64,000 nucleotides of DNA, taken from the NCBI RefSeq assembly GCF_035599575.1, contig NZ_CP141179.1:2108001-2172000 (forward strand). Reading direction: 5' to 3'. Under the pieces are notes generated by a model. That model did not search any database. It saw only the letters and a program-made list of their open reading frames with translations, and was not told the DNA's origin. Numbering within the stretch: position 1 is the stretch's first letter; each line of letters begins with the position of its first letter. The DNA is from Roseovarius sp. Pro17. GTDB lineage: Bacteria > Pseudomonadota > Alphaproteobacteria > Rhodobacterales > Rhodobacteraceae. Made by a program: the position numbers and the translations under genes. Positions 1-64,000 of the stretch are shown piece after piece.

Positions 1-1
1 C

Positions 2-3000
2 TCGCGTTTCTTTTCCCGAACCGGCGACACCGACCCGGAAGAGAGCGCGGTCGAGGCGCCTACATCGCCGCAACATGAGGCATGGGCCGATAACTCAACC
101 CGCTCGGTCCATAGCTTAGCCAAAAACGCTCTCAAGGAGCCACATTGCCTAATCGTTACCGGTTATCAGGATTTCCTCTCCTCCCTGACGATTTTGCTCG
201 AAACATTGGAAGACCTTAACGAACGCCCGCAGGGCAGCATTCGTATCGTCTTCGGCTCCAACACAGAAACACGGCAGGTGTTGGGTGGCGGCGGCCGCTC
301 GGTCGCCGAAGAAGCACGCCAGCATTTTCTTGGCGCGAGAGGCTTTTCTGTTGTCGATTTGGCCGACCTTCGAGCGGTTCTCGCGATGGATGCCATCGAG
401 CGCGGCGTTGTCCAATTCCGCGTCTATGATCCGGCTTTGGCCAAAACCATACTGGGGCGGAGGCCAACGACGCTTCACGCCAAGCTCTTTGTGGGCGAGC
501 AAACGGCGCTCTCGGGAAGCGCAAACTTCTCGATCAACGGTCTGCGCCGCAATCTCGAATTCACTGACGATGCCAATGACTGGCCCGTCCTTGCTATGGC
601 GCGGCGCACGGCGGCAGAGCAATTCTGGGACATGGGCCGCGACTGGAACGAAACGGCGATGGAAATCCTGCGGTCACTCATCCGGCTCGTCACACCTGAA
701 GAAGGCGTCGCGCGAGCGGTTCATGAAGCGACCAGCTTCACGCCTTGGAGAGTTGCCGGGAAAACAAGTGCCGGTCGACCGCCGCAACCCTTCCAAGCCG
801 ATCTTGTCTATGAAGCGGCTGGAACTGTCTATGAGCATGGCTTTGCCTTCGTCGAAGCGCCCACTGGTGCCGGAAAGACCGACATCGGAAAACACCTCGC
901 TACAGTGCTGCCCGTCAGTCATGGGCAGGCGGTCTTTTCCTGGGGCGAGCGCGCCGATCAGCAGCGGCTTGGCTCGCTCGCCCTGATACCGGCCAGTGTC
1001 TTGAAGAACTGGACAACAAATGCGCCAGCGAACTTCAAGCCTATCAAGCACAGTCATTTGTCACGCCGGGGAAAGGAAGAAGCTGCTGAACTCGAGGAAA
1101 TCAACCGGGCCGTCCGCTCATCGGCGTCAATGATCGTTGATGAAAGTCACCGACTAAGCTCCCGGTATCTCACCCCTTCGGCGCGTTCGCTCGTCTTCGA
1201 GCGCAGCCCGGCGATTTGGACTGCTTGTTTGTCCGCAACTCTCATGGGAAATCAGGGCCTCGACGGCCTGCTCGCCTTCCATGAAAAGCGCGCCTCAATT
1301 TATGTTCCCCCGGTCATAACAGACCAGATCAATCAACACATGGCGAAGGTCCGAGAGCGCGGAGAGCTCATTCACCACCTCGATCAGGTGAATCGTCGGA
1401 TCGAAGCGCAGAGTGTGCAGGACGATTTGTTTGACAGCGCTGACACGCTCAAGAACGAAGTCGAAAACCTCGAAAGCTCAATTGAAACCCGAGGTCTGCA
1501 AATCAGCGCACTCCAGGCAGGCCTGGCAGACGCACTCGCGCCATATGTGGTCCGGCGCCAGCGCGCCTGTATAGGTGAAAGCCCTGATAGAACGACAGGC
1601 GCCTTCGTCTATCCGGCAATCAGAAGCCACCGAGAGGATACGGAACTGAACGAGCAGCAAAGGCAGCTCATCGATCGGATCAAGACGCTGGCCGAGTGCA
1701 TCACCACAGGGATCACCCTCGTTTCGGCCGATCCTCAGCGTGCGGGACAAACCGAGGTAAGGTTCCATGACAAGTCGCGCATCCACATACGGAACTTCCT
1801 CGCGCTATTGCGCGCGTCAGTGACCTTTGCTCGCGAGGAATGGACGCGGGAGCGCGACAGCGACGCCGATCAGAGGGGACGCGCTTCAATCGGCGAGAAC
1901 TTGCGGCGGGCAGAGAAACAGAACACTCGTCAGATACCGGTTCCGGATGGCGCACTGCCGGAAGAACTGAGCACTGAAACTGAAAGCAGCCAAACACCGA
2001 TCTGTGATCGGATCACTCGGCTTTTGAACCACCCCAGCCTCGACAGCATTGATGAGGCTCGGGCTGATGTCATGCGTGGCATCCTTAAAAAACACGGTCA
2101 CGCCATCTTTCTTGCCGAACGAGTCGGCGTGCTTGAGATCTACGCCAAACTCCTCGCAGGGCAACGCGGCCGGGGGCCCGAGGTCTTTGTTGTCGCTCCC
2201 GGAGCCCGGATCAAGTCCGGAAAAAAACTACACCATGTCCGATCCGGCGCGGAAGCACAGGAATATTTTGGCATTGACGGCAAGCACGTTGATCCGCTGA
2301 AGTCGCGCACGATGTTTTTGACATTTCAGATGGCCGAAGGGATTAACCTCCAAATCGCGTCCGCCCTTGGGATCATCGGCGTCACCTCCGATGTGAAGAG
2401 CCTGATTCAAGGCCTGGGACGGATCGACCGCATCGACAGCCCTAACTCACGTATTCACTACTACACCTTCGATCTTCCCGGTCTGGTTCTGTCGTCCGAT
2501 CATAAGGCACGCGCACGCGTTGCGAGCATCGCATTATTGTCGGGGGTCGGCGCGGATGATCTGCCTTCGGAATTGGTCGAGTTCGCAGCCGGCGATTTGA
2601 CCGATCTGGTGCTGGACCAGATCAAGAAACCTCGCATTCTTCGATCCGGAAATTATTTTGACCTGCTGGAAGATCTTCGACGCTCGGTCCCTCCGGAGGT
2701 CCTTGAGCGCGTCGAGTCTGCAAAGCCGCGTGGCCTTTGGGGCGCCGACCTTTGCCTGCTTTCTTCGCGTGAACCAGCCACAATCCTGCTTCTGGGCGGC
2801 CGCACAGGAAGCCCGCAAGATCCAACCGTCTTGCCGCCCCGCCTACTCGCAGTGCGTGACGTCGCTGGGCGCGCAGAGATCGTGGGCGATCAGACCGAGG
2901 CAGCCCGCCTCCTTGGCGGTGCCTATGCGGAAACGCGGCGTCGGGGCATGCAGGATCACAGGCCGGACCTGACAGAGATGTCTGCGACGTTGAGCCGACT

Positions 3001-3421
3001 TGGCAGCACGCTTGCGCACCTGACGCATTGGGATATCCGTCCGGCACGAACAGTATCCCTTCTTGCGTCACTCGCAAACTTCCTGACAGGGCAGTCCCTT
3101 GTCGATGCTGGCCAGGAGCTTTTCGGAACGCTCACCCTGCCAGCTTTGGAAAAGTTGGCCGAGTCTTGGGCTCACGAGCTTGATGTTTTCTGGATCGAAG
3201 CAAAAGAAACCGTGAGCCAGAGAAGCGCATCTGGCGGCGAAATTCCAGACTATCTTGGGATCGACGCTATCTATAGGGCATTCCAAGAGCAGCCCGACGA
3301 TGTGCGCACCGCCGTCAATGAGAGGATGAACGAGCTCGCTGACCGATGCAGAGCGCTTTCCGAAGGACAGCCGATAGACATCCTCAGCCGGATGTCCGTC
3401 ATCTTTGAGGCCAAGCAGTAA
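2..3421 (+). CDS. PLD-type nuclease / superfamily 2 helicase fusion, 5' end outside the window
   Basis: The frame is open from base 2, so the true start lies upstream; at least 1139 codons are present and the TTG at 194 is only an internal codon. Counting from the first full codon, residues 45-190 look like a phospholipase-D-type domain, with an HAK motif near 159 followed by GSANFS near 172. A Walker A (APTGAGKT, 286-293), a DESH box (380-383), SATL motif III and a late motif VI-like QGLGRIDRID (803-812) mark a two-lobe SNF2-like helicase. A charged insertion follows motif III, and about 320 C-terminal residues have no recognised domain. PLD nuclease plus helicase is a common architecture in bacterial DNA-defence loci. 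Its partners, if any, are to the left and unseen. The family assignment is sound; the defence role is inferred from architecture and island location. Confidence 0.8.
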   Translation, partial: SRFFSRTGDTDPEESAVEAPTSPQHEAWADNSTRSVHSLAKNALKEPHCLIVTGYQDFLSSLTILLETLEDLNERPQGSIRIVFGSNTETRQVLGGGGRSVAEEARQHFLGARGFSVVDLADLRAVLAMDAIERGVVQFRVYDPALAKTILGRRPTTLHAKLFVGEQTALSGSANFSINGLRRNLEFTDDANDWPVLAMARRTAAEQFWDMGRDWNETAMEILRSLIRLVTPEEGVARAVHEATSFTPWRVAGKTSAGRPPQPFQADLVYEAAGTVYEHGFAFVEAPTGAGKTDIGKHLATVLPVSHGQAVFSWGERADQQRLGSLALIPASVLKNWTTNAPANFKPIKHSHLSRRGKEEAAELEEINRAVRSSASMIVDESHRLSSRYLTPSARSLVFERSPAIWTACLSATLMGNQGLDGLLAFHEKRASIYVPPVITDQINQHMAKVRERGELIHHLDQVNRRIEAQSVQDDLFDSADTLKNEVENLESSIETRGLQISALQAGLADALAPYVVRRQRACIGESPDRTTGAFVYPAIRSHREDTELNEQQRQLIDRIKTLAECITTGITLVSADPQRAGQTEVRFHDKSRIHIRNFLALLRASVTFAREEWTRERDSDADQRGRASIGENLRRAEKQNTRQIPVPDGALPEELSTETESSQTPICDRITRLLNHPSLDSIDEARADVMRGILKKHGHAIFLAERVGVLEIYAKLLAGQRGRGPEVFVVAPGARIKSGKKLHHVRSGAEAQEYFGIDGKHVDPLKSRTMFLTFQMAEGINLQIASALGIIGVTSDVKSLIQGLGRIDRIDSPNSRIHYYTFDLPGLVLSSDHKARARVASIALLSGVGADDLPSELVEFAAGDLTDLVLDQIKKPRILRSGNYFDLLEDLRRSVPPEVLERVESAKPRGLWGADLCLLSSREPATILLLGGRTGSPQDPTVLPPRLLAVRDVAGRAEIVGDQTEAARLLGGAYAETRRRGMQDHRPDLTEMSATLSRLGSTLAHLTHWDIRPARTVSLLASLANFLTGQSLVDAGQELFGTLTLPALEKLAESWAHELDVFWIEAKETVSQRSASGGEIPDYLGIDAIYRAFQEQPDDVRTAVNERMNELADRCRALSEGQPIDILSRMSVIFEAKQ

Positions 3422-3487
3422 GCCATCTCGCAGAAAGGAATTCAGTCGAGGTCGGCCCAGAGCGCCCTTCACGTCATCTGCCAACGC

Positions 3488-3534
3488 TGCAGTGCAGCTC
3501 CCGCATTCCTGCCATTCATGAACAGTGCAGCACT
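3488..3534. repeat. Dispersed intergenic repeat, copy 1
   Basis: A 47-nt noncoding stretch that closely resembles 8304-8350. The best-matching part, 3509-3532 against 8325-8348, agrees at 19 of 24 positions by eye. It starts with GTGCAGCT, continues with CTGCCATTCATG and ends in GCAGCA. Related sequences are annotated at 3952, 16709 and 22959. All copies lie in the accessory half of the window. Confidence 0.5.
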
Positions 3535-3596
3535 TGGGGCTGCAAACGAGGGTCTGCGGGGCGACAACTGCCGTTCTAAAACGGCGACCAATACAT

Positions 3597-3848
3597 TCAG
3601 TGCAGCCGGGCGTGGACCAGATACCCTTCGACTTTGTCTTCGCCGAGGGCGCGGAGGGCTTCTAAACGGTGATAGCCTTCGATAAGAACATAGCCGCCGG
3701 TTTTACCGGTGCGCAGGCGTATGGGGGTGGTTTGGCCATTTTCCAGCATATCCTCGGCAATATCATCAACTTTTCCGGGATCCAGGGTCTTTTTGCGTTT
3801 GACCGGGATGCGGACGTCGGCGATGGCGAATATTTCTTTAACCGGCAT
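3597..3848 (-). CDS. Small ParB/Srx-fold N-terminal domain protein
   Basis: An 83-aa protein consisting almost only of a ParB-N (Spo0J/sulfiredoxin-like) domain. The pattern is visible as a basic patch (VKRKKTLDP), a central ENGQTTPIRLR strand, and the EGYHRLEALRALGE loop that matches the ParB box II region (GExRxxAxxxLG, with H replacing the first R). It lacks the helix-turn-helix and dimerisation domains of chromosome-partitioning ParB, so it is not a segregation protein. Stand-alone versions occur in alphaproteobacteria, often near mobile DNA, with no established role. I chose the ATG at 3848 because homology begins there; the frame runs further upstream without similarity. No strong Shine-Dalgarno is visible, so the start is uncertain. 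It is not in an evident operon. Confidence 0.65.
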   Translation of the reverse strand: MPVKEIFAIADVRIPVKRKKTLDPGKVDDIAEDMLENGQTTPIRLRTGKTGGYVLIEGYHRLEALRALGEDKVEGYLVHARLH

Positions 3849-3951
3849 GAGATCAATTTGCACCGGAGCAGAGTATTTATGCAAGCCGTTGTTTCTATGG
3901 CGGAGGGGCACGACCGGCCCTGAGCTGCCATTCATCGGGCAACCGAACGCT

Positions 3952-3996
3952 GCGATGCAGCTCCCCCCAAAACCGGCCATTCATGCTTGCTGCAGT
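3952..3996. repeat. Dispersed intergenic repeat, copy 2
   Basis: Noncoding sequence of the form GATGCAGCTC...ACCGGCCATTCATG...GCTGCAGTAA. It resembles copies at 3488, 8304 and especially 22959, where CCCCAAACCGGCCATTC recurs with one indel. The gap between the ParB-like and NYN genes (3849-4039) holds nothing else recognisable. Confidence 0.4.
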
Positions 3997-4039
3997 AACG
4001 TAACCAAGGACGGGCTCGCGCTGGACGCCGATTGGGCGC

Positions 4040-4717
4040 TTACGCCACTTGAGTAAAGCCCTCGGGACGAAAACGAACCATGGCTTCGGGGCCGCGAGGG
4101 TCCAGTTCGTAGAGCGATGGTCGCGCGATCAGATAGGCGCGCCAACTCCGCTCGGGGTATGCGCTGATCCGAACGCCATGTTGATTGTGCATTTTCGGGG
4201 CGAGTTCAGCGATGTACATGCCCATGCCCTTCTTGCTGTGCGCCCCAATCATGGCACGGATCTTTTGGTCAAGCGCCGCGGCAGTCGCCGCCGGTTTTGG
4301 CACAAGGCGCACGGGCCGCGTCGTGCCGATTTCTACAAAATCGCTACAACACGCTCGAAAGGCACTCGGCGCCTTTGCTTCACCAATCCCGATGACCGTT
4401 GCTCCGTGTTCGCGCAATCTGGTGGCAAGATGGGTAAAATCACCGTCAGAACTCGCGATTACAAAACAGCGCAGATTCTTAGATAGCACCAATTCCATCG
4501 CATCCAGTGCCAGCAGAATGTCTGCGGCGTTCTTACCCGTTCCCGCATGCAGCATTCGGTAGCCAATCGCACCATGCCAGTCAGAGGGACGCTGCGCATC
4601 AGCATAGACCCGAACCAGAGTTGGTTCGCCGTGCTGAGCGGCGACGGAAAGAATTTGTCCAGCGTGCTTACCGCTAATGTTATCTCCATCGACAAGCACT
4701 GACACAGGCTGCGCCAT
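4040..4717 (-). CDS. NYN-domain (PIN-like) predicted ribonuclease with C-terminal LOTUS-like region
   Basis: A 225-aa protein. The N-terminal NYN domain begins with VLVDGDNIS (acidic residue of strand 1), has KNAADILLALDAMEL in the middle and VIASSDGDFTHLATRLRE, the conserved SSDGDF acidic loop; together these form the metal-binding site of the NYN/PIN nuclease fold. The last roughly 75 residues (LDQKIRAMIGAHSKKG...) resemble an OST-HTH/LOTUS winged helix that commonly follows NYN domains and binds RNA. The start is the ATG at 4717, preceded by GGAG at proper spacing; the longer open frame upstream is low-complexity and non-homologous. An unrelated, shorter NYN protein of the LabA type lies at 61173. 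An RNA-cleavage role is predicted from the family; the substrate is unknown. Confidence 0.8.
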   Translation of the reverse strand: MAQPVSVLVDGDNISGKHAGQILSVAAQHGEPTLVRVYADAQRPSDWHGAIGYRMLHAGTGKNAADILLALDAMELVLSKNLRCFVIASSDGDFTHLATRLREHGATVIGIGEAKAPSAFRACCSDFVEIGTTRPVRLVPKPAATAAALDQKIRAMIGAHSKKGMGMYIAELAPKMHNQHGVRISAYPERSWRAYLIARPSLYELDPRGPEAMVRFRPEGFTQVA

Positions 4718-4928
4718 CGAAATCTCCAATCCATAGATATAGAGGGTTATTGCAGGAGAAATGTGCCCAAAATTTGGCATCGTCGGAGGCGCGCGCGGCG
4801 TGGCGGTCGCCTTTGGAGCATGGGGGGGCTTCGCACCCGGCCCTGGGACGAAGCCGCTCCGCGGCATTGGCGCTTTTGGCTGATGGGGTGAACAGCCCTT
4901 AGCTGTGCGCATTTTGTGATCTGGCTGA

Positions 4929-4966
4929 CCTGATTGACGATTGGAGTTTCTCAATCGTCAATCAGG
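4929..4966. repeat. Perfect 15-bp inverted repeat ahead of the tyrosine recombinase gene
   Basis: CCTGATTGACGATTG at 4929-4943 and its exact reverse complement at 4952-4966 are separated by 8 bp. The right arm runs directly into the AGGAGG ribosome site of the recombinase gene (ATG at 4975). It could be the end or recombination site of the IS91-like element, or a hairpin limiting translation of the recombinase. The rest of 4718-4974 has no coding signal. Confidence 0.75.
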
Positions 4967-4974
4967 AGGTTCCC

Positions 4975-5862
4975 ATGACACAGGAGAAGATGAGCCCGCT
5001 TCGCCAGCGGATGATCGAAGACATGCGCATCCGTGGGATGGGCGACAAACATCAAAAGTCCCATATTCGGGCAATCAAGGATTTTGCGGCTTTCCTTGGG
5101 CGATCACCAGATACCGCGACGCCGGAGGACCTGCGCACCTATCAGCTGCATATGACGGACGCAGGGGTCACGCCATCGACCTTTAACACCCGCATCGTGG
5201 CACTGCGGTTCTTTTTCGGCATGACCTGCGGGCGCGAAGAGATGAAGCGCTACATGCAATTCCGCACCGAACCGCGCAAGCTGCCCGTGGTCTTCAGCGT
5301 CGAGGAGGTGTCCGACATCCTGATGGCTGCTCCCGGGCCTGGATTGAAGTATCGCGCGGCGCTCAGCATTTCCTATGGCGCAGGTCTGCGTGCCGCCGAG
5401 GTTTGCAACCTCAAGATCGGCGACATCGACAGCGATCGCATGCTGATCCATGTCGAGCTGGGCAAGGGTCAGAAAGACCGCAAGGTGATGCTGTCGCCCG
5501 GGTTGTTAGAGCTTTTGCGTGCCTGGTGGCGCGAGGCACGGCCGGAGGGATGGCTGTTTCCGGGGAAGCCCAAGATTAACCCGATCTCACCGCGGCAGTT
5601 GAACCGCGCTTTCACCTCGGCCAAGCATATGGCCGGGGTCAAGAAGCCCGCCACCTTGCACACATTGCGACACAGCTTCGCCACCCACCTTCTGGAGGCC
5701 AACACGGACGTGCGGGTGATCCAGGTGCTTCTCGGGCATGCCAAGCTGACGACCACCGCGCGGTACACCCATGTCGCGACCAAGACGATCCGCGATACCG
5801 TCAGCCCTTATGAGATGTTGGCCAAATTGCAGGATCAGACGGTGAAGCGAAGCCTGGAGTGA
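4975..5862 (+). CDS. Tyrosine recombinase of an IS91-family element
   Basis: A 295-aa phage-integrase-type enzyme. It has a SAM-like core-binding domain (about 10-95) and a catalytic domain with the full active-site set: R139 (GAGLRAAEV), K164 or K167 region, HTLRHSFATH (H229, R232), H255 (LLGHA) and nucleophile Y264 (ARYTHV). The start ATG follows a strong AGGAGG. This recombinase family is typically found as the first gene of two-gene IS91-type elements, upstream of the HUH transposase. Here the beginning of such a transposase follows 12 bp after the stop, in the same frame, but is destroyed by an IS5 insertion. The recombinase itself looks intact and may still act on suitable sites. Confidence 0.9.
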   Translation: MTQEKMSPLRQRMIEDMRIRGMGDKHQKSHIRAIKDFAAFLGRSPDTATPEDLRTYQLHMTDAGVTPSTFNTRIVALRFFFGMTCGREEMKRYMQFRTEPRKLPVVFSVEEVSDILMAAPGPGLKYRAALSISYGAGLRAAEVCNLKIGDIDSDRMLIHVELGKGQKDRKVMLSPGLLELLRAWWREARPEGWLFPGKPKINPISPRQLNRAFTSAKHMAGVKKPATLHTLRHSFATHLLEANTDVRVIQVLLGHAKLTTTARYTHVATKTIRDTVSPYEMLAKLQDQTVKRSLE

Positions 5863-5874
5863 CCGGTCCGGGCG

Positions 5875-5941
5875 TTGCCCCGGCCCAAGCTGGAGATCGC
5901 TGACATCTTTCGCTCCCATGGCCCTGCGTGGCGGCGGGCTA
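5875..5941 (+). pseudogene. N-terminal stub of an IS91-family HUH transposase
   Basis: Starting at a TTG (5875) the frame reads PRPKLEIADIFRSHGPAWR, which matches the conserved N-terminus of IS91-type transposases. After about 22 codons it runs into the left end of the IS5-family copy at 5942. The remainder of the gene is not found on the far side of that IS, so sequence was lost as well as interrupted. Its position just after the recombinase gene confirms the original recombinase-transposase pair. Confidence 0.8.
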
Positions 5942-6780
5942 GGCTCCAGACCCATTGATTTCAGGCTGTTGGCATGATTCAGGCTCGGCAAGGAGACCAC
6001 ATTCATGAGCAACCTGTTCTGGCTAACCGAGGCGCAGATGGCGCGCCTTCGTCCCTTCTTTCCTAAGAGCCATGGCCGCCCTCGCGTCGATGACAGGCGT
6101 GTCTTGAGCGGCATAATATTCATCAACCGCAATGGGTTGAGATGGTGCGATGCTCCAAGGGAATACGGCCCGCCCAAGACGCTTTACAACCGCTGGAAAC
6201 GGTGGAGTGACATGGGAGTATTCGCGCGGATCATGACGGGGCTGGCTGCCGAGGCCCCCGACCACAAGACGATCTCAATCGACGCGACTTACCTGAAAGC
6301 CCACCGTACGGCGTCAAGCCTGCGGTTAAAAAAGGGGGGCGTGGACGTCTGATTGGGCGGACCAAAGGCGGCATGAATACGAAGTTGCACGCCGTTACCG
6401 ATGCAATCGGGCGGCCGATCCGGTTCTTCATGACCGCCGGTCAGGTCAGCGATTACACTGGAGCCAGAGCCCTGGTGAATGGCCTGCCAGCGGCCGACTG
6501 GCTATTAGGAGATAGGGGATATGATGCGGATTGGTTCCGAGAAGCCCTTATAGGTCAGGGAATACGGCCCTGCATCCCCGGGCGGAAGTCGCGCGTCAAG
6601 CCCATCAAATACGACAAGCGTCGCTACAAACGACGTAACCAGATCGAGATCATGTTCGGTCGCCTGAAAGACTGGCGCCGGATCGCCACACGATACGACC
6701 GTTGCCCGAAGGTATTCCTGTCTGCGATCGCCCTCGCAGCAACCGTCTTGTTCTGGCTGTAAATCAATGAGTCTGGAGCC
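5942..6780 (+). mobile_element. IS5-family (IS427-like) insertion sequence, copy A
   Basis: An 839-bp element bounded by inverted repeats that begin GGCTCCAGACCCATTGATTT and end, as reverse complement, in the same sequence with one mismatch. TA flanks both sides (5940-5941 and 6781-6782), as expected for the 2-bp target duplication of this subgroup. It carries one transposase in two overlapping frames. It disrupts an IS91 transposase on the left and abuts a truncated Mu/TnsB-type transposase on the right. Confidence 0.88.
6005..6762 (+). CDS. IS5-family transposase made by -1 frameshift
   Basis: Two frames encode one DDE transposase. The first (6005-6352, 115 aa) carries the helix-turn-helix and the first aspartate (SIDATYLKAHR). 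The second (in frame from upstream of its ATG at 6373 to 6762) carries the second aspartate (LLGDRGYD) and the glutamate (IEIMFGRLKDWRR). The switch point is an A6G6 run at 6328-6339, a typical slippery sequence for programmed -1 frameshifting in this group. The same run is kept in the diverged copy at 13403, which supports a functional signal rather than a mutation. AAGGAG lies upstream of the first ATG. The enzyme is probably active. Confidence 0.88.
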
Positions 6781-7240
6781 TAGGCACGGGCTTTTTCTTC
6801 GGAACCTCAACTGAAGGATCGTATTCATCGGCATCCGGGATCACGCGACCAGCAGCGCCGTCTCGCTTGGCATCCATTTTTGAACTACCGACTGCGAAAC
6901 CGATTAAATTACGATTTTCCTCGCGCAAAATTCGCTCGGGCGACCAGTCAGTCACGATCAGTCCCGCCGTCGCGATGGCCGCTGCGTTACGTGAGGTGAT
7001 CGCTTCGATCGCTTTGAAGATGACTTCTTGATCATGCGCCTTGCGCGCCGGATCAGACGCACGGAGCTCACGGCTCGCGGCGAGCCAGGCTTGGGCCGAG
7101 ACACCTTCAAGACCGTCCTGAACGGCAGGGATTTCGAACCATTCGTCTCCAAGGCGCGCTTCAACGGCACCGATATTTCCAGGGTGCCAGCGCACTTCAA
7201 CAACGCATTTATTCTTGCGGTTCATCCACGTGGCCAACAC
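6781..7240 (-). pseudogene. Fragment of a Mu/TnsB (TniA)-type DDE transposase
   Basis: About 150 codons resemble the Mu-transposase C-terminal beta-barrel region and tail. WHPGNIGAVEARLGDEWFEI is the typical barrel strand pattern, and SRELRASDPARKAHDQEV and VTDWSPERILREE are typical of the tail. Both ends are broken. The 3' end runs into the IS5 copy, whose terminal repeat supplies the last residues and the stop (6764). The 5' end stops near 7240 against an IS110 remnant. The RNaseH/DDE domain is missing. A TniQ gene of the same transposition machinery lies at 23370, so this is probably a scrap of a former Tn7-like or Tn5053-like unit. Confidence 0.65.
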
Positions 7241-7245
7241 GTCAA

Positions 7246-8026
7246 GTGAATGCGGCGCTGTCGGCCATGCGTAACAAGACCGACAAGAACGATGCGCGCG
7301 GCTTCGCCCAGGTCTTGCGCACCGGCTATTTCAGCCCGGTTCATATGAAGAGCCGGGAGGCTCATGGCGTCCGTGCGCTGCTGAGCACCCGCAAGGCGCT
7401 TCTGAAGACCTCGCGAACGAAGTCCGCGGCCTTTTGAAGATCTTCGGCATCCGCCTGCCCATGACCGTGAAGCATGGCAGCTTCGACGGTATTGTCCGAC
7501 CGCTAATCGAGATGGACGAGGTTCTGGCGCATGCCCTGGTTTCGCTTTTGGACGCCCGGGTGGTTCTCTATCAGCATTTTTGGAACTCGATCGGCGCGTC
7601 AAGCGCGCGGCCAACCGAGATGAGGATTGCATGCGGATGATGACGGTTCCAGGCGTCGGCCCCATTGCCTCGCTGACCTTCAAATCAACCGTTGATGATC
7701 CGTCCCGGTTCCGGAGGTCCCGCACCGTTGTCGCACATTTTGGGCTGACGCTAAGACGCTACCAATCGGGCGAACACGACAATCCCGGCCGCATATCCAA
7801 AACGGGCGACAGGGATGTCCGTGCGACGCTGTATGCCGCCGCGAATGCGCTTCTCATGCGAACGATGGCTGGCTCACAGATCAAGTCAGGGGGCATGCGG
7901 TTGATGCGGACCAAGGGTCGCCGTCGCGCCGTTGTCGACGTTGCACGCAAACTTGCCGTCTTGCTTCATCACATGTGGATGGATGGCACAGAATTCCGTC
8001 AGGAAAACATGGAGGGCATGGCATGA
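7246..8026 (+). pseudogene. Frameshifted, 5'-truncated IS110-family transposase
   Basis: Three successive frames encode contiguous parts of an IS110-type transposase. 7246-7437 carries the late DEDD region (RNKTDKNDARGFAQVLR). 7434 onward carries a middle linker (KIFGIRLPMTVKHGSF). From about 7580 to 8026 lies the Tnp_20 C-terminal domain (MMTVPGVGPIASLTF, the helix-hairpin-helix, then KTGDRDVRATLYAAANALL). Two frameshifts and the missing N-terminal DEDD aspartate and glutamate make it inactive. No IS110 ends are evident. The left break coincides with the broken Mu-type transposase. Confidence 0.85.
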
Positions 8027-8451
8027 TCTAATAGCCAGCACCCAACCCTGACGGGTCGTCGCTCACCGGACGAGGTTCATGGACGAAGCCGAAAATGTCT
8101 GCTGCGCAATTTGAAGCGCGTCCCAAAGCAAGGCTCCCCAGTGCCGATCCGACATATGCGTGCAGCGATGCCATCACGGCATCAACCAGACTGCGAAGAG
8201 AAGCGTGACCCGGATGACAGACAAAGACCCGATCGAAGAAGGTAAACGAGCTTGACCCAAACGCCCCAATAAAGAAGCGGCCGTTCACCTGCTGCGTTGG
8301 TGCTGCCGTGCAGCTTTCGAATTGCTGCCATTTATGACGAACGCAGCATTACCCACTACCGGATGCATGCTGAGAGGGACGTAGCGGCCGTTCGCTGCGC
8401 TCGTTCCAATGAGCGCTTGCAATCGCACGCGCCAGTAAACGCGGTGTCAAA
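8027..8451. other. 425-bp gap without a convincing gene
   Basis: An 86-codon frame exists on the minus strand (8028-8288), but I see no family resemblance, no clear ribosome site and an unremarkable composition, so I do not call it. The right part holds a copy of the dispersed repeat (8304-8350). This gap separates IS110 debris from the low-GC hydrolase gene. Confidence 0.5.
8304..8350. repeat. Dispersed intergenic repeat, copy 3
   Basis: It matches 3488-3534 over its whole length, including GTGCAGCT, CTGCCATTTATG and a terminal GCAGCATT. It is also close to 16709-16740 (ATTG-GGCC/TGCC-ATT...GCAGCATT). It lies in noncoding sequence. Confidence 0.5.
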
Positions 8452-9858
8452 TCAGTCGCTAAACGCCTCTTGACACATTTGGTTAGAAAAAAACTTCTCA
8501 CCGTTGTTGGAAACAACGTCATAGATCGCGTTACCAAATTCACGATTTACAGCTGCATTTCCACCACCAATAATAGTCCCATCCTCGACCTCAAACATAT
8601 AAATTTTTGCGGATTCGGTTTGATTATCGAGCAGTGAAGATGTTCTAAAGTTATCACATATATTGAGTCTTCGCTGTTTGGAAATTCGGAATGTCCGAGA
8701 ATAGGATAAAATACTTACTCCATTGCGAAGCATGTCTTTGGCAAATAGTATAAAGTTCTCATTTCTTCCAATATTTGAATTTGGGTCGGATCGTTCGAAG
8801 CACGAATAGTGAACGACGACCCACTTTGGCGGATTAATATCCCAAATTTGGCTGGTGTAGTCACTGTGTATCCATTGCGTGGGCATCGGCCTGGTGACAC
8901 CAACCGATAGTCCGGCGGAGTTCACTCTTACAATTCCTCGGATATTACGAATAGTTTCAGCGCTATACTCACGATCCCCGGGACAACTTGCAATTGCGAT
9001 TTCTCTATTGTCAAATTTCTCAACCCCATGCACAAACCCATTATTTTGAAGCACCTGATTATACCACTTTTTTACTAGACGATGCGGGTCGGCGGGCTCC
9101 CGACGGTTGTCCGCCCAGTCAGGCTTTACCACCGTCGAGTGGTTTCTGCTAAGAGAGGAAATACCGTCTGTACATAGTGGCTCAACGCTCTCGCGTGGAA
9201 CGAGCTGCCGCCTTCTTGGTAGAATTTCAAATCCACAAAAACTTGGTATCTCTGTGGCGCTATCGATCCATTCACTTTTTAACTGATCTAGGGGGCTATC
9301 ACTATCACCTTCCGTGGTTTTGAGGAGCGCCACCAATGGACCGGCTCTCGGTACATAGTAAACGAGATCAGCTAGGCTGGCACCCCCGTTTGGAACGGCA
9401 AACATAAAGAGCGCACTTGTCTTGTGTCGAAGGATATCAGAATCCAGGATCGCCCGACGAAGCGCAACCCCTCCTAAACTGTGAGCTATAAAATAGATCT
9501 CACTGTAATTTTCGATACCCGCTTCTAAAAGTTGGCTTTCTAACCCCTGAGATACGGATCTAAATGTATTTGGCGCCCAAGCACTCGTTTCATAATCGGC
9601 GACAAAAACGTCTACTCCCTGAAAGTCTGGGTCGTCATGAAGCATCTGCGGCCAGAATTTACCGTCAGAACTTGTCCATGTAGTCACTGCATTTTGACCA
9701 CCGTTAGAACTTAGGCCATGGATGAAGACAAAAACCCGATCTCCTCGGGTTTCGTTGGTTGGTTGATCCCCTATGTATCCAGGAGTTTTTACTTCCGCAT
9801 AAGAAATCAAAGGTGCAGTAGTAAGCGCGGCGATAAAAACAAGAAGTGAAATGTTCAT
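8452..9858 (-). CDS. Secreted alpha/beta hydrolase (lipase-like) with unknown C-terminal domain
   Basis: A 468-aa protein with an N-terminal signal peptide (hydrophobic residues 3-20, likely cleavage after SYA). The N-terminal half is an alpha/beta-hydrolase fold. FVFIHGL (44-50) supplies the oxyanion region, FIAHSLGG (123-130) holds nucleophile Ser127, and RNHSTVV offers His240; the acid is not certain. This resembles the PGAP1/DUF676-type serine esterases. The C-terminal 200 residues are not recognised. Base composition is clearly more AT-rich than the neighbours and codon choice differs, which suggests transfer. It shares strand and composition with the next two genes, but the 134-bp gap to 9993 leaves operon membership open. 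An export and esterase role is predicted; the substrate is unknown. Confidence 0.7.
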   Translation of the reverse strand: MNISLLVFIAALTTAPLISYAEVKTPGYIGDQPTNETRGDRVFVFIHGLSSNGGQNAVTTWTSSDGKFWPQMLHDDPDFQGVDVFVADYETSAWAPNTFRSVSQGLESQLLEAGIENYSEIYFIAHSLGGVALRRAILDSDILRHKTSALFMFAVPNGGASLADLVYYVPRAGPLVALLKTTEGDSDSPLDQLKSEWIDSATEIPSFCGFEILPRRRQLVPRESVEPLCTDGISSLSRNHSTVVKPDWADNRREPADPHRLVKKWYNQVLQNNGFVHGVEKFDNREIAIASCPGDREYSAETIRNIRGIVRVNSAGLSVGVTRPMPTQWIHSDYTSQIWDINPPKWVVVHYSCFERSDPNSNIGRNENFILFAKDMLRNGVSILSYSRTFRISKQRRLNICDNFRTSSLLDNQTESAKIYMFEVEDGTIIGGGNAAVNREFGNAIYDVVSNNGEKFFSNQMCQEAFSD

Positions 9859-9992
9859 CAGTATCTCCCATCTATTTTTAACTGCAATGCGTCTTCTGAG
9901 AAGTTTTCAGGTTTAGAAATGCCTCCAATTTATGAGACCGTATGTATCTTGACCGGTGTAAAACACTCTTTCGGCCTCATCGATCCTCAAAA

Positions 9993-11942
9993 TCAACCAA
10001 ACCGATTTTCCTTCATGCCCAAGACCAACTTATCCTGCACCTTACTCGCAGCCTCAGCTTTCGTAATCTTGCCGTTCTTGTTGATGTCAAGGCGAGCGTT
10101 TTGCGCGTACGCCTTGGTTCCTTTGGCAAACAAAACATGGCTGTCCAGTTTTCCAACAGCCGCCGGCCAGAGAACAGCCATGTATAGATCGCTCAAGGCG
10201 GGCATTGGCCGTCCGTTCACCTGCATCTTGAAATATGCTTCCACTATGCCGAGTTGATCGATAGCTGACATAGCAGCCAGTTTGGCAGAGGTTGTTCCTA
10301 GGTGCGTCGCGGTTGCTGGCATGAACTGTATTAGCCCTATAGCCCCGCTGCCCGCCGCGTTTTCTATGCTCGGTGAGAAGGACTCACCGGTTTCGAAAGC
10401 CATAACCGCCATCAAGTGATTGGGATCGCATTTTATTCTAGAGGCGATACCAATCACCTTATCGTTAAAGGCCTGACCATGCTTGTTTCGGGTGATCTTC
10501 CCAAAGGCTAGTGACTCTCCCGCCGCCGCAGCGGGTGGTATCGGTGAAGGTGTTGGCCCAGTTCCGGTCAGCGCACCGGACGGCCCGGAGTGTCCAGACC
10601 CGCCGCTGACGGCGTTGCCAAAGTCAAACGCAGGCAGCGCCATACCCAGCTCCGCCGCTGTATCTGCACCGACGATGCCATCATCGGCCTCCGGTCCGAA
10701 AATACGGGTCTGGAAGTCGACCACCGCGTTGAAGGTCCCCGGCCCGAAATCGCCATCTACCTTCAGGTGCGCGTTATTTTTGCGGTTGAGTGCTTTTTGA
10801 AACTCTTCCACGATCGGACCGTAAGAGCCAAATCTTAGGAGAACGGTTTTGCCCACACACTTCGTTCGGATCATCATCTGCGCTTCTTCTGCATCAAAAA
10901 GCACATACTGCGCTTCTTTCTGTCGGCCGAGCTTGTCGGCGAAAGGCGTGATAAACGTTTTATACGGCCCGACCTCCGAGCCTAGTTTGCCCTTTTTCAC
11001 GGTGCCTGCAATCACTTGGCAACCAGCCGAAGAAAATTTTGCATCCGCAGGGTTGCCATCTACGCCCATATGAAAGGCACAGTGAATATTGTCGCCTGCA
11101 ATGCTCCCCACGTGCCAGCGGTCGGTCAAATCATAATCGTCGTCATCGCCTGTTCTCTGAATAGTTATTGCGCAAGCCTGCTGTAATGCCCAATGCCCGC
11201 TGGAACCTTCGCTGCGCTTGTGCCATCCGGCGGTATAACGGCTATAGCGACCGCGCCCTATTTGGTTCACCCCTCGCCCATCGTTGGAAATCTTAGACAT
11301 TACGATCGGACCATATGGTACCGTGGAGCCGGGAAAGAGGGCGAGCCCATCGCCGGGTTTCCAATGGCCAATGCAGCACTTCATGACTTGATAATCTACT
11401 GGGGTCATGACGATCTCGTGTTGCGCCCCCATGCCTGTGCCCGAAAACTCCACCGGTCGGCAACCGCGTAGACCAAAGATTGTGATTCGGCCAACGTCGA
11501 TGGGAAACAGAGAACGCCGCCACAGAGCAATAAGGTGGGCCTCGGTCAGGACTAGCTGGCCCGAAGGCTCCAGAACAGGAGATTGCGCTTTCACTGAAGA
11601 ATCCACGTTTGTATCTGCAACCAGTGGAGTTGCGATACTCTCTTCAGCGGTCTGGGCGAAAATATCCTCTATGGCCTTTTTAATTGCCGACAGCGGCCCG
11701 TTGGCCAGACTGTCAAGGTTCACCTTGTGCCCGTCAATCTTCTCGCGGATGCGCGCCAAATTAAAGGCCAGTTCTCCCAGAGTATGTAACCCCAGGTCGA
11801 TACGCAGATCGTCGATTTCTCCAGCAATGTCCTCCAGTCGCTGCATCTCCGCTGAATCGCCTGCGGCCTGAGCTTTGGCAAACGGAGCCTCTAGAGAGCG
11901 ACGCAGCACCAACAACTCCTGTTCATATTGCTCGTAACCCAT
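9993..11942 (-). CDS. Multidomain peptidoglycan-active protein (SLT lysozyme-like, PG-binding, EF-hand-like)
   Basis: 649 aa from the ATG at 11942, which has TGGAGG 7 nt upstream. Visible parts in order: a coiled-coil-like helical N-terminus (1-100); a middle region (125-335) with H287/H291 and FSSAGCQV (C308), which recalls the His...S-x-G-C signature of L,D-transpeptidase-like enzymes; a peptidoglycan_binding_1 repeat (about 370-432, VDGDFGPGTFNAV); a Gly/Pro/Ser-rich linker (445-475); a lytic-transglycosylase-type domain (about 495-600) with FETGESF (Glu517) and GAIGLIQFMPATA; and an EF-hand-like loop DINKNGKITKAE at 619-630. There is no signal peptide despite cell-wall domains, so export by a specialised system or lysis-linked release is likely. 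The lipoprotein gene 28 bp upstream may encode a partner or protective protein. Confidence 0.75.
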   Translation of the reverse strand: MGYEQYEQELLVLRRSLEAPFAKAQAAGDSAEMQRLEDIAGEIDDLRIDLGLHTLGELAFNLARIREKIDGHKVNLDSLANGPLSAIKKAIEDIFAQTAEESIATPLVADTNVDSSVKAQSPVLEPSGQLVLTEAHLIALWRRSLFPIDVGRITIFGLRGCRPVEFSGTGMGAQHEIVMTPVDYQVMKCCIGHWKPGDGLALFPGSTVPYGPIVMSKISNDGRGVNQIGRGRYSRYTAGWHKRSEGSSGHWALQQACAITIQRTGDDDDYDLTDRWHVGSIAGDNIHCAFHMGVDGNPADAKFSSAGCQVIAGTVKKGKLGSEVGPYKTFITPFADKLGRQKEAQYVLFDAEEAQMMIRTKCVGKTVLLRFGSYGPIVEEFQKALNRKNNAHLKVDGDFGPGTFNAVVDFQTRIFGPEADDGIVGADTAAELGMALPAFDFGNAVSGGSGHSGPSGALTGTGPTPSPIPPAAAAGESLAFGKITRNKHGQAFNDKVIGIASRIKCDPNHLMAVMAFETGESFSPSIENAAGSGAIGLIQFMPATATHLGTTSAKLAAMSAIDQLGIVEAYFKMQVNGRPMPALSDLYMAVLWPAAVGKLDSHVLFAKGTKAYAQNARLDINKNGKITKAEAASKVQDKLVLGMKENRFG

Positions 11943-11970
11943 GCAAACCTCCAATTTTGGAATAATCAGC

Positions 11971-12813
11971 CTAGTTTCGTGCCGTCTTTATCGCCTCCGC
12001 TAAAACCTCGATTTCAACCGAAGCCTTAATCAGCGAGGTGAGATCGGGCGCATAGGCCTGAGTTGCCACGGCAAGCACCGCCTGATCCATAGCCAGAACA
12101 GACTGGTCGATCAAAATGACCCAGCCAGCAAGAAGTCCGCGGAAATCTTCCAATCTCTTGAGGTTGTCCGTGTTGATTCCGTCTGTGCCGCCAAGTGAGC
12201 CTCTAGTGGTATAGCCAAGCTTCACAACATCGAACATCGGACCAGTGCCACGGCGCAACTCCAGCATCAGGTTTTTCATGTCGGGATGCGCTGCAACCAA
12301 CCGTTCGCGGAAAACCGCACGATTCTGCGCCCGCTCCAAAACTTCGAGAACCAAAAGAACTCTTCCAATTCCTTCCGACAGGATTTTGACAAAGGCCGCA
12401 TCTACGCCTGTTGCCCCTCCCAGTGTGGTGAGAGACGCCTCAAGCGAAGAACTGGCGGAACTCAGTTCCGACCGCACCGCTGCCGCAGCTTCTCCGGTAG
12501 CGAACCCTGAAAGCGCATCATTGTAGTCTTTTAACGCGGTCAGACTAGCCCGAATGGCTCCCGCCAGCGGCGGATCACCTACCTTGAGGTAATATTTGGC
12601 TTCGTCAGGGTCAAATGAACGCACTCCGCTCAAGCGGTTGAATTTTTGTTGCATCAGTTTGCGTTCGGCGCGCCCAACTTCATCAAGTACTTTGTCGCCT
12701 TCGACATATTGAATCTCAAAGGCTTGGCGATAAATTTGAAACTCAGCTGCCCCAAAGCTGCAGGCGCATAACAAAGCAATAATAAAAAATTGGATTGCGA
12801 AACGAATCTTCAT
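11971..12813 (-). CDS. Predicted lipoprotein upstream of the peptidoglycan-active protein
   Basis: A 280-aa protein with a lipoprotein-type signal: basic MKIR, a hydrophobic core, then LLCACS, in which LCAC fits the lipobox. The mature part is largely helical and alanine-rich, with no recognised family. It ends 28 bp before the start of the 649-aa cell-wall protein on the same strand, so the two are probably co-transcribed from the AT-rich region at 12814-13006. A periplasmic or outer-membrane lipoprotein beside a peptidoglycan-degrading protein could be an immunity or docking factor, but this is inference from arrangement only. Confidence 0.65.
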   Translation of the reverse strand: MKIRFAIQFFIIALLCACSFGAAEFQIYRQAFEIQYVEGDKVLDEVGRAERKLMQQKFNRLSGVRSFDPDEAKYYLKVGDPPLAGAIRASLTALKDYNDALSGFATGEAAAAVRSELSSASSSLEASLTTLGGATGVDAAFVKILSEGIGRVLLVLEVLERAQNRAVFRERLVAAHPDMKNLMLELRRGTGPMFDVVKLGYTTRGSLGGTDGINTDNLKRLEDFRGLLAGWVILIDQSVLAMDQAVLAVATQAYAPDLTSLIKASVEIEVLAEAIKTARN

Positions 12814-13006
12814 TGACTAATTTCCCACATTTAACCTAGGGTAGTTTATTAGTATATCTATTTCAACTATTACTTGATCTCTCCAACCGGCCTTTCGCCG
12901 GATAGGGTGTCTCTTTTGACAACTTATCGTTTAATAAATTAGACTCAGATAGCACCAAGACTCTCTGAGCAATTCAGCGCAGAAGCCGTGCGCGCAGCGT
13001 TGACTA

Positions 13007-13855
13007 GGCTCTGGACCCATTAATCTGCTTGAAGCAATCAGGACTGCATGATTCAAGCTCCCGAACCGAGGGGGGCTTCATGAGCAATCTTTACTGGCTG
13101 AGCGAAGATCAGATGGCGCGGCTTCGGCCGTATTTCCCGAAGAGTCATGGTGTGCCACGCGTCGATGACCGGCGTGTTCTGAGTGGTATTATCTTCATCA
13201 ACCGCAATGGGTTGCGTTGGCGTGATGCACCCCGTGAGTATGGCCCGCACAAGACCCTGTATAACCGCTGGAAACGATGGAGTGACATGGGAGTGTTCGC
13301 GCGGATCATGACAGGACTGGCTGCCGAAGCGCCCGACAACAATACGATCTCGATTGATGCAACTTATCTGAAAGCGCATCGCACGGCTTCCAGCCTGCGG
13401 GCAAAAAAGGGGGGCGTGGACGCCTGATCGGTCGGACGAAAGGTGGTATGAACACGAAGTTACATGCCGTCACCGACACGATTGGCCGGCCGATCCGGTT
13501 CTTCATGACTGCAGGCCAGGTCAGCGATTATACTGGGGCCAGAGCCCTCGTGAATAGTCTCCCAGCCGCCGGGTGGTTATTGGGAGACCGGGGCTATGAC
13601 GCGGATTGGTTCCGTGAAGCCCTTGTAGATAAGGGAATAACGCCCTGCATCCCGGGACGAAAGTCGCGCGGCAAGACCGTCAAATACGACAAGCGTCGTT
13701 ACAAACGACGGAACCGGATCGAGATCATGTTCGGCCGCTTGAATGACTGGCGACGGATAGCCACCCGATACGACCGATGTCCAAAGGTATTCCTGTCTGC
13801 AATCGCCCTCGCAGCAACCATCTTGTTTTGGTTATAAATCAATGAGTCTGGAGCC
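13007..13855 (+). mobile_element. IS5-family (IS427-like) insertion sequence, copy B
   Basis: An 849-bp element with ends of the same type as copy A (left GGCTCTGGACCCATTAAT, right ATGAGTCTGGAGCC) and TA on both sides (13005-13006, 13856-13857). It has the same orientation as copy A but clearly diverged protein and DNA sequence, so the two are separate arrivals rather than a recent duplication. They bracket 6.2 kb of accessory DNA as direct repeats. Confidence 0.88.
13080..13837 (+). CDS. IS5-family transposase made by -1 frameshift, copy B
   Basis: Frame one runs from the ATG at 13080 to 13427 (N-terminal DNA-binding part and first Asp in SIDATYLKAHR). Frame two ends at 13837 (GDRGYDADW with the second Asp; RIEIMFGRLNDWRR with the Glu). 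A6G6 at 13403-13414 links them. Eleven or so substitutions separate its first frame from copy A, with all catalytic residues kept. It has its own GAGGGGGG ribosome site. It is probably functional. Confidence 0.87.
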
Positions 13856-14211
13856 TAGCTTTTCGGCGGCTTCAAGCCTGTGGATAAGCAGGTCCAGCGC
13901 TGGATCATCACGTTTTTCAAGATACTCGGACACAATCTTATTTTCCTTCATCAAATACTTCAAACCGGAGTGCAGTCGATCAGTTTAATTTTCACAACTC
14001 CTCAATATTTAGTTCTTATACTGGCAAACCATGCCTCGTAGTCCGGACTTTGCAACGGCTATTTCCTGCGCATTGCTGCCGCCGGTGGAGACCGCAGCAG
14101 GGGTAGCCGGGTGTTTCAGCCTTTGAATGGCTGCTTTTGCCATGCTGAGTTCTGACCCGAGCACTTGCAGCGAATTCACACTTTCCGCCGTTGGTGCCGA
14201 GCGTCACACAC
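13856..14211. other. Gene remnants between two insertion sequences
   Basis: Two short minus-strand frames look like former coding sequence. One runs from the ATG at 13951 toward the IS5 end (MKENKIVSEYLEKRDDPALD, about 31 codons before IS sequence takes over). The other ends at 14009 and opens near 14200 (contains MAKAAIQRLKHPATPAAV). Neither is recognised, and both are cut by the flanking elements. A GAGGAG lies between them. I treat them as debris. Confidence 0.35.
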
Positions 14212-15754
14212 GGCCGATTCTGTTGAAAAACGCCCCGCTGCAGCCGCAGAAACTCGGTCTTGGAATACGGCTCAAGTGCCTTTCTGATCAGGCTTTCTTG
14301 ATTTGCTGCGGTGCAGGAAAGGTCTTGGCCAGCTTGCGGAGGTTTTGGGCGGTGGCAGCGAGTAGAAATTCGTCATTCGCTCCACTTGGGCCGCGCAATC
14401 GGAGTCTTCCCAGCCCCAGAATGCGCTTAAGGTGGGCGAAGAGCATCTCGACCTTCTTCCTTAGTCGCATCGACACGGCATATTGCCTGGTTTTTGCGAT
14501 CTCCCTGGCGATCTGGCGGGCGTCTTCATGTTCTTCGCGGGTGATCTTGCGCGCGTCGGCATTCGGACAACATTTCGGCTTTGACGGGCATGCTTGGCAG
14601 GTCAACTTCAGGGCCTGATATTTTGCGACACCCTTGCCGGTCGGGCCACGGTTCGGGTCCGAGTAGTTGCGGCGGAACTGTTTGAGGGCTTCGCCTTCCG
14701 GGCAGATATATTGGTTGTTTTCAGCGTCCCATTCGAAGTCGGCGCGGCTCCAGGTGCCGTCAGTGCGCCCGGCCTTGTCAATCACCGGGATATGCGGCGC
14801 GATCTTGCGGTCGACAAGCCAGCCAAGCATCGGACCGGAGCCGTAAGCGGTATCCGCTATGATGCGCTCGGGGTGCAAATCGAACGTGTCTTTGACCCGG
14901 TCCAGCATTGTGCGCACGGACCCGACCTCGGCCTGCCGGATCGACCGGGTCGCCTCCACATCGAGGATCACAGCATGATCGGTATCGATCAAGTAATTGG
15001 TCGAATACGCAAAGAATGCGGGGCCTTTGCGAGCCGCCGTCCACTGGCTGGACGGGTCGGAATGGGATGTGAACTTGGGCTCGACTGTTGAGGCAGCGCC
15101 AAAGGCCGCATCATCCAGAACCTCCAGATATTCCCGAACCGCGCGTGGCGCGTCCTCCGGGTCAAGGGCAGCCGGGTTCCAGTCTTCCTTCGCCGTCGAG
15201 TTCTGCTTGTTGGCGTCAGCCTCGATCAGGCTGGCATCCGCGGCAAAGCGCTGGCCGCTGACCAGACCCTCGGCGATGCACCGCGCCACGGTCGTTTCGA
15301 ACAGCTGGCGCAGCAGGCCGCTGTCGCGGAAACGGCCGTGCCGGTTTTTGGAGAAGGTGGAGTGATCGGGAACACCGTCCATCAAATCAAGGCGGCAAAA
15401 CCACCGATACGCGAGGTTCAGATGTACTTCTTCACACAGCCGACGTTCAGAACGAATGCCAAGGCAATAGCCGACCAGCAGCATGCGTATCAGCAGCTCG
15501 GGATCAATAGAGGGGCGGCCAGTGCTGCTGTAGAACGGCGCCAGATGCTGACGGATGCCGGACAGGTCGACGAAGCGGTCGATGGATCTCAACAAGTGAT
15601 CTTGCGGAACGTGATCCTCGATTGAGAACTCATAAAAAAACGCGCCTTGCGCCTCTTGTCTCGGTCCCAGCATCGCAATTCCCCTCACATCATGCCGGAA
15701 ATTGAATCAGCGAAAGGCCCTCAAATCAACAAGAGTTTTTCAACAAAATAGGCC
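14212..15754 (-). mobile_element. IS1182-like insertion sequence
   Basis: About 1543 bp. Left end 14212-14233 and right end 15733-15754 form a 22-bp inverted repeat with three mismatches; the core of both is TGTTGAAAAAC. It holds a single full-length transposase gene on the minus strand. Exact ends are uncertain by about four bases because GGCC at each border may be target sequence. A short nonautonomous relative with the same ends is at 16487-16660. Confidence 0.82.
14288..15673 (-). CDS. IS1182-family transposase
   Basis: 461 aa from the ATG at 15673 (GAGGGG 7 nt upstream; a GTG five codons earlier is less likely). The N-terminal DUF772-type domain is seen as VPQDHLLRSIDRFVDL and RPSIDPELLIRMLLVGY. 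Catalytic DDE parts are FAADASLIEADANK (first Asp), IIADTAYGSG (second Asp) and MRLRKKVEMLFAHLKRILG (Glu). A cysteine cluster (CQACPSKPKCCP) sits between the last two, typical of the family. The gene is intact and fills the element. Ends like the nearby MITE suggest it could move that element in trans. Confidence 0.9.
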   Translation of the reverse strand: MLGPRQEAQGAFFYEFSIEDHVPQDHLLRSIDRFVDLSGIRQHLAPFYSSTGRPSIDPELLIRMLLVGYCLGIRSERRLCEEVHLNLAYRWFCRLDLMDGVPDHSTFSKNRHGRFRDSGLLRQLFETTVARCIAEGLVSGQRFAADASLIEADANKQNSTAKEDWNPAALDPEDAPRAVREYLEVLDDAAFGAASTVEPKFTSHSDPSSQWTAARKGPAFFAYSTNYLIDTDHAVILDVEATRSIRQAEVGSVRTMLDRVKDTFDLHPERIIADTAYGSGPMLGWLVDRKIAPHIPVIDKAGRTDGTWSRADFEWDAENNQYICPEGEALKQFRRNYSDPNRGPTGKGVAKYQALKLTCQACPSKPKCCPNADARKITREEHEDARQIAREIAKTRQYAVSMRLRKKVEMLFAHLKRILGLGRLRLRGPSGANDEFLLAATAQNLRKLAKTFPAPQQIKKA

Positions 15755-15977
15755 CATTGCCGACCTTCAGCATAGGATTGCGATGCCGCAGTGCGGCCCG
15801 CCATAGGAGCCATTCGTCGCAACCCCAAAATTGGGAGACAGATGAATTCACGCAACGCGGACGACGCTGCCATTATAGTTTGTATTGCCAAACTGGCATT
15901 TGCGGATCACGCTCGCCCACTGTTGTCGTTTCTTATGAAGCGACGCATGCTGGGTCCAAAAAACTGTGGAGAGTAGA

Positions 15978-16439
15978 ATGGCAGCACTTGCAGAGAGAAC
16001 AGCCTATTCGTATCGAGAGGATCCAGCCGTTCCTGCCTTCGACGATAGTGGTCAAATAGCGGTCATGGACGGCGACTGCGCACTTTGCTCCTGGGGTGCG
16101 CGCACAATCGCGAAACTGGATAAAGCTGGGACGTTCCGCCTCTGCCCCGCCCAGTCGAAAACCGGCGATGCTCTCGTGCGTCATTACGGACTGGACCCGG
16201 TGGACCCTGAGACCTGGCTCTTTATCGAAGACGGGCAAGCATGGTCCGGGATGGAAGCGATCATCCGGATTGGCGAGCGCTTGGGCGGGGCAGCAAGGCT
16301 CGCCAGCCTGTTACGCGTTCTCCCGCGAGGGCTCCGCGAATGGATATATCGCCGTATAGCCCACAATCGGTATCGCTTCGGCAAGTCCGACATGTGCGCT
16401 ACGCCAGACGATAAGCTCCGCCGAAGACTGATGACCTGA
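15978..16439 (+). CDS. DCC-family (DUF393) thiol-disulfide oxidoreductase-like protein
   Basis: A 153-aa cytosolic protein. The DxxCxxC motif that names the family is at D31-C37 (DGDCALC), followed by the family's RLCPAQSKTG strand and a WSGMEAIIRIGERLGG helix. The C-terminal LLRVLPRGLREWIYRRIAHNR is also typical. Members adopt a thioredoxin-like arrangement, but their substrate is not established. ATG 15978 is chosen because GGAGAG sits 6 nt upstream. The gene stands alone between an IS1182-like element and a MITE, so it is probably a passenger; its GC content is similar to the core. Confidence 0.82.
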   Translation: MAALAERTAYSYREDPAVPAFDDSGQIAVMDGDCALCSWGARTIAKLDKAGTFRLCPAQSKTGDALVRHYGLDPVDPETWLFIEDGQAWSGMEAIIRIGERLGGAARLASLLRVLPRGLREWIYRRIAHNRYRFGKSDMCATPDDKLRRRLMT

Positions 16440-16486
16440 GCATTCCCGGCGATCTACGCCAAGCGTACATTCAAAGGACCGATCTC

Positions 16487-16660
16487 GGCCTATTCTGTTG
16501 AAAAACTCCGCCATGCGAAAATCACCTTAGAAATCTGGAACACCGTTCTCGCGATGGGCCGATTGGCAAACGTTGCTTGCCGAAAGTCGATTTAACGGGA
16601 AGATATTCTGGCAATCCCGTCAATTCGGGCGAGCAGGTGAGTTTTTCAACAGAATAGGCC
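16487..16660. mobile_element. 174-bp MITE with IS1182-like ends
   Basis: 16487-16508 and 16639-16660 are perfect 22-bp inverted repeats. They differ by one to three positions from the ends of the IS1182-like element 730 bp to the left, sharing GTTGAAAAAC. The 130-bp interior has no open frame and no resemblance to the inside of that IS, which fits a nonautonomous miniature element rather than a simple deletion derivative. No clear target duplication is visible. Confidence 0.8.
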
Positions 16661-16708
16661 CAGACCGGACTTTCACCGGTCGCGCCGACACCGGACTACG
16701 GCTTTCGC

Positions 16709-16740
16709 ATTGCGGCCGTTCGTGCATCGTGCAGCATTTT
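16709..16740. repeat. Dispersed intergenic repeat, copy 4 (partial)
   Basis: ATTGCGGCCGTTCGTGCATC followed by GTGCAGCATT resembles the right half of the copy at 8304-8350. It lies just before the truncated VOC-family fragment. Confidence 0.35.
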
Positions 16741-16748
16741 TGTTGCTC

Positions 16749-16850
16749 GGATACGGGCCCCATTTCTACGTCGGCTATCTCCGCGACCCACAAGGCAACA
16801 AGATCGCGCTGTTCTTCAGTAATCCAGACGAACCCGGACGAGATGGGTGA
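16749..16850 (+). pseudogene. C-terminal fragment of a VOC/glyoxalase-fold protein
   Basis: About 33 codons ending in TGA at 16848 read FYVGYLRDPQGNKIALFFSN, the closing strand of many VOC-family (glyoxalase/dioxygenase-like) enzymes including the metal-binding-strand context. The upstream part of the gene is missing; the adjacent sequence is repeat-like. It is a stub left by island rearrangement. The intergenic stretch up to 17024 holds no other gene. Confidence 0.65.
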
Positions 16851-17024
16851 CGCGCTACGGGGTGGCGATCTGTGGCGGGCATGATCGGCGGTTTCCGGCC
16901 ATTCGCCGCGGTCGCAAACCGATCAAGGCGCGCCATTCAAAGCCGACATCCATAGGTGTGGTAATTGCGGCAAAAGTTCTTTATCTGTTCTTGAGGCACA
17001 GGATCACGCACGGAGTCATCGTTT

Positions 17025-18080
17025 ATGGAAGTATCCCAAGTTGTTCAGTTGTCCGAATGGTTGGACGAAAATCTAAAAGATGTAACTCCGAAATTGTCGG
17101 CCTTGGTAAACGTTTTGCAGAATAATTCTCAACAACCGAGCCAGCAACCTGTGACGGAGCCTCTTAAAGATTTGTCGCGTGCTTTAGCAGGTATGCAAAC
17201 ATCTGAACTTTCCGCGCTACAGATAGGTGTATTGGAAGAAATGGATGTGGCCAAGTTAGTTGGCAAGCAAGGTAAGGCTTGGATTAATCATCGTGTCCGG
17301 GCCACGACCTACGATCCAGCAACAACCTTCCAATCAGTGCAAGAGGGCCAACAAAAACTCGAAGAAGCGCAACGGCTGCTAAGAGAATTCAAGTCCTCGG
17401 CAGGTAAAGTTGGTTTTGAGGATGCGGACGAAGTGGATGCGCCAACACCTTATGTGTTCAACGTGATTTTCCAAGAAGACGCTGCTATCAAGAATGTAAG
17501 AGATTGGAAAAAGACCGCTAACGATTGGGAACTGATCATCGGGGGAGTTACTGCTGTCGCAGGCGAAAAGCCAGAAGATGTTGCGGTTGTGGGAGCTCAA
17601 AATGGATCCATCATCTACACTCTAAGCGCGACCCCTATCGTCACTAAAATCTTGGCGACAGTATCCAAGCATATCGCCAGCATTGCGAATGACTACTTAG
17701 ACTTTGAGTTGAAGCGCGAAGAGCTTCGGCGTTCCCGGATGATGTCTGAGGCAATTGAGAAAGACCTAAAGCGACAAGAAGACGAACGCCGTGCAACAGG
17801 CAAAGCCCTCATATTGGATGCAATCAAGGAAATCGTACCCGATGCGACGCCAGAGAATATCGCCAAACTTGAAAAGGCGGTAGATCGACACATCAAGTTT
17901 TCAGAGGACGGTGGTGACGTTGATTTTGTTTTGCCGCCCGAACTTGATCAAGAATCTGACGATTATGACGAAGACCTTGCGCAGACCGTGAATGATGTGC
18001 GGGAGTTGATTCAAGACTATCGCTCAGAGGTTCAAAAAATGAAACTTTTGACATACGTCGAAGACGAAGAAGATGACTAA
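17025..18080 (+). CDS. Unrecognised 351-aa protein, candidate component of an island function
   Basis: I do not recognise the family. The first 110 residues are helical, with a Gln-rich stretch (NNSQQPSQQPV). Residues 105-130 form a probable coiled coil (VQEGQQKLEEAQRLLREFKSS). Residues 145-190 look like a mixed alpha/beta domain, and EDVAVVGAQNGSIIYTL leads into an amphipathic helix (IVTKILATVSKHIASI). A strongly charged helical segment (DFELKREELRRSRMMSEAIE) follows, and the C-terminus is very acidic (EDEEDD). No signal peptide or clear transmembrane helix is present. Composition is more AT-rich than the core. Its stop overlaps the start of the next small ORF by 8 bp (ATGACTAA), which implies coupled translation. 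The function is unknown. Confidence 0.7.
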   Translation: MEVSQVVQLSEWLDENLKDVTPKLSALVNVLQNNSQQPSQQPVTEPLKDLSRALAGMQTSELSALQIGVLEEMDVAKLVGKQGKAWINHRVRATTYDPATTFQSVQEGQQKLEEAQRLLREFKSSAGKVGFEDADEVDAPTPYVFNVIFQEDAAIKNVRDWKKTANDWELIIGGVTAVAGEKPEDVAVVGAQNGSIIYTLSATPIVTKILATVSKHIASIANDYLDFELKREELRRSRMMSEAIEKDLKRQEDERRATGKALILDAIKEIVPDATPENIAKLEKAVDRHIKFSEDGGDVDFVLPPELDQESDDYDEDLAQTVNDVRELIQDYRSEVQKMKLLTYVEDEEDD

Positions 18081-18264
18081 GAGGTTTGAAATCAAAAGAA
18101 TGGCAAACATTAAGGCCCCTGACGGGGCCGAAGCCGTCTTCTTTGAAGTTTGGGACGTTATCGACGTGGAAGGCGAAGAGCGTGTTCACCGAAACCATGA
18201 TCGGGCGTTCAAGACAGAAGCTGAGGCGCAAGCTTGGATTGATCGCCAAGGGCCGTACACATAG
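18073..18264 (+). CDS. Small protein translationally coupled to the 351-aa protein, probably with a replaced C-terminus
   Basis: 63 codons beginning inside the last codons of the preceding gene. The sequence (KRFEIKRMANIKAPDGAEAV, then ...FKTEAEAQAWIDRQ) has the look of a small beta-rich domain with a terminal AEAxAWI helix found in short phage or island proteins, but I cannot name a family. Its last four residues and stop are encoded by DNA that, on the other strand, belongs to an amidase-gene scrap beginning near 18250. The native C-terminus was therefore probably lost at that junction. Confidence 0.5.
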   Translation: MTKRFEIKRMANIKAPDGAEAVFFEVWDVIDVEGEERVHRNHDRAFKTEAEAQAWIDRQGPYT

Positions 18265-18365
18265 TGGAACGTGCCCTGATCTTCGATGGTGATCTTGTGA
18301 TGTGCCCCTTCGATACCTTTGGCGACGCCCTTGCGGGCCATGATGGAAGTGCTGAGCCACGTCAT
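18250..18365 (-). pseudogene. N-terminal scrap of an acetamidase/formamidase-like gene
   Basis: From the ATG at 18365, with an AAGGAG ribosome site 9 nt upstream, the frame reads MTWLSTSIMARKGVAKGIEG and continues to a GTFHYVYGP motif, then breaks near 18250. This resembles the start of FmdA/AmdA-type amidases, which release ammonia from small amides. The rest is missing. It follows the ABC-transporter scrap on the same strand with normal spacing (57 bp), so the two were once an amide or urea uptake-and-hydrolysis operon. Confidence 0.5.
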
Positions 18366-18422
18366 TTTCGTGCTCCTTTTCTGGTGGTCTTCGATAATTC
18401 GATCTGCCCGTCAAACGTGCTT

Positions 18423-18698
18423 TCAGATGGTCAGATGTCTGCGGACTTCATTGGGCGAACGGATTTCGTCGGAGTTCATGTTGGCCACAATGCGGCCCTT
18501 TTCCATGACGTGCCCCCGGTCGGCCAACGAAACGATAAGCTCGAGATTTTGCTCGACGAGCAACACGGCGACGCCGGTCTCCCGGTTCAGCGTGCGCATA
18601 TTTCGCGCGATGTCCTTGATGATCGAGGGTTGGATACCTTCTGACGGCTCATCCAGCAGCATCAGACGTGGATTGCCGATCATCGCGCGCGCGATGGT
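18423..18698 (-). pseudogene. C-terminal fragment of a branched-chain amino acid/urea-type ABC ATPase
   Basis: About 90 codons starting in the signature-proximal helix (TIARAMIGNP). Walker B is LMLLDEPSEGIQPSI, the H-loop region is replaced by VLLVEQNLEL as in LivF/UrtE proteins, and GHVMEKGRIV follows. The N-terminal half with Walker A is missing; its place is taken by an IS3 orfA fragment fused at about 18697. EGIQPSIIKDI is especially like UrtE. It is nonfunctional debris of a core operon. Confidence 0.8.
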
Positions 18699-18927
18699 CC
18701 CGCTCCTCCTTGAGAATACGGACCTCGCGCCGAAACCGGTCATTCTCTCGAGCGAGGCTTAAATCGTCTTTTGACACCACAGCCGTGTCTCGATGGGCCG
18801 TAATCCATTTGTTCAGCGTCGACATACCAACCCCAAGATCATCAGCCACCTGCTTGCGTATCAGCCCGCTGGTCAGCGCGATCCGCACAGCATCTTGGCG
18901 GAACTCGTCCGTCCGTTTCAGTCCCAT
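18697..18927 (-). pseudogene. IS3-family orfA fragment
   Basis: From the ATG at 18927 the frame reads MGLKRTDEFRQDAVRIAL, the classic IS3 orfA start, through the helix-turn-helix (KQVADDLGVGMSTLNKWI) to the leucine-zipper segment ENDRFRREVRILKEERD. There it stops matching and enters ABC-transporter sequence. The orfA end and all of orfB are gone. No ribosome-site or terminal-repeat assignment is attempted for 18928-19042. Confidence 0.82.
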
Positions 18928-19042
18928 AGTTCGTCTCCTTTGGTGCAGTAAATGCTATCAAAGGAGCGGCATCAAACCGCGACAGGTCCATAGTTGCTTC
19001 GGCTTCAACGGAAACAAAGCAATAAGGCCGTCCAAAATCGCT

Positions 19043-22000
19043 TCAAAATGTATCACGTAGCTCGCGCTGCCTCACTTCGCTGTCTTCACGTTCGGCGTCT
19101 CGCTCCCAGCTCTCGGCGATCCGGGACAGCAGTGAATTGGTCCTAGGCCACAGTTCAGCAATTTCCGCCCACCGGCGGTAATCGGCAGCGAGTTCTCGCT
19201 CGAGCATACCACCATCCCGCATTCCCCGCACCGTTACACCGCGCATATTAAAGCGCTCTGTCTGAAGGCCACGCTCGACATTAGAGCTCGAGAGTCGCTC
19301 GATTTCGTCACGTACAAATCGGTGCGGCCAGCCACCATCCAAGTCGTCGTTGGGAGAATGTGCGAGGACATTGCCTAAGGATAGGTCGGTACTGACTTGC
19401 CGATCATGCTCAAGAGCAAGCTGCTGCATGCGATCTATCCAATCTGTCAACTTGGATGAATCTGGCTCCCTATCGACGAAACCCGGTAAAATCGAGAAGC
19501 CCTTAAGAAGTTTATACGACTGCCGCCACTCGGAACGCTTCGTGTCAGATGCCTCTACGTCATCGTCGTCCTTTGAAGGTGTTTCCTCGCGGTACACGTT
19601 GCGAACTATTTCGTGGTAGAAATCTGCGTTGGAAGCCATCAAACGGTGGAGGCGTAGCGGCCGCTTGGAGTGCTCAATTAAAGCTAGAAGTGCATATTCA
19701 TGCGTCGCTATATCGGAATCCGCTAGGTCCCGTCGGTCAAGCTCCTCGAAAACCTTCTTGATTTTGTAATCAAGGTTCGCAGAGCTTCGTTCAGAATCCA
19801 TCTTGTTGATTTCATGGACGCTTCGATTGAGTAAAGCGAGTAACAAGCATGATGGGACTTCCTTAAGGCGATTGTGGCCGGTCTCGAGAGCAGCTATCGG
19901 TCGGCCCTGTCGAGCCAATCGGAGCATCAGGCGTAACAGAATTGGCCGCTCCGCTTTAGTCCAGAGAGGCTGTAATTCCTGCCAATATGAATTTTCAACT
20001 GTTTCGCCAAACTTTGATGCTGCGTCCCAAATTTGAGGTTCAGAAGGCAACGCACACAGTAAACGAGAGATGCTTACATCGTTAACACCCGGCTGATAAA
20101 GTTCCTCGATCAAAGAAATCGAAGTCGCGTCTCCTGCCATTTCGCGAAAAACTCTCAAGAGTGACCGTGAATGACCATCGCCCGCGTCGTCTGCAAAACT
20201 GTCTTTAACAAGTTGAGCTAAGAAAGCCGAAGAAAGGTCCGCGTCAATAAGAGCCTCAAGAACATGATAGGTGTTTCGAACACTTGAAAGAAGCTCAATT
20301 ACCTTTGGCGAACCTTCAGAAGCCAACTTGGAAACTGCTTCGCTGCGGAGGAGTTTTTGCTGATCCTCGTCATCTAAATCCCAGTAGTCATCAAACAGGT
20401 CGATAATCTGTAATACTGGATCCTGAGGGGTAAACTCAGCAGAAATCTTTGCCATTCTTTCAAGATTTTCCCCTTTAAGGGCCCATTCGGTATATCCGAA
20501 TTTTTGATGATGCTTGACCTCTTTGCTTAGGCGTTCCCAAAGTTGATCGCGCTCAGGGTTTTCTGCACCTCGCAGCGTTTCCTCCAGGGCATCCATGGCC
20601 CCTCCCAAAGCCTCATCGGGAAACCGGAACATCATTCGGATCAGCTCCAGCATTCTTAAGGGATCTCCAGATGCCAATTCAATTGCGCGCCCACTGACAT
20701 GTTGTTGCGCCTCCCAGTAATCGGCATTAGTGACCCCACGAGGGCTTTCGACGTCAAAGCCGCGCAAGCGCGGCTCATCAGTGCCACTTGTTGAGGCCTG
20801 CTCGTCAGGAAGTAGACGAAGCAACAGCGTCCAGCCTGTTTCAGGAAACTCTTTGAGAATTTCTTCCATTACTGCGATACGAAGCGACAGGGGGGCAAAC
20901 GTTGACGGCAGCCATGGCAAGAAGATGTCGGCTAGGCTCGCAGCTGGGCGGTTCGCAAGATTACCACCTGGATCGATCTGATCGAGCCCGGCCAGTATAA
21001 GACAAGCGCGTCTGAACAGCTTCGGGTCCCAAGCGAGGCGCTCGAGTGCCCATAGCACATTGGTATGTTCTGCGCTGGGAAAGGCGAAGCCCTGTACTTC
21101 CTTAAAGATTGGGCGGATCGCCTCCCCGTCGCCCTCGAGCATGTGCTCGAGGGCTGAGAGAAAAGGCTCAGGTGCTGCCTCCGCCAGCATGGGGAGGTTC
21201 CCTGCGAGACTTGTCAACAGTCTATGGTTGCTCTTCAGTCCAGGGAGAGCGTTCACCACTTCGTTGGCAAATACTTGTCCAGCGCCTGCTGCTACTACAA
21301 GCCCCGCCTGCTCCTCCCAAACCGCAGTCAGCAGAAGCGTTGCCGCCAAGCCTTCTCGGAGCCACTCACTGTGCCGGTCCGGAGGCCTTCGCATGTAGGC
21401 GGGTTCTTCTGGGTCAGGTTCGGGGTCAATATGCCCGAATACCTTTCCTAGAATTGGCCTTAGTTGGTCCAGTATGTCTTGTCCAATTAGATGCCCGGAA
21501 TGGATGAATGCATCCAGTGGTGCGCGAACCTTATAGATACTCTGCTCACAGGCGATGGGTGACCCGAGGCCGGCAGTGAACGGCCGGATAGCCCTCTCAA
21601 ATGCAGCATAATTCGGCGTTCCTGCGATGGCGCTCATAATTTCTTGATCGTGAGCATTGTTTGAATCCCAACTGCCTGCAAGAAATGCCGGGAGCAGAAC
21701 AGCTGCGTTGTTATACCATTCCGGCAGTTCAGACATGCCGCCAGGAATTTGACGTTCAAGCGCCGCCAAGCTTCCGCCGCAGCCTCGCGCATAGATTTGT
21801 GCCTCTCGTTCAGACAGGTTCATTTTCTCCAGCGCTTTCGTGAGGGCGAAGCTGGTTTGACGTCCAAGCAGCTGACCTTTGCCACCGCGCTGCAAACCGT
21901 CAAGCGGCACGATGGTTGGGCCTGACGCAGAGAATTTTCCCGGCGAACGTGCCGCATCGCCGCGTAGTAGGAATGCAAGGTTCTGCTTCGCGACCAAGCC

Positions 22001-22786
22001 ACGTCCGCCGGCCTCGGTGTCGATAACAAGCGTTCGAGCCTCGAGAAATTTACGGACCTTCTCATCAGAGCTTCGAATCGCCGCAACTGCAAAGGCGATG
22101 ACTTCGTCCGGGGCGTCACCTATCAGAGACATCTGATCCGGCGGCCCCATAAGCATGCCGAGCACTTGTTCAACCAAACTTTCGCGCTCAGTCGTCAGGA
22201 CCTCCTCAATCAAAGGTGGAGCAAATCTGTTGGCGAAGTCGTTCCAGAATTCATCGGTGCTTCGAACAGCGTCGACCGGGGCTAGCTTGAGCGTGTTTCG
22301 GGCATGCCAAGCTGAAACCGCTGGTGCCTCAGCGAGCCAGCGTTCTAAGCTGGCGCCATCTATCACGATCACCTCTTTCCAAGACTGCTCTTTCTTTCGG
22401 ATTTCCACCCAATTCTCGAGCTTCCAGTCCTTTTTCGTTGAGTCCCAAGTGAATGGTGTGACCAAGACAAGCGTGACATCCTTCTGGTCGGCGGGAGATA
22501 TTTCGCCACTACGCTTATTGAAGTCCTTGATAGCTTTCCCTTTGTAGTCAATCTCGGTTCCAATTTCCCAAATCGACTTACCTTTTGGGATGAAGAGCGC
22601 GTCGCCGTCGCTCGCGAGAATTCCGTCTAGCCCACGCGTTCTACCTTTATCTCCACTTGGAAAACGGATGGAACGTATGTCACTCGCAGTCGCGCTAATC
22701 AGGTCCGCGACAAGTTCAGGAAGTTCGGGCTCTGCAGAGTTGGTTCGCCCCCAAGCATCGAGATGCGCTGCCGTGATCCACTTCAT
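19043..22786 (-). CDS. 1247-aa protein: nuclease-like N-terminus, STAND-like middle, helical C-terminus
   Basis: Residues 1-130 resemble a restriction-like (PD-(D/E)xK) fold. RIRFPSGD-type start (IRSIRFPSGDKG), TRGLDGIL, and KSIWEIGTEIDYKGKAIKDF place D, E and K in a plausible catalytic order. Residues 190-370 read like a STAND/NACHT region: SLIGDAPDEVIAFAVAAI where a P-loop would be (no GK[ST] seen), TLVIDTEAGG as a Walker B-like strand, and YARGCGGSLAALERQIP resembling the GxP motif. The remaining 850 residues are an alpha-helical repeat solenoid. This architecture is shared by large sensor-nuclease defence proteins such as Avs, but the P-loop is degenerate and I cannot name the family. The gene is monocistronic on the minus strand, bounded by an IS3 scrap and a TniQ gene. 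Confidence 0.6.
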   Translation of the reverse strand: MKWITAAHLDAWGRTNSAEPELPELVADLISATASDIRSIRFPSGDKGRTRGLDGILASDGDALFIPKGKSIWEIGTEIDYKGKAIKDFNKRSGEISPADQKDVTLVLVTPFTWDSTKKDWKLENWVEIRKKEQSWKEVIVIDGASLERWLAEAPAVSAWHARNTLKLAPVDAVRSTDEFWNDFANRFAPPLIEEVLTTERESLVEQVLGMLMGPPDQMSLIGDAPDEVIAFAVAAIRSSDEKVRKFLEARTLVIDTEAGGRGLVAKQNLAFLLRGDAARSPGKFSASGPTIVPLDGLQRGGKGQLLGRQTSFALTKALEKMNLSEREAQIYARGCGGSLAALERQIPGGMSELPEWYNNAAVLLPAFLAGSWDSNNAHDQEIMSAIAGTPNYAAFERAIRPFTAGLGSPIACEQSIYKVRAPLDAFIHSGHLIGQDILDQLRPILGKVFGHIDPEPDPEEPAYMRRPPDRHSEWLREGLAATLLLTAVWEEQAGLVVAAGAGQVFANEVVNALPGLKSNHRLLTSLAGNLPMLAEAAPEPFLSALEHMLEGDGEAIRPIFKEVQGFAFPSAEHTNVLWALERLAWDPKLFRRACLILAGLDQIDPGGNLANRPAASLADIFLPWLPSTFAPLSLRIAVMEEILKEFPETGWTLLLRLLPDEQASTSGTDEPRLRGFDVESPRGVTNADYWEAQQHVSGRAIELASGDPLRMLELIRMMFRFPDEALGGAMDALEETLRGAENPERDQLWERLSKEVKHHQKFGYTEWALKGENLERMAKISAEFTPQDPVLQIIDLFDDYWDLDDEDQQKLLRSEAVSKLASEGSPKVIELLSSVRNTYHVLEALIDADLSSAFLAQLVKDSFADDAGDGHSRSLLRVFREMAGDATSISLIEELYQPGVNDVSISRLLCALPSEPQIWDAASKFGETVENSYWQELQPLWTKAERPILLRLMLRLARQGRPIAALETGHNRLKEVPSCLLLALLNRSVHEINKMDSERSSANLDYKIKKVFEELDRRDLADSDIATHEYALLALIEHSKRPLRLHRLMASNADFYHEIVRNVYREETPSKDDDDVEASDTKRSEWRQSYKLLKGFSILPGFVDREPDSSKLTDWIDRMQQLALEHDRQVSTDLSLGNVLAHSPNDDLDGGWPHRFVRDEIERLSSSNVERGLQTERFNMRGVTVRGMRDGGMLERELAADYRRWAEIAELWPRTNSLLSRIAESWERDAEREDSEVRQRELRDTF

Positions 22787-23354
22787 TTGGCGCGAACTCC
22801 TTCATTTTGTGCATTTTCAGCCACCGCCCAACCTAAGTAAGAATTTCTGAAACGCCAATCCCCCGTTGAGTGAGGCTCAGCTAGTAATTGGGTCTCACGG
22901 TAGCGCCTAATTTCGCTGGATTGATCTCCAATCCCTCAAGTTGTGTCCGTGCTGAAAACCCCCAAACCGGCCATTCGTTCATGTTACAGCGAATTTCCGC
23001 TTTTCGCCCTGACTGTTGGTGTTGGGCGGCTAGTGACGCTGGACATGGTAGCTTTTAAGGTCAAGAGGTAGGCCCAGCGCATAGGGAGCGACGGTCTAAA
23101 GGTCGCTCCTTGACGTCGACCTCTTCGAGCACGCTAGCCGTCCGCACTGCTTAGTAAATCGATATCTGGCTCCATCTCTGCCCGGTTGGCAATTTCGCGG
23201 TCCTAAACCACCTTGCAGACCGGATCGAAAACTCTGAGATTCGATTGAGGAATCGGTTTCGTGAATCCTGAGCCGAGTGTGATCAAGTGCAGGACGTCAG
23301 AAGCCTTTGAGTACCATAATATGCGAGTTCATATAATGATCCAGCTGATCAACC
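22787..23354. other. Noncoding gap of about 570 bp upstream of the large island protein and tniQ
   Basis: No coding frame with recognisable content is visible. It must hold the promoter of the 1247-aa gene, which reads leftward, and of tniQ, which reads rightward. It contains repeat copy 5 (22959-22993). A CCACCTTGCA word at 23209 recurs right after tniQ (25239), possibly former transposon-end sequence, but one short match proves nothing. Confidence 0.4.
22959..22993. repeat. Dispersed intergenic repeat, copy 5
   Basis: CCCCCAAACCGGCCATTCGT followed by a TACAGCGAA end closely resembles 3960-3996. It is noncoding. Confidence 0.4.
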
Positions 23355-23369
23355 GTGCTGAAAATCCCT

Positions 23370-25235
23370 ATGTATAGGCCGCTGCCGCTCCGCCCTACAC
23401 GTGCCCCTCGCGAGACCATTCCGTCTTTCCTTTCAAGGTTGGCGGAAGTGAACGGTCTTGGCGCCAAGGATTTTGCGCGGGATATGGCGATATCCTTCAA
23501 ACGGCTTCTGAACCTTGAAGACGAGCCCTTGGAGGCGCTTGCCGGTTGCGCCGGTCTTGATGGAGACGCTGTGGAGACACTGGTCTCTTGGACCGGGCGC
23601 CCAATCGGAGATGTGCGAATGGAGTTTCGCGCCGAGGCTTTCGTATCTCGCAGCCTCCGAAACCCGACCGTGAGGGGGTGTCCAGTGTGTTTGCGGGAGG
23701 ATGTCGAAGCCTACGATGACCCGCCGCTGGAGGCCATGGTCATGCGCGGGGATTGGCAGTTTCGCGAAGTTGTCCTGTGCCTGCGCCATCATCATCCCCT
23801 GGTGCCATTGTGGACTGCCGCGCATCCAAGCGATCGGCACGACATCGGCGCGCGTCTCAACGAGATTGCTCATGACCTCATGGCGGGTAAGCTTGATCAA
23901 CAAATACAATCCCCGACCCCCTATGATTTCTGGCTGGACGGTCGCCTCGAGAACGGGCGCGATGCCACTTGGCTCGCGCAGCATGATCTTTATTCAGCCG
24001 CTAGTTTCTGCAGGATCCTTGGACGGGAACTGCTCCGTCTCGATTCCCCCGCCGACGTGGGCGAAATCAGCCTGGAAATGCGGTCCCGCGCAAGAGGCTT
24101 CGAAGTAGCAAGCAAGGGCGAAGCGAGCATTCTCGCGGCGCTTAAAGAACTCATGCAATTTGCGATCAGTCGCAACCTGGAGATCACAGGGGCGTTGGGC
24201 GACCTTTTCTACAGAAGGAAGTCCAGTGTATCTTTTGATCTGGATTGTTTTGCGCCATTTCATCGCATCCTGCGACAGTTCGCAGTAGAAAACTGGCCGA
24301 TCGAAACAGGGGGATTCGTATACGGGAAACCGTTCCCAGAGCGCATTCTGCACTCAGTCAGGACGGCGTCGACGGAAACAGGCTTAGGACGGGACTTGTT
24401 AGGCCAACTGCTAGTCGAAGTGGGCGCAGTTGATCCGAAGGACAACCGACCCGAAGCATGGAAGACCTTCCCGGTTAAGGAATATGCACTCTTCCTCTCG
24501 GAAGTCCCGTCTTGGCTTGGGTCCCTCGAGATCAGACAGGCAATGGGGGCGTCGCGCAGAGAGTTTAATACGCTCGTGCAAGACCAGGTACTGACGCCCC
24601 GCACTCGGCTCCCGAACGTGAAGAAAATCTGGTGCCCTTCAGATGGCATGGAACTTGTTGCCAATCTTAAGGCAGCAGCGTCACCCATCACCAAGGAGGA
24701 CGACAACTGGGAGAAGCTGCAGGACGCCAAGAACCGTTCCGGGATCTCGGTGGGCGCGCTCATCGGAGCCATCCGGTCAGGAGATCTGCAGGTCGGCGCG
24801 AGAGACGGCCAGACCGGCTACCAGAGCATCTGCGTCCTCAAGCAGGAGGTCGATCGGCTGGCGAGGCCCACGGGCACGCCAAGGCCGGAGGACTGCCTCC
24901 CGGCGTCTAGTTTCGAGCGGTCCATAGGGCTCAGAACCAAGGGCCGATTCCTTGCGCTCGTACGCAAGGGACACACACCAGCCACGCGGATGCGTCATCC
25001 GACGACCGGAGCCTGGCAATATTTCATGACCGAGGCCGACATCGCCGCATTCCATCACCGATTCATGACGCTCTCATCCATGGCGAATGAGTTTGGCAGC
25101 CACCGGCACACCTATCTGACCACCCTACGATTCGCCGACGTGGCCCCCTTCGCGCCCGACGGCGAAGACTACGGGCACCTCTATCTGCGTACAGACATAG
25201 AGCCAGTTCTGCGCCGTCATCGGCTCATCACCTGA
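23370..25235 (+). CDS. tniQ: TniQ-family transposition target protein
   Basis: 621 aa from the ATG at 23370 (a GTG at 23355 is possible; neither has a good ribosome site). The TniQ N-terminus is visible as RETIPSFLSRLAEVNGL and FARDMAISFKRLLNLED. A zinc-ribbon follows: CPVCLRED, then VVLCLRHHHPLVPLW, giving a C-x2-C...C-x2-H pattern. The long C-terminal region is of the TnsD/TniQ type, including winged-helix-like repeats (SVGALIGAIRSGDLQ). In Tn7-like and Tn5053-like transposons this protein recognises the target site and recruits the transposition ATPase. No tniB/tnsC or intact tniA/tnsB is present; only a transposase scrap at 6781-7240 remains. It lies between the island and tRNA-Trp, facing the tRNA. 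Confidence 0.85.
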   Translation: MYRPLPLRPTRAPRETIPSFLSRLAEVNGLGAKDFARDMAISFKRLLNLEDEPLEALAGCAGLDGDAVETLVSWTGRPIGDVRMEFRAEAFVSRSLRNPTVRGCPVCLREDVEAYDDPPLEAMVMRGDWQFREVVLCLRHHHPLVPLWTAAHPSDRHDIGARLNEIAHDLMAGKLDQQIQSPTPYDFWLDGRLENGRDATWLAQHDLYSAASFCRILGRELLRLDSPADVGEISLEMRSRARGFEVASKGEASILAALKELMQFAISRNLEITGALGDLFYRRKSSVSFDLDCFAPFHRILRQFAVENWPIETGGFVYGKPFPERILHSVRTASTETGLGRDLLGQLLVEVGAVDPKDNRPEAWKTFPVKEYALFLSEVPSWLGSLEIRQAMGASRREFNTLVQDQVLTPRTRLPNVKKIWCPSDGMELVANLKAAASPITKEDDNWEKLQDAKNRSGISVGALIGAIRSGDLQVGARDGQTGYQSICVLKQEVDRLARPTGTPRPEDCLPASSFERSIGLRTKGRFLALVRKGHTPATRMRHPTTGAWQYFMTEADIAAFHHRFMTLSSMANEFGSHRHTYLTTLRFADVAPFAPDGEDYGHLYLRTDIEPVLRRHRLIT

Positions 25236-25431
25236 GAACCACCTTGCAATCCAGCGAACATTTGCACCACATAACGTTGCGAAAACAACCAGTTACATTC
25301 CGATACCGCCGTTCAGACGGACGCTAGAAGCGCGTTATTTCGTCCATAGTGCGTGAAATGTCTTGACAGGGGGTATGCAAGAAAACGCCGTTTCGTGCAA
25401 GCTTATGCCCCATTGGCAGTATCGGTGGAAA

Positions 25432-25507
25432 TGGCAGGGGCAGCAGGGGTCGAACCCGCGACCTACGGTTTTGGAGACCGTCGCTCTACCAGCTGAGCTA
25501 TACCCCT
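25432..25507 (-). tRNA. trnW: tRNA-Trp (CCA)
   Basis: A 76-nt cloverleaf read on the minus strand. The acceptor stem AGGGGTA pairs with TGCCCCT, the D-arm is AGCTCAGCTGGTAGAGC, the anticodon loop is CTCCAAA (CCA), the T-arm is CGCGGGTTCGAACCCC, and the 3' CCA is encoded. In Rhodobacteraceae this gene usually precedes secE-nusG; here the sequence on its 3' side is the tniQ end of the island, 196 bp away. Accessory DNA therefore appears to have inserted or rearranged downstream of it. Confidence 0.95.
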
Positions 25508-25968
25508 ATGGCCGAGGTTTGCTTAATTTTTGCTGTGAGCAACGTCAAGCAGATATCGGTCAACTCGCCACTTTTGCGCAAATGACTCGCCCGGGCCAAA
25601 GGTGGCTCATTGCCGTCCAGACGGCGGCTTCCCTTGTGAAACTGCGGCGGCGGTGCCGATCCGCCCATCACATGATGCACAGATGCCAAAACGTAAGCTC
25701 CGGCCAAGATCATGACCCACTCGCGCATCACGACACCACGCCGGGGGGGGGGCCGAGATAGAGATGTTGGACCCGATCACATCCACGCCATCAACATGAT
25801 TTGGCTCACTGGTACATTTTGATCTGTTTCGTCCCAATCGGAATTTATTTCTTGGGATGCTGATGGAACAATTCGTAGAAAAGCTGCTTTCCCGCTACAG
25901 CGACTCGCAACCAAACGGATCGACTGCTACAGATTTCGCTAAACAGAATTCGCAGCGCTGAGGGATGG
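25508..25968. other. 461-bp gap between tRNA-Trp and the sulfotransferase gene
   Basis: No gene is recognised. It must include the tRNA-Trp promoter (reading left) and that of the sulfotransferase (reading right). A run of ten G occurs at 25743-25752, unusual in this genome and a candidate slippage or sequencing-error site. Confidence 0.5.
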
Positions 25969-27009
25969 ATGAAACCGATAGATTACGAAACATTCAGACC
26001 CATCTTTATCGGCGGCACGGGTCGGTCCGGCACGTCAATCATGGCGGATTTCCTCGACTCTCATGAGACATGCACACTTCCCGCGCATGAGAACAGACTA
26101 ATCGTAGCGTCACGCGGCCTCCGGTCGGTCGTAAACGATTTGACAGGTGAATTCCATTTTATGGACAACCACCTCACGATTGCGAACTTCGTCTATTTCT
26201 CAAAGGTGCTCAGAAAATCCGGCTTTCGCAATGGCGGGCTCAGGGCGCTGCAGCGCATCTTGGACGGGGTATCCCAGGCAACCCGCGGCAAGAGAGTTGG
26301 GCCGAGGCCAATTCTCGAAATCAATCCAAAATTCGAGTTCAGTTTGCACGCGATCGGCCGCGCGATCGGACTGAAACACTATGACAGCTGCATCGACCAA
26401 TTCTTGAACGACATCATTCTCGATATTGATCCAGAGGGAATACTCTACATTGATGGATTGATCCGCCCCCTATACACCGCAACCACGCGAAATAGGGATG
26501 AATTGATCGAATTCAGCCGTCAATTTCTGAACAACCTGTATTCGAAGCCTCTGGAGAAAACCGGAGCATCCATCTGGTGCGACGATACTCCGCTGAATGT
26601 TTTGCATTCGAGTTTTCTACTCGAACTCTTTCCGAACGCTGCGATAGTCCACATGGTCAGGCATCCGATGGATGTCTTTGCGTCTTACATGGAGCAGACT
26701 TGGACACCGACCGATTATCAACGCACACTCTTGCGTCTAGAAAAGACCTATTCAGAGTTGATACAGACCGAGAAGGACCTCGGGGCTGATAAGTTACTCA
26801 TTATTCGGCTCGAAGATGCGTGCGATAGTTTTGAAGAAACGAAGAGGAAACTTTCCGATTTCTGCCAGATCTCACAGTCTGGCTTTGATGGCAGTGTGCA
26901 TTTCAAAGGCAACAAGATTGGAACTTGGCGTGAGAAATTGCCGCAAGAGGTGCAGGTGGCTGCCCGTGACAGGCTAGGCTTTGCCATTGAGCACTATGGT
27001 TATGACTGA
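25969..27009 (+). CDS. Sulfotransferase family protein
   Basis: A 346-aa cytosolic protein. The PAPS 5'-phosphosulfate loop is IGGTGRSGTSIMADFLDS (14-31), and the 3'-phosphate region is AIVHMVRHPMDVFASYMEQT. WCDDTPLN in between is usual for the bacterial sulfotransferase_3-like group. The enzyme would move sulfate from PAPS to an unknown acceptor such as a glycan, lipid or small metabolite. ATG 25969 has AGGGATGG just upstream. The gene stands alone; composition is somewhat lower in GC than the genes to the right, suggesting a variable gene at the island margin. Confidence 0.87.
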   Translation: MKPIDYETFRPIFIGGTGRSGTSIMADFLDSHETCTLPAHENRLIVASRGLRSVVNDLTGEFHFMDNHLTIANFVYFSKVLRKSGFRNGGLRALQRILDGVSQATRGKRVGPRPILEINPKFEFSLHAIGRAIGLKHYDSCIDQFLNDIILDIDPEGILYIDGLIRPLYTATTRNRDELIEFSRQFLNNLYSKPLEKTGASIWCDDTPLNVLHSSFLLELFPNAAIVHMVRHPMDVFASYMEQTWTPTDYQRTLLRLEKTYSELIQTEKDLGADKLLIIRLEDACDSFEETKRKLSDFCQISQSGFDGSVHFKGNKIGTWREKLPQEVQVAARDRLGFAIEHYGYD

Positions 27010-27089
27010 AGACCTCAACGCCGTCGGAGGTTTCCAACACCGTCCTTTCTCAGACAGCAAAAAACGCCGCAGCATTTAGATGGCTGCAC

Positions 27090-27713
27090 TTAGCTATCCG
27101 CGACGGCAGGCTTCGCAGCGGGCGTTTTAGGAGTGGCGCGCACGGGCTTGGCCGCAGGTTTGCGGTCGGCTGCGGTGCCGCCAAACCAGTTCTCTTGATA
27201 TTTCTGACGCTCCAGCCAGTTCTGGATCAGCTTGGCCGAGTTGCGGCTTAGATTCGTCATCTGCTGTTCCTTGGACTGGGTCAGGCCAGAGCCGATGATG
27301 GTTTCACCGGAGAAGGATTCGATCACCGTCACCTGCTCGGGCTTTTCGTTCAGCTTCTTGCCGGCGGCGTCGTCCCATGCGGTCACGTTCAGGATCAACG
27401 CCGATTTCGGCGATGCGACAATAGGCACGCCCGGCACGGCCAGCACGTAGCCCTCGATCGAAATCGCCAAATGATAGAGCTTGTCACCATCATAGCGGCG
27501 GAAACGCTCATCCACCGCCTTTTTCATCGACGCTATCCACTCTTCATTCGAGGCATCGCGTGAGAGCGGGCCCTTGGCGATGTTTGGCGCGACGACGACG
27601 TTATAGCCCAGCTTGAAGTCACCTAGTGGCACCGGGGCCTTGCCCAGATCGTTGGGATTGGTGCAGGCCGCGACGGCGGCCAGCAGGCTTAAAAGGGCGA
27701 TAAGTCGAAGCAT
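27090..27713 (-). CDS. Predicted lipoprotein of unknown function
   Basis: 207 aa from the ATG at 27713. A lipoprotein signal is clear: MLRLIALLSLLAAVAACTNP, with VAAC as lipobox. The mature domain (residues 20-170) is conserved-looking (LGDFKLGYNVVVAPNI, PGVPIVASPKSALILNVTAW), ending in a Lys/Ala/Pro-rich low-complexity tail. It is probably anchored in the outer membrane. It is divergent from the P450 gene, sharing a 126-bp promoter region. No enzymatic motif is seen. Confidence 0.75.
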   Translation of the reverse strand: MLRLIALLSLLAAVAACTNPNDLGKAPVPLGDFKLGYNVVVAPNIAKGPLSRDASNEEWIASMKKAVDERFRRYDGDKLYHLAISIEGYVLAVPGVPIVASPKSALILNVTAWDDAAGKKLNEKPEQVTVIESFSGETIIGSGLTQSKEQQMTNLSRNSAKLIQNWLERQKYQENWFGGTAADRKPAAKPVRATPKTPAAKPAVADS

Positions 27714-27839
27714 GGGCGGCGATCCTCGGAAAACAGGGCGTTGAATAGCCCTGACGCGATAGCGCAGACCAGCGCAGATCGCAACGAAATGCAGGGACGC
27801 GTATTTGCCGGGGCGCGCCGCGCACCTATATGACACGTC

Positions 27840-29216
27840 ATGAAGACAGACGCCGCCCCTGCCCCGCCCGCCGCCGCCCTGCCTGTCCGCGTCCCGCTGG
27901 TCACGCAGCCGATGGGGATTTTCGCCAGCCTCGGCGCCGCGCGGCGCAACGTGCTGAGCATCATCCCCGAGCTGGCCACGCGCCAGCCGATGGTGTCCGG
28001 GCGTACCGGCAAGCGGTGGCACATGGTCATGGACCCCGGCGCGCTGCGCCGCGTGCTGCTGGAGAATGTCGATAATTACCCCAAGTCGCTGGTGACAAAG
28101 AACCTGCTAAAGCCCGCCATCGGCAACAGCATGTTCATCGCCGAGGGCGCCGAGTGGCGCTGGCAGCGGCGCGCGGCGGCGCCCGTATTCTCGCATCGCA
28201 ACGTGATGAACCTGGCCCCCATCATGACCGCCGCAGCCGAGCGTAGTGCCGCGCGCATCGCCGCCGCAGGTCCGCGCGCTGTCGATGTGGCCGAGGATAT
28301 GGTGCGCACCACGTTCGACGTGATCGCCGACGTGACTTTTTCGGGCGACGGCAGCTTTGATTCGGGCGCGGTGCATGGCGCTATCGACGCCTATATCGCC
28401 GAGGCGGGCAAAATCTCGCTCTTTGACATTCTGGGGCTGCCAGATTGGGTGCCACGGCCCGGTCGCATCATGTCGGGCGCCGCGATGAAGCAGATGAAGC
28501 GCATCGCGGATGAGGCCGTCGAGGCCCGCCGCAAGCGCGGACCCCAAGGCGTGCCGGACCTGCTGGACCTGCTGCTGGACGGCGAAGATCCCGAGACGAA
28601 GCGGCGCATGAACACCGCAGAGCTGCGTGACAACCTGCTGACCTTCATCGTCGCAGGCCACGAAACGACGGCGCTGACGCTGGGATGGTCGCTCTATCTG
28701 TGCGCTTTTGATCAACGGGTGCAAGACAAGGCGCGGGCCGAGATCCGTCGCGTCTGTGGCGATGGCCCCGCAACCGGCAAAGACGTCGTCAACCTGCCCT
28801 ATATCCGCATGATCGTGGACGAGGCGCTGCGCCTTTATCCGCCAGCCGCAATGGTGTCACGCAGCGCCGTGGCCGAGGATACGCTTTGCGGGCGACAGAT
28901 CCGGCGCGGCGATACGGTGATCGTGCCGATCTATGCGCTGCACCGGCACCATCAACTTTGGGAAAACCCCGACGCCTTCCACCCCGAACGGTTCGAGACC
29001 CGCAAGGACATGGAGCGTTACGCCTATCTGCCGTTCGGCGACGGGCCGCGCATCTGTATCGGTGCCAGCTTTGCGGTGCAGGAGGCGGTCATCATCCTCG
29101 CCACGCTGCTGAATAGTTTTCGGTTTACGCCGGTAAAAGGGCGCGACCCGGACCCGGTGATGATCCTGACCCTGCGCCCCGAGGGCGGCGTGTGGCTTCA
29201 AGCCCAACCTGTCTGA
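27840..29216 (+). CDS. Cytochrome P450
   Basis: A 458-aa soluble P450 with all hallmarks. The I-helix oxygen-binding motif is AGHETTA (272-278), ExxR is EALR (328-331), the PERF-type motif is HPERF (381-385), and the heme loop is FGDGPRICIG with Cys406 as thiolate ligand. There is no N-terminal membrane anchor. It resembles the CYP102/CYP4-like fatty-acid-oxidising branch of bacterial P450s more than camphor-type ones, but the substrate cannot be told. No ferredoxin or reductase gene is adjacent, so electrons must come from elsewhere. Confidence 0.93.
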   Translation: MKTDAAPAPPAAALPVRVPLVTQPMGIFASLGAARRNVLSIIPELATRQPMVSGRTGKRWHMVMDPGALRRVLLENVDNYPKSLVTKNLLKPAIGNSMFIAEGAEWRWQRRAAAPVFSHRNVMNLAPIMTAAAERSAARIAAAGPRAVDVAEDMVRTTFDVIADVTFSGDGSFDSGAVHGAIDAYIAEAGKISLFDILGLPDWVPRPGRIMSGAAMKQMKRIADEAVEARRKRGPQGVPDLLDLLLDGEDPETKRRMNTAELRDNLLTFIVAGHETTALTLGWSLYLCAFDQRVQDKARAEIRRVCGDGPATGKDVVNLPYIRMIVDEALRLYPPAAMVSRSAVAEDTLCGRQIRRGDTVIVPIYALHRHHQLWENPDAFHPERFETRKDMERYAYLPFGDGPRICIGASFAVQEAVIILATLLNSFRFTPVKGRDPDPVMILTLRPEGGVWLQAQPV

Positions 29217-29325
29217 GAATGCAGCGGAAAGGCGCGCATGACTGAAGGGGATGCGGCGGCGCGTTATTGTAATCACGCGAGCGCACCTATTTAGTCAGGC
29301 AGATCCAACATCACAGGAGACTGCA

Positions 29326-29679
29326 ATGTACTTTCAAATCATCTCACGCACCGCCATCGTTGCCGCCCTCGCAATGGGCGCTGCAACATCAGGCGCGCTG
29401 GCCGCCTCAAGCCCGGACGAGCTGCGCGCGGCGCTGGTCGGCAATACATTCAGCGGCGACATGGGCGGCGGCGGATACGCCAGCTACTTCGCCGAGGACG
29501 GCAGCTATGAGGACGCCACCGGAGGCGGCACGTACGAGATCACCGAAGAAGGTGTCTGCTATCCCGAAACCGATTTTGGCTGCTACGAGGCCGAGATCGA
29601 TGGCGACCAGCTGGAGTGGTTCCAGAACGGCGAAAGCGCCGGCACCGGCGTGATCAAGCCAGGCAACGCGCTGGAATAA
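29326..29679 (+). CDS. Small secreted protein of unknown function
   Basis: 117 aa from the ATG at 29326 (AGGAGA 7 nt upstream). The signal peptide runs to ALA at about residue 26. The mature part is acidic and glycine-rich (GDMGGGGYASYFAEDGSYED) with two cysteines flanking CYPETDFGCYE, likely a disulfide. The pattern (LVGNTFSG, ...GTYEITEEGVCYP) recalls small periplasmic proteins with a lipocalin-like or DUF995-like strand layout common in Rhodobacterales. It is followed by a terminator. Confidence 0.7.
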   Translation: MYFQIISRTAIVAALAMGAATSGALAASSPDELRAALVGNTFSGDMGGGGYASYFAEDGSYEDATGGGTYEITEEGVCYPETDFGCYEAEIDGDQLEWFQNGESAGTGVIKPGNALE

Positions 29680-29704
29680 GCGCGCATCGCATTAGCGATT
29701 TATG

Positions 29705-29736
29705 CGGCCCGCAGGATATCTCTGGCGGGCCGTTTT
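29705..29736 (+). terminator. Rho-independent terminator after the small secreted protein gene
   Basis: The CGGCCCGC / GCGGGCCG stem at 29705-29712 and 29725-29732 has a 12-nt loop and four T. The M48 peptidase gene converges from the right and ends at 29736. Confidence 0.75.
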
Positions 29737-30881
29737 CAGTCGCAGATATCCTGTAGCGCCTGCCATTCGGCCTCGCTGATCACAGGGCGGGTATTCGTCT
29801 GGATCGCCGCGTTAGTCTCGGCGCGCTCGGCACGGGCTTTGCTGGCCGGGTGGCTGGAAAAGTAGCTAGGCAGTGCGTGCGCATCACTATCTTCGCCATC
29901 TGGCAAGCTGGCGAAAAATTTCGCCATGCCTGCGCTGCTAACCCCCGCGTCATTCAATAGGCCCAAGGCAAAGCGATCGGCAGTCGCCTCCGCCTCGCGG
30001 GTGTAGCTGGCCTGCAATATCAGCTCGCCCAGAAAAGCGGCCGCGGCGCCGCCGGTCACGTCGCCCATCACCATCGACAAAAGGCCTGCCGATCCGGCGG
30101 CGCGCAGGGCGTGGCGGGTGGCGTCGCGCGCCTCCACATGTCCAATTTCATGGGCCAGCACGGCGGCCGCGGCATCGGCACTGACAGCATCGTCCAGCAG
30201 GCCGCGCATGATGACGATCTGCCCGCCCGGCGCGGCAAAGGCGTTGACCATACCGTGATCCAGCACCTTCATCTCTAGCTCGTATTGCAGGCCCGCACCG
30301 TCCGACAGCCGCCCCGTCATCGCATCCAGTGCAGCGCGGCCCGCCGGCGCCTTGCAATCCAGCGCGCCCAGATCGGCGGCCCCCAGCGCCGCCTCGATTT
30401 GACCCACCACGGCGCGGCCAAAGGCAACCTCACGCTCAACCGGGATGAACCCGGCCAGCGTGTCAGCCATGCGCGGCAGAATAAAAAATAGCATGACGAT
30501 GACCGCTGCCGCCGCCACAACGCCGCGCCGAACCATGCGGCCCCACATGCCGGGCCGCCGATCGCGGCGCATCAGGCGCGGGCAGCGGTTCCGCAGTGTG
30601 GCGATCAGAGCTGTGTCGCGCACCACCAATCGTGCGGGATCCAGCGGCATCGCGTCCGTGCGATTGTCCGGTTGGTGCAACGTCAGCGTCATCTGCCCGG
30701 TCTGCCCGGGCTTCGGTCCCTGCCCCCACAGAGCGCGCAAATGCTCCAACGGCCAATCAATGGCGCCCGCATCAGGCACACCCAGTATGGTTAACGCGCG
30801 ACCGTCCTCCGACAGCATGACCCGCACGCTCTGCCGCGTGGCACTGAGGCCATCATAGTAGCGCGCAGATACTGGCAGCAT
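29736..30881 (-). CDS. M48-family metallopeptidase, membrane-anchored
   Basis: A 381-aa protein. Residues 1-105 form an N-terminal region with strands (YYDGLSATRQSVRVML), followed by one transmembrane helix (VVAAAAVIVMLFFIL, about 121-135). The peptidase domain carries HEIGH (244-248, zinc ligands and catalytic Glu) and the third ligand in EAEATADRFAL. The rest faces the periplasm. Such enzymes belong to the HtpX/BepA/Oma1 group that handles damaged envelope proteins. ATG 30881 overlaps the stop of the DUF898 gene by one base (TGATG), so the two are translationally coupled. Confidence 0.88.
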   Translation of the reverse strand: MLPVSARYYDGLSATRQSVRVMLSEDGRALTILGVPDAGAIDWPLEHLRALWGQGPKPGQTGQMTLTLHQPDNRTDAMPLDPARLVVRDTALIATLRNRCPRLMRRDRRPGMWGRMVRRGVVAAAAVIVMLFFILPRMADTLAGFIPVEREVAFGRAVVGQIEAALGAADLGALDCKAPAGRAALDAMTGRLSDGAGLQYELEMKVLDHGMVNAFAAPGGQIVIMRGLLDDAVSADAAAAVLAHEIGHVEARDATRHALRAAGSAGLLSMVMGDVTGGAAAAFLGELILQASYTREAEATADRFALGLLNDAGVSSAGMAKFFASLPDGEDSDAHALPSYFSSHPASKARAERAETNAAIQTNTRPVISEAEWQALQDICD

Positions 30882-32068
30882 CAGAATGCCCCTCCGATAT
30901 CCAGCGCGTCGGCAAAGCCTTCGGCGTCGGTGCCGGTATCGGCGCTGCGCTGCCGGATGTTGCCCAGCGTCTCCGCGCCGCGCAGTTCGCAGCGGGTGGC
31001 CACATGGCGCAGGATAGGCTGCGAAATGCAGATCAGTGACAGCGCCGACGATATCGCCAGCGCCAGCAGGTACAGCAATACCGACGGCACAATCATGGCG
31101 CGCAGCGGGACCGTCTCGAGCCCGATCAGCAGCATCGGCACCATGCCCAGCACGACAAAGGCACCGCCAGCCCCGAGCGATACCAGAAACCCGCCGCCGA
31201 CCATCTGCCACAGGATCGACCACGTCTCGGGCGCGGCGACGAAGGCGATCTGAGATTTACGGCCGAGTGTCAGGTGCTGCGTCAGATAAATAAAGCTGTT
31301 CACCCGGTAGGACAGCGCGCCGACCGCCGCCCAGATGACGCCCAGCGTGCCCCAGAGGCCCGCCATCACCCACACCTCAGACACGGCAAACACCACCGCG
31401 AGCGCTATCAGCCCCGCGCCGATAAAGAGATGCTTCATCGCCGGATAAAGGCCCTGCCAGCGCCCGCCCTGCTGAAACGGCGCATCGCCATACCAACTGC
31501 GGTCGGCCTTGTATTTCTCAAGGTAAAAGGTCATGCGCGGCAGCAGTAATCCAAATGACGCCAGCGTCACGGTCCAATGTGCCATCGCGCGCCAGACATA
31601 GCCCCATGCGCCGGGCTGCGCGCCGAACCGCACCGCCCGCCAGCGCGTACGCGCCAGCTTGTAGCGCCGCGCGCGATACTGCGCGAAAAAGATCAGCGGC
31701 AACACCGCCAGCGACGTGATGGCAAGCGCGCCGAATTGCAAGAACACCTGCGCCTGCGTCTCGGCCGACCCAAACAATGTCAGGCCAAAGTAGAACAGGA
31801 TCATCTGAACCGCGCCCAGATAGATCGCCAGCACCACGATTGCGGCCAGAAAGCCCAAGAACTTCTCCAGCCCCGTGCCGGTATACTCAAACGCATCGCC
31901 ATCTGCGGCCACGCAAGACCACACATGTCGGCGGATCCGTGTCTTGGCCCAAAAGCGATAGACGCCAAGCGTCAGCGCGGTCAGCATCGATGTACGCAAG
32001 GCCAGCCAGAACAATGGCCCCGCCGTGCCGCGATATTCGCCCTTCAAGCTGCCGGGCTCACCCGTCAT
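30881..32068 (-). CDS. DUF898 (YjgN-like) integral membrane protein
   Basis: A 395-aa protein with about eight transmembrane segments. The family pattern appears twice: SMLTALTLGVYRFWAKTRIR near the N-terminus and a second copy with RMTFYLEKYKADRSWYGD in the middle, typical of the duplicated DUF898 fold. The function of the family is not established. It is the first gene of a two-gene unit with the M48 peptidase, an arrangement that recurs and suggests the two act together in the inner membrane. Confidence 0.85.
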   Translation of the reverse strand: MTGEPGSLKGEYRGTAGPLFWLALRTSMLTALTLGVYRFWAKTRIRRHVWSCVAADGDAFEYTGTGLEKFLGFLAAIVVLAIYLGAVQMILFYFGLTLFGSAETQAQVFLQFGALAITSLAVLPLIFFAQYRARRYKLARTRWRAVRFGAQPGAWGYVWRAMAHWTVTLASFGLLLPRMTFYLEKYKADRSWYGDAPFQQGGRWQGLYPAMKHLFIGAGLIALAVVFAVSEVWVMAGLWGTLGVIWAAVGALSYRVNSFIYLTQHLTLGRKSQIAFVAAPETWSILWQMVGGGFLVSLGAGGAFVVLGMVPMLLIGLETVPLRAMIVPSVLLYLLALAISSALSLICISQPILRHVATRCELRGAETLGNIRQRSADTGTDAEGFADALDIGGAF

Positions 32069-32215
32069 CGATCCGCCTCATTGCTACGACCGCACATCAG
32101 GTGGGTTCAGCGCCGCAATAGCCCGCCGACCCGGACGCTGTCCAGCGCAACTCTTGACCGATCACAGATCGCCAGCCACGCTGCGAGGCTTATTGTCACG
32201 AGGAGAAGCAAGGCA

Positions 32216-32578
32216 ATGAAGATGCAGGCCCCGATCCCCATCCTGCGCAGTTTTGACGAGGCGGCGGCGCGCGCCTTTTATGTTGAATTTCTGGGCTTTG
32301 AGGTTGAGTTTGAGCATCGCTTTGATCCGGATGCACCTCTTTACCTGTCGTTGAGGTGCGGCGAATGCGCGCTGCATGTGTCCGAGCACCACGGCGATGC
32401 CACGCCCGGCTCTGCCTTGCGCATTGAGGTCGAGGATGTCCATGGATATTGCCGCGATCTGAACGCGCGCAAATACAAAAACGCCCGACCCGGCGTGCAG
32501 CGCCAGCCTTGGGGCTTCGACGATATGAAGATCAACGATCCGGCGGGCAACAGGTTGATTTTCTGCACGGCCTACTAG
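32216..32578 (+). CDS. VOC-fold protein (glyoxalase / bleomycin-resistance-like)
   Basis: 120 aa from the ATG at 32216 (GAGGAGA upstream). PILRSFDEAAARAFYVEFLG is the standard first VOC module, and the second ends NDPAGNRLIFC. Spacing and the SLRCGECALHVSEHHGD strand fit the small 'glyoxalase superfamily' proteins annotated as bleomycin-resistance-like. Possible metal ligands are H at the second strand and E/D near the end, but the role (binding or isomerisation) is unknown. It converges on parC, with no overlap. Confidence 0.85.
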   Translation: MKMQAPIPILRSFDEAAARAFYVEFLGFEVEFEHRFDPDAPLYLSLRCGECALHVSEHHGDATPGSALRIEVEDVHGYCRDLNARKYKNARPGVQRQPWGFDDMKINDPAGNRLIFCTAY

Positions 32579-32595
32579 ATCTTAGACGGCGAAGC

Positions 32596-34917
32596 TCATC
32601 CAGTGAACTTGTTGTCGCGAGGAAAACCGCGCGGTGCCATACGTCCGCTGCCTGCGCGCTTGCCGATCCATTCGTCCAGCGCCGTTTCCGTACGGGTGCG
32701 CCCGGCGGGGTCCAACCAGCTCAGACCATCCTCGATGCTAAATGTCGCCGCGTCGCTCAGACCGCCATCCTTGTATTTCTGCAGCCTTACGCCTTTGCCC
32801 CTGCCCATTTCCGGCAGTTCGGACAGTGCAAAAATCAACACTTTACGATTTTCACCGACCACGGCGACGTGATCACCGGTGACGGGTTTGCAGACTAGTG
32901 CACGGGCGGGTGCGCGCACATTTAGCACCTGCTTGCCGCCGCGTGTCTGGGCCATGACTTCATCCTCGGGCACGACAAAGCCGTCGCCAGCAGACGACGC
33001 CACCAGCAGCTTGCGGCCCGTCTGGTGGATTAGAATATCGATGATCTCGGCCTCGTTGGGCAGATCGACCATCAGGCGCAACGGTTCGCCCATGCCGCGC
33101 CCGCCGGGCAGGGTGGAGGCAGGAAGCGTGTAAAAGCGGCCATTGCCAGCAAAGACCAGCAGGCGGTCGGTCGTCTCGGCATGGAACAGGAAACGCGGAC
33201 CATCACCATCCTTGAACTTCAGCTCACGCGTCAGGTCGATATGGCCGGTCAACGCGCGAATCCAGCCCATTTGACTGCACACCACGGTGATCGGTTCGCG
33301 GTCGATCATAGCCTCTAGCGGCACGTCCTCGACCTCGCCCGCCACGGCGAACTGGGTGCGACGCGCGCCGCCCTCGTAGGATTTGCCAAACGCCTTCTTC
33401 ACCTCGCGCAACTGGTCCGCAATGGTATCCCATTGGGCTTCGGGCCGCTCCAGCAGATCCTCCAGCCCGGCACGCTCTTCCATCAGCGCGCTCTGCTCTT
33501 TCAGCAGCTCGATTTCCTCCAGCCGCCGCAGGCTGCGCAGGCGCATGTTCAGGATCGACTCGGCCTGCACATCGCTTAGCCCATCCGCATCGCCCCCGGC
33601 GGGCGAGACATAATCGGATTCGTCCGTCGCACGCACAAAATCACGGCTCCAATCCTCACGCATCAGTGCGGGTTTGGGTGCATCGTCATAGCGGATGATG
33701 TCGATCACGCGGTCAAGGTTCAGGAAGGCTACGATCAGCCCTTCCAGCACCTCCAGCCGGTGGTCGATCTTTTCCATCCGGTGCAGCGAGCGGCGCTGAA
33801 GCACTTCGCGGCGGAAATCGAGGAAGGCGCGCAGCACCTCCTTCATCGAGCAGACTTTTGGTGTAACTCCGTCAATCAAGACGTTCATATTCAAAGAAAA
33901 TCGCACTTCGAGATCCGAGTTGCGATACATCATGCCCATCAGCACCTCGGGCGCGACATTCTTGCTACGCGGCTCAAGGATGAGGCGAATATCCTCGGCG
34001 CTTTCGTCGCGCACATCAGCGAGGATCGGAATTTTCTTGAGTTGGATAACCTCGGCGATCTTTTCGATCAGCCTCGATTTCTGGACCTGATATGGGATCT
34101 CAGTCACGACGATCTGCCACTGACCGCGGCCCAGATCCTCAACCTCCCACTTGCAGCGCAGGCGGAACGCACCGCGCCCGGTGCGATAGGCCTGCGCGAT
34201 GTTTTCGGGCGGCTCGACGATAACGCCGCCAGTCGGAAAATCGGGGCCGGGGACGAAATTCAGCAAGGTGTCGTCGCGCGCATCCGGCACTTTGATCAAG
34301 TGCAGGCAGGCGTCGATCAGCTCGACGATGTTATGAGGCGGGATATTGGTCGCCATGCCCACCGCGATACCGCTGGATCCGTTGGCCAGCAGGTTCGGAA
34401 AGGACGCGGGCAGCACGACGGGTTCGGTCAGCGTGCCGTCGTAATTGTCCCTGAAATCAACGGCGTTCTCAGCCAGCCCGTCCAACAGCGCCTCGGCGGC
34501 TACTGTCATGCGCGCCTCGGTATAGCGCGCAGCGGCGGGGTTATCGCCGTCGATATTGCCGAAATTGCCCTGCCCGTCGACCAGCGGATAGCGCACTGCA
34601 AAATCCTGAGCGAGGCGCGCCATGGCGTCATAGATCGCCGCATCGCCGTGCGGGTGATAGTTGCCCATCACGTCGCCGCTGATCTTGGCCGACTTTCTGA
34701 AGCCGCCTGTGGAACTTAGCCGCAGTTCGCGCATTGCATACAGGATACGGCGGTGCACCGGCTTTAGTCCGTCGCGCGCGTCGGGCAATGCACGGTGCAT
34801 GATCGTGCTGAGCGCATAGGTCAGATACCGGTCACCGATCGCCCGACGCAGGGGTTCGGACAATTCGGTTGGTGTGGCGCTGGAGGGCGCGGAAGGGTCT
34901 TTGATATCATCGCTCAT
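32596..34917 (-). CDS. parC: DNA topoisomerase IV subunit A
   Basis: A 773-aa protein. The breakage-reunion domain has the catalytic tyrosine at Y132 (AARYTEARM), with the [12 protein letters not shown] quinolone-pocket helix just before it. The C-terminal half has six-bladed-propeller repeats ([28 protein letters not shown]). Length and the short tail fit ParC rather than GyrA. With ParE it decatenates daughter chromosomes. At the position of E. coli ParC Ser80 there is alanine (A93) and at Glu84 aspartate (D97). It is a single gene, transcribed leftward. Confidence 0.96.
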
Positions 34918-35114
34918 GCGGGCTGTGATAGCTGTGGCGCCAAAGCACGTAAAGCGCCTGTCTGAGCATGAGCGCGTCTTTTACCGTTCTGAAGGGGCGC
35001 GAATCGTGTAAACTAGAGTGTGCGAGGGTTCGGCTGCTGCCTGCTGACGATCGGACATATAAAATGTTGGGCGACTGTACGCTCGCAAATCGATAGCAAT
35101 GGGGGTTGCAAACC

Positions 35115-35783
35115 ATGTGGCGTTTCATCCTGATCAGCTTCGCCTTTCTGGGCCTCGTTTTCTACCACACCAGCGGTGGTAGTGATTACGCGCCTGCCCC
35201 AAATTCGCTTCAGGTCGCATGGCAGGGAAAATCGCTGTTCGCCGAGCCGCGCCCGGTACCTGCACCCACGCAGATCGTCGAGGCCGAGATGCCGCCGCTT
35301 CAGGTCGCGGCATCCAATTCTCGGACCAAAGCAACAACCGCTAAAAATACAAAGCGCAAGCCGGCGCTGCGCGAGGCCACCACCTTCGCCGGCCTGTCCG
35401 GGCTGTCCGAGGATGAGACAGGCGGATTCGGCATCACACTGGCCTCGATGACACGCCCGCTAAGTGGTGGGGATGCCATGGATCAGCGCGCGCCCGCCCG
35501 CACCGACACATTCGACGTCGAAACGCTGGTCAGCGACGTTCAAAGTACGCCGATTGCCGAGGCGGTCATTTCTTCGCGAGGGCCTGCCGACATTCGTAGC
35601 GTCGCGGGAGATGTCGCCAACATGCGCAGCGGTCCCGGCACCGATTTTGACAAGGTCGACCAATTGACGCGCGGCACTAACGTCGAGATACTGGACCGGC
35701 GTGGTGCGTGGGTCGAGTTGCGCGATTTGGACACCGGCCAGACCGGTTGGATGGCCGATTGGCTGGTCACGGCGGCCAACTGA
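35115..35783 (+). CDS. SH3-domain protein with N-terminal membrane anchor
   Basis: 222 aa from the ATG at 35115. An N-terminal transmembrane or signal segment (FILISFAFLGLVFY) is followed by a disordered, Pro/Ala-rich periplasmic linker (20-150). A bacterial SH3 domain occupies the end (ADIRSVAGDVANMRSGPGTD ... GTNVEILDRRGAWVELRDLD). SH3b domains bind cell-wall peptides. A GGGGG lies 10 nt upstream of the chosen start; a TTG three codons earlier is possible. The next gene begins at once after its stop. Confidence 0.82.
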   Translation: MWRFILISFAFLGLVFYHTSGGSDYAPAPNSLQVAWQGKSLFAEPRPVPAPTQIVEAEMPPLQVAASNSRTKATTAKNTKRKPALREATTFAGLSGLSEDETGGFGITLASMTRPLSGGDAMDQRAPARTDTFDVETLVSDVQSTPIAEAVISSRGPADIRSVAGDVANMRSGPGTDFDKVDQLTRGTNVEILDRRGAWVELRDLDTGQTGWMADWLVTAAN

Positions 35784-35784
35784 T

Positions 35785-36633
35785 TTGACCATAGTAAATG
35801 GCGCCACTCAGCGCTCGATCCTTATCACCGGCTGCTCGTCGGGCATCGGCTATGATGCCGCTCACGGGCTGGCCGCGCGTGGATGGCGCGTGTTTGCCGC
35901 CTGCCGCAAACCCGAGGATTGCGCGCGGCTGCAAGGCGAAGGGCTGCACAGCCCGCAGATCGACTATGCCGACACAGAGTCCATCGCAGCGGGCCTCGCC
36001 GAAGTGCTGGAGATCACTGGCGGCCGACTGGACGCGCTGTTTAATAACGGCGCTTTCGCCTGCCCCGGCCTGGTAGAGGATCTGCCAACAGGCGCGCTGC
36101 GCGAGATATTCGAGACGAACCTCTTTGGCTGGCACGACCTGACGCGCCGCGTGATCCCAGTGATGCGCGCCCAAGGATCTGGGCGTATCGTGCAATGCTC
36201 GTCGGTGCTGGGCCTCGTGACGCTGCCATGGCGTGGCGCCTATAATGCGACGAAATTCGCTGTCGAAGGTCTGAGCGACACCATGCGAATCGAGCTGCGC
36301 GGCACCGGCATAGACGTCAGCCTGATCGAGCCGGGGCCAGTCACGTCCCTGATCCGTCAGAACTCCATCCCGCATTTCGAGCGCTGGATTGATTGGGAAA
36401 ACTCACCCCGCGAGGCCGATTACCGCGCGGGCCTGCAAAAGCGGCTTTATACGTCGAACGGCCCTGACACGTTCGAGTTGCCTCCGTCGGCCGTCACCAA
36501 AAAACTGATCCATGCGGTCGAGGCGCGCCGTCCACGTGCGCGCTATTATGTCACGCTGCCGACCCATGCGATGGGCTTTGCGCGGCGCATTCTGCCCACC
36601 CGCGCATTGGACTGGATGCTGTCGCGCGCCTGA
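35785..36633 (+). CDS. Short-chain dehydrogenase/reductase
   Basis: A 282-aa SDR. The TGCSSGIG glycine-rich NAD(P) loop lies near the N-terminus, LFNNGAF replaces the usual NNAG, the catalytic SSVLG serine is followed by Y-x3-K as YNATK, and the C-terminal IEPGPV is classic. Typical relatives are oxidoreductases acting on retinol- or steroid-like substrates. The TTG at 35785, immediately after the previous stop, is chosen because homology starts about six residues later and no ATG or GTG is available. It is likely co-transcribed with the SH3 gene. Confidence 0.87.
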   Translation: MTIVNGATQRSILITGCSSGIGYDAAHGLAARGWRVFAACRKPEDCARLQGEGLHSPQIDYADTESIAAGLAEVLEITGGRLDALFNNGAFACPGLVEDLPTGALREIFETNLFGWHDLTRRVIPVMRAQGSGRIVQCSSVLGLVTLPWRGAYNATKFAVEGLSDTMRIELRGTGIDVSLIEPGPVTSLIRQNSIPHFERWIDWENSPREADYRAGLQKRLYTSNGPDTFELPPSAVTKKLIHAVEARRPRARYYVTLPTHAMGFARRILPTRALDWMLSRA

Positions 36634-36743
36634 GATGTGCCTGAGGCGTGCTGGTTTTTCCCTTTCGACTTTCGCCACAACCGGTCTAAATGCGGCCCAA
36701 ACGCTTGGCAGACGCCCAGCAGACCCACACCCCGGAGGCATCA

Positions 36744-36956
36744 ATGCTCAAAGACCCGCTTTTCCTGCTCGTCGCCGCCGCGTGCCTTGTCGTCGCGGCG
36801 ATTCTCGCGATGGGCATCAGCACCTTCGGCAAGGAAGGCGTGGAAAACGGCAAACGCGCGAACAAATTTATGCGCTGGCGCATCATTGCGCAGTTTATCG
36901 CCGTCATTGTCATTCTGGCCTTTGTCACCATCCACAAACAATTCGGAGGCCAATGA
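36744..36956 (+). CDS. Twin-transmembrane-helix small protein (HIG1-like)
   Basis: A 70-aa protein with two membrane helices (LFLLVAAACLVVAAILAMGI and IIAQFIAVIVILAFVTI) joined by a basic loop (GKRANKFMRWR). The loop motif NKxMRWR is that of alphaproteobacterial HIG1-domain proteins, relatives of mitochondrial cytochrome-oxidase factors. GGAGG lies 5 nt ahead of the ATG. It ends 2 bp before the cobalamin adenosyltransferase start, a pairing often seen in Rhodobacterales. Confidence 0.85.
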   Translation: MLKDPLFLLVAAACLVVAAILAMGISTFGKEGVENGKRANKFMRWRIIAQFIAVIVILAFVTIHKQFGGQ

Positions 36957-36958
36957 TC

Positions 36959-37531
36959 ATGGTCGTTCTCAACAAGATTTATACCCGCACCGGCGACAAG
37001 GGCGACACCGCCCTCGGCAATGGCAGCCGCGTCGCCAAACATTCGGCCCGCGTATCCGCCTACGGCACAGTCGACGAGGTGAACGCGACCCTAGGCATGG
37101 CGCGTCTGCATGCGACGGGCGAAACCGATGAGGCACTGGCGCGGATCCAGAACGACCTGTTCGATTTGGGCGCTGACCTCTGCAACCCGGACATCGAAAA
37201 GGACGGAGAGGCGGAATATCCACCCTTGCGCGTCGCGCAGAGTCAGGTCGACCGCCTTGAGGCCGAAATCGACGCCATGACCAAGGTGCTGGACCCCCTG
37301 CGCAGCTTTATCCTCCCGGGCGGTACAGATTTGGCCGCCTATCTGCATCTCTGCCGCACCGTTTCGCGCCGTGCCGAGCGTTTGGCGACCGAATTGGCTG
37401 AGCTCGAGACCGTGAACCCGGCCGCTGTCAAATACCTCAATCGCCTCAGCGACTGGTTTTTCGTCGCGGGCCGCATGGCCAACAACGGCGGTAAAGACGA
37501 CGTGCTGTGGGTTCCGGGCGCGAACCGCTAG
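36959..37531 (+). CDS. PduO-type cob(I)alamin adenosyltransferase
   Basis: A 190-aa protein. The ATP-binding N-terminus is YTRTGDKGDTALGNGSRV, the YGTVDEVNA motif is present, and the C-terminal helix has TVSRRAERLATEL plus YLNRLSDWFFVAGR, all invariant features of the PduO family. It makes adenosylcobalamin, the cofactor for methylmalonyl- and ethylmalonyl-CoA mutases. ATG 36959 is preferred over the ATG at 36953 because the shared GGAGG is then 9 nt away. It forms a unit with the HIG1-like gene. Confidence 0.93.
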   Translation: MVVLNKIYTRTGDKGDTALGNGSRVAKHSARVSAYGTVDEVNATLGMARLHATGETDEALARIQNDLFDLGADLCNPDIEKDGEAEYPPLRVAQSQVDRLEAEIDAMTKVLDPLRSFILPGGTDLAAYLHLCRTVSRRAERLATELAELETVNPAAVKYLNRLSDWFFVAGRMANNGGKDDVLWVPGANR

Positions 37532-37679
37532 GCGCAGCCGAACATGGTTGCAATCTGACCGCGACAAAACGTGACGATTTTACGCTGTTTTCCGCAACAT
37601 CAATTCTGTATCAACGCCGATGAGAGCTTTTTGAAGAGTCGCATTGTGGCTCTTTGTCAATCTGATGGAGATTATGCCA

Positions 37680-38438
37680 ATGAAGGTGCTCGTGCCTGTC
37701 AAACGCGTGATCGACTACAACGTGAAGGTCCGCGTCAAGGCGGACGGAAGCGGTGTCGATCTTGCCAACGTCAAAATGTCGATGAACCCGTTCGACGAAA
37801 TCGCCGTCGAAGAGGCGATCCGCCTCAAGGAGGCCGGCAAGGCCGAAGAGGTCATCGCCGTCTCGATCGGGGTCAAGCAAAGCCAGGAAACTCTGCGCAC
37901 CGCATTGGCGATGGGCGCCGACCGTGCCATTCTGGTCATCGCCTCCGAGGACGTGAACACCGATATCGAGCCGCTGGCCGTCGCCAAGATCCTCAAGGCG
38001 ATCATCGACGAAGAGCAACCCGGCCTCGTTATTGCGGGCAAGCAGGCGATCGACAATGACATGAACGCTACGGGCCAGATGCTGTCAGCGCTGATGGGCT
38101 GGTCGCAGGGCACGTTTGCCAGCGCGCTGGATATCGAGGGCGATCATGCGCTGGTCACCCGCGAGGTCGATGGCGGCCTCCAGACGATCAAAGTCAAGAT
38201 GCCCAGCATCATCACCGTCGATCTGCGCCTGAACGAACCGCGGTATGCGTCGCTTCCCAATATCATGAAGGCCAAGAAAAAGCCGATGGATGAAAAATCC
38301 GCCGCCGATTACGGCGTCGATGTCACGCCGCGCTTGCAGGTCACCGGCACGGTCGAGCCTGAGGCGCGCAAAGCGGGCGAAATCGTCGGTTCGGTAGACG
38401 AGCTGGTCGCGAAACTCAAAGAAGTGGGGGCTGTGTAA
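37680..38438 (+). CDS. etfB: Electron transfer flavoprotein subunit beta
   Basis: A 252-aa protein. It begins [20 protein letters not shown] as in ETF-beta, has [24 protein letters not shown] and [20 protein letters not shown], the recognition loop. It carries AMP and contacts acyl-CoA dehydrogenases. GGAG is 9 nt from the ATG at 37680. The stop overlaps the etfA start by one base (TAATG). Electrons from enzymes such as the acyl-CoA dehydrogenase at 48214 would pass through this pair. Confidence 0.96.
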
Positions 38439-39367
38439 TGGCTGTTCTTCTCCTTGCCGAAGTTACCGATGGCGAACTGGCGTTTGACGCCACCGCCAAG
38501 GCCGTAACCGCCGCGATCAAGCTGGGCGACGTCACCGCCCTCTGCTGTGGTGCCTCTGCCGCTGCCGCTGGCGAAGCGGCTGCGAAAATCAAGGGCATTT
38601 CCAAGGTGCTGGTCGCCGAGGATCCCTCGCTGGGGCACCGCCTCGCGGAACCGACGGCCGCATTGATCGTGTCGCTCGCGGGCGACTACGAACATATCGT
38701 CGCCCCCGCCACGACCGACGCCAAGAACGTGCTGCCGCGCGTCGCGGCCTTGCTGGACGTCATGGTCATCTCTGATGTCTCTGGCATCGTGTCCTCTGAC
38801 ACGTTCGAGCGCCCCATCTACGCGGGCAACGCAATCCAGACGGTCAAGTCGATCGACCCAAAGAAGGTCGTCAGCATCCGCACGTCTACCTTTGATGCTG
38901 CCAGCGAGGGCGGCTCGGCCTCGGTCGAGACGATTTCTGCCGTCGCAAATCCCGGCCTCTCCGAATGGGTCGAGGACAAGGTTGCTGCCTCGGACCGCCC
39001 CGAGCTGACATCAGCAGGCGTTGTCGTCTCGGGCGGTCGCGGTGTCGGCAGCAAAGAGGACTTTGCCATGATCGAAAAGTTGGCCGATGCCCTCGGCGCA
39101 GCTGTCGGCGCGTCGCGCGCGGCGGTCGATTCGGGCTATGCACCGAACGACTGGCAGGTCGGCCAAACCGGTAAGGTGGTCGCGCCCGATCTTTATGTCG
39201 CCGTCGGCATCTCGGGGGCGATCCAGCACCTCGCGGGCATGAAAGACAGCAAGATCATCGTCGCGATCAACAAGGATGAAGAGGCGCCAATCTTTCAGGT
39301 CGCTGATTACGGTTTGGTCGCCGACCTCTTTGAGGCCGTGCCGGAGTTGACCAAGAAACTTGGCTGA
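38438..39367 (+). CDS. etfA: Electron transfer flavoprotein subunit alpha
   Basis: A 309-aa protein. The N-terminal ETF domain is followed by the C-terminal FAD domain with [30 protein letters not shown] and [20 protein letters not shown], which line the flavin. With EtfB it carries electrons to ETF-ubiquinone oxidoreductase. It is translationally coupled to etfB and followed by a strong terminator. Confidence 0.96.
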
Positions 39368-39391
39368 GAGACTCTGTCAAGACCCAATGAC

Positions 39392-39426
39392 AAGACCCGC
39401 CCGTAATCGCAGGCGGGTCTTTTTTG
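39392..39426. terminator. Rho-independent terminator between etfA and the converging DUF6473 gene
   Basis: The perfect 10-bp stem AAGACCCGCC / GGCGGGTCTT (39392-39401 and 39412-39421) is followed by six T. It serves etfBA on the plus strand; the A-rich left side is weaker for the opposite strand. Confidence 0.88.
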
Positions 39427-40260
39427 TCAATCTCCCAGATACTTGCGCATGATCGGCAAGAGCGCTTCGGCAGCCGCGTCATGCGCGGCGGGTCCCAGTA
39501 GTTCGGCGGCGGCAACCGCCTCGAACTCGGAATGGACCATACCTTGTGTGCCGCTCAAACGTGCCGCGCTGTTCGCCGTGGCATCGACGATACCGGCAGT
39601 ACACCCGGCCAGCGCGCGCAACATGGCGCACGTGACAAAAGCCGGGTCCTCGGCGATGCCCGGCACGTCCGCACGATCCTGCGGCGGATGGGACGACATC
39701 CACAACAGCACGACTGGCGCGTCGATGCGGTCCACCAGCAGCTTCATCCGCGCAACCCACGCTTCTTGAAGCTCAAGACGTAGCAATGCGAACCGATCCG
39801 GCCCGACATGTGCCAGATATCCCAGCATGTGCCGCGTAAAGTGAAACTCGGTAAAATCCACCTCAGAGAAAATCGCACGTAGAACGGAAGTTGCCTGCAC
39901 GAACCGGTCATTGCGTCGTGGATGCACCGTGTAAAACCTATTCGACATGTTCTGCGCGCCTGCCACCTGCAACACCGTCACCTGTGCCATGGACGCAGCC
40001 GCAAGAACATCGTGATCGTGCAAAAACACATCGGCACCTGCGTTCGGCCAGCCCAGATTGACACAAGGCGCACCCAGCCGATCCTCGACCAGCGCCGGAA
40101 ACGGTCGGCGGATAAATTTGCCATACGTCTCGGTCCCGCCCAAGAATGCAGCGTAGCGACCTGTCAGCGCACGCTCCGGTCCACGAAAGAGAAGTTTTGA
40201 CGCGCCATATCGGCACGGCGCGTAATCAAGGGGCGTCGCCCCCAGTTTTTCATAAGCCAT
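39427..40260 (-). CDS. DUF6473-like protein
   Basis: 277 aa from the ATG at 40260 (frame open to a GTG at 40281). The opening MAYEKLGATPLDYAPCRYG, then RYAAFLGGTETYGKFI and VNLGWPNAGADVF, match a Rhodobacterales-specific family known only as DUF6473. The arrangement of GGTETYGKF and NLG with a late GMVHS region suggests an SGNH-like or nucleotide-binding Rossmann-type fold, but no activity is established. No signal peptide is present. It converges on etfA and diverges from hbdA. Confidence 0.7.
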   Translation of the reverse strand: MAYEKLGATPLDYAPCRYGASKLLFRGPERALTGRYAAFLGGTETYGKFIRRPFPALVEDRLGAPCVNLGWPNAGADVFLHDHDVLAAASMAQVTVLQVAGAQNMSNRFYTVHPRRNDRFVQATSVLRAIFSEVDFTEFHFTRHMLGYLAHVGPDRFALLRLELQEAWVARMKLLVDRIDAPVVLLWMSSHPPQDRADVPGIAEDPAFVTCAMLRALAGCTAGIVDATANSAARLSGTQGMVHSEFEAVAAAELLGPAAHDAAAEALLPIMRKYLGD

Positions 40261-40431
40261 TTTTCCCACCATGATATTCACCCAAGGTCGAGAATCAGCG
40301 CAATCCCTTTAGAAATGGATAAAGTGCGATTTCGAATAAACCTTTAGCGTCACCGCCCCTTCCTAACGCGCCCCTTGCAGGCCCCCGGTCCGGGGGCCTA
40401 TTGTGCGCCAAACGGCAAGCAGGACAGTGAC

Positions 40432-41307
40432 ATGGACATCCAGACAATCGGCATCGTCGGCGCAGGGCAGATGGGCAACGGCATCGCGCATGTCATGGCA
40501 CTGGCTGGCTACCATGTGCAGATGACCGACGTGAGCCAAGACGCGCTGGACGCGGCAATGCAGACGATGCGCACCAATCTCGAACGGCAGGTCAGCCGCG
40601 AAAAAATCTCGCAGGGCGACATGGACGGCGCGCTGGAGCGAATCGATACCACCCTGACGCTGACCGATCTGGGCCAGAACGATCTGATCATCGAGGCCGC
40701 TACCGAGCGTGAGACTGTGAAACAGGCGATCTTTGAGGATCTGCTACCGCACCTCAAGCCAGACACGATCCTGACGTCGAACACCTCATCGATCTCGATT
40801 ACTCGCCTCGCCAGCCGCACCGACCGGCCTGAAAAATTCATGGGCTTTCACTTCATGAACCCGGTCCCGGTGATGAGTCTGGTCGAATTGATTCGCGGCA
40901 TCGCCACCGATAAGGAAACCTACGAATCTTGCCTAAAGGTCGTTGAAAAACTTGGGAAAACAGCCGCGTCGGCTGAAGATTTTCCCGGCTTTATCGTCAA
41001 CCGAATCCTGATGCCGATGATCAACGAGGCGGTCTATACCCTCTACGAGGGCGTCGGTAACGTGCGCTCAATCGACCAGTCGATGAAGTTGGGCGCGAAT
41101 CATCCGATGGGCCCGCTAGAGCTGGCCGATTTCATCGGGCTGGACACCTGCCTTGCCATTATGAACGTGCTGCATGACGGGCTGGCCGATACGAAATACC
41201 GCCCCTGTCCGCTGCTGACAAAATATGTCGAGGCCGGTTGGCTGGGCCGCAAGACCGGGCGCGGCTTTTATGATTATCGCGGCGACGAACCGGTGCCGAC
41301 GCGCTGA
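40432..41307 (+). CDS. hbdA: 3-hydroxybutyryl-CoA dehydrogenase
   Basis: A 291-aa protein. The NAD loop is GIVGAGQMGNGIA (7-19), the catalytic region is GFHFMNPVPVM, and DFPGFIVNRILMPMINEAV and MKLGANHPMGPLELADFIGLD complete the 3HCDH signature. It interconverts (S)-3-hydroxybutyryl-CoA and acetoacetyl-CoA, serving butyrate, PHB or ethylmalonyl-CoA metabolism. The gene often sits beside etfBA in this group; here a DUF6473 gene lies between. AGGA precedes the ATG. Confidence 0.95.
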   Translation: MDIQTIGIVGAGQMGNGIAHVMALAGYHVQMTDVSQDALDAAMQTMRTNLERQVSREKISQGDMDGALERIDTTLTLTDLGQNDLIIEAATERETVKQAIFEDLLPHLKPDTILTSNTSSISITRLASRTDRPEKFMGFHFMNPVPVMSLVELIRGIATDKETYESCLKVVEKLGKTAASAEDFPGFIVNRILMPMINEAVYTLYEGVGNVRSIDQSMKLGANHPMGPLELADFIGLDTCLAIMNVLHDGLADTKYRPCPLLTKYVEAGWLGRKTGRGFYDYRGDEPVPTR

Positions 41308-41334
41308 CCAAAGTATTCAGACATGGATATTTGA

Positions 41335-41384
41335 GACCAAAAAAGCCAGGATGCTCCCCCCAGCCCCTCACGGCAAATGTTGAA
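41335..41384. repeat. Left copy of an inverted intergenic repeat around the transposase pseudogene
   Basis: The inner 26 bp (41359-41384) match the reverse complement of 43689-43714 at 24 positions, with 14 bp (CGGCAAATGTTGAA) perfect at the inside edge. Weaker similarity continues outward to GACCA. It is either a long terminal inverted repeat of the element or two copies of a genome repeat. Confidence 0.6.
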
Positions 41385-41466
41385 ATAAGTGCTTCTGTTG
41401 GCCGCACTGTGGCCAACATTCCTTTTCAGACAAGACACTTGACGCATTCTCAGAGGGAGAGATCAG

Positions 41467-43220
41467 GTGAGTTTTGTCTCGAAAATATCTTCGACAGAAA
41501 ATCCGCCTCTGGAGCGGAGGTGTCCCGAAGCCTTCGGGGGGCTCGACCTAAACTTTTGCCGCAACCCCGCGTGCGGCAGCTTCGGTGTGCATCCGGACCC
41601 GTTCAAAAGGCCAGGTGGAGAACCACCGGCACCGCCGGACGTCCTGCGAGGCGAGGTCAAAGGCACGAAGCACGAAGCACGAAGCAGGAAGCACGAAGCA
41701 CGAAGCACGAAGCACGAAGAGTTCTTTCAATGCCCAACCTGCAACAAGTCCTCGCGGATCAAGAATAACTGCGCGATTACCGAAGAAAACCAACGCCTCA
41801 AGCATTTGCAAGAGCACGATCCAACCGTGCCTTCCTGCAAGACGCCGGGATGCTTCGCGCAGGGGATGGCGCCCGAGGCGCATCCCGAGTTCTACCGGCG
41901 GTTCAGCAAGACGGCGAATGGCGATCCGCGCTTCCAGTGCCGTCTGTGCTCGAAGACCTTCTTGATCGGCCAGCCGGCGCGCCGGCATCTGCGAAGCGAC
42001 AAGAACCGGGTGATCTTCCAGATGCTGTGCAACGAGGTGTCGTTGTCGAAGATCTGCAAAATTACCGACACCTCCTACCGCGATCTCTACGGCAAGATCG
42101 ACTTCTTCCACGACCAGATCCAGGGATTCATCGCCCAGCGTGAGGATTTCTCTCGGGTTGATTTCCGGGAGGTCGGCTCACGGTTCGCCACGGACAGCCA
42201 GACGCTGATGCTGAACTGGCCGACAAAGCGCAAGCGGACACCGGTGGCGGTCCAACATCTCTGCACGGCACATCACCGCTCCGGGTTCATCATGGAGGCA
42301 GCGTTCCAGTTCGACCCCACGATGACGATGGATCAAGCCGAGGAGCAGGCCCTCGCGGCCAACGAGGAGAGCCTCTCGGTCGCGTTCCGCCAACATGCGC
42401 GCATCTGGACGAAGACCGAGTTCCAAGACTACCTCGTGCGCCTCAAGAAACGGCAGAAGGTGCAGGAGATCGAACTCTACCAGCTGCCCCACCAGGGCGT
42501 CCTGGTGCGCTATGACATCCTCCAGTATGCCCACGCTCTTCGGGTCCAGCAGATGCTTTCCGGGGCCGATGTGCCGCTCCTGATGGTGATGGATGACGAC
42601 CGCGGCTTGCAGCAGGCGTTTCAGGCGGCATTTGTCGAAGAGATATGTCAGCGCAAAGCCGAGATCGCGGTTGTCAGCTTCGATAAGGAGATGACCAACG
42701 ATATGCGCAACTACACCGTCGCGGCAGGGCAGGCACTGCTATCGGGGGTCTCCGGGATGCTCATAAACCAGATCCGGCAGCTATCCGACAAAGACTATGC
42801 CCGGCTGTCGATTTCGCGCTGTCAATCCAGGTGATGGGATGGCCGCTGAATCTCGGCGCCCGTTTTCCGTTCTCGAGGAAATCCGAGCCGAACAAGGTGG
42901 TGAAGGTGCCGACCTGGCGGCCTGGACGCGATGCGATGTCGGCAGCACGCCTGATCCGTCGCGCGACCCTGCGGAGCGTGGGTTCCTACTTCCACAAGTT
43001 CCGTTCCAATGTCCGCTTCGCCTCTCGACCGTCCATTTCCAGCGGGAATGTCGGCCGCACTTGGGACAAGCAGTATCTCTATAAGCCGGAGGTGATGGCC
43101 AAGATGGTGCAGATATACCGATTCTACCACAACTGGTGCGATCCGGGCGATGACAAGAAAACGCCCGCGATGCGGATCGGGCTCGCACGCGGGCGGGTTT
43201 ATGAGCGGGATTTCATGTAG
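41467..43220 (+). pseudogene. Frameshifted zinc-finger transposase of an unassigned IS family
   Basis: The first frame (41467-42834) has an N-terminal zinc-binding region (LDLNFCRNPACGSFGV, FQCPTCNKSS, then FQCRLCSKTF), a helix-turn-helix-like segment (EVSLSKICKITDTSYRDLY), and possible DDE residues (FATDSQTLMLNW; PLLMVMDDDRG). Near 42800 the frame is lost. The continuation (ALSIQVMGWPLNLGARFPFS ... YRFYHNWCD) is encoded one frame over and ends at 43220. One indel thus breaks an otherwise full-length gene. The linker between the first two zinc motifs holds an expanded heptanucleotide repeat. I recognise the protein type from other Rhodobacterales but cannot name the IS family. Confidence 0.7.
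41663..41718 (+). repeat. Eight tandem copies of the heptamer GCACGAA within a transposase frame
   Basis: Eight units cover 56 bp; the fourth is GCAGGAA. Because 7 is not a multiple of 3, three units encode a 7-residue cycle (KHEARST) and each single-unit gain or loss shifts the frame. It lies between the zinc motifs of the transposase reading frame. Confidence 0.95.
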
Positions 43221-43236
43221 ATTTGGGCACTTGGGC

Positions 43237-43601
43237 CTAAAGCTTGATGTAGTGCTTTTGCAGAACCTTCAGCGCCGATTTATCGGTCTCGTGGAATGCC
43301 ACATGCTTTCTGTCGCGCAGCCGGATCAGGTAGATCGCATGATGCCGCCTGCGCCCCCGATGGCTGCTCCGGCGAGTAATCCAAGACCACCGGTCAAGAC
43401 GCCGCCAGCAATCGCCCAGCCGGCCGCACCGCCGGCAGAGCGATAGGTTTCTTCATCCATCTGCCGCATCGTCTCGATGTCATCCGGGAAATACTTGGTG
43501 GAACGGAAGCCTTTCCCACACACGATGACGAAGCCCTTTCTCCACGAAGGGTCGATGCGAACTCGCGAGATGCCATCCGATGCGCCAAGGAGCTTTGCCA
43601 T
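43237..43601 (-). pseudogene. Frameshifted small protein with glycine-zipper membrane segment
   Basis: From the ATG at 43601 (AGGAGA 9 nt upstream) the frame gives MAKLLGASDGISRVRIDPSW, then FRSTKYFPDDIETMRQMDEE and a glycine-rich hydrophobic stretch (AGWAIAGGVLTGGLGLLAGA). It ends early at 43326. In the next frame the DNA continues as YLIRLRDRKHVAFHETDKSA to a stop at 43237, clearly the natural C-terminus. One indel near 43335 separates them. The intact protein would be about 121 aa. No family name is known to me. Confidence 0.6.
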
Positions 43602-43654
43602 CCGTTTCTTCTCCTATCGACTGGGATGCTTGGCAGATAGGGAAATGGAAGAGC

Positions 43655-43690
43655 GAAAAGAAAAGCTCGCAGCGTAAAGGCTGCGAGCTT
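43655..43690 (-). terminator. Rho-independent terminator downstream of trpB
   Basis: The perfect 11-bp stem AAGCTCGCAGC (43663-43673) / GCTGCGAGCTT (43680-43690) has a 6-nt loop and, on the minus strand, is followed by TTTTCTTTT. It lies 90 bp past the trpB stop. Confidence 0.8.
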
Positions 43691-43740
43691 CAACATTTGC
43701 CGTAAGGCGCTGGGCCATGCACCCGGCTTTTCTATGGTCC
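43689..43740. repeat. Right copy of the inverted intergenic repeat
   Basis: It is the reverse complement of 41335-41384, with 24 of 26 matches over 43689-43714 and looser similarity out to 43740. Its first two bases overlap the trpB terminator stem, which suggests it is part of native sequence downstream of trpB. Confidence 0.6.
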
Positions 43741-43779
43741 AAACATCCAGTTCCCGCTGTCCCAAGCGGCGCTGGCGGT

Positions 43780-45009
43780 TCAGTCGTCCTCTTCCAAGCC
43801 AAAGCCGAGATGCTTTGCCACGGTAAAAATATCTTTGTCGCCGCGTCCGCACATATTCATGATGATGATATGATCCTTGGGCAGGTCGGGCGCGATTTTC
43901 ATGACATGGGCCAAGGCATGGCTAGGCTCCAGAGCGGGGATGATGCCCTCTTGCGCACAGCTCAACTGGAACGCTTCCAGTGCCTCCTTGTCGGTGATGG
44001 CGACATATTGCGCGCGCCCTATATCGTGCAGCCAGCTATGCTCGGGGCCGATGCCCGGATAGTCGAGGCCCGCTGAAATCGAATAGCCTTCGAGGATCTG
44101 ACCGTCATCGTCCTGTAGCAGATAGGTACGATTACCGTGCAGCACACCGGGACGCCCGCCAGTTAGCGAGGCACAATGCTCCATCTTGGCGGTGACGCCT
44201 TTGCCGCCCGCTTCGACGCCGATAATCGCGACGTCCTTGTCATCAAGAAAGGGATAGAACAGGCCCATGGCGTTCGATCCACCGCCGATGGCAGCGATCA
44301 GCGTGTCCGGTAGACGGCCCTCGGCCTTCAGGATCTGCTCTTTGGCCTCTGTGCCGATGATGCTCTGGAAATCACGGACCATGGCCGGATAGGGATGCGG
44401 CCCGGCCACCGTGCCAATGCAGTAGAACGTGTCGCGCACGTTGGTCACCCAGTCGCGCAGCGCATCGTTCATAGCGTCCTTCAGCGTGCCGCGCCCTGAT
44501 GTGACGGGGATCACCTCGGCACCCAGCAGGCGCATGCGGAACACGTTGGGTTTCTGACGCTCAACGTCATGCGCGCCCATATAGACCACGCATTTCAGGC
44601 CGAACTTGGCGCAAACCGTTGCTGTGGCAACGCCATGCTGGCCTGCGCCCGTCTCGGCGATGATGCGCGTCTTGCCCATGCGGCGGGCGAGGATGATCTG
44701 GCCCAGCACGTTGTTGATCTTGTGTGCGCCGGTATGGTTCAGCTCGTCCCGCTTGAGATAAATCTTGGCCCCGCCCAGATGCTGTGTCAGCCGGTCAGCG
44801 TAATAAAGGGGGCTGGGGCGGCCTACATAATGGGTCCAGAGGTCATGCATTTCAGCCCAGAAGCTGTCGTCAGTCTTGGCGTGCTCATACTGCTCTTCCA
44901 ACTCAAGGATAAGCGGCATCAGCGTCTCGGAGACAAAGCGCCCGCCAAATTCGCCAAAGCGGCCCCTTTCATCGGGACCGGTCATGAAGCTGTTGAAAAG
45001 ATCGTTCAT
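43780..45009 (-). CDS. trpB: Tryptophan synthase beta chain
   Basis: A 409-aa protein. PLP lysine K97 lies in HTGAHKINN, the phosphate loop is GGGSNAMG, and [20 protein letters not shown] and the C-terminal GRGDKDI complete the TrpB1 pattern. It condenses indole with serine. ATG 45009 is chosen for GGAGAGG upstream; eight extra in-frame codons lack homology. Usual Rhodobacterales order is trpF-trpB; here a GNAT gene and a 200-bp hairpin-rich gap lie between them. trpA is not in the window. Confidence 0.96.
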
Positions 45010-45039
45010 ATCGCTGGCCTCTCCGTCATGCACACTAAG

Positions 45040-45146
45040 GCGTTTCGCCTTTACCCTGAGACATCAGATAAAGGCGAAACGCGCGCAACGCTCATATGTT
45101 GCGCGCGTTTCCCGAAAATCTGTGATTCAGGTTTTTCGCGAAACGC
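45040..45146. repeat. Nested inverted repeats between the GNAT gene and trpB
   Basis: Hairpin 1 pairs GCGTTTCGCCTTTA (45040-45053) with 45069-45082. Hairpin 2 pairs GAAACGCGCGCAAC (45076-45089) with 45098-45111. They share 45076-45082 and cannot form together. A third GCGAAACGC at 45138-45146 can also pair with 45040-45048. The layout permits alternative RNA structures just before trpB, but it may simply be a genome-wide palindromic repeat. Confidence 0.75.
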
Positions 45147-45205
45147 TTTAGCGCGATGAATATGGGACGCGGGCAGGGTTTTCCAGCGAAAAGGCGCCCT
45201 GCGGG

Positions 45206-45655
45206 TCAGTCCAGCGTACGCTTGAACCCGGTATGTGTCGCGGCAAAGCCTAGGGATTCGTAGAACCGCCGCGCGTCTGTGCGCGACTCGTTCATCGTCA
45301 GTTGAACCAGTGAGCATCCGGCGGCGCGGGCGCGACCATAGGCATCCTCGAACATCGCGCGACCGATCCCCTGCCCGCGTTGATCGCCGGCCACGCGCAC
45401 GCTTTCGATTTGCGCACGGCGCGCGGCATGCAGGGATAACCCGCTGATGAACGTGATCTGATAGGTGGCGACGACCTTACCCTCCGGCTCGACTCCGACG
45501 ATCAGGTGATTGCCACATTCCTCGCCAATCCGCTGAAATGCCGCGAGGTAGGGGGTAATATCCGGCGCTTCGCGTGTGCGGCCCAATACATCGTCTGCCA
45601 GCAGCGCGACCACAGCCGACACGTCGGCCAGGGTCGCGTCGCGGAACGCTATCAT
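45206..45655 (-). CDS. GNAT-family N-acetyltransferase
   Basis: A 149-aa protein. The acetyl-CoA pyrophosphate loop is [15 protein letters not shown], the preceding strand is AQIESVRVA, and the C-terminal [11 protein letters not shown] is typical of motif B. The acceptor is unknown. Its start overlaps the trpF stop by 4 bp (ATGA), so it is co-translated with the tryptophan gene. It is an insertion into the trpF-trpB pair rather than a usual member. Confidence 0.88.
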
Positions 45656-46296
45656 CCGCGCGCAGCGTCGGCGAAGGCGCGCATCAGGTCCGCGTCCTTG
45701 ACACCCGGCGCGCTTTCAATGCCGGAACTCACATCTAGCTGGCGCGCACCCGTGGCTTGCACCGCTTCGGCGACATTTTCGGGCGTAAGGCCCCCCGCCA
45801 GCATCCATGGCAGCAGCCAGCGGCGTCCGGCAATCAGCGACCAATCAAAGGCCAGCGCATTGCCGCCCGGCACGCCAGAGCCCTTTGGCGGCTTGGCATC
45901 GATCAAAAGCTGATCGGCAACGCCCGCATATACATCAATCAGCGACAGGTCCGAGGCTTCACCGATACCGATCGCCTTCATCACTGGCAGACCATAGCGC
46001 GCCTTGATTTCAGCGACGCGCGCGGCGGTTTCTTGTCCGTGCAGTTGCAGCATGTCGAGCGGCACGGCAGAGGTCAGCGCATCCAGTTCCGCGTCGCCTG
46101 CGTCCACAGTCAGCGCGACCTTGCGGATACCTTTGGGTGTGGCCAGCGCCAGTGCGGCGGCCGCGTCCGTTTCCAGATGTCGCGGCGAGCGGCGAAAGAA
46201 AACGAACCCGACATAATGTGCGCCCGCATCAACGGCGGCCACTACGTCCTCGGGCTGGGTCAGCCCGCACATCTTGATACGAATATCTTTGGTCAT
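45652..46296 (-). CDS. trpF: Phosphoribosylanthranilate isomerase
   Basis: A 214-aa TIM-barrel protein. [12 protein letters not shown] holds the catalytic Cys, [22 protein letters not shown] and the C-terminal [10 protein letters not shown] and LDVSSGIES phosphate-binding turns are all present. It carries out the third step of tryptophan synthesis. It lies just downstream of lapA, a gene order conserved in Rhodobacterales. Confidence 0.95.
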
Positions 46297-46302
46297 GTCG
46301 GA

Positions 46303-46653
46303 TCAGCGGCCATCATCCAACAGCGCGAGGACGTCGTCTTTGCCCTCATGCTTTTGGGCCTTCAGGCGCTTGATCTCGGCGCGCAGACGAGTCATTTCGC
46401 GCGCCTGCTTGGCGGCAGCGGCGCGTTCGCCCGCCTCACGAATCCATTCCCAAATAAAACCAAGGATCAAACCGGCCAGAATCCCGCCAAAGATGACCAC
46501 AAATAGCGGCACCTCATGCGCAGGGCTGAGCGCGGTGAAGCTGGTCAGCTCCGGCGGCACCAAACGGATCGGCACCCAAACGCGATTAGCCAAGGCGATA
46601 AGGATAAGGGCCAGCGCGAAGATGGCGATCGAGACGTAGCGAATATAGCGCAT
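46303..46653 (-). CDS. lapA: LapA-domain (DUF1049) inner-membrane protein
   Basis: A 116-aa protein. Two transmembrane helices (YVSIAIFALALILIALANRV and VPLFVVIFGGILAGLILGFI) are followed by a basic coiled coil (AKQAREMTRLRAEIKRLKAQ). This is the lipopolysaccharide assembly protein A domain; in E. coli LapA helps control LpxC turnover. It lies 3 bp after ihfB, within the same operon. Confidence 0.85.
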   Translation of the reverse strand: MRYIRYVSIAIFALALILIALANRVWVPIRLVPPELTSFTALSPAHEVPLFVVIFGGILAGLILGFIWEWIREAGERAAAAKQAREMTRLRAEIKRLKAQKHEGKDDVLALLDDGR

Positions 46654-46656
46654 GTA

Positions 46657-46938
46657 TTACTTTCCGTTCAGGCGGTCCCGCAAGAGCTTGCCAGTCTTGA
46701 AGAAGGGCACATGTTTCTCTTCAACAGGAACGGATTCGCCCGTCCGTGGGTTCCGCCCGATCCGCGCATCGCGCTTTTTGACCGAAAACGCGCCAAAACC
46801 ACGTAGCTCTACCCGGTTGCCCGCCGCCATGGCATCGGTGATCTCGTTGAAGACGGTGTTTACGATCCGCTCCACATCGCGTTGGTAAAGATGTGGATTT
46901 TCATCGGCGATCTTTTGAATCAGTTCCGATCGGATCAT
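46657..46938 (-). CDS. ihfB: Integration host factor subunit beta
   Basis: A 93-aa protein. Helical [34 protein letters not shown] and the GRNPRTG beta-arm with the intercalating proline (P64) are those of IHF-beta. It bends DNA at specific sites as a heterodimer with IHF-alpha. In many relatives rpsA lies directly upstream; here the upstream neighbour is a TauE/SafE gene on the same strand 220 bp away. Confidence 0.95.
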
Positions 46939-47159
46939 ATGTTTTCCCCCCGAGTCGTTTTGTTTCAGGCCTTTGCGGCTTTAACCGGAGTATAGGTTGA
47001 AACACGCGAAACGAAAACAGAAAGCGCCGTAAGATACCCGAAATCTGCCAGTTTCATCTCATGCGTGCGCCCTTGACCGCCGATTGGGCAGGCTGCGCGC
47101 CCTCTTTGGGACCGATGAATGGCCCATAGCGGTCTGACGCGCGGGCCGATTCGCACAGA

Positions 47160-47933
47160 TCACAACGTTATCAGGCCCCGCCTGAGCAGGTTCAGCCCCG
47201 CGATCAACAGGATCCACAGCGTCAAACGCTTGAATAGGGTCTGGTCGATTCGATCCTGTATCTGGAACCCCGTCCAGATACCCAGTAGCGCGGGCGGCAC
47301 CAGCGCCAGCGACAGCGGCAATGTCTGGGCGTTCAGCACGCCCGACGCGACATGCGCGCCCGCCAGCGCAATGGCACCAAGGCCATAGATTACGCCCTGC
47401 ACGCGCACCTGTTCGCGTTTTTCAGTTTCCATCGCCGTCAGCATCGCCACGGTAATCGGCCCCCAAACGCCCGAAAGGCCACCGATAAACCCGGCCCCGC
47501 CCCCCAAGGCAGCCTCCAACCGTCGCCCCGGACGCAAAGGCAGGCGCAGTGGGTGGCCCGCCAGCGTCGCAGCAGCGTAGATCACCAGAGGCACCGCAAT
47601 GATCAACAACAGCGTCGAGGCAGACAGCACCGGCACCAGCTGCGCGCTCAGCACCAGCGCCACGCCCCCGGCTAGCAGATAGACGTGGAACCGCCGGATC
47701 GATGCTGCCGCCGCGAGCGACCCCTGTCGCAGCGCCTGCCACGCGTTCGTCAGCAGCGTCGGCACAATTAGGCAGGCCAGCGCCAAATCCGGAGCGACAA
47801 AGCTACTGAGCCCCGACAGCAAAATCAGCGGCATGGCAAAACCGACGACACCCTTTACCACTCCCGCGCCCAACGCGATTGCATAGGCAAAGAGCCACAG
47901 TTCAGGCGGACCAAGGGGGGCGAAAATCTCCAT
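47160..47933 (-). CDS. TauE/SafE (TSUP) family permease
   Basis: A 257-aa membrane protein with about eight helices. The first family repeat has GAGVVKGVVGFAMPLILL, the second GGGAGFIGGLSGVWGPITVA, both typical of TSUP carriers. The family exports sulfite or takes up organosulfur or organic anions; the substrate here cannot be told. ATG 47933 has AAGGA 8 nt upstream, unlike the ATG nine codons earlier. It is a single gene. Confidence 0.88.
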   Translation of the reverse strand: MEIFAPLGPPELWLFAYAIALGAGVVKGVVGFAMPLILLSGLSSFVAPDLALACLIVPTLLTNAWQALRQGSLAAAASIRRFHVYLLAGGVALVLSAQLVPVLSASTLLLIIAVPLVIYAAATLAGHPLRLPLRPGRRLEAALGGGAGFIGGLSGVWGPITVAMLTAMETEKREQVRVQGVIYGLGAIALAGAHVASGVLNAQTLPLSLALVPPALLGIWTGFQIQDRIDQTLFKRLTLWILLIAGLNLLRRGLITL

Positions 47934-48213
47934 GCTTTGGTCCTTAAGGCGTTTTGACATGTTGTTGAATCACAATAATATATCAAGGCGCCCACAACAA
48001 ACGAGTGTTTGTGCGCGTTTAGAATTCAAATCGTGGCTAAATTTGAACTTGGAACGCCACGGCCGGGAAGCGGCGGTGGCGGAGTGGGCGCCGGCACCTA
48101 TGCGCGAAAATGCCGCGCAAGATTGCATCAAAATGCCGCGCCCATTTGGCTTATAGTTGCGCTGCACCTGCAAAATGACTAGGACAAGCCGCAAGTGTGA
48201 AAAGGATCGCAAA

Positions 48214-49908
48214 ATGGCTCATGACGGACAATTGGATAAGGCGGCAAACGCCGTCCTGCTGGACAATCTCACCGACCTCACGCGCGCAGCGATCGCGCCC
48301 GTCGACAGCATTGTCGCCACGGCCAAGACCACGCTACGCGGTGAGGTCACCGAGGATGGCCGCGTGTCGGGCGCACTGGTCGATCAGCATCAGACAGCGG
48401 CGCATGGCCTCGCGTGGCTGGCCACCTACGCCGAGGCGTTGCGCCAGATGCAGGCATGGGCCGACCGGCTGACCGAGGCCGGCACCTTCGGTGAGGTCGA
48501 GGCGCTGATCCACCAGATCGCGTTCGGCGAATACTTGTGGCAGATCTATGGTGGCATCCCGATGAGCCAAGGCGAAATACTGCGCCTACAGGACATCGGC
48601 CTATCGCAGGACGACATGCGCACCCTGATGACGCCCGAGATCATGACCCTGACCCAAGGCGGCAACACACAAGCCGCCCGCACGCGGCTGGTCGCGCTGA
48701 TGCAGGAACGCTCAGCCGAGATCACCGTGGGTCGCACCGGCCTTGATGACGAGTTGGAAATGATCCGCGAACAATTCCGCCGCTATGCGGTGGAAAAGGT
48801 CGAGCCCTACGCGCATGACTGGCACCTCAAGGATGAGTTGATCCCGATGGAAATCATCGAGGAACTGGCCGAAATGGGCGTCTTTGGCCTGACCATCCCC
48901 GAGGAATTCGGCGGTCTGGGCCTCAGCAAGGCGTCGATGGTCGTCGTTTCCGAGGAACTCAGCCGTGGCTATATCGGCGTCGGCTCGCTTGGCACGCGCA
49001 GCGAAATTGCCGCGGAACTCATCATCTGCGGCGGCACTGACGCGCAAAAGGCGCAATGGCTGCCTAAACTTGCCAGCGGTGAAATTCTGCCCACGGCCGT
49101 CTTTACCGAGCCGAACACCGGCTCGGACCTTGGCAGCTTGCGCACGCGCGCAGTCAAAAATGGCGACGACTACCGCGTCACCGGCAACAAGACGTGGATT
49201 ACCCACGCTGCGCGCACTCATGTCATGACGCTGCTTGCACGCACCGATCCGGACACGACCGACCATCGTGGCCTGTCGATGTTTCTGGCCGAGAAAACCC
49301 CCGGCACGGACGACGTCCCCTTCCCCACCGAGGGCATGAGCGGCGGCGAGATCGAGGTGCTGGGTTATCGTGGCATGAAGGAATACGAGCTGGCTTTTGA
49401 TGGCTTTCACATCAAGGGCGAAAACCTACTGGGCGGGGCCGAGGGCAAAGGCTTCAAACAGTTGATGGAGACGTTTGAGAGCGCCCGCATCCAGACCGCC
49501 GCACGTGCCGTGGGCGTGGCGCAATCGGCGCTGGATGTCGCAATGCAATACGCGCAGGACCGCAAGCAATTCGGTGGCCCGCTAATCGACTTCCCGCGCG
49601 TGTCGGGCAAGCTGGCGATGATGGCGGTCGAGATCATGATCGCCCGCCAACTGACCTATTTCAGCGCATGGGAAAAGGACGCGGGCCGTCGCTGCGACGT
49701 CGAGGCCGGGATGGCCAAGCTGCTGGGCGCGCGCGTCGCTTGGGCCGCAGCTGACAACGGCCTGCAAATCCACGGCGGCAACGGTTTTGCGCTTGAGTAT
49801 AAGATCAGTCGCATCCTTTGCGACGCGCGCATCCTCAACATTTTTGAGGGCGCCGCCGAAATTCAGGCTCAGGTCATCGCGCGGCGGTTGCTCAGCCAGA
49901 GCAACTAG
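48214..49908 (+). CDS. mcd: Acyl-CoA dehydrogenase, probably (2S)-methylsuccinyl-CoA dehydrogenase
   Basis: A 564-aa protein. Residues 1-180 form an extra N-terminal helical domain; the acyl-CoA dehydrogenase core follows with FGLTIPEEFGGLGLSK, TAVFTEPNTGSDLGSLRTRA (substrate and FAD contacts), NKTWITHAART, and a C-terminal HGGNGFALEYKISRI. The long N-terminal domain and the SDLGSLRTRA motif are those of Mcd, which oxidises methylsuccinyl-CoA to mesaconyl-CoA in the ethylmalonyl-CoA pathway for acetate assimilation. Electrons go to EtfAB. The ATG at 48214 follows AAAGGA. It is a single gene with its own terminator. Confidence 0.82.
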   Translation: MAHDGQLDKAANAVLLDNLTDLTRAAIAPVDSIVATAKTTLRGEVTEDGRVSGALVDQHQTAAHGLAWLATYAEALRQMQAWADRLTEAGTFGEVEALIHQIAFGEYLWQIYGGIPMSQGEILRLQDIGLSQDDMRTLMTPEIMTLTQGGNTQAARTRLVALMQERSAEITVGRTGLDDELEMIREQFRRYAVEKVEPYAHDWHLKDELIPMEIIEELAEMGVFGLTIPEEFGGLGLSKASMVVVSEELSRGYIGVGSLGTRSEIAAELIICGGTDAQKAQWLPKLASGEILPTAVFTEPNTGSDLGSLRTRAVKNGDDYRVTGNKTWITHAARTHVMTLLARTDPDTTDHRGLSMFLAEKTPGTDDVPFPTEGMSGGEIEVLGYRGMKEYELAFDGFHIKGENLLGGAEGKGFKQLMETFESARIQTAARAVGVAQSALDVAMQYAQDRKQFGGPLIDFPRVSGKLAMMAVEIMIARQLTYFSAWEKDAGRRCDVEAGMAKLLGARVAWAAADNGLQIHGGNGFALEYKISRILCDARILNIFEGAAEIQAQVIARRLLSQSN

Positions 49909-49928
49909 GCCCGTTGCCAGAGCCCGTT

Positions 49929-49960
49929 AACCGGCGTCCAGAGTGGCGCCGGTTTTTTTT
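49929..49960 (+). terminator. Rho-independent terminator after the acyl-CoA dehydrogenase gene
   Basis: The AACCGGCG / CGCCGGTT stem (49929-49936, 49947-49954) has a 10-nt loop and a run of eight T. Confidence 0.88.
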
Positions 49961-49996
49961 GACCAAAACATCTAAATCCAGCGGTCGACGTTGCGC

Positions 49997-50692
49997 CTAG
50001 CCCGCAATGGTCAACGTGATCGGCTCCAGTCCATCGACTGCACCGCTCAGCAAGCTCCCCGGGACAACTGGACCGACGCCCGCAGGCGTGCCGGTATAGA
50101 TCAGATCGCCCGACGCAAGGTGGTAGTAACGCGACAGATGCGCGATAATTTCGGGCACGCTCCAGATCATGTCCGACAGACGCGCCTCCTGCACACGCCG
50201 CCCGTCCAGATCCAGCGTGATCGCGCGCTCTCCAACCGCGCCGAATACCTCTGCTGGCGTGATCGCGCCCATCAGCGCGGAATTCTCAAAATCCTTGCCC
50301 AGATCCCAAGGCTTGTGCGTCGCCTTGGCCGTCGCCTGCAAATCGCGCCGGGTCAGGTCGATCCCGCAGGCATACCCGAACACAGCGTCCAGCGCGCGTC
50401 CCTGCTCCACCTGATGGGCCTCGCCCCCAATGGCGACGACAAACTCCATTTCATAGTGGCAATCACTCGTGCCCGGCGGATAGGCGATTTCGGACCCCGA
50501 AGGGATCACGGAATGGGCCGACTTGGTGAAATAGAACGGCGCATCCCGGTCCACCTCATTGCCCATCTCGGCCGCATGGGCAGCATAATTGCGTCCCACG
50601 CAGAACACCCTGCGCACCGGAAACACGTGCTCCTGGCCTGCGATCGCGACACACGGCGCAGGCGGAATGTCGAAAATCTGGGTGATGGGCAT
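49997..50692 (-). CDS. Fumarylacetoacetate-hydrolase-family protein
   Basis: A 231-aa protein. FCVGRNYAAHAAEMGN, then the metal-binding DCHYEMEFVVAIGG (Glu-x-Glu), DLTRRDLQATAK, GKDFENSALMG and IYTGTPAGVGPV are all FAH-family hallmarks. Closest in pattern to fumarylpyruvate hydrolases of the gentisate route, but FAH proteins include decarboxylases and isomerases. It is a single gene convergent with the acyl-CoA dehydrogenase. Confidence 0.88.
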   Translation of the reverse strand: MPITQIFDIPPAPCVAIAGQEHVFPVRRVFCVGRNYAAHAAEMGNEVDRDAPFYFTKSAHSVIPSGSEIAYPPGTSDCHYEMEFVVAIGGEAHQVEQGRALDAVFGYACGIDLTRRDLQATAKATHKPWDLGKDFENSALMGAITPAEVFGAVGERAITLDLDGRRVQEARLSDMIWSVPEIIAHLSRYYHLASGDLIYTGTPAGVGPVVPGSLLSGAVDGLEPITLTIAG

Positions 50693-50844
50693 GGACTATC
50701 CTCTACGACGGAAGGGCTGTTTTATGTGCAGCTCCGGTATGAAGCTGTGCGCATCATCTTGTCAAAGGCGCTTGATCGTTGGAGCGAGGCCGGAGTTATG
50801 CGATGAACGCGCACCAGCCAAGCCCGAATTGAGAGACACGGACC

Positions 50845-51543
50845 ATGCCCGACCCCGCCCTTTACAGATATGGCATCTACTACACACCCCCCGATGGCGC
50901 GCTGGCCTGTTTCGGTGCCGCGTGGCTGGGTTGGAACATCGCATCAGGTCAGAGCGCGCCACACCCCGAGGATATTACCGGCCTGCCCACTTCTATCGCC
51001 GAGTTGACCGAAACGCCGCGCCGCTATGGGTTTCACGCCACCATCAAGCCGCCCTTTCGCCTTGCGCAGGGCGCCCAGCCCGAGGCACTTTACGACGCGC
51101 TCGCCAATTTCTGCGCCGCTCGCACGCCCGTCACGCTGGACGGGACCAAGCTGGCGCGCCTTGGCCGTTTTGTCGCGATTGTCCCAACTGGGGACACGGG
51201 CGCGCTGGACCGCCTCGCCGCCGATACCGTCCGCCAATTGGACCCGTTCCGCGCCGCCCTAACCGCGGCTGAGATTGCGCGCCGCACGCACCCCCGGATG
51301 AGCGCCGCTCAAAGCGAAAACCTGCACCGCTGGGGCTATCCACATGTGATGGATCAGTTTCGCTGGCACATGACCCTCACAGGAAAACGTCCCGCCCCCG
51401 AGGCCGCGCGCGTTCAGGCCGCCCTCACCCCTGCCCTTGCGCCGCTATTGGCGCGCCCGCTTGTCATCGACGCGCTCAGCCTCGTCGGCGAGGATAATGA
51501 CGGCTTTTTTCATCTCATACATCGTGCGCCGCTCGGACGCTGA
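50845..51543 (+). CDS. DUF1045 family protein (2H-phosphoesterase type)
   Basis: A 232-aa protein. Two H-x-T motifs, YGFHATIKPPF (H64, T66) and FRWHMTLTG (H175, T177), give the 2H phosphoesterase active site. DUF1045 proteins include those encoded with phosphonate (phn) genes, where a role in cyclic-phosphate opening has been proposed. No phn gene is adjacent here. Nothing is known of its substrate in this context. Confidence 0.85.
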   Translation: MPDPALYRYGIYYTPPDGALACFGAAWLGWNIASGQSAPHPEDITGLPTSIAELTETPRRYGFHATIKPPFRLAQGAQPEALYDALANFCAARTPVTLDGTKLARLGRFVAIVPTGDTGALDRLAADTVRQLDPFRAALTAAEIARRTHPRMSAAQSENLHRWGYPHVMDQFRWHMTLTGKRPAPEAARVQAALTPALAPLLARPLVIDALSLVGEDNDGFFHLIHRAPLGR

Positions 51544-51604
51544 CGCTCGGGCCAGACTTTCACCGTTCCGGAAATACTCAAGCCCACCCGCTTCAAAGGC
51601 GATA

Positions 51605-52345
51605 TCAATCGCGGCTATTCGCGCGCGCTGCAAACCGCTCGACGAACCGCGCACGTGCCTCCGGAAGGGGTTTATGCCCCAATTCAGGCGCGAGGCGTGC
51701 GTGCAGGAAATGTCCCGTGAGAGCAAGGCCCTCGGCAATTTCAGAATCGGGCGCGGTGCCGTGCCCCAAAAGGCAAGGCGGCAGCGGCAACAGCCGATCC
51801 GCCCACTCGCCCGCGCCCGCGCGCGACACCGCGCGCCCGGTGCGGGGTGATACGTAACTCAGATCGTTGGCTCTGCGGCCCAGCACCGCGCATGTGCTCA
51901 GATCAAGGCCAAAGCCCATCTCTTCGAGCAGAGCCAGCTCCCACCGCAGATAGGCCAGTGGCCAGATGTCGCGCTCGCCCATGAGGTCCATCAGTGTTTC
52001 GGTGCGGGCATAGAGCGGCGCGTGCGCCTCGCGTTCGGGCAGCGAGAATAGCAGCAGGGACGTCACGGCGTTCAGCCCCGCCAGCGCCAGACGGTCGCTC
52101 ATGACATGCATCGCGCGCGAGCGGATGGGTTCGACCGTGAAGGTGCCGATGTGATCCTCCAGTCGCGCGCGCCATGCCAAATCCAGCTGCGCGCCCGGTT
52201 GCAGGATCGGCGCCAGCTTGCGCGATGCCCCGCCGCGCACGACGCCCGCATGGCGACCATGCACTGGCGTCAACACCTCGATGATCGCAGCACTTTCCCC
52301 GTGCCTGCGCACCGACAGCAATATGCCCTGATCGCGCCATTCCAT
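51605..52345 (-). CDS. recO: DNA repair protein RecO
   Basis: A 246-aa protein. It begins with the OB-fold [20 protein letters not shown], has [15 protein letters not shown] and an interior helical part with [18 protein letters not shown]. The C-terminal zinc cysteines of some RecO proteins are reduced to one Cys here (LSTCAVLG). It loads RecA with RecR. It heads or ends the conserved minus-strand run toward era. Confidence 0.92.
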
Positions 52346-52403
52346 GCCGACCTACCCCTTTCGCGCCCCATTGGGCACAGCCAGTGACGCTATGACAAGC
52401 GGC

Positions 52404-52736
52404 TCAATCGGCAAGGCCGGGCTGGTCCAGCAGGTGACGGCCTGCGCGGTCCTCGACCTCGATCACCCAAAGATCGGGATCGAAACTGCGCTGGCGGGCA
52501 ATGGCCGCGTCGATGTCAGCCTCGGGACCGCGCGCCAGTTCGTCCCATTTTCGCGCGCCGCTCATCAAATCAAAGCTGCGCTGATAAGCTGCCGCCTGCC
52601 CGTCCAGTGTGTTCAGTTTCACCAGCACCGCGCCGGAGGTGTCATCACCGTGAGCGGTGACATAGACGGGGATATCGTATGCACGCAGCCGCGCAATGTA
52701 GGCGTGCACCCAGAAATCTGCCGTGAGGCGGGTCAT
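52404..52736 (-). CDS. DUF1491 family protein
   Basis: A 110-aa protein, MTRLTADFWVHAYIARLRAY with VYVTAHGDDTSGAVLVKLN and FDPDLWVIEVEDRAGRHLL. The family is confined to alphaproteobacteria and has no known function. Its gene regularly lies between era and recO, as here. Confidence 0.88.
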   Translation of the reverse strand: MTRLTADFWVHAYIARLRAYDIPVYVTAHGDDTSGAVLVKLNTLDGQAAAYQRSFDLMSGARKWDELARGPEADIDAAIARQRSFDPDLWVIEVEDRAGRHLLDQPGLAD

Positions 52737-52788
52737 GCAAGCCTGTGGATTCGAGTATTTTCAGAACGATGAAAGACGAGGGCGCGCA

Positions 52789-53694
52789 TCAATTGCCATC
52801 CTTGAAGTTAAGGCCCATTTCCGAATAGCGCTCGGCCTCTTCCAGCCAGTTGGGACGCACCTTGATCTGTAGGAACAGGTGGACGCGGCGACCGAGGAAT
52901 TCCTCCAGTTCGGCCCGCGAGGCGGCGCCAACCTGCTTGATGGTCTCACCCTTGTGGCCGAGGACGATACCCTTGTGGCCGTCGCGCATGACATAGACCA
53001 GTTGGTCAATGCGGGCAGATCCGTCTTCGCGCTCTTCCCAGTTTTCCGTCTCGACGGTCAGCTGGTAGGGCAACTCCTGATGCAGGCGCAGGGTCAGTTT
53101 CTCGCGCGTGATCTCGGCGGCTATCATGCGCAGGGGTAGATCGGCGATCTGATCCTCGGGGTAGAGCCACGGGCCCTCGGGCATTTCGCCTGCCAACCAC
53201 TGGCGCAGGGCATCGACGCCGTGACCCTTTTCGGCAGAAATCATGAATGTCTCGGAAAAGGCAAAGCGTTCGTTCATGCCCTTGGTCAGCGCCAGCAGCG
53301 CGGGCGATTGCACGCGGTCGATCTTGTTTATCGCCAGCGCGACCTTACGCCCCTTGGTCACGTCAGCGAGGTTCTCAAGAATACGCTCGACCCCTTCGGT
53401 GATACCGCGATGCGCCTCGATCAGCAGGATCACAACATCAGCATCGGCAGCGCCGCCCCACGCGGCGGCCACCATGGCCCTATCGAGCCGGCGGCGCGGT
53501 TTGAAGAGGCCGGGCGTGTCGACAAAGATCAGCTGCGCCTCCCCTTCCATGGCGATGCCACGGATGCGGGCGCGCGTCGTCTGCACCTTATGCGTGACGA
53601 TGCTGACCTTGGCGCCGACCATGCGGTTCAGCAGGGTCGACTTGCCTGCGTTCGGCTCTCCGATCAGGGCTACGAATCCGGCGCGTGTGCTCAT
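52789..53694 (-). CDS. era: GTPase Era
   Basis: A 301-aa protein. The G1 loop is GEPNAGKST, G3 is DTPGL, G4 is NKID, and the C-terminal KH domain has GIVLGHKGETIKQVG. It binds 16S rRNA and assists small-subunit assembly. ATG 53694 is taken; eight in-frame codons upstream are possible. It follows rnc, 64 bp away, as in most alphaproteobacteria. Confidence 0.96.
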   Translation of the reverse strand: MSTRAGFVALIGEPNAGKSTLLNRMVGAKVSIVTHKVQTTRARIRGIAMEGEAQLIFVDTPGLFKPRRRLDRAMVAAAWGGAADADVVILLIEAHRGITEGVERILENLADVTKGRKVALAINKIDRVQSPALLALTKGMNERFAFSETFMISAEKGHGVDALRQWLAGEMPEGPWLYPEDQIADLPLRMIAAEITREKLTLRLHQELPYQLTVETENWEEREDGSARIDQLVYVMRDGHKGIVLGHKGETIKQVGAASRAELEEFLGRRVHLFLQIKVRPNWLEEAERYSEMGLNFKDGN

Positions 53695-53758
53695 TGGCTT
53701 GGGTTCCATCGGTTGCAAGTCGCAGCCCTACCCGATTGGCGCGCTCTTGCCCAGAGCG

Positions 53759-54451
53759 TCACGTATCGGGCGCGGCAAGAAGCCGGGCCAGCAGCGCCTT
53801 GGCCGCCACCTGCTCGGCGTGACGTTTTGACCCTGCGGATGCCGATTCTTCGACGCCGTTTTCAAGCCGGGCCGCGATGGTGAACATGGGCGCGTGATCG
53901 GGGCCGCTGCGCGCGGTCTGGATGTAGCTTGGCGGGGCCATGCCGCGCGCCTGCGCCCATTCCTGAAGTGCCGTCTTAGCATCGCGCGCGTCGGATTCCA
54001 CCGCCTCAATTCGATCTGCCCAGAGCCGCACGATCACGGCCCGCGCCGCGTCAAATCCCGCGTCGAGGTAAACCGCCGCAATCACCGCTTCCATTGCGTC
54101 GCCCAGCAGTGCCTCCTTGCGGCGCCCGCCCGATAGCATTTCCGAACGGCCCAGTTTAAGCACCTTGCCAAGGTCGATCTCACGCGCGACAGCGGCGCAA
54201 GCCTCCTTGCGCACCAGCGCGTTAAAGCGCGGGGCCAGCAGCCCCTCGGCGGCGTTGGGATCATGTTCCAGCAACGCCTCGGCCATGACGAGGCCCAGCA
54301 CCCGGTCGCCCAGAAATTCCAGCCGCTGATTGTCGGATCGGCTGGGGGACGACATCGAGGGATGCGTAACTGCCTCGATCAGCAGCGCAGGGCTGGCAAA
54401 ATCATGCCCAAGCAGCGCGGTGAACGCCTGAAGATCGCCCGAGAGCTTCAA
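53759..54451 (-). CDS. rnc: Ribonuclease III
   Basis: A 230-aa protein from a TTG at 54451. The signature is [18 protein letters not shown], the second acidic site is [16 protein letters not shown], and the C-terminal double-stranded-RNA-binding domain starts at [14 protein letters not shown]. It processes rRNA and cleaves duplex RNA. The TTG overlaps the lepB stop (TTGA) with AGAGG just upstream, so translation is coupled; the next in-frame ATG, 11 codons earlier, would lie inside lepB and extend past family homology. Confidence 0.93.
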
Positions 54452-55278
54452 TCGAGCCTCTTGAAGAAGCGGTCCCCCCGCCATGTCCAGAAATAGAGCA
54501 TGGATTTACCGGCGGACGAAAACATGACGCGCCCGGCCCGACCGATGAGGTTTTCGTAAGGCACGAATCCGACGCCGCCCACGGTCTGCGGATAGCGGCT
54601 ATCGGTGGAATTGTCGCGGTTGTCGCCCATAAAAAAGTAATGTCCCTCAGGTACCGAAAACACGCCCGTATCGTCCGAACGCTGGTCCGCAATATTGAGG
54701 ATACTGTGAGAATGCCCGCCCGGCAGCGTTTCCATCTGGCGCGATTTTGAGCAAAGACCGCCCTCGCCCACCACACCGTTTTCGCAGCGAGGGCGGCTTT
54801 TCATTGATCCTTGCGGCTCGTAAACCTCGCCAAAGCTGCCTGCATCCTCCAGCTGGACCGCCTCGCCGTTGATAAACAGCACGCCGTCCTTCATCTGGAC
54901 CTTGTCGCCGGGCATACCAATCAGGCGCTTGATAAAGTCCTTGTGGTTGACCGGGTGGCGAAAAACGATGATGTCACCGCGCTCGGGCTCACGGCCCAGA
55001 AAGCGGGTGTTGTCGCCATCCAGAAAGCCGCAGATATCCTCGGCGTCGATATCCAGACCGCCGATGCGGATCGACGGGCATGAGGCGTAGGAATAGCCAT
55101 ACGCCATCTTGTTCACGAACAGGAAATCGCCGATCAGCAGCGTGTCCTTCATCGACCCGGACGGTATCCAGAAAGGTTGGAAAAACAGCGTGCGGAATAC
55201 GCCCGCGATCAGCAGGGCAAAGACCACCGTCTTGATCGTTTCGATGATGGGATTGCCTGTCTTGGCTTCGGATGCCAT
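54448..55278 (-). CDS. lepB: Signal peptidase I
   Basis: A 276-aa protein. One N-terminal membrane helix ([20 protein letters not shown]), the catalytic serine S42 (PSGSM), lysine K118 ([10 protein letters not shown]) and the [13 protein letters not shown] box are present. It cleaves signal peptides at the outer face of the inner membrane. ATG 55278 is chosen at the point where homology begins. It is coupled to rnc downstream. Confidence 0.95.
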
Positions 55279-55358
55279 GCGCGGTTTCCGCCTGTGTTTT
55301 GGAGCTGTGTTTTGGGGCTGTGAATTCAGGTGCTTCATGGGCGTGGGGCGCTGCCAAG

Positions 55359-55790
55359 TCAACCCGCGCCGTCGGCAATGGGGTGCGCTTGCGCAAGTGG
55401 TCGCGCCTCGATCACCACAAAGGCCTGCGCCCATGGGTGATCGTCGGTCAGGGTGACGTGGATCAGCGCGCTATGGCCCGGCGGGGTCATCTCGGCCAGC
55501 CGCTCGGCGGCCCAGCCGGTCACCTCCATCACCGGCTGGCCCGTCGCAAGGTTACTAACGGCCATATCCTTCCATCCGATGCCCATGCGCAGGCCGGTAC
55601 CAAGCGCCTTGGAACATGCCTCCTTGGCGGCCCAGCGCTTGGCGTAGGTGCCGGGGGTGTCGGCGCGTGCCTCGGCTTTTTGCTGTTCGACATCGGTAAA
55701 AACGCGATTGCGGAAGCGGTCGCCAAAACGGTCGAGCGTGCGCGCGATCCGCTCGATATTGGCCAGATCGGTGCCGATCCCAAGGATCAT
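55359..55790 (-). CDS. acpS: Holo-[acyl-carrier-protein] synthase
   Basis: A 143-aa protein. [15 protein letters not shown] holds the metal-binding Asp, and [18 protein letters not shown] the second acidic residue. It transfers phosphopantetheine from CoA to acyl carrier protein. It lies between pdxJ and lepB as in other alphaproteobacteria. ATG 55790. Confidence 0.95.
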
Positions 55791-55812
55791 AACGCGGCAG
55801 CCACGACTATGC

Positions 55813-56256
55813 TCACGGTTTGCCAGTCCCGTTGCGGCGGGCCTGAACCACTTCTTCGTTGCGCGCGCCCAGTCCCAGGAAAAAACGGTTCGACAGCAGA
55901 TAGACCAGCGTATGCACACCCAGCATCAGCCAGAATGCGCGCGTGCCGACCGGCGCGATGCTCTGCGCTGAGTTGGCCGGGATCAGGTGCGCGCCCGCAT
56001 AGCTGAGCGCGACGTTGAGCACTACGGCCAGCGCCGTGGCCAGCAGGGCAAAGTTCCACGCCTCGGCCGGGTTCGGCGCGCGCGCCTCACCGCGCACGAA
56101 GGCGCGCCCTTCGAGCAGCGCGGCGATCATTGCAGGCGCCAAAAGCTGTCCAGACGATCCCAAACCGGCATCCGCCCACGTATTGAGCGCGAGCACCACC
56201 AACGCGGACAGCACAGCAATGCTCAGAAAGATGCCGGTATAGCGCAGATAGTTCAT
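55813..56256 (-). CDS. Four-helix integral membrane protein of unknown function
   Basis: 147 aa with four predicted transmembrane helices ([49 protein letters not shown] and [20 protein letters not shown]). The pattern [14 protein letters not shown]...FV fits the small ABZJ_00895-type family; no role is known. Its ATG overlaps the pdxJ stop (ATGA), so it is coupled to pdxJ. Confidence 0.75.
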
Positions 56257-56990
56257 CGCGCTTCGTCCATGAGGCGGCGCATTTCGACGATCGCGGCCTC
56301 AAGCCCCATAAAGACAGCCTCACCGATCAGGAAATGACCAATATTCAACTCGACCACCTCGGGCATCGCGGCGACGGGCCCGACGGTGTCAAAGGTCAGG
56401 CCGTGGCCTGCGTGGACTTCGAGGCCCAAAGAATGCGCGTAGGTGGCCATCTCGCGCAGCGAATTCAATTCCGTGTCGCGCGCCATGAAACGTTTTTCGG
56501 CGTGGGCGTCGCAATAGGGGCCTGCGTGCAGTTCGATTATGTCGGCACCGATGCGGGCGGCGGCCTCGATCTGGGCCGTGTCGGCGGCGATAAAGATCGA
56601 CACGCGGCAGCCTGCATCGCGCAACGGGGCGATGAAATGGGCCAGTTGGTTTTCCTCCTGCGCCACATTCAGACCGCCTTCGGTCGTGCGCTCTTCGCGC
56701 TTTTCGGGGACAATACAGACGGCGTGGGGTTTATGACGCAGCGCGATCTGCTGCATTTCGACGGTCGCGGCCATCTCAAAGTTCAGCGGCAACGTCAGCG
56801 CGGCCATCAGCGCGTCAATGTCGTGGTCCAGAATATGGCGGCGATCCTCGCGCAGATGCGCGGTAATGCCGTCGGCGCCGGCCTTTTCTGCCAGAAGTGC
56901 CGCGCGCACTGGATCAGGATCATCGCCGCCACGAGCGTTGCGGATGGTGGCAACGTGGTCGATGTTCACACCGAGGCGTAGCTTGGACAT
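56253..56990 (-). CDS. pdxJ: Pyridoxine 5'-phosphate synthase
   Basis: A 245-aa TIM barrel. [60 protein letters not shown] and [10 protein letters not shown] are invariant PdxJ motifs. It makes pyridoxine phosphate from aminoacetone phosphate and deoxyxylulose phosphate. ATG 56990 is used; an extended upstream frame lacks homology. Confidence 0.96.
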
Positions 56991-57088
56991 TTTCGGTATA
57001 TCCCCCAAATATGGCCCCTCAACCGGCAGCAGCTCCGGGGCCTGTACTGACTTTACAGAACGGCGCGCGCGCCGCGCCGTCAAGCTGC

Positions 57089-57763
57089 CTATTGCGTCGG
57101 GGCCTGTGGGTGTGACGCTTTGGCATCGTCAACCGCGGCCTTTTGCTTGAGCGCGATCCATTTGGCCTTGAGCCGCGCCTGTCGGCGCTTTTGGTAGACC
57201 ATGATGATCGGTAGTGAGAAATAATATGCCGCCAGCCCGCCAATGAGGCCCATGACGATGCCGCCGATCATGTAGGGCTGAAAGACGTCGTGATAGAATA
57301 CCGCCAGCTTGCTCCAATTAGCCTGCTCGGGGGTGAACATGGCAAGGAAGTTGTGCTTGAGATCTGCGGCCGCGCCCGCGAATTTCTCGGCGAGGGTGCG
57401 ATTGGCCTCGTCAGGTCGCCGCCCGCCGGTGCCCAGCAGGAAATGCCCGGTCTGAAGCGAACTGGCGGCGATGGCGAGAAAGGTCAGCGGATTGCCCACA
57501 AACGTCGCCAGCAGCGAGGCCACGATATTGCCGCGAATAATCTTGGACAGCAGCGCGGCCAGCACGAAATGCATCCCGAAGAACGGCGAGAAGGTCACGA
57601 AAACACCGGCAAAGATTCCGCGCGCGATCCGGTGCGGTGGATCTGGCAGGCGCGTGACGCGAAATTTCACGTATCGCGCCGCCCGCGTCCATCCGCCCTT
57701 GGGCCAGAAGAAACCTGCGGTGGCCTTCCAGACGGATCTTTTGTCTCGTCGCTTAAAGACCAA
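57089..57763 (-). CDS. DUF2062 membrane protein
   Basis: A 224-aa protein. [40 protein letters not shown] and [13 protein letters not shown] are the conserved core of DUF2062, with about three membrane helices and a basic C-terminus. The function is not established. It begins 19 bp after the relA/spoT stop and is likely co-transcribed with it. Confidence 0.87.
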
Positions 57764-57782
57764 TTGTAGCCCTCTTTCGGTT

Positions 57783-59918
57783 TCAGGTTGCGCCTTTGCC
57801 AGAGGCGAGGGCCATATCGCGATGACGCTCTATCTGCGCCACATCGCTATCCGCGTCCAGCACGCTGATAACACGGTGTAATTGTTCAGCGTCGCGCAAC
57901 TCAACCTCTACAAGAATTCGGTAGTAGTCCGGCTTGCGGTCCAAGAATTTCAGGTTTGAGATATTGGCCTTGCTCTCGCCGATCAAGGTGCAAATGCGGC
58001 CCAGCACCCCGGCATCATTGCTTAACGTGATGTTCAGCGACACGGTATAGGCCGCCGCATGGGTGCCCGAGTGCCATGCCAGATCGATCCAGCGCTCGGG
58101 CTGGTCCTCGTAGGTTTGAAGCGCGTCGCAGTCGATCGCGTGGACGGTCACGCCCCGCCCGCGAAAGGTGATACCGACGATCCGCTCGCCCGGCAGCGGT
58201 TCGCAGCAGCGTGCGCGGTCGAATCGCTGACCCTGATCGAGTCCGATCACCGCACGATCCCGCCCCACCTCCTCACCGCCCTGCGGCGTAATATCCGGAT
58301 AGACGGCACTAACCACGTCGCGCGCGGTCAACTCGGAGCTGCCAAGCCGCGCCAGCAGTGTGGAGGTATCGCGCAGGCGCAGATTGCGCGCGGCGGTCGT
58401 CAGCGCCTTGTCGGTCACCCGCTTGCCCACATGTTCGAACGCGGCGCGCGCCAACTCGCGACCCAGCTTGATGTAGCGACCGCGATCCAACTCGCGCAGC
58501 GCGCGGCGAATGGCGGATTTGGCCTTGCCCGTCGTGGCGATGTCCAGCCAAGCTGATTGCGGCGTCTGGCCATCTGCGATGATCACATCGACTGATTGCC
58601 CGTTCTTGATCCGCGTCCAGAGCGGCACGCGCATCCCGTCGATCCGCGCACCCACCACGGCATTGCCGATCCGGGTGTGGATCGCGTAGGCAAAGTCGAT
58701 GGGCGTCGCGCCGCGCGGCAGCTTGATGACGTCGCCCTTCGGCGTAAAGCAAAAGACCTGATCCGAATACATCTCGAGCTTGACCGCCTCGAGGAATTCG
58801 GCGTCATCCTCATCGGCATCGAACTGATCGGTCAGGGTGCTGATCCACTTTGCGGGATCGACGGCAAAGGGGTTTTCGCTGCGCACCCCATCGCGGTAGG
58901 ACCAATGCGCAGCCACACCCGCTTCGGCCACATCATGCATCTGGCGCGTGCGAATCTGCACCTCGACCCGTTTGCCGTCGCGCCCCGACACCGTCGTATG
59001 GATCGACCGATAGCCGTTCGATTTGGGTTGGCTGATGTAGTCCTTGAACCGGCCCGGCACGGCGCGCCAGCGCTGATGGATCGCGCCGAGAATCGCGTAG
59101 CACTCAGCCTCGGTGCCAGTGATGATACGAAAGCCGTAGATGTCCGAGAGGCGCGAAAAGGCCAGCTCCTTTTCCTGCATCTTGCGCCAGATCGAATAGG
59201 GTTTCTTCGCGCGCCCTACGACCTCGCTCTCGATCCCGACCTTTTCCAGTTCCTTGCGGATATCGCCGGTAATCCGCGCGATCACGTCGCCGGAATCGCG
59301 TTGCAGCGTGATAAAGCGGCGCATGATCGACGCGCGCGCCTCGGGGTTGATGACGCGAAATGCCAGATCCTCCAGCTCTTCGCGCATCCACTGCATGCCC
59401 ATGCGTCCAGCAAGTGGCGCAAAGATATCCATCGTCTCGCGCGCCTTTTGCACCTGCTTGTCGGGGCGCATCGCCTTGATCGTGCGCATGTTGTGCAGAC
59501 GGTCGGCGAGTTTCACCAGGATGACGCGCAGATCCTTGGACATGGCGATCAGCAGTTTGCGGAAATTCTCGGCCTGCTTCGTCTCGCTGCTGCTTAGCTG
59601 CAGGTTTGTCAGCTTGGTCACGCCATCGACCAGATCGGCGATTTCAGGCCCGAACATCTCGGCGACCGAGGCGTAGGAGGCGCGCGTGTCCTCGATCGTG
59701 TCGTGCAAGAGCGCGGTGACGAGGGCAGCATCGCCCAACCGCTGCTGCGCCAGAATGGCGGCAACGGCAATGGGATGTGAAAAATACGGCTCACCCGAGT
59801 GGCGCGTCTGCCCTTCGTGCATGCGGCGACCGTAATCATAGGCCCGGCGCAGCAATCCCTCGTCGCAGCGAGGATTATAAGTGCGGACAATTGCGATCAG
59901 GTCGTCGGCGGTAATCAT
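57783..59918 (-). CDS. rsh: Bifunctional (p)ppGpp synthetase/hydrolase
   Basis: A 711-aa Rel/SpoT homologue, the single Rsh typical of alphaproteobacteria. The N-terminal HD hydrolase is complete (SHPIAVAAIL with H48; LLHDTIEDT with H72-D73), the synthetase has IYGFRII and PKSNGYRSIHTTV, then TGS (VFCFTPKGDVIKLPRGATPI) and a C-terminal ACT domain (LGRICTLIGESKANISNLKF). It sets stringent-response levels. rpoZ precedes it by 49 bp, the usual order. Confidence 0.96.
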   Translation of the reverse strand: MITADDLIAIVRTYNPRCDEGLLRRAYDYGRRMHEGQTRHSGEPYFSHPIAVAAILAQQRLGDAALVTALLHDTIEDTRASYASVAEMFGPEIADLVDGVTKLTNLQLSSSETKQAENFRKLLIAMSKDLRVILVKLADRLHNMRTIKAMRPDKQVQKARETMDIFAPLAGRMGMQWMREELEDLAFRVINPEARASIMRRFITLQRDSGDVIARITGDIRKELEKVGIESEVVGRAKKPYSIWRKMQEKELAFSRLSDIYGFRIITGTEAECYAILGAIHQRWRAVPGRFKDYISQPKSNGYRSIHTTVSGRDGKRVEVQIRTRQMHDVAEAGVAAHWSYRDGVRSENPFAVDPAKWISTLTDQFDADEDDAEFLEAVKLEMYSDQVFCFTPKGDVIKLPRGATPIDFAYAIHTRIGNAVVGARIDGMRVPLWTRIKNGQSVDVIIADGQTPQSAWLDIATTGKAKSAIRRALRELDRGRYIKLGRELARAAFEHVGKRVTDKALTTAARNLRLRDTSTLLARLGSSELTARDVVSAVYPDITPQGGEEVGRDRAVIGLDQGQRFDRARCCEPLPGERIVGITFRGRGVTVHAIDCDALQTYEDQPERWIDLAWHSGTHAAAYTVSLNITLSNDAGVLGRICTLIGESKANISNLKFLDRKPDYYRILVEVELRDAEQLHRVISVLDADSDVAQIERHRDMALASGKGAT

Positions 59919-59967
59919 GAAATGCATCCGCCGCGCGCCGCGGCCACCCTGGGAAGGGGCGCGGGCG

Positions 59968-60321
59968 TCAGCCCTGCCCTTGTGCCCTCATTAGCTCGCG
60001 CAGAAGGCGTTCCTCGGACATATCGTCCTCGGCGGGTTTGTCGGCCTCGCCCCCCATCAGCAGAGCCATCGAATCCTCTTCGGGCTCGTCCACCTCGATT
60101 TCGGTCTGGTTCGATTCGATCATGCGCTCGCGCAAATCGGCAGCAATTTGCGTCTCTTCCGCGATCTCGCGCAGGGCGACGACGGGGTTCTTGTCATTGT
60201 CGCGGTCCACCGTCAGCGGTGCCCCGGACGAAATTTCGCGCGCGCGGTGCGCGGCGAGCATCACCAGTTCGAAACGGTTGGAAACCTTGTCGACGCAGTC
60301 TTCGGTGGTTACGCGGGCCAT
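59968..60321 (-). CDS. rpoZ: RNA polymerase omega subunit
   Basis: A 117-aa protein. [31 protein letters not shown] and [11 protein letters not shown] are the omega core; the acidic C-terminal tail is longer than in enterobacteria, as in other Rhodobacterales. It supports beta-prime folding and ppGpp binding at the omega-beta' site, consistent with its place directly upstream of rsh. Confidence 0.96.
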
Positions 60322-60406
60322 GAGACCTCCGGAATTGATAACGGCATTGCCAGGATCGGGGTGTAAACGTGCTCCTTACGCGGCGTTGCGGCAAGGTGCA
60401 AGCGTG

Positions 60407-60985
60407 TTATGGCAGGGCCACCACCTCGCGCACTGCATCGACGGGCAGGCGCGCGACCATCTCGCGTACGGTCACGCCCAGAACCGGGTGCCGCCAGTCC
60501 GGCGCAACATCCGCCAGCGGGATCAGCACGAAGGCCCGCTCATGCATACGCGGATGCGGCAGGATCAAACGGTCCGGTGCGCGCTGTTCCTGCGTCGCGG
60601 GCGGCAGGGCGCGCCATTCTGCATATGTCTGGACGTCGGGCAACACCTGCGCACCATACGCGATCAGGTCCAGATCCAGCGTGCGGCGCCCCCAGCGCTG
60701 CACCCTTTCGCGGCCAAATCGTGCCTCAATCCGGTGCAGCATCGCCAGCACCTCGTCGGGGCTGGCGTTCATGGCCAGACGCGCGGCGGCATTGACGTAA
60801 TCGGGGCCCGCTCCGGCCGGAAAACAGGGTGTCGCGTAAAATGCGCTGACGGCTAGCACCTGTGCGCCCTCGTCAGCCAGTGCACCTAGCGCGACGCGTA
60901 GCGTATCGGCGGGCGACCCTACTTCGGAGGGCAAATTTCCGCCCAAAGCAACGAGAATATCGGCAGATGTCGTCGCGTCACCCAT
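60407..60985 (-). CDS. folK: 2-amino-4-hydroxy-6-hydroxymethyldihydropteridine pyrophosphokinase
   Basis: A 192-aa protein. VALGGNLPSEVG at the start, then YVNAAARLAM and the signature RWGRRTLDLDLIAYG followed by LILPHPRMHERAFVLIPLAD. It adds pyrophosphate to hydroxymethyl-dihydropterin in folate synthesis. It is the most upstream gene of the minus-strand run that continues through rpoZ; 187 bp to the right is a divergent NYN gene. Confidence 0.95.
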   Translation of the reverse strand: MGDATTSADILVALGGNLPSEVGSPADTLRVALGALADEGAQVLAVSAFYATPCFPAGAGPDYVNAAARLAMNASPDEVLAMLHRIEARFGRERVQRWGRRTLDLDLIAYGAQVLPDVQTYAEWRALPPATQEQRAPDRLILPHPRMHERAFVLIPLADVAPDWRHPVLGVTVREMVARLPVDAVREVVALP

Positions 60986-61172
60986 AAAATATGGATCCTT
61001 CCGGACTTGTCGAGCGTTCCTATCGCAACTATCTCGCTATTCGCAAGGCGTCAGACTCACGCCCATCGTCATTTCTACGGCAGCGGGGCATCCGGTTCGC
61101 CCCCCTTTATGCCGACAATTTATAGACCGCACCGGCGCGCTTGCGACAGCCTCTCGCTGAAAGGAAACCGTC

Positions 61173-61745
61173 ATGTTTTATAAGGACGAGCGCCTCGCGC
61201 TCTTTATCGATGGATCGAACCTCTATGCCGCCGGCAAGGCGCTGGGTTTCGACATTGACTATAAATTACTGCGCGCAGAATTCATGCGGCGCGGCAAGCT
61301 GCTGCGCGCCTTCTATTATACTGCGCTGCTCGAGAACGACGAATATTCACCCATCCGTCCCCTTGTTGATTGGCTTAACTACAACGGCTTCACCATGGTG
61401 ACCAAACCGGCCAAGGAATATACGGACAGCCAAGGCCGCCGCAAGGTCAAGGGCAACATGGATGTCGAACTGGCCGTAGATGCGATGGAACTGGCGCCAC
61501 GCGTCGATCACATCGTGATCTTTTCCGGCGATGGCGATTTCCGACCTCTTATTGAATCGCTGCAACGTCAGGGCGTGCGCGTCTCGGTCGTGTCGACGAT
61601 CCGCAGCAATCCGCCAATGATCTCGGATGATTTGCGCCGCCAAGCCGATAATTTCATCGAGCTGAGCGATCTAAAGGACGTCATCGGCCGGCCCGCGCGT
61701 GAGCCTCAGGCCGAGCGCCCTGCCAACTACGAAGCGCAGGGCTGA
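61173..61745 (+). CDS. LabA-type NYN domain protein
   Basis: A 190-aa protein. ALFIDGSNLYAAGKALG gives the first acidic site, KGNMDVELAVDAMELA the middle, and VIFSGDGDFRPLIESLQRQG the SGDGDF loop of the NYN/PIN nuclease fold. This LabA/DUF88 group is common in alphaproteobacteria and is thought to act on RNA; unlike the NYN protein at 4040 it has no LOTUS-like tail. The ATG follows GAAAGGAAA. Confidence 0.88.
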   Translation: MFYKDERLALFIDGSNLYAAGKALGFDIDYKLLRAEFMRRGKLLRAFYYTALLENDEYSPIRPLVDWLNYNGFTMVTKPAKEYTDSQGRRKVKGNMDVELAVDAMELAPRVDHIVIFSGDGDFRPLIESLQRQGVRVSVVSTIRSNPPMISDDLRRQADNFIELSDLKDVIGRPAREPQAERPANYEAQG

Positions 61746-61782
61746 CCCAGTCTCTCACCGGTGATTCCACTTGCCTGTGATT

Positions 61783-62910
61783 TCACTTTTCGGTGATTTC
61801 ACCAATCGTCTGCGCGGCGACGTTAAAGCCATGCGTCATCCCCTGCCCGTTCGTCACAGTCAACGCCGTAACGCCGGGCGCGGGATGCAGGCGCAGCAGG
61901 CTTTGCCCAGCCAAATGCGCATAGCGTCCCACCCAGCGCGCAGCAATGCTGCGCTCGGGCAGGGTCATCCTTTCGTCCAGTTCGCCCAGGATCAAATCGT
62001 CCACCGCGCCGGGATCGTCCGGCTCTGCGTTCGCGCCATAATGGTGCGAATCGCCCAAGGTTACGCTGCCATCTGCCTCTTGCGCTGCGATGACATGCAC
62101 GCCGTTCGCCACCGCGTCCGCCTGATGACTTTGTTGGTGGGATCTGAGCGCGGGCAGGCTCGCGCATTCCGCAAAGGCGCTGTAGCGCGTCACGCTGAGG
62201 CCGCCCAGAACGAATGGATCCAGCTGCCAACCCCCCGGTTGCGGTGCGGTGCGCAGCATTTGAAGGCGGCAGGAGGTCACACCGCTTTGCGTCCACGCCT
62301 CGGGATAAAGGCGGGCGAAATCGTCGCCGCCACAAATCACGATATGCTGCGCGGGCCATTCACTGGCTGCCGTCGTGACACGGCCATTCGCCGCCTCGAG
62401 GACCTCGGCCCCAAAGTGAAACGTGACGCCATGTTCGCGCGCAAGCCAGCCAGATATTGCCGCCAGAGCCCCGCACTGATCGACTTTCCACGCATCGGGG
62501 CTGTATAGTCCGCCCAGCGCAGTGCGGCTGAGACCGGGCGCGAAATCATGGACATTGTCGCCGTTCAACAGCGTGAAGTTCTGTCCGTAACCATCAGAAT
62601 TTGCTGCACACTCTGACAGAACCGCCATCTCCTCATCCTGTCTCGCGACAAAAAGGCACCCGGCCTGCCGCAGCGCAAGCCCTGCGCCCGCCGCCACCTC
62701 GCGCCAAGAGTCCAGCGTCGCGCGGGCGCTGTCCAGCTCGGGGCCGGGCCGTTGAGCGACAATCGCCAACATCCCAAAGTTGCGCACCGATGCACCATCG
62801 GCCACCTCGCCACGCTCGAACACCGCAACGCGCATCCCTGCGCGAGCAGCATGCCACGCATGGGCAAGACCCAGAATACCGCCGCCCACCACCGCCAAAT
62901 CATATGTCAT
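61783..62910 (-). CDS. FAD-dependent oxidoreductase (TIGR03364-like)
   Basis: A 375-aa protein of the DAO fold. [20 protein letters not shown] binds [13 protein letters not shown] is a typical loop, and ITKGQ-like [13 protein letters not shown] sits at the end. The pattern matches the family TIGR03364, found in some species near phosphonate genes; it probably oxidises an amine. GGAGGCGGGCA lies before the ATG at 62910. It is divergent from ispH. Confidence 0.82.
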
Positions 62911-63033
62911 TGCCCGCCTCCTTGCGCCGCAACCCTTTCGCGCCGTTCGCACCCCGTCAAGCGCGTCATTTCCGCCGTCCCCTCTGGACGCGCCGCGCCC
63001 TACCCCTTACCTCTGCCGCCAAGGAGCGCGCAT

Positions 63034-63984
63034 ATGACCAATCCCCCTCTTACCCTCTATCTCGCGGCACCGCGCGGCTTTTGCGCGGGCGTCGACCGCG
63101 CGATCAAGATCGTCGAGATGGCGCTGACCAAATGGGGCGCGCCGGTCTATGTGCGTCACGAAATCGTGCATAATAAATACGTCGTCGACGACCTGCGCGC
63201 CAAGGGCGCGGTTTTCGTCGAGGAGCTGGATGAATGCCCCACCGACCGCCCGGTGATCTTTTCCGCCCACGGCGTGCCGAAATCAGTCCCGGCAGAGGCG
63301 GATCGCCGCCAGATGATCTATGTCGACGCTACCTGCCCACTGGTCAGCAAGGTCCACATCGAGGCCGAGCGCCACCATGACGCGGGTCTGCAAATCATCA
63401 TGATAGGCCATGACGGTCACCCCGAAACTATCGGCACGATGGGCCAACTGCCCCCCGGCGCGGTCCTCTTGGTCGAAGCCGAAGAGGATGTAGCCAACCT
63501 GAACGTGCGCGACGCGGATGCGCTGGCCTATGTCACGCAAACCACCCTCAGCGTCGACGACACAAAGGGCATCGTCGCCGCCCTTCTAGCGCGATTCCCC
63601 ACCATTCAGGGGCCGCACAAAGAAGACATCTGCTACGCCACCACCAACCGTCAGGCGGCAGTCAAGGCGATGGCCGCAGAATGCGAGGCGATGCTGGTCG
63701 TCGGGGCGCCCAACTCCTCCAATTCGCGCCGTCTGGTCGAAGTAGGCGCGCGCGCGGGCTGCGGCTATGCCCAACTGGTGCAGCGCGCCGCTGACATCGA
63801 CTGGCGCGCCCTTGCAGGTATCCGCACCATCGGTGTGACCGCAGGCGCCTCCGCCCCCGAAGTACTGGTTAACGAGGTGATCGAGGCGCTTCAGGCGCGC
63901 TATGACGTGACCATCAAGCAGGTCGAAACCGCCGTCGAAAACGTCGAGTTCAAGGTGCCCCGCGTGCTGAGGACACCCGCATGA
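63034..63984 (+). CDS. ispH: 4-hydroxy-3-methylbut-2-enyl diphosphate reductase
   Basis: A 316-aa protein. The three Fe-S cysteines are C17 ([12 protein letters not shown]), C101 (DATCPLVSK) and C200 ([10 protein letters not shown]); SAHGVPK and [10 protein letters not shown] are conserved too. It performs the last step of the MEP isoprenoid pathway. AAGGAG lies 7 nt before the ATG. The stop overlaps the start of a further gene at the window edge. Confidence 0.96.
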
Positions 63985-64000
63985 GCAGTATCCCCCGCTC
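63981..64000 (+). CDS. Start of a gene coupled to ispH, truncated by the window
   Basis: ATG at 63981 overlaps the ispH stop (ATGA) and opens a frame MSSIPR to the window end. Six codons are too few to identify. It is called only because of the coupling arrangement. Confidence 0.4.

Follow-up and report, generated by a model that had tools for sequence, protein, structure and literature searches.

A P-loop-less sister clade of PD-Lambda-4_A and its member in Roseovarius sp. Pro17, a putative nuclease-armed phage sensor

In Avs (antiviral STAND) sensors a nuclease comes first, a STAND-like domain lies in the middle and a long repeat sensor comes last, and the P-loop is active. A 1247-residue protein encoded within a 64,000-nucleotide stretch of the Roseovarius sp. 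Pro17 genome (contig NZ_CP141179.1, hereafter the window) has the same order of nuclease-like, STAND-like and long C-terminal regions but belongs to a family without the P-loop, which raises the question of what such a protein is and how it might act. The Avs comparison is an analogy; the homologue compared by sequence is PD-Lambda-4_A. Our preferred reading, with a probability of roughly 0.7, is that the window protein is a nuclease-armed, nucleotide-independent (inactive-STAND) phage sensor from a P-loop-less sister clade of PD-Lambda-4_A.

The gene and its surroundings

The initial annotation gave the coordinates of the gene exactly: positions 19043..22786 are stop-rich on the plus strand, and the reading frame of 1247 amino acids lies on the minus strand. 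The two motifs it singled out, IGDAPDEVIAF and GGSLAAL, are present at residues 222-232 and 337-343. The features are as follows.

19043..22786, minus strand: coding sequence of the 1247-aa protein (a PD-(D/E)xK-like domain, then a STAND-like region lacking the P-loop, then a long C-terminal region; PD-Lambda-4_A profile homology along the length)
22292..22786, minus strand: N-terminal nuclease-like domain, about residues 1-165 (by conservation; PD-Lambda-4_A has GGID..FQxK at the aligned place)
22625..22627, minus strand: codon of invariant D54 (aligns with the Asp of PD-Lambda-4_A GGID)
22565..22567, minus strand: codon of invariant E74, in WExG (aligns with the Q of PD-Lambda-4_A Q-x-K)
22535..22537, minus strand: codon of K84, the migrated lysine (by column counts in the family alignment)
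21437..22219, minus strand: STAND-like region, about residues 190-450 (placed solely through profile alignment)
22091..22123, minus strand: missing P-loop site, IGDAPDEVIAF (by profile alignment to PD-Lambda-4_A)
21758..21778, minus strand: GGSLAAL motif (near PD-Lambda-4_A GNARVALA in the profile alignment)
19046..21436, minus strand: long C-terminal region, residues 451-1247, presumably a helical-repeat sensor
19196..19249, minus strand: C-terminal NMRG...GG..ER motif, residues 1180-1197 (by family conservation)
23355..25235, plus strand: tniQ, divergently oriented neighbour (PF06527, 8.1e-22)
25432..25507, minus strand: tRNA-Trp, bordering the apparent island (context)

The window copy is a solo gene inside an apparent tRNA-Trp island. 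Of its neighbours, TniQ (by its PF06527 match) and an IS transposase are confirmed. Smaller IS3-like and ABC-ATPase fragments, recognised by eye only among the open reading frames, adjoin the gene. Formation of the island through duplication of the tRNA end was considered and discarded: a repeat of the tRNA-Trp end was sought in the window with 21 bases (up to 3 mismatches) and across the genome with 20 bases (up to 2 mismatches), and neither search found one. For the window protein itself, Pfam searching gave sub-threshold matches only (ERAP1_C among them, E 0.014), NCBIfam searching gave none, and PDB sequence searches returned weak, unrelated-looking matches or nothing, with no convincing relative. 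The sub-threshold ERAP1_C match is the one sign in favour of the 850-residue helical solenoid proposed in the initial annotation, which is therefore a presumed feature.

Relationship to PD-Lambda-4_A and the P-loop site

Profile comparison places the family close to PD-Lambda-4_A (PADLOC PDLC03991/PDLC03990). The hhalign probability is 99.4 (E 5.3e-21, 1070 columns), and with a second sequence set 99.0 (E 3.2e-18, 1000 columns). Single-model matches are weak: the PADLOC PD-Lambda-4_A model matches just residues 536-646 of the window protein, at E 1e-4 and 18.1 bits, and at E<=0.1 one model matches 23 of 37 members and another 9 of 37. Likeness at the level of BLAST is confined to about residues 531-853. 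The two groups share their length, the co-linear order of nuclease, STAND-like and long C-terminal regions, and profile homology over most of that length. They differ in that the family has no P-loop and forms a separate clade, has the C-terminal NMRG..GG..ER motif, and in most members carries E-x-G followed eight residues later by a lysine, where PD-Lambda-4_A has Q-x-K. The partner gene PD-Lambda-4_B was not found at the 33 family loci or in the window; a tblastn search of the window and 38 loci, including those 33, matched only locus L016, the source of the query. In a tree of 50 rows the family makes up one side of a branch with a support of 100 (40 rows versus 10). One branch of the family carries a fused XRE helix-turn-helix, a domain that the Pfam search did not find in the window protein.

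The expected position of the P-loop follows from the profile alignment to PD-Lambda-4_A, in which, by two alignments, G223-I230 of the window protein fall on GLSGVGKT. A GxxxxGK[ST] motif is present in all 120 PD-Lambda-4_A relatives listed (69-99% identical to the query), whereas none of the 240 family proteins listed has a P-loop at the aligned site. The claim of a degenerate P-loop, made from IGDAPDEVIAF in the one protein, therefore extends to every listed member, and F232 of that stretch is conserved in 135/135 family rows and in 120/120 XRE-branch rows listed. A P-loop elsewhere was sought and rejected: GK[ST] strings (a loose pattern finds 16 in 135 proteins, a strict one 6 in the 240 proteins listed) are scattered at unconserved positions, none of them at the aligned site. 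By these alignments the missing P-loop is a trait of the whole family and no local mutation, and we infer that it was lost, as opposed to never having been present. For Walker B, the PD-Lambda-4_A Asp aligns with R275 of the window protein; loss is unclear family-wide, since TE/TD is present close to the aligned strand in XRE-branch proteins.

By sequence, the unnamed family is thus best described as a separate clade that lacks the P-loop and has the P-loop-bearing PD-Lambda-4_A family as its sister. The initial annotation had offered a nucleotide-independent relative or a new family as alternatives, and both descriptions seem to apply. Because the P-loop motif is missing, family proteins would work independently of nucleotides, ATP included. 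In active STAND proteins the middle domain switches by nucleotide exchange, which STAND/NLR receptors are thought to require for firing; a widespread family that keeps its nuclease without the nucleotide site is a natural experiment on the purpose of the NTPase.

Three papers (PMC7159879, PMC8195603, PMC12839542) describe a comparable erosion: iSTAND, a STAND-type NTPase with eroded Walker motifs, is proposed to sense invaders alongside an effector, and occurs in MoxR-vWA ternary systems and with BREX BrxB/PglW/PglZ. The family resembles iSTAND by description in its loss of Walker A. iSTAND is found in multi-gene systems or other fusions, whereas the window protein combines a PD-(D/E)xK nuclease of its own and a C-terminal sensor-like region in a single chain. 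The PD-lambda-4 system is credited to Vassallo et al. 2022 in a review (PMC10952713), and the term PD-Lambda-4 was not found in the accessible main text of PMC9519451. Literature searching, with thin coverage of subscription papers and bioRxiv preprints, found the inactive-STAND concept and no description of the family.

The nuclease-like end and selection on the gene

The nuclease-type N-terminus proposed at the outset is backed by two invariant acidic residues and a migrating lysine. Of the 135 rows in the family alignment, 132 have letters at D54 and E74 (3/135 are gapped), and each of the 132 keeps both residues and has a lysine at position 76 or 84: K84 is present in 119/119 rows without K76, and of the 13 rows with K76 (E-x-K), 11 lack K84 and 2 have both lysines. 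This residue pattern, D54 included, holds in all 120 XRE-branch rows listed. The lysine has changed position at least three times on the tree, and that of the window protein is at the migrated position, K84. The family thus has the D ... E-x-K-type active-site pattern of PD-(D/E)xK nucleases, and the predicted nuclease of the window protein looks active, with a seemingly working DNA-cutting centre.

An active-looking nuclease without a P-loop, together with the XRE helix-turn-helix fusion in one branch, would also suit a new kind of restriction factor, one that reads DNA features itself and cleaves invading DNA with no conformational trigger and no abortive outcome. We consider this unlikely: the search of the window protein gave no helix-turn-helix, and a protein of this size and likeness to PD-Lambda-4_A is more probably a regulated sensor.

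The absent P-loop could alternatively mark a decaying pseudogene, as some relatives are split (G131, L038) and many E. coli copies of the family gene are interrupted by IS3. Purifying selection and intact length lead us to reject this reading, which is extremely improbable for the window gene. In one pair of genes, dN/dS is 0.12 over the whole gene, which indicates purifying selection, and 0.023 at the P-loop site (residues 215-262), the lowest of the measured segments; the reading frame is full-length, and most relatives listed are about 1245 aa long. The same pair gives 0.057 for the nuclease-like end (residues 1-170) and 0.219 for residues 451-900 of the C-terminal region, where conservation in 50-residue blocks is best at 501-600 and least at 801-900.

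In the preferred reading, a phage sensor independent of nucleotides, the N-terminal PD-(D/E)xK nuclease would be kept idle by the remainder of the protein, while the variable C-terminal region would sense phage or another invader. The middle domain, working without ATP, may serve as a scaffold or offer a surface for contacts or ligands. Sensing would lead to oligomerisation or a change of shape, upon which the nuclease would cut DNA, most likely with abortive defence as the outcome.

Distribution, defence context and paired genes

Family matches, some of them partial, occur in 12/385 genomes of the class, 3/390 of the order and 10/349 of the phylum, each count including the window's own genome. 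Family searches at E<=0.001 returned at least 294 and at least 618 matches (the two sets may overlap), a single-sequence scan of genome contigs gave one locus, and phage records gave one match, partial and unannotated. Relatives lie near type I restriction-modification, AbiEi/AbiEii, SIR2 and restriction genes. By annotation name, defence genes are found at 6/12 annotated plasmid loci and 1/12 controls (one-sided p 0.034, or 0.15 when three related AbiE loci are counted once; the three DNA methyltransferases of control L097 were left out of the count). At E<=1e-10 the number of PADLOC families matched is 149 for neighbours (127 proteins) and 35 for controls (136 proteins). Defence genes are thus commoner near family genes than in controls, a modest enrichment, and some family loci are surrounded by ordinary genes. 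The occurrence of the family is patchy, in mobile and often defence-linked contexts, consistent with a defence role for the window protein.

Several copies on plasmids, with genes for partition or for TniB/Mu-type transposition close by, could instead point to DNA repair or mobile-element maintenance. Such a role is quite unlikely given the patchy distribution and recurrent defence neighbours; no conserved partner gene was seen at family loci, nor were conserved non-defence operons, the setting that the initial annotation had held against a defence role.

E. coli A19 has a homologue with 37% identity (WP_000871158.1) beside ssrA, 467 bp from PD-Lambda-4_A/B and divergent from it, with a B-like gene (66%) after PD-Lambda-4_A. 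Two Rhizobium plasmids carry an intact family member 63 and 53 bp upstream of a P-loop relative, in tandem, and a third has a family-gene fragment just before the P-loop gene. The P-loops of these PD-Lambda-4_A-like partners are confirmed in sequence. Two lineages with two different arrangements suggest a paired receptor, in which the P-loop-less protein would be regulator, decoy or sensor partner of a P-loop-bearing PD-Lambda-4_A. Copies that stand alone, like the one in the window, would then work with a distant partner or be derived. We regard this as possible but doubtful. The window's genome has no PD-Lambda-4_A match; such a neighbour was seen at only 2/33 family loci scanned, several of which end near the gene; and some E. 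coli genomes have a truncated family gene and integrase without PD-Lambda-4_A, or the reverse. Elsewhere a PD-Lambda-4_A-like gene has a HEPN/Toprim gene upstream instead, and the E. coli link is a single element spread by descent.

Plants have NLR receptor pairs, and by a tentative analogy bacteria might have similar ones, a P-loop-less nuclease receptor and a P-loop-bearing PD-Lambda-4_A paralogue encoded next to each other, one sensing and one switching. If so, the E. coli ssrA element would carry a larger system of which PD-lambda-4 is one half, and copies found alone, including the window's, would be receptors that have become nucleotide-independent.

The E. coli homologues are mostly in this one element with a described anti-phage system. 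Among 5426 E. coli genomes, the family gene is present at >=80% length in 125 (any match, 204), PD-Lambda-4_A at >=80% in 131, and a single 10.4 kb stretch with both genes, at >=80% of its length, in 109; with homologues mostly beside a described anti-phage system, the idea is testable at once.

The window protein and its relatives

The initial annotation described an Avs-like sensor with a nuclease-type N-terminus and a degenerate P-loop, either a nucleotide-independent relative or a new family, to be checked by conservation of its acidic and lysine residues and by neighbourhood statistics. Both motifs that it named are located in the window protein:

19043-22786, minus strand: ORF of the window protein (1247 aa)
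residues 222-232: IGDAPDEVIAF, at the P-loop site
residues 337-343: GGSLAAL

Searches with this protein gave sub-threshold matches only in Pfam, no match in NCBIfam, and a single weak match in PADLOC, to PD-Lambda-4_A, the large subunit of the anti-phage system PD-lambda-4 (E 1e-4, residues 536-646). At least 294 relatives were found in a protein search with 7992 scored candidates; most of the 120 listed are about 1245 aa long, and all 120 lack Pfam domains. The family extends to Bacteroidota and Actinomycetota besides Pseudomonadota, and a related P-loop-less branch with an N-terminal XRE helix-turn-helix (the XRE branch) has at least 618 relatives, 120 of them listed.

Homology to PD-Lambda-4_A is strongly indicated by sequence comparison, as is the absence of the P-loop motif. 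Among 37 diverse family members, 23 match one PADLOC PD-Lambda-4_A model and 9 the other (E≤0.1). A PD-Lambda-4_A search of phylum genomes matched 8/398 at E≤1e-5, with 2559 bits for locus L016. Profile comparison of 52 family rows with 6 PD-Lambda-4_A-like rows gave a probability of 99.4 (E 5.3e-21, 1070 aligned columns), and with a second such set 99.0 (E 3.2e-18, 1000 columns). Both alignments place D54 opposite the Asp of GGID, E74 and G76 opposite the Q and K of Q-x-K, G223-I230 opposite GLSGVGKT (with the Walker lysine opposite V229), and R275 opposite the Asp in what is presumably the Walker B strand. A tree built from 40 family rows plus 10 that have the P-loop splits the two groups at a single branch with support of 100 (quick method, SH-aLRT support, rooted at the midpoint for display, some branches long). 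The window protein belongs to a genuine and widespread clade that lacks the P-loop, is sister to PD-Lambda-4_A and conserves its nuclease site, which bears out the relative or new family first proposed.

The missing P-loop and the conserved nuclease site

GxxxxGK[ST] lies between residues 200 and 300 in all 120 listed PD-Lambda-4_A relatives, a narrow sample (69-99% identical to the query), and the P-loop is also present in more distant relatives (loci L017, L018, L022, L028, L034, L107 and L108). At the aligned site the motif occurs in 0/240 listed P-loop-less members, so that the degeneracy noticed in one protein is family-wide. F232 is kept in 135/135 aligned family rows and 120/120 XRE-branch rows, and E228 in 118/135 and 120/120, respectively. 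From these counts, the fully supported branch and the multi-phylum range, we infer that the P-loop-less state is ancient and has been maintained. Provided that STAND proteins had a P-loop ancestrally, the state would represent a loss. Against Yoonia vestfoldensis, the closest named relative (one gene pair, 78% identical), dN/dS is 0.120 overall, 0.057 for residues 1-170, 0.100 for 171-450, 0.023 for 215-262 and 0.219 for 451-900; dS could not be estimated for 901-1247.

Three of the 135 family rows lack the nuclease region; D54 and E74 are invariant in the other 132. Lysine occurs at position 76 (E-x-K) in 13/132 rows and at 84 in 121/132: K84 is present in all 119 rows without K76, while of the 13 with K76, 11 lack K84 and 2 have both. 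On a tree computed for the 120 listed proteins with those columns removed, at least three changes of lysine state occur. All 120 XRE-branch proteins keep D, E and K84. Lysine migration within the active site is known for PD-(D/E)xK enzymes; the swap matches it and, with the invariant acidic pair, argues for a predicted working active site. By 50-residue block, conservation is highest at 501-600 (0.70-0.71), reaches 0.68 at 1-50 and 1151-1200, and is lowest at 801-900 (0.35-0.42), a variability that makes this part the likely putative sensor.

Earlier work presents the inactive STAND domains of ternary and BREX systems as sensors of invaders (PMC7159879, PMC8195603, PMC12839542), and a review places PD-lambda-4 under P-loop NTPases (PMC10952713); the literature searched, of partial coverage, has no apparent description of a P-loop-less PD-Lambda-4_A sister family. 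Judged from sequence, the window protein is most likely a putative nucleotide-independent anti-phage or anti-plasmid sensor-nuclease.

Association with defence genes

A defence role of the family is likely. A viral-contig scan found 10 loci, two of which, with near-identical family genes, carry the family gene divergent beside a PD-Lambda-4_A gene. The arrangement in E. coli A19 (L127:8001-18401) is, in order:

PD-Lambda-4_B-like gene, 66% to the partner gene PD-Lambda-4_B
PD-Lambda-4_A gene, 72% to L016, P-loop present
467 bp
family gene (WP_000871158.1, annotated hypothetical), 37% to the window protein, no P-loop
integrase
ssrA

At locus L117, too, the genes for PD-lambda-4 A and a B-like protein stand with an integrase and a divergently oriented paralogue that lacks the P-loop. 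Of 5426 E. coli genomes, 204 match the family gene (≥80% of length in 125; some rows match only 197 bases) and 151 match PD-Lambda-4_A (131). The 10.4 kb unit is covered ≥80% in 109, with ~3 expected under independence, a figure that ignores kinship, the unit being one element spread by descent. Rows with either gene alone exist, and IS3 interrupts the family gene in many of its copies.

On Rhizobium plasmids, an intact family gene lies 63 (L028) and 53 bp (L034) upstream of a PD-Lambda-4_A-like gene, the only 2 of 33 family loci scanned with this neighbour. Two further loci, outside that scan, were found later via the P-loop gene: Rhizobium plasmid L108, with a family-gene fragment 113 bp before it by annotation (53 bp by longest ORF), and L107:5657-10846, where it lies 54 bp downstream of a HEPN/Toprim gene, with Piwi and CBASS genes alongside. 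In Rhizobium, the gene that precedes the P-loop gene seems exchangeable. The window's own genome has no PD-Lambda-4_A match.

Neighbourhood statistics point modestly to defence. The plasmid sample comprised 14 of 23 matching records, 12 of which were scored (L036 and L039 being without annotation there). A gene named as restriction, Abi or SIR2 occurs in 6/12 stretches (L027, L030, L034, L035, L038, L040) versus 1/12 (L098) among controls taken from the same plasmids, p 0.034, or 0.15 if three related AbiE loci count as one. Names were judged by the author after the tables were visible; the tally excludes toxin-antitoxin genes, methyltransferases that stand alone (control L097 has three) and genes named PDDEXK (present in one locus and in one control from that plasmid), and the L031 and L033 stretches end at the record's edge. 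At E≤1e-10, 127 neighbour proteins from 18 genome loci matched 149 PADLOC families versus 35 for 136 control proteins (16 stretches, two further chosen ones being non-existent, and one ORF left out). These numbers count families and not genes, and they are raised by the several models that can match one protein. Many control matches are helicase-like, and a Pfam tally of the same neighbours includes ordinary families (kinases, transporters). AbiE models each match 2/127 neighbour proteins. By annotation, an AbiEi/AbiEii pair adjoins the XRE-branch gene in plasmid loci L034, L035 and L040, and apparently, from gene position only, in genome loci L042 and L063.

Distribution and the apparent island in the window

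Family members are few and scattered: matches, fragments among them, occur in 12/385 class, 3/390 order and 10/349 phylum genomes, each count including the own genome, and the gene is absent from all 11 other same-genus genomes listed. The region around the gene reads as an apparent island downstream of tRNA-Trp: nusG lies ~122 kb from the tRNA-Trp that adjoins tniQ; a left-hand neighbour (9993-11954) is missing from 19/19 other genus members; and most of them have a close homologue of the P450 gene to the right. Four relatives have tRNA-Trp within the stretch compared: two (L071, L074) have a nusG-like gene within ~2 kb of it (genes named by eye) and two (L072, L075) have other genes after it. 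The direct adjacency of tniQ and tRNA-Trp (window 23355-25507) might mark a tRNA-targeted Tn7-like insertion. A 1075-aa ORF at window 194-3421, with weak PADLOC matches to DpdK, DrmC and DinG models, is possibly a second defence gene of the island.
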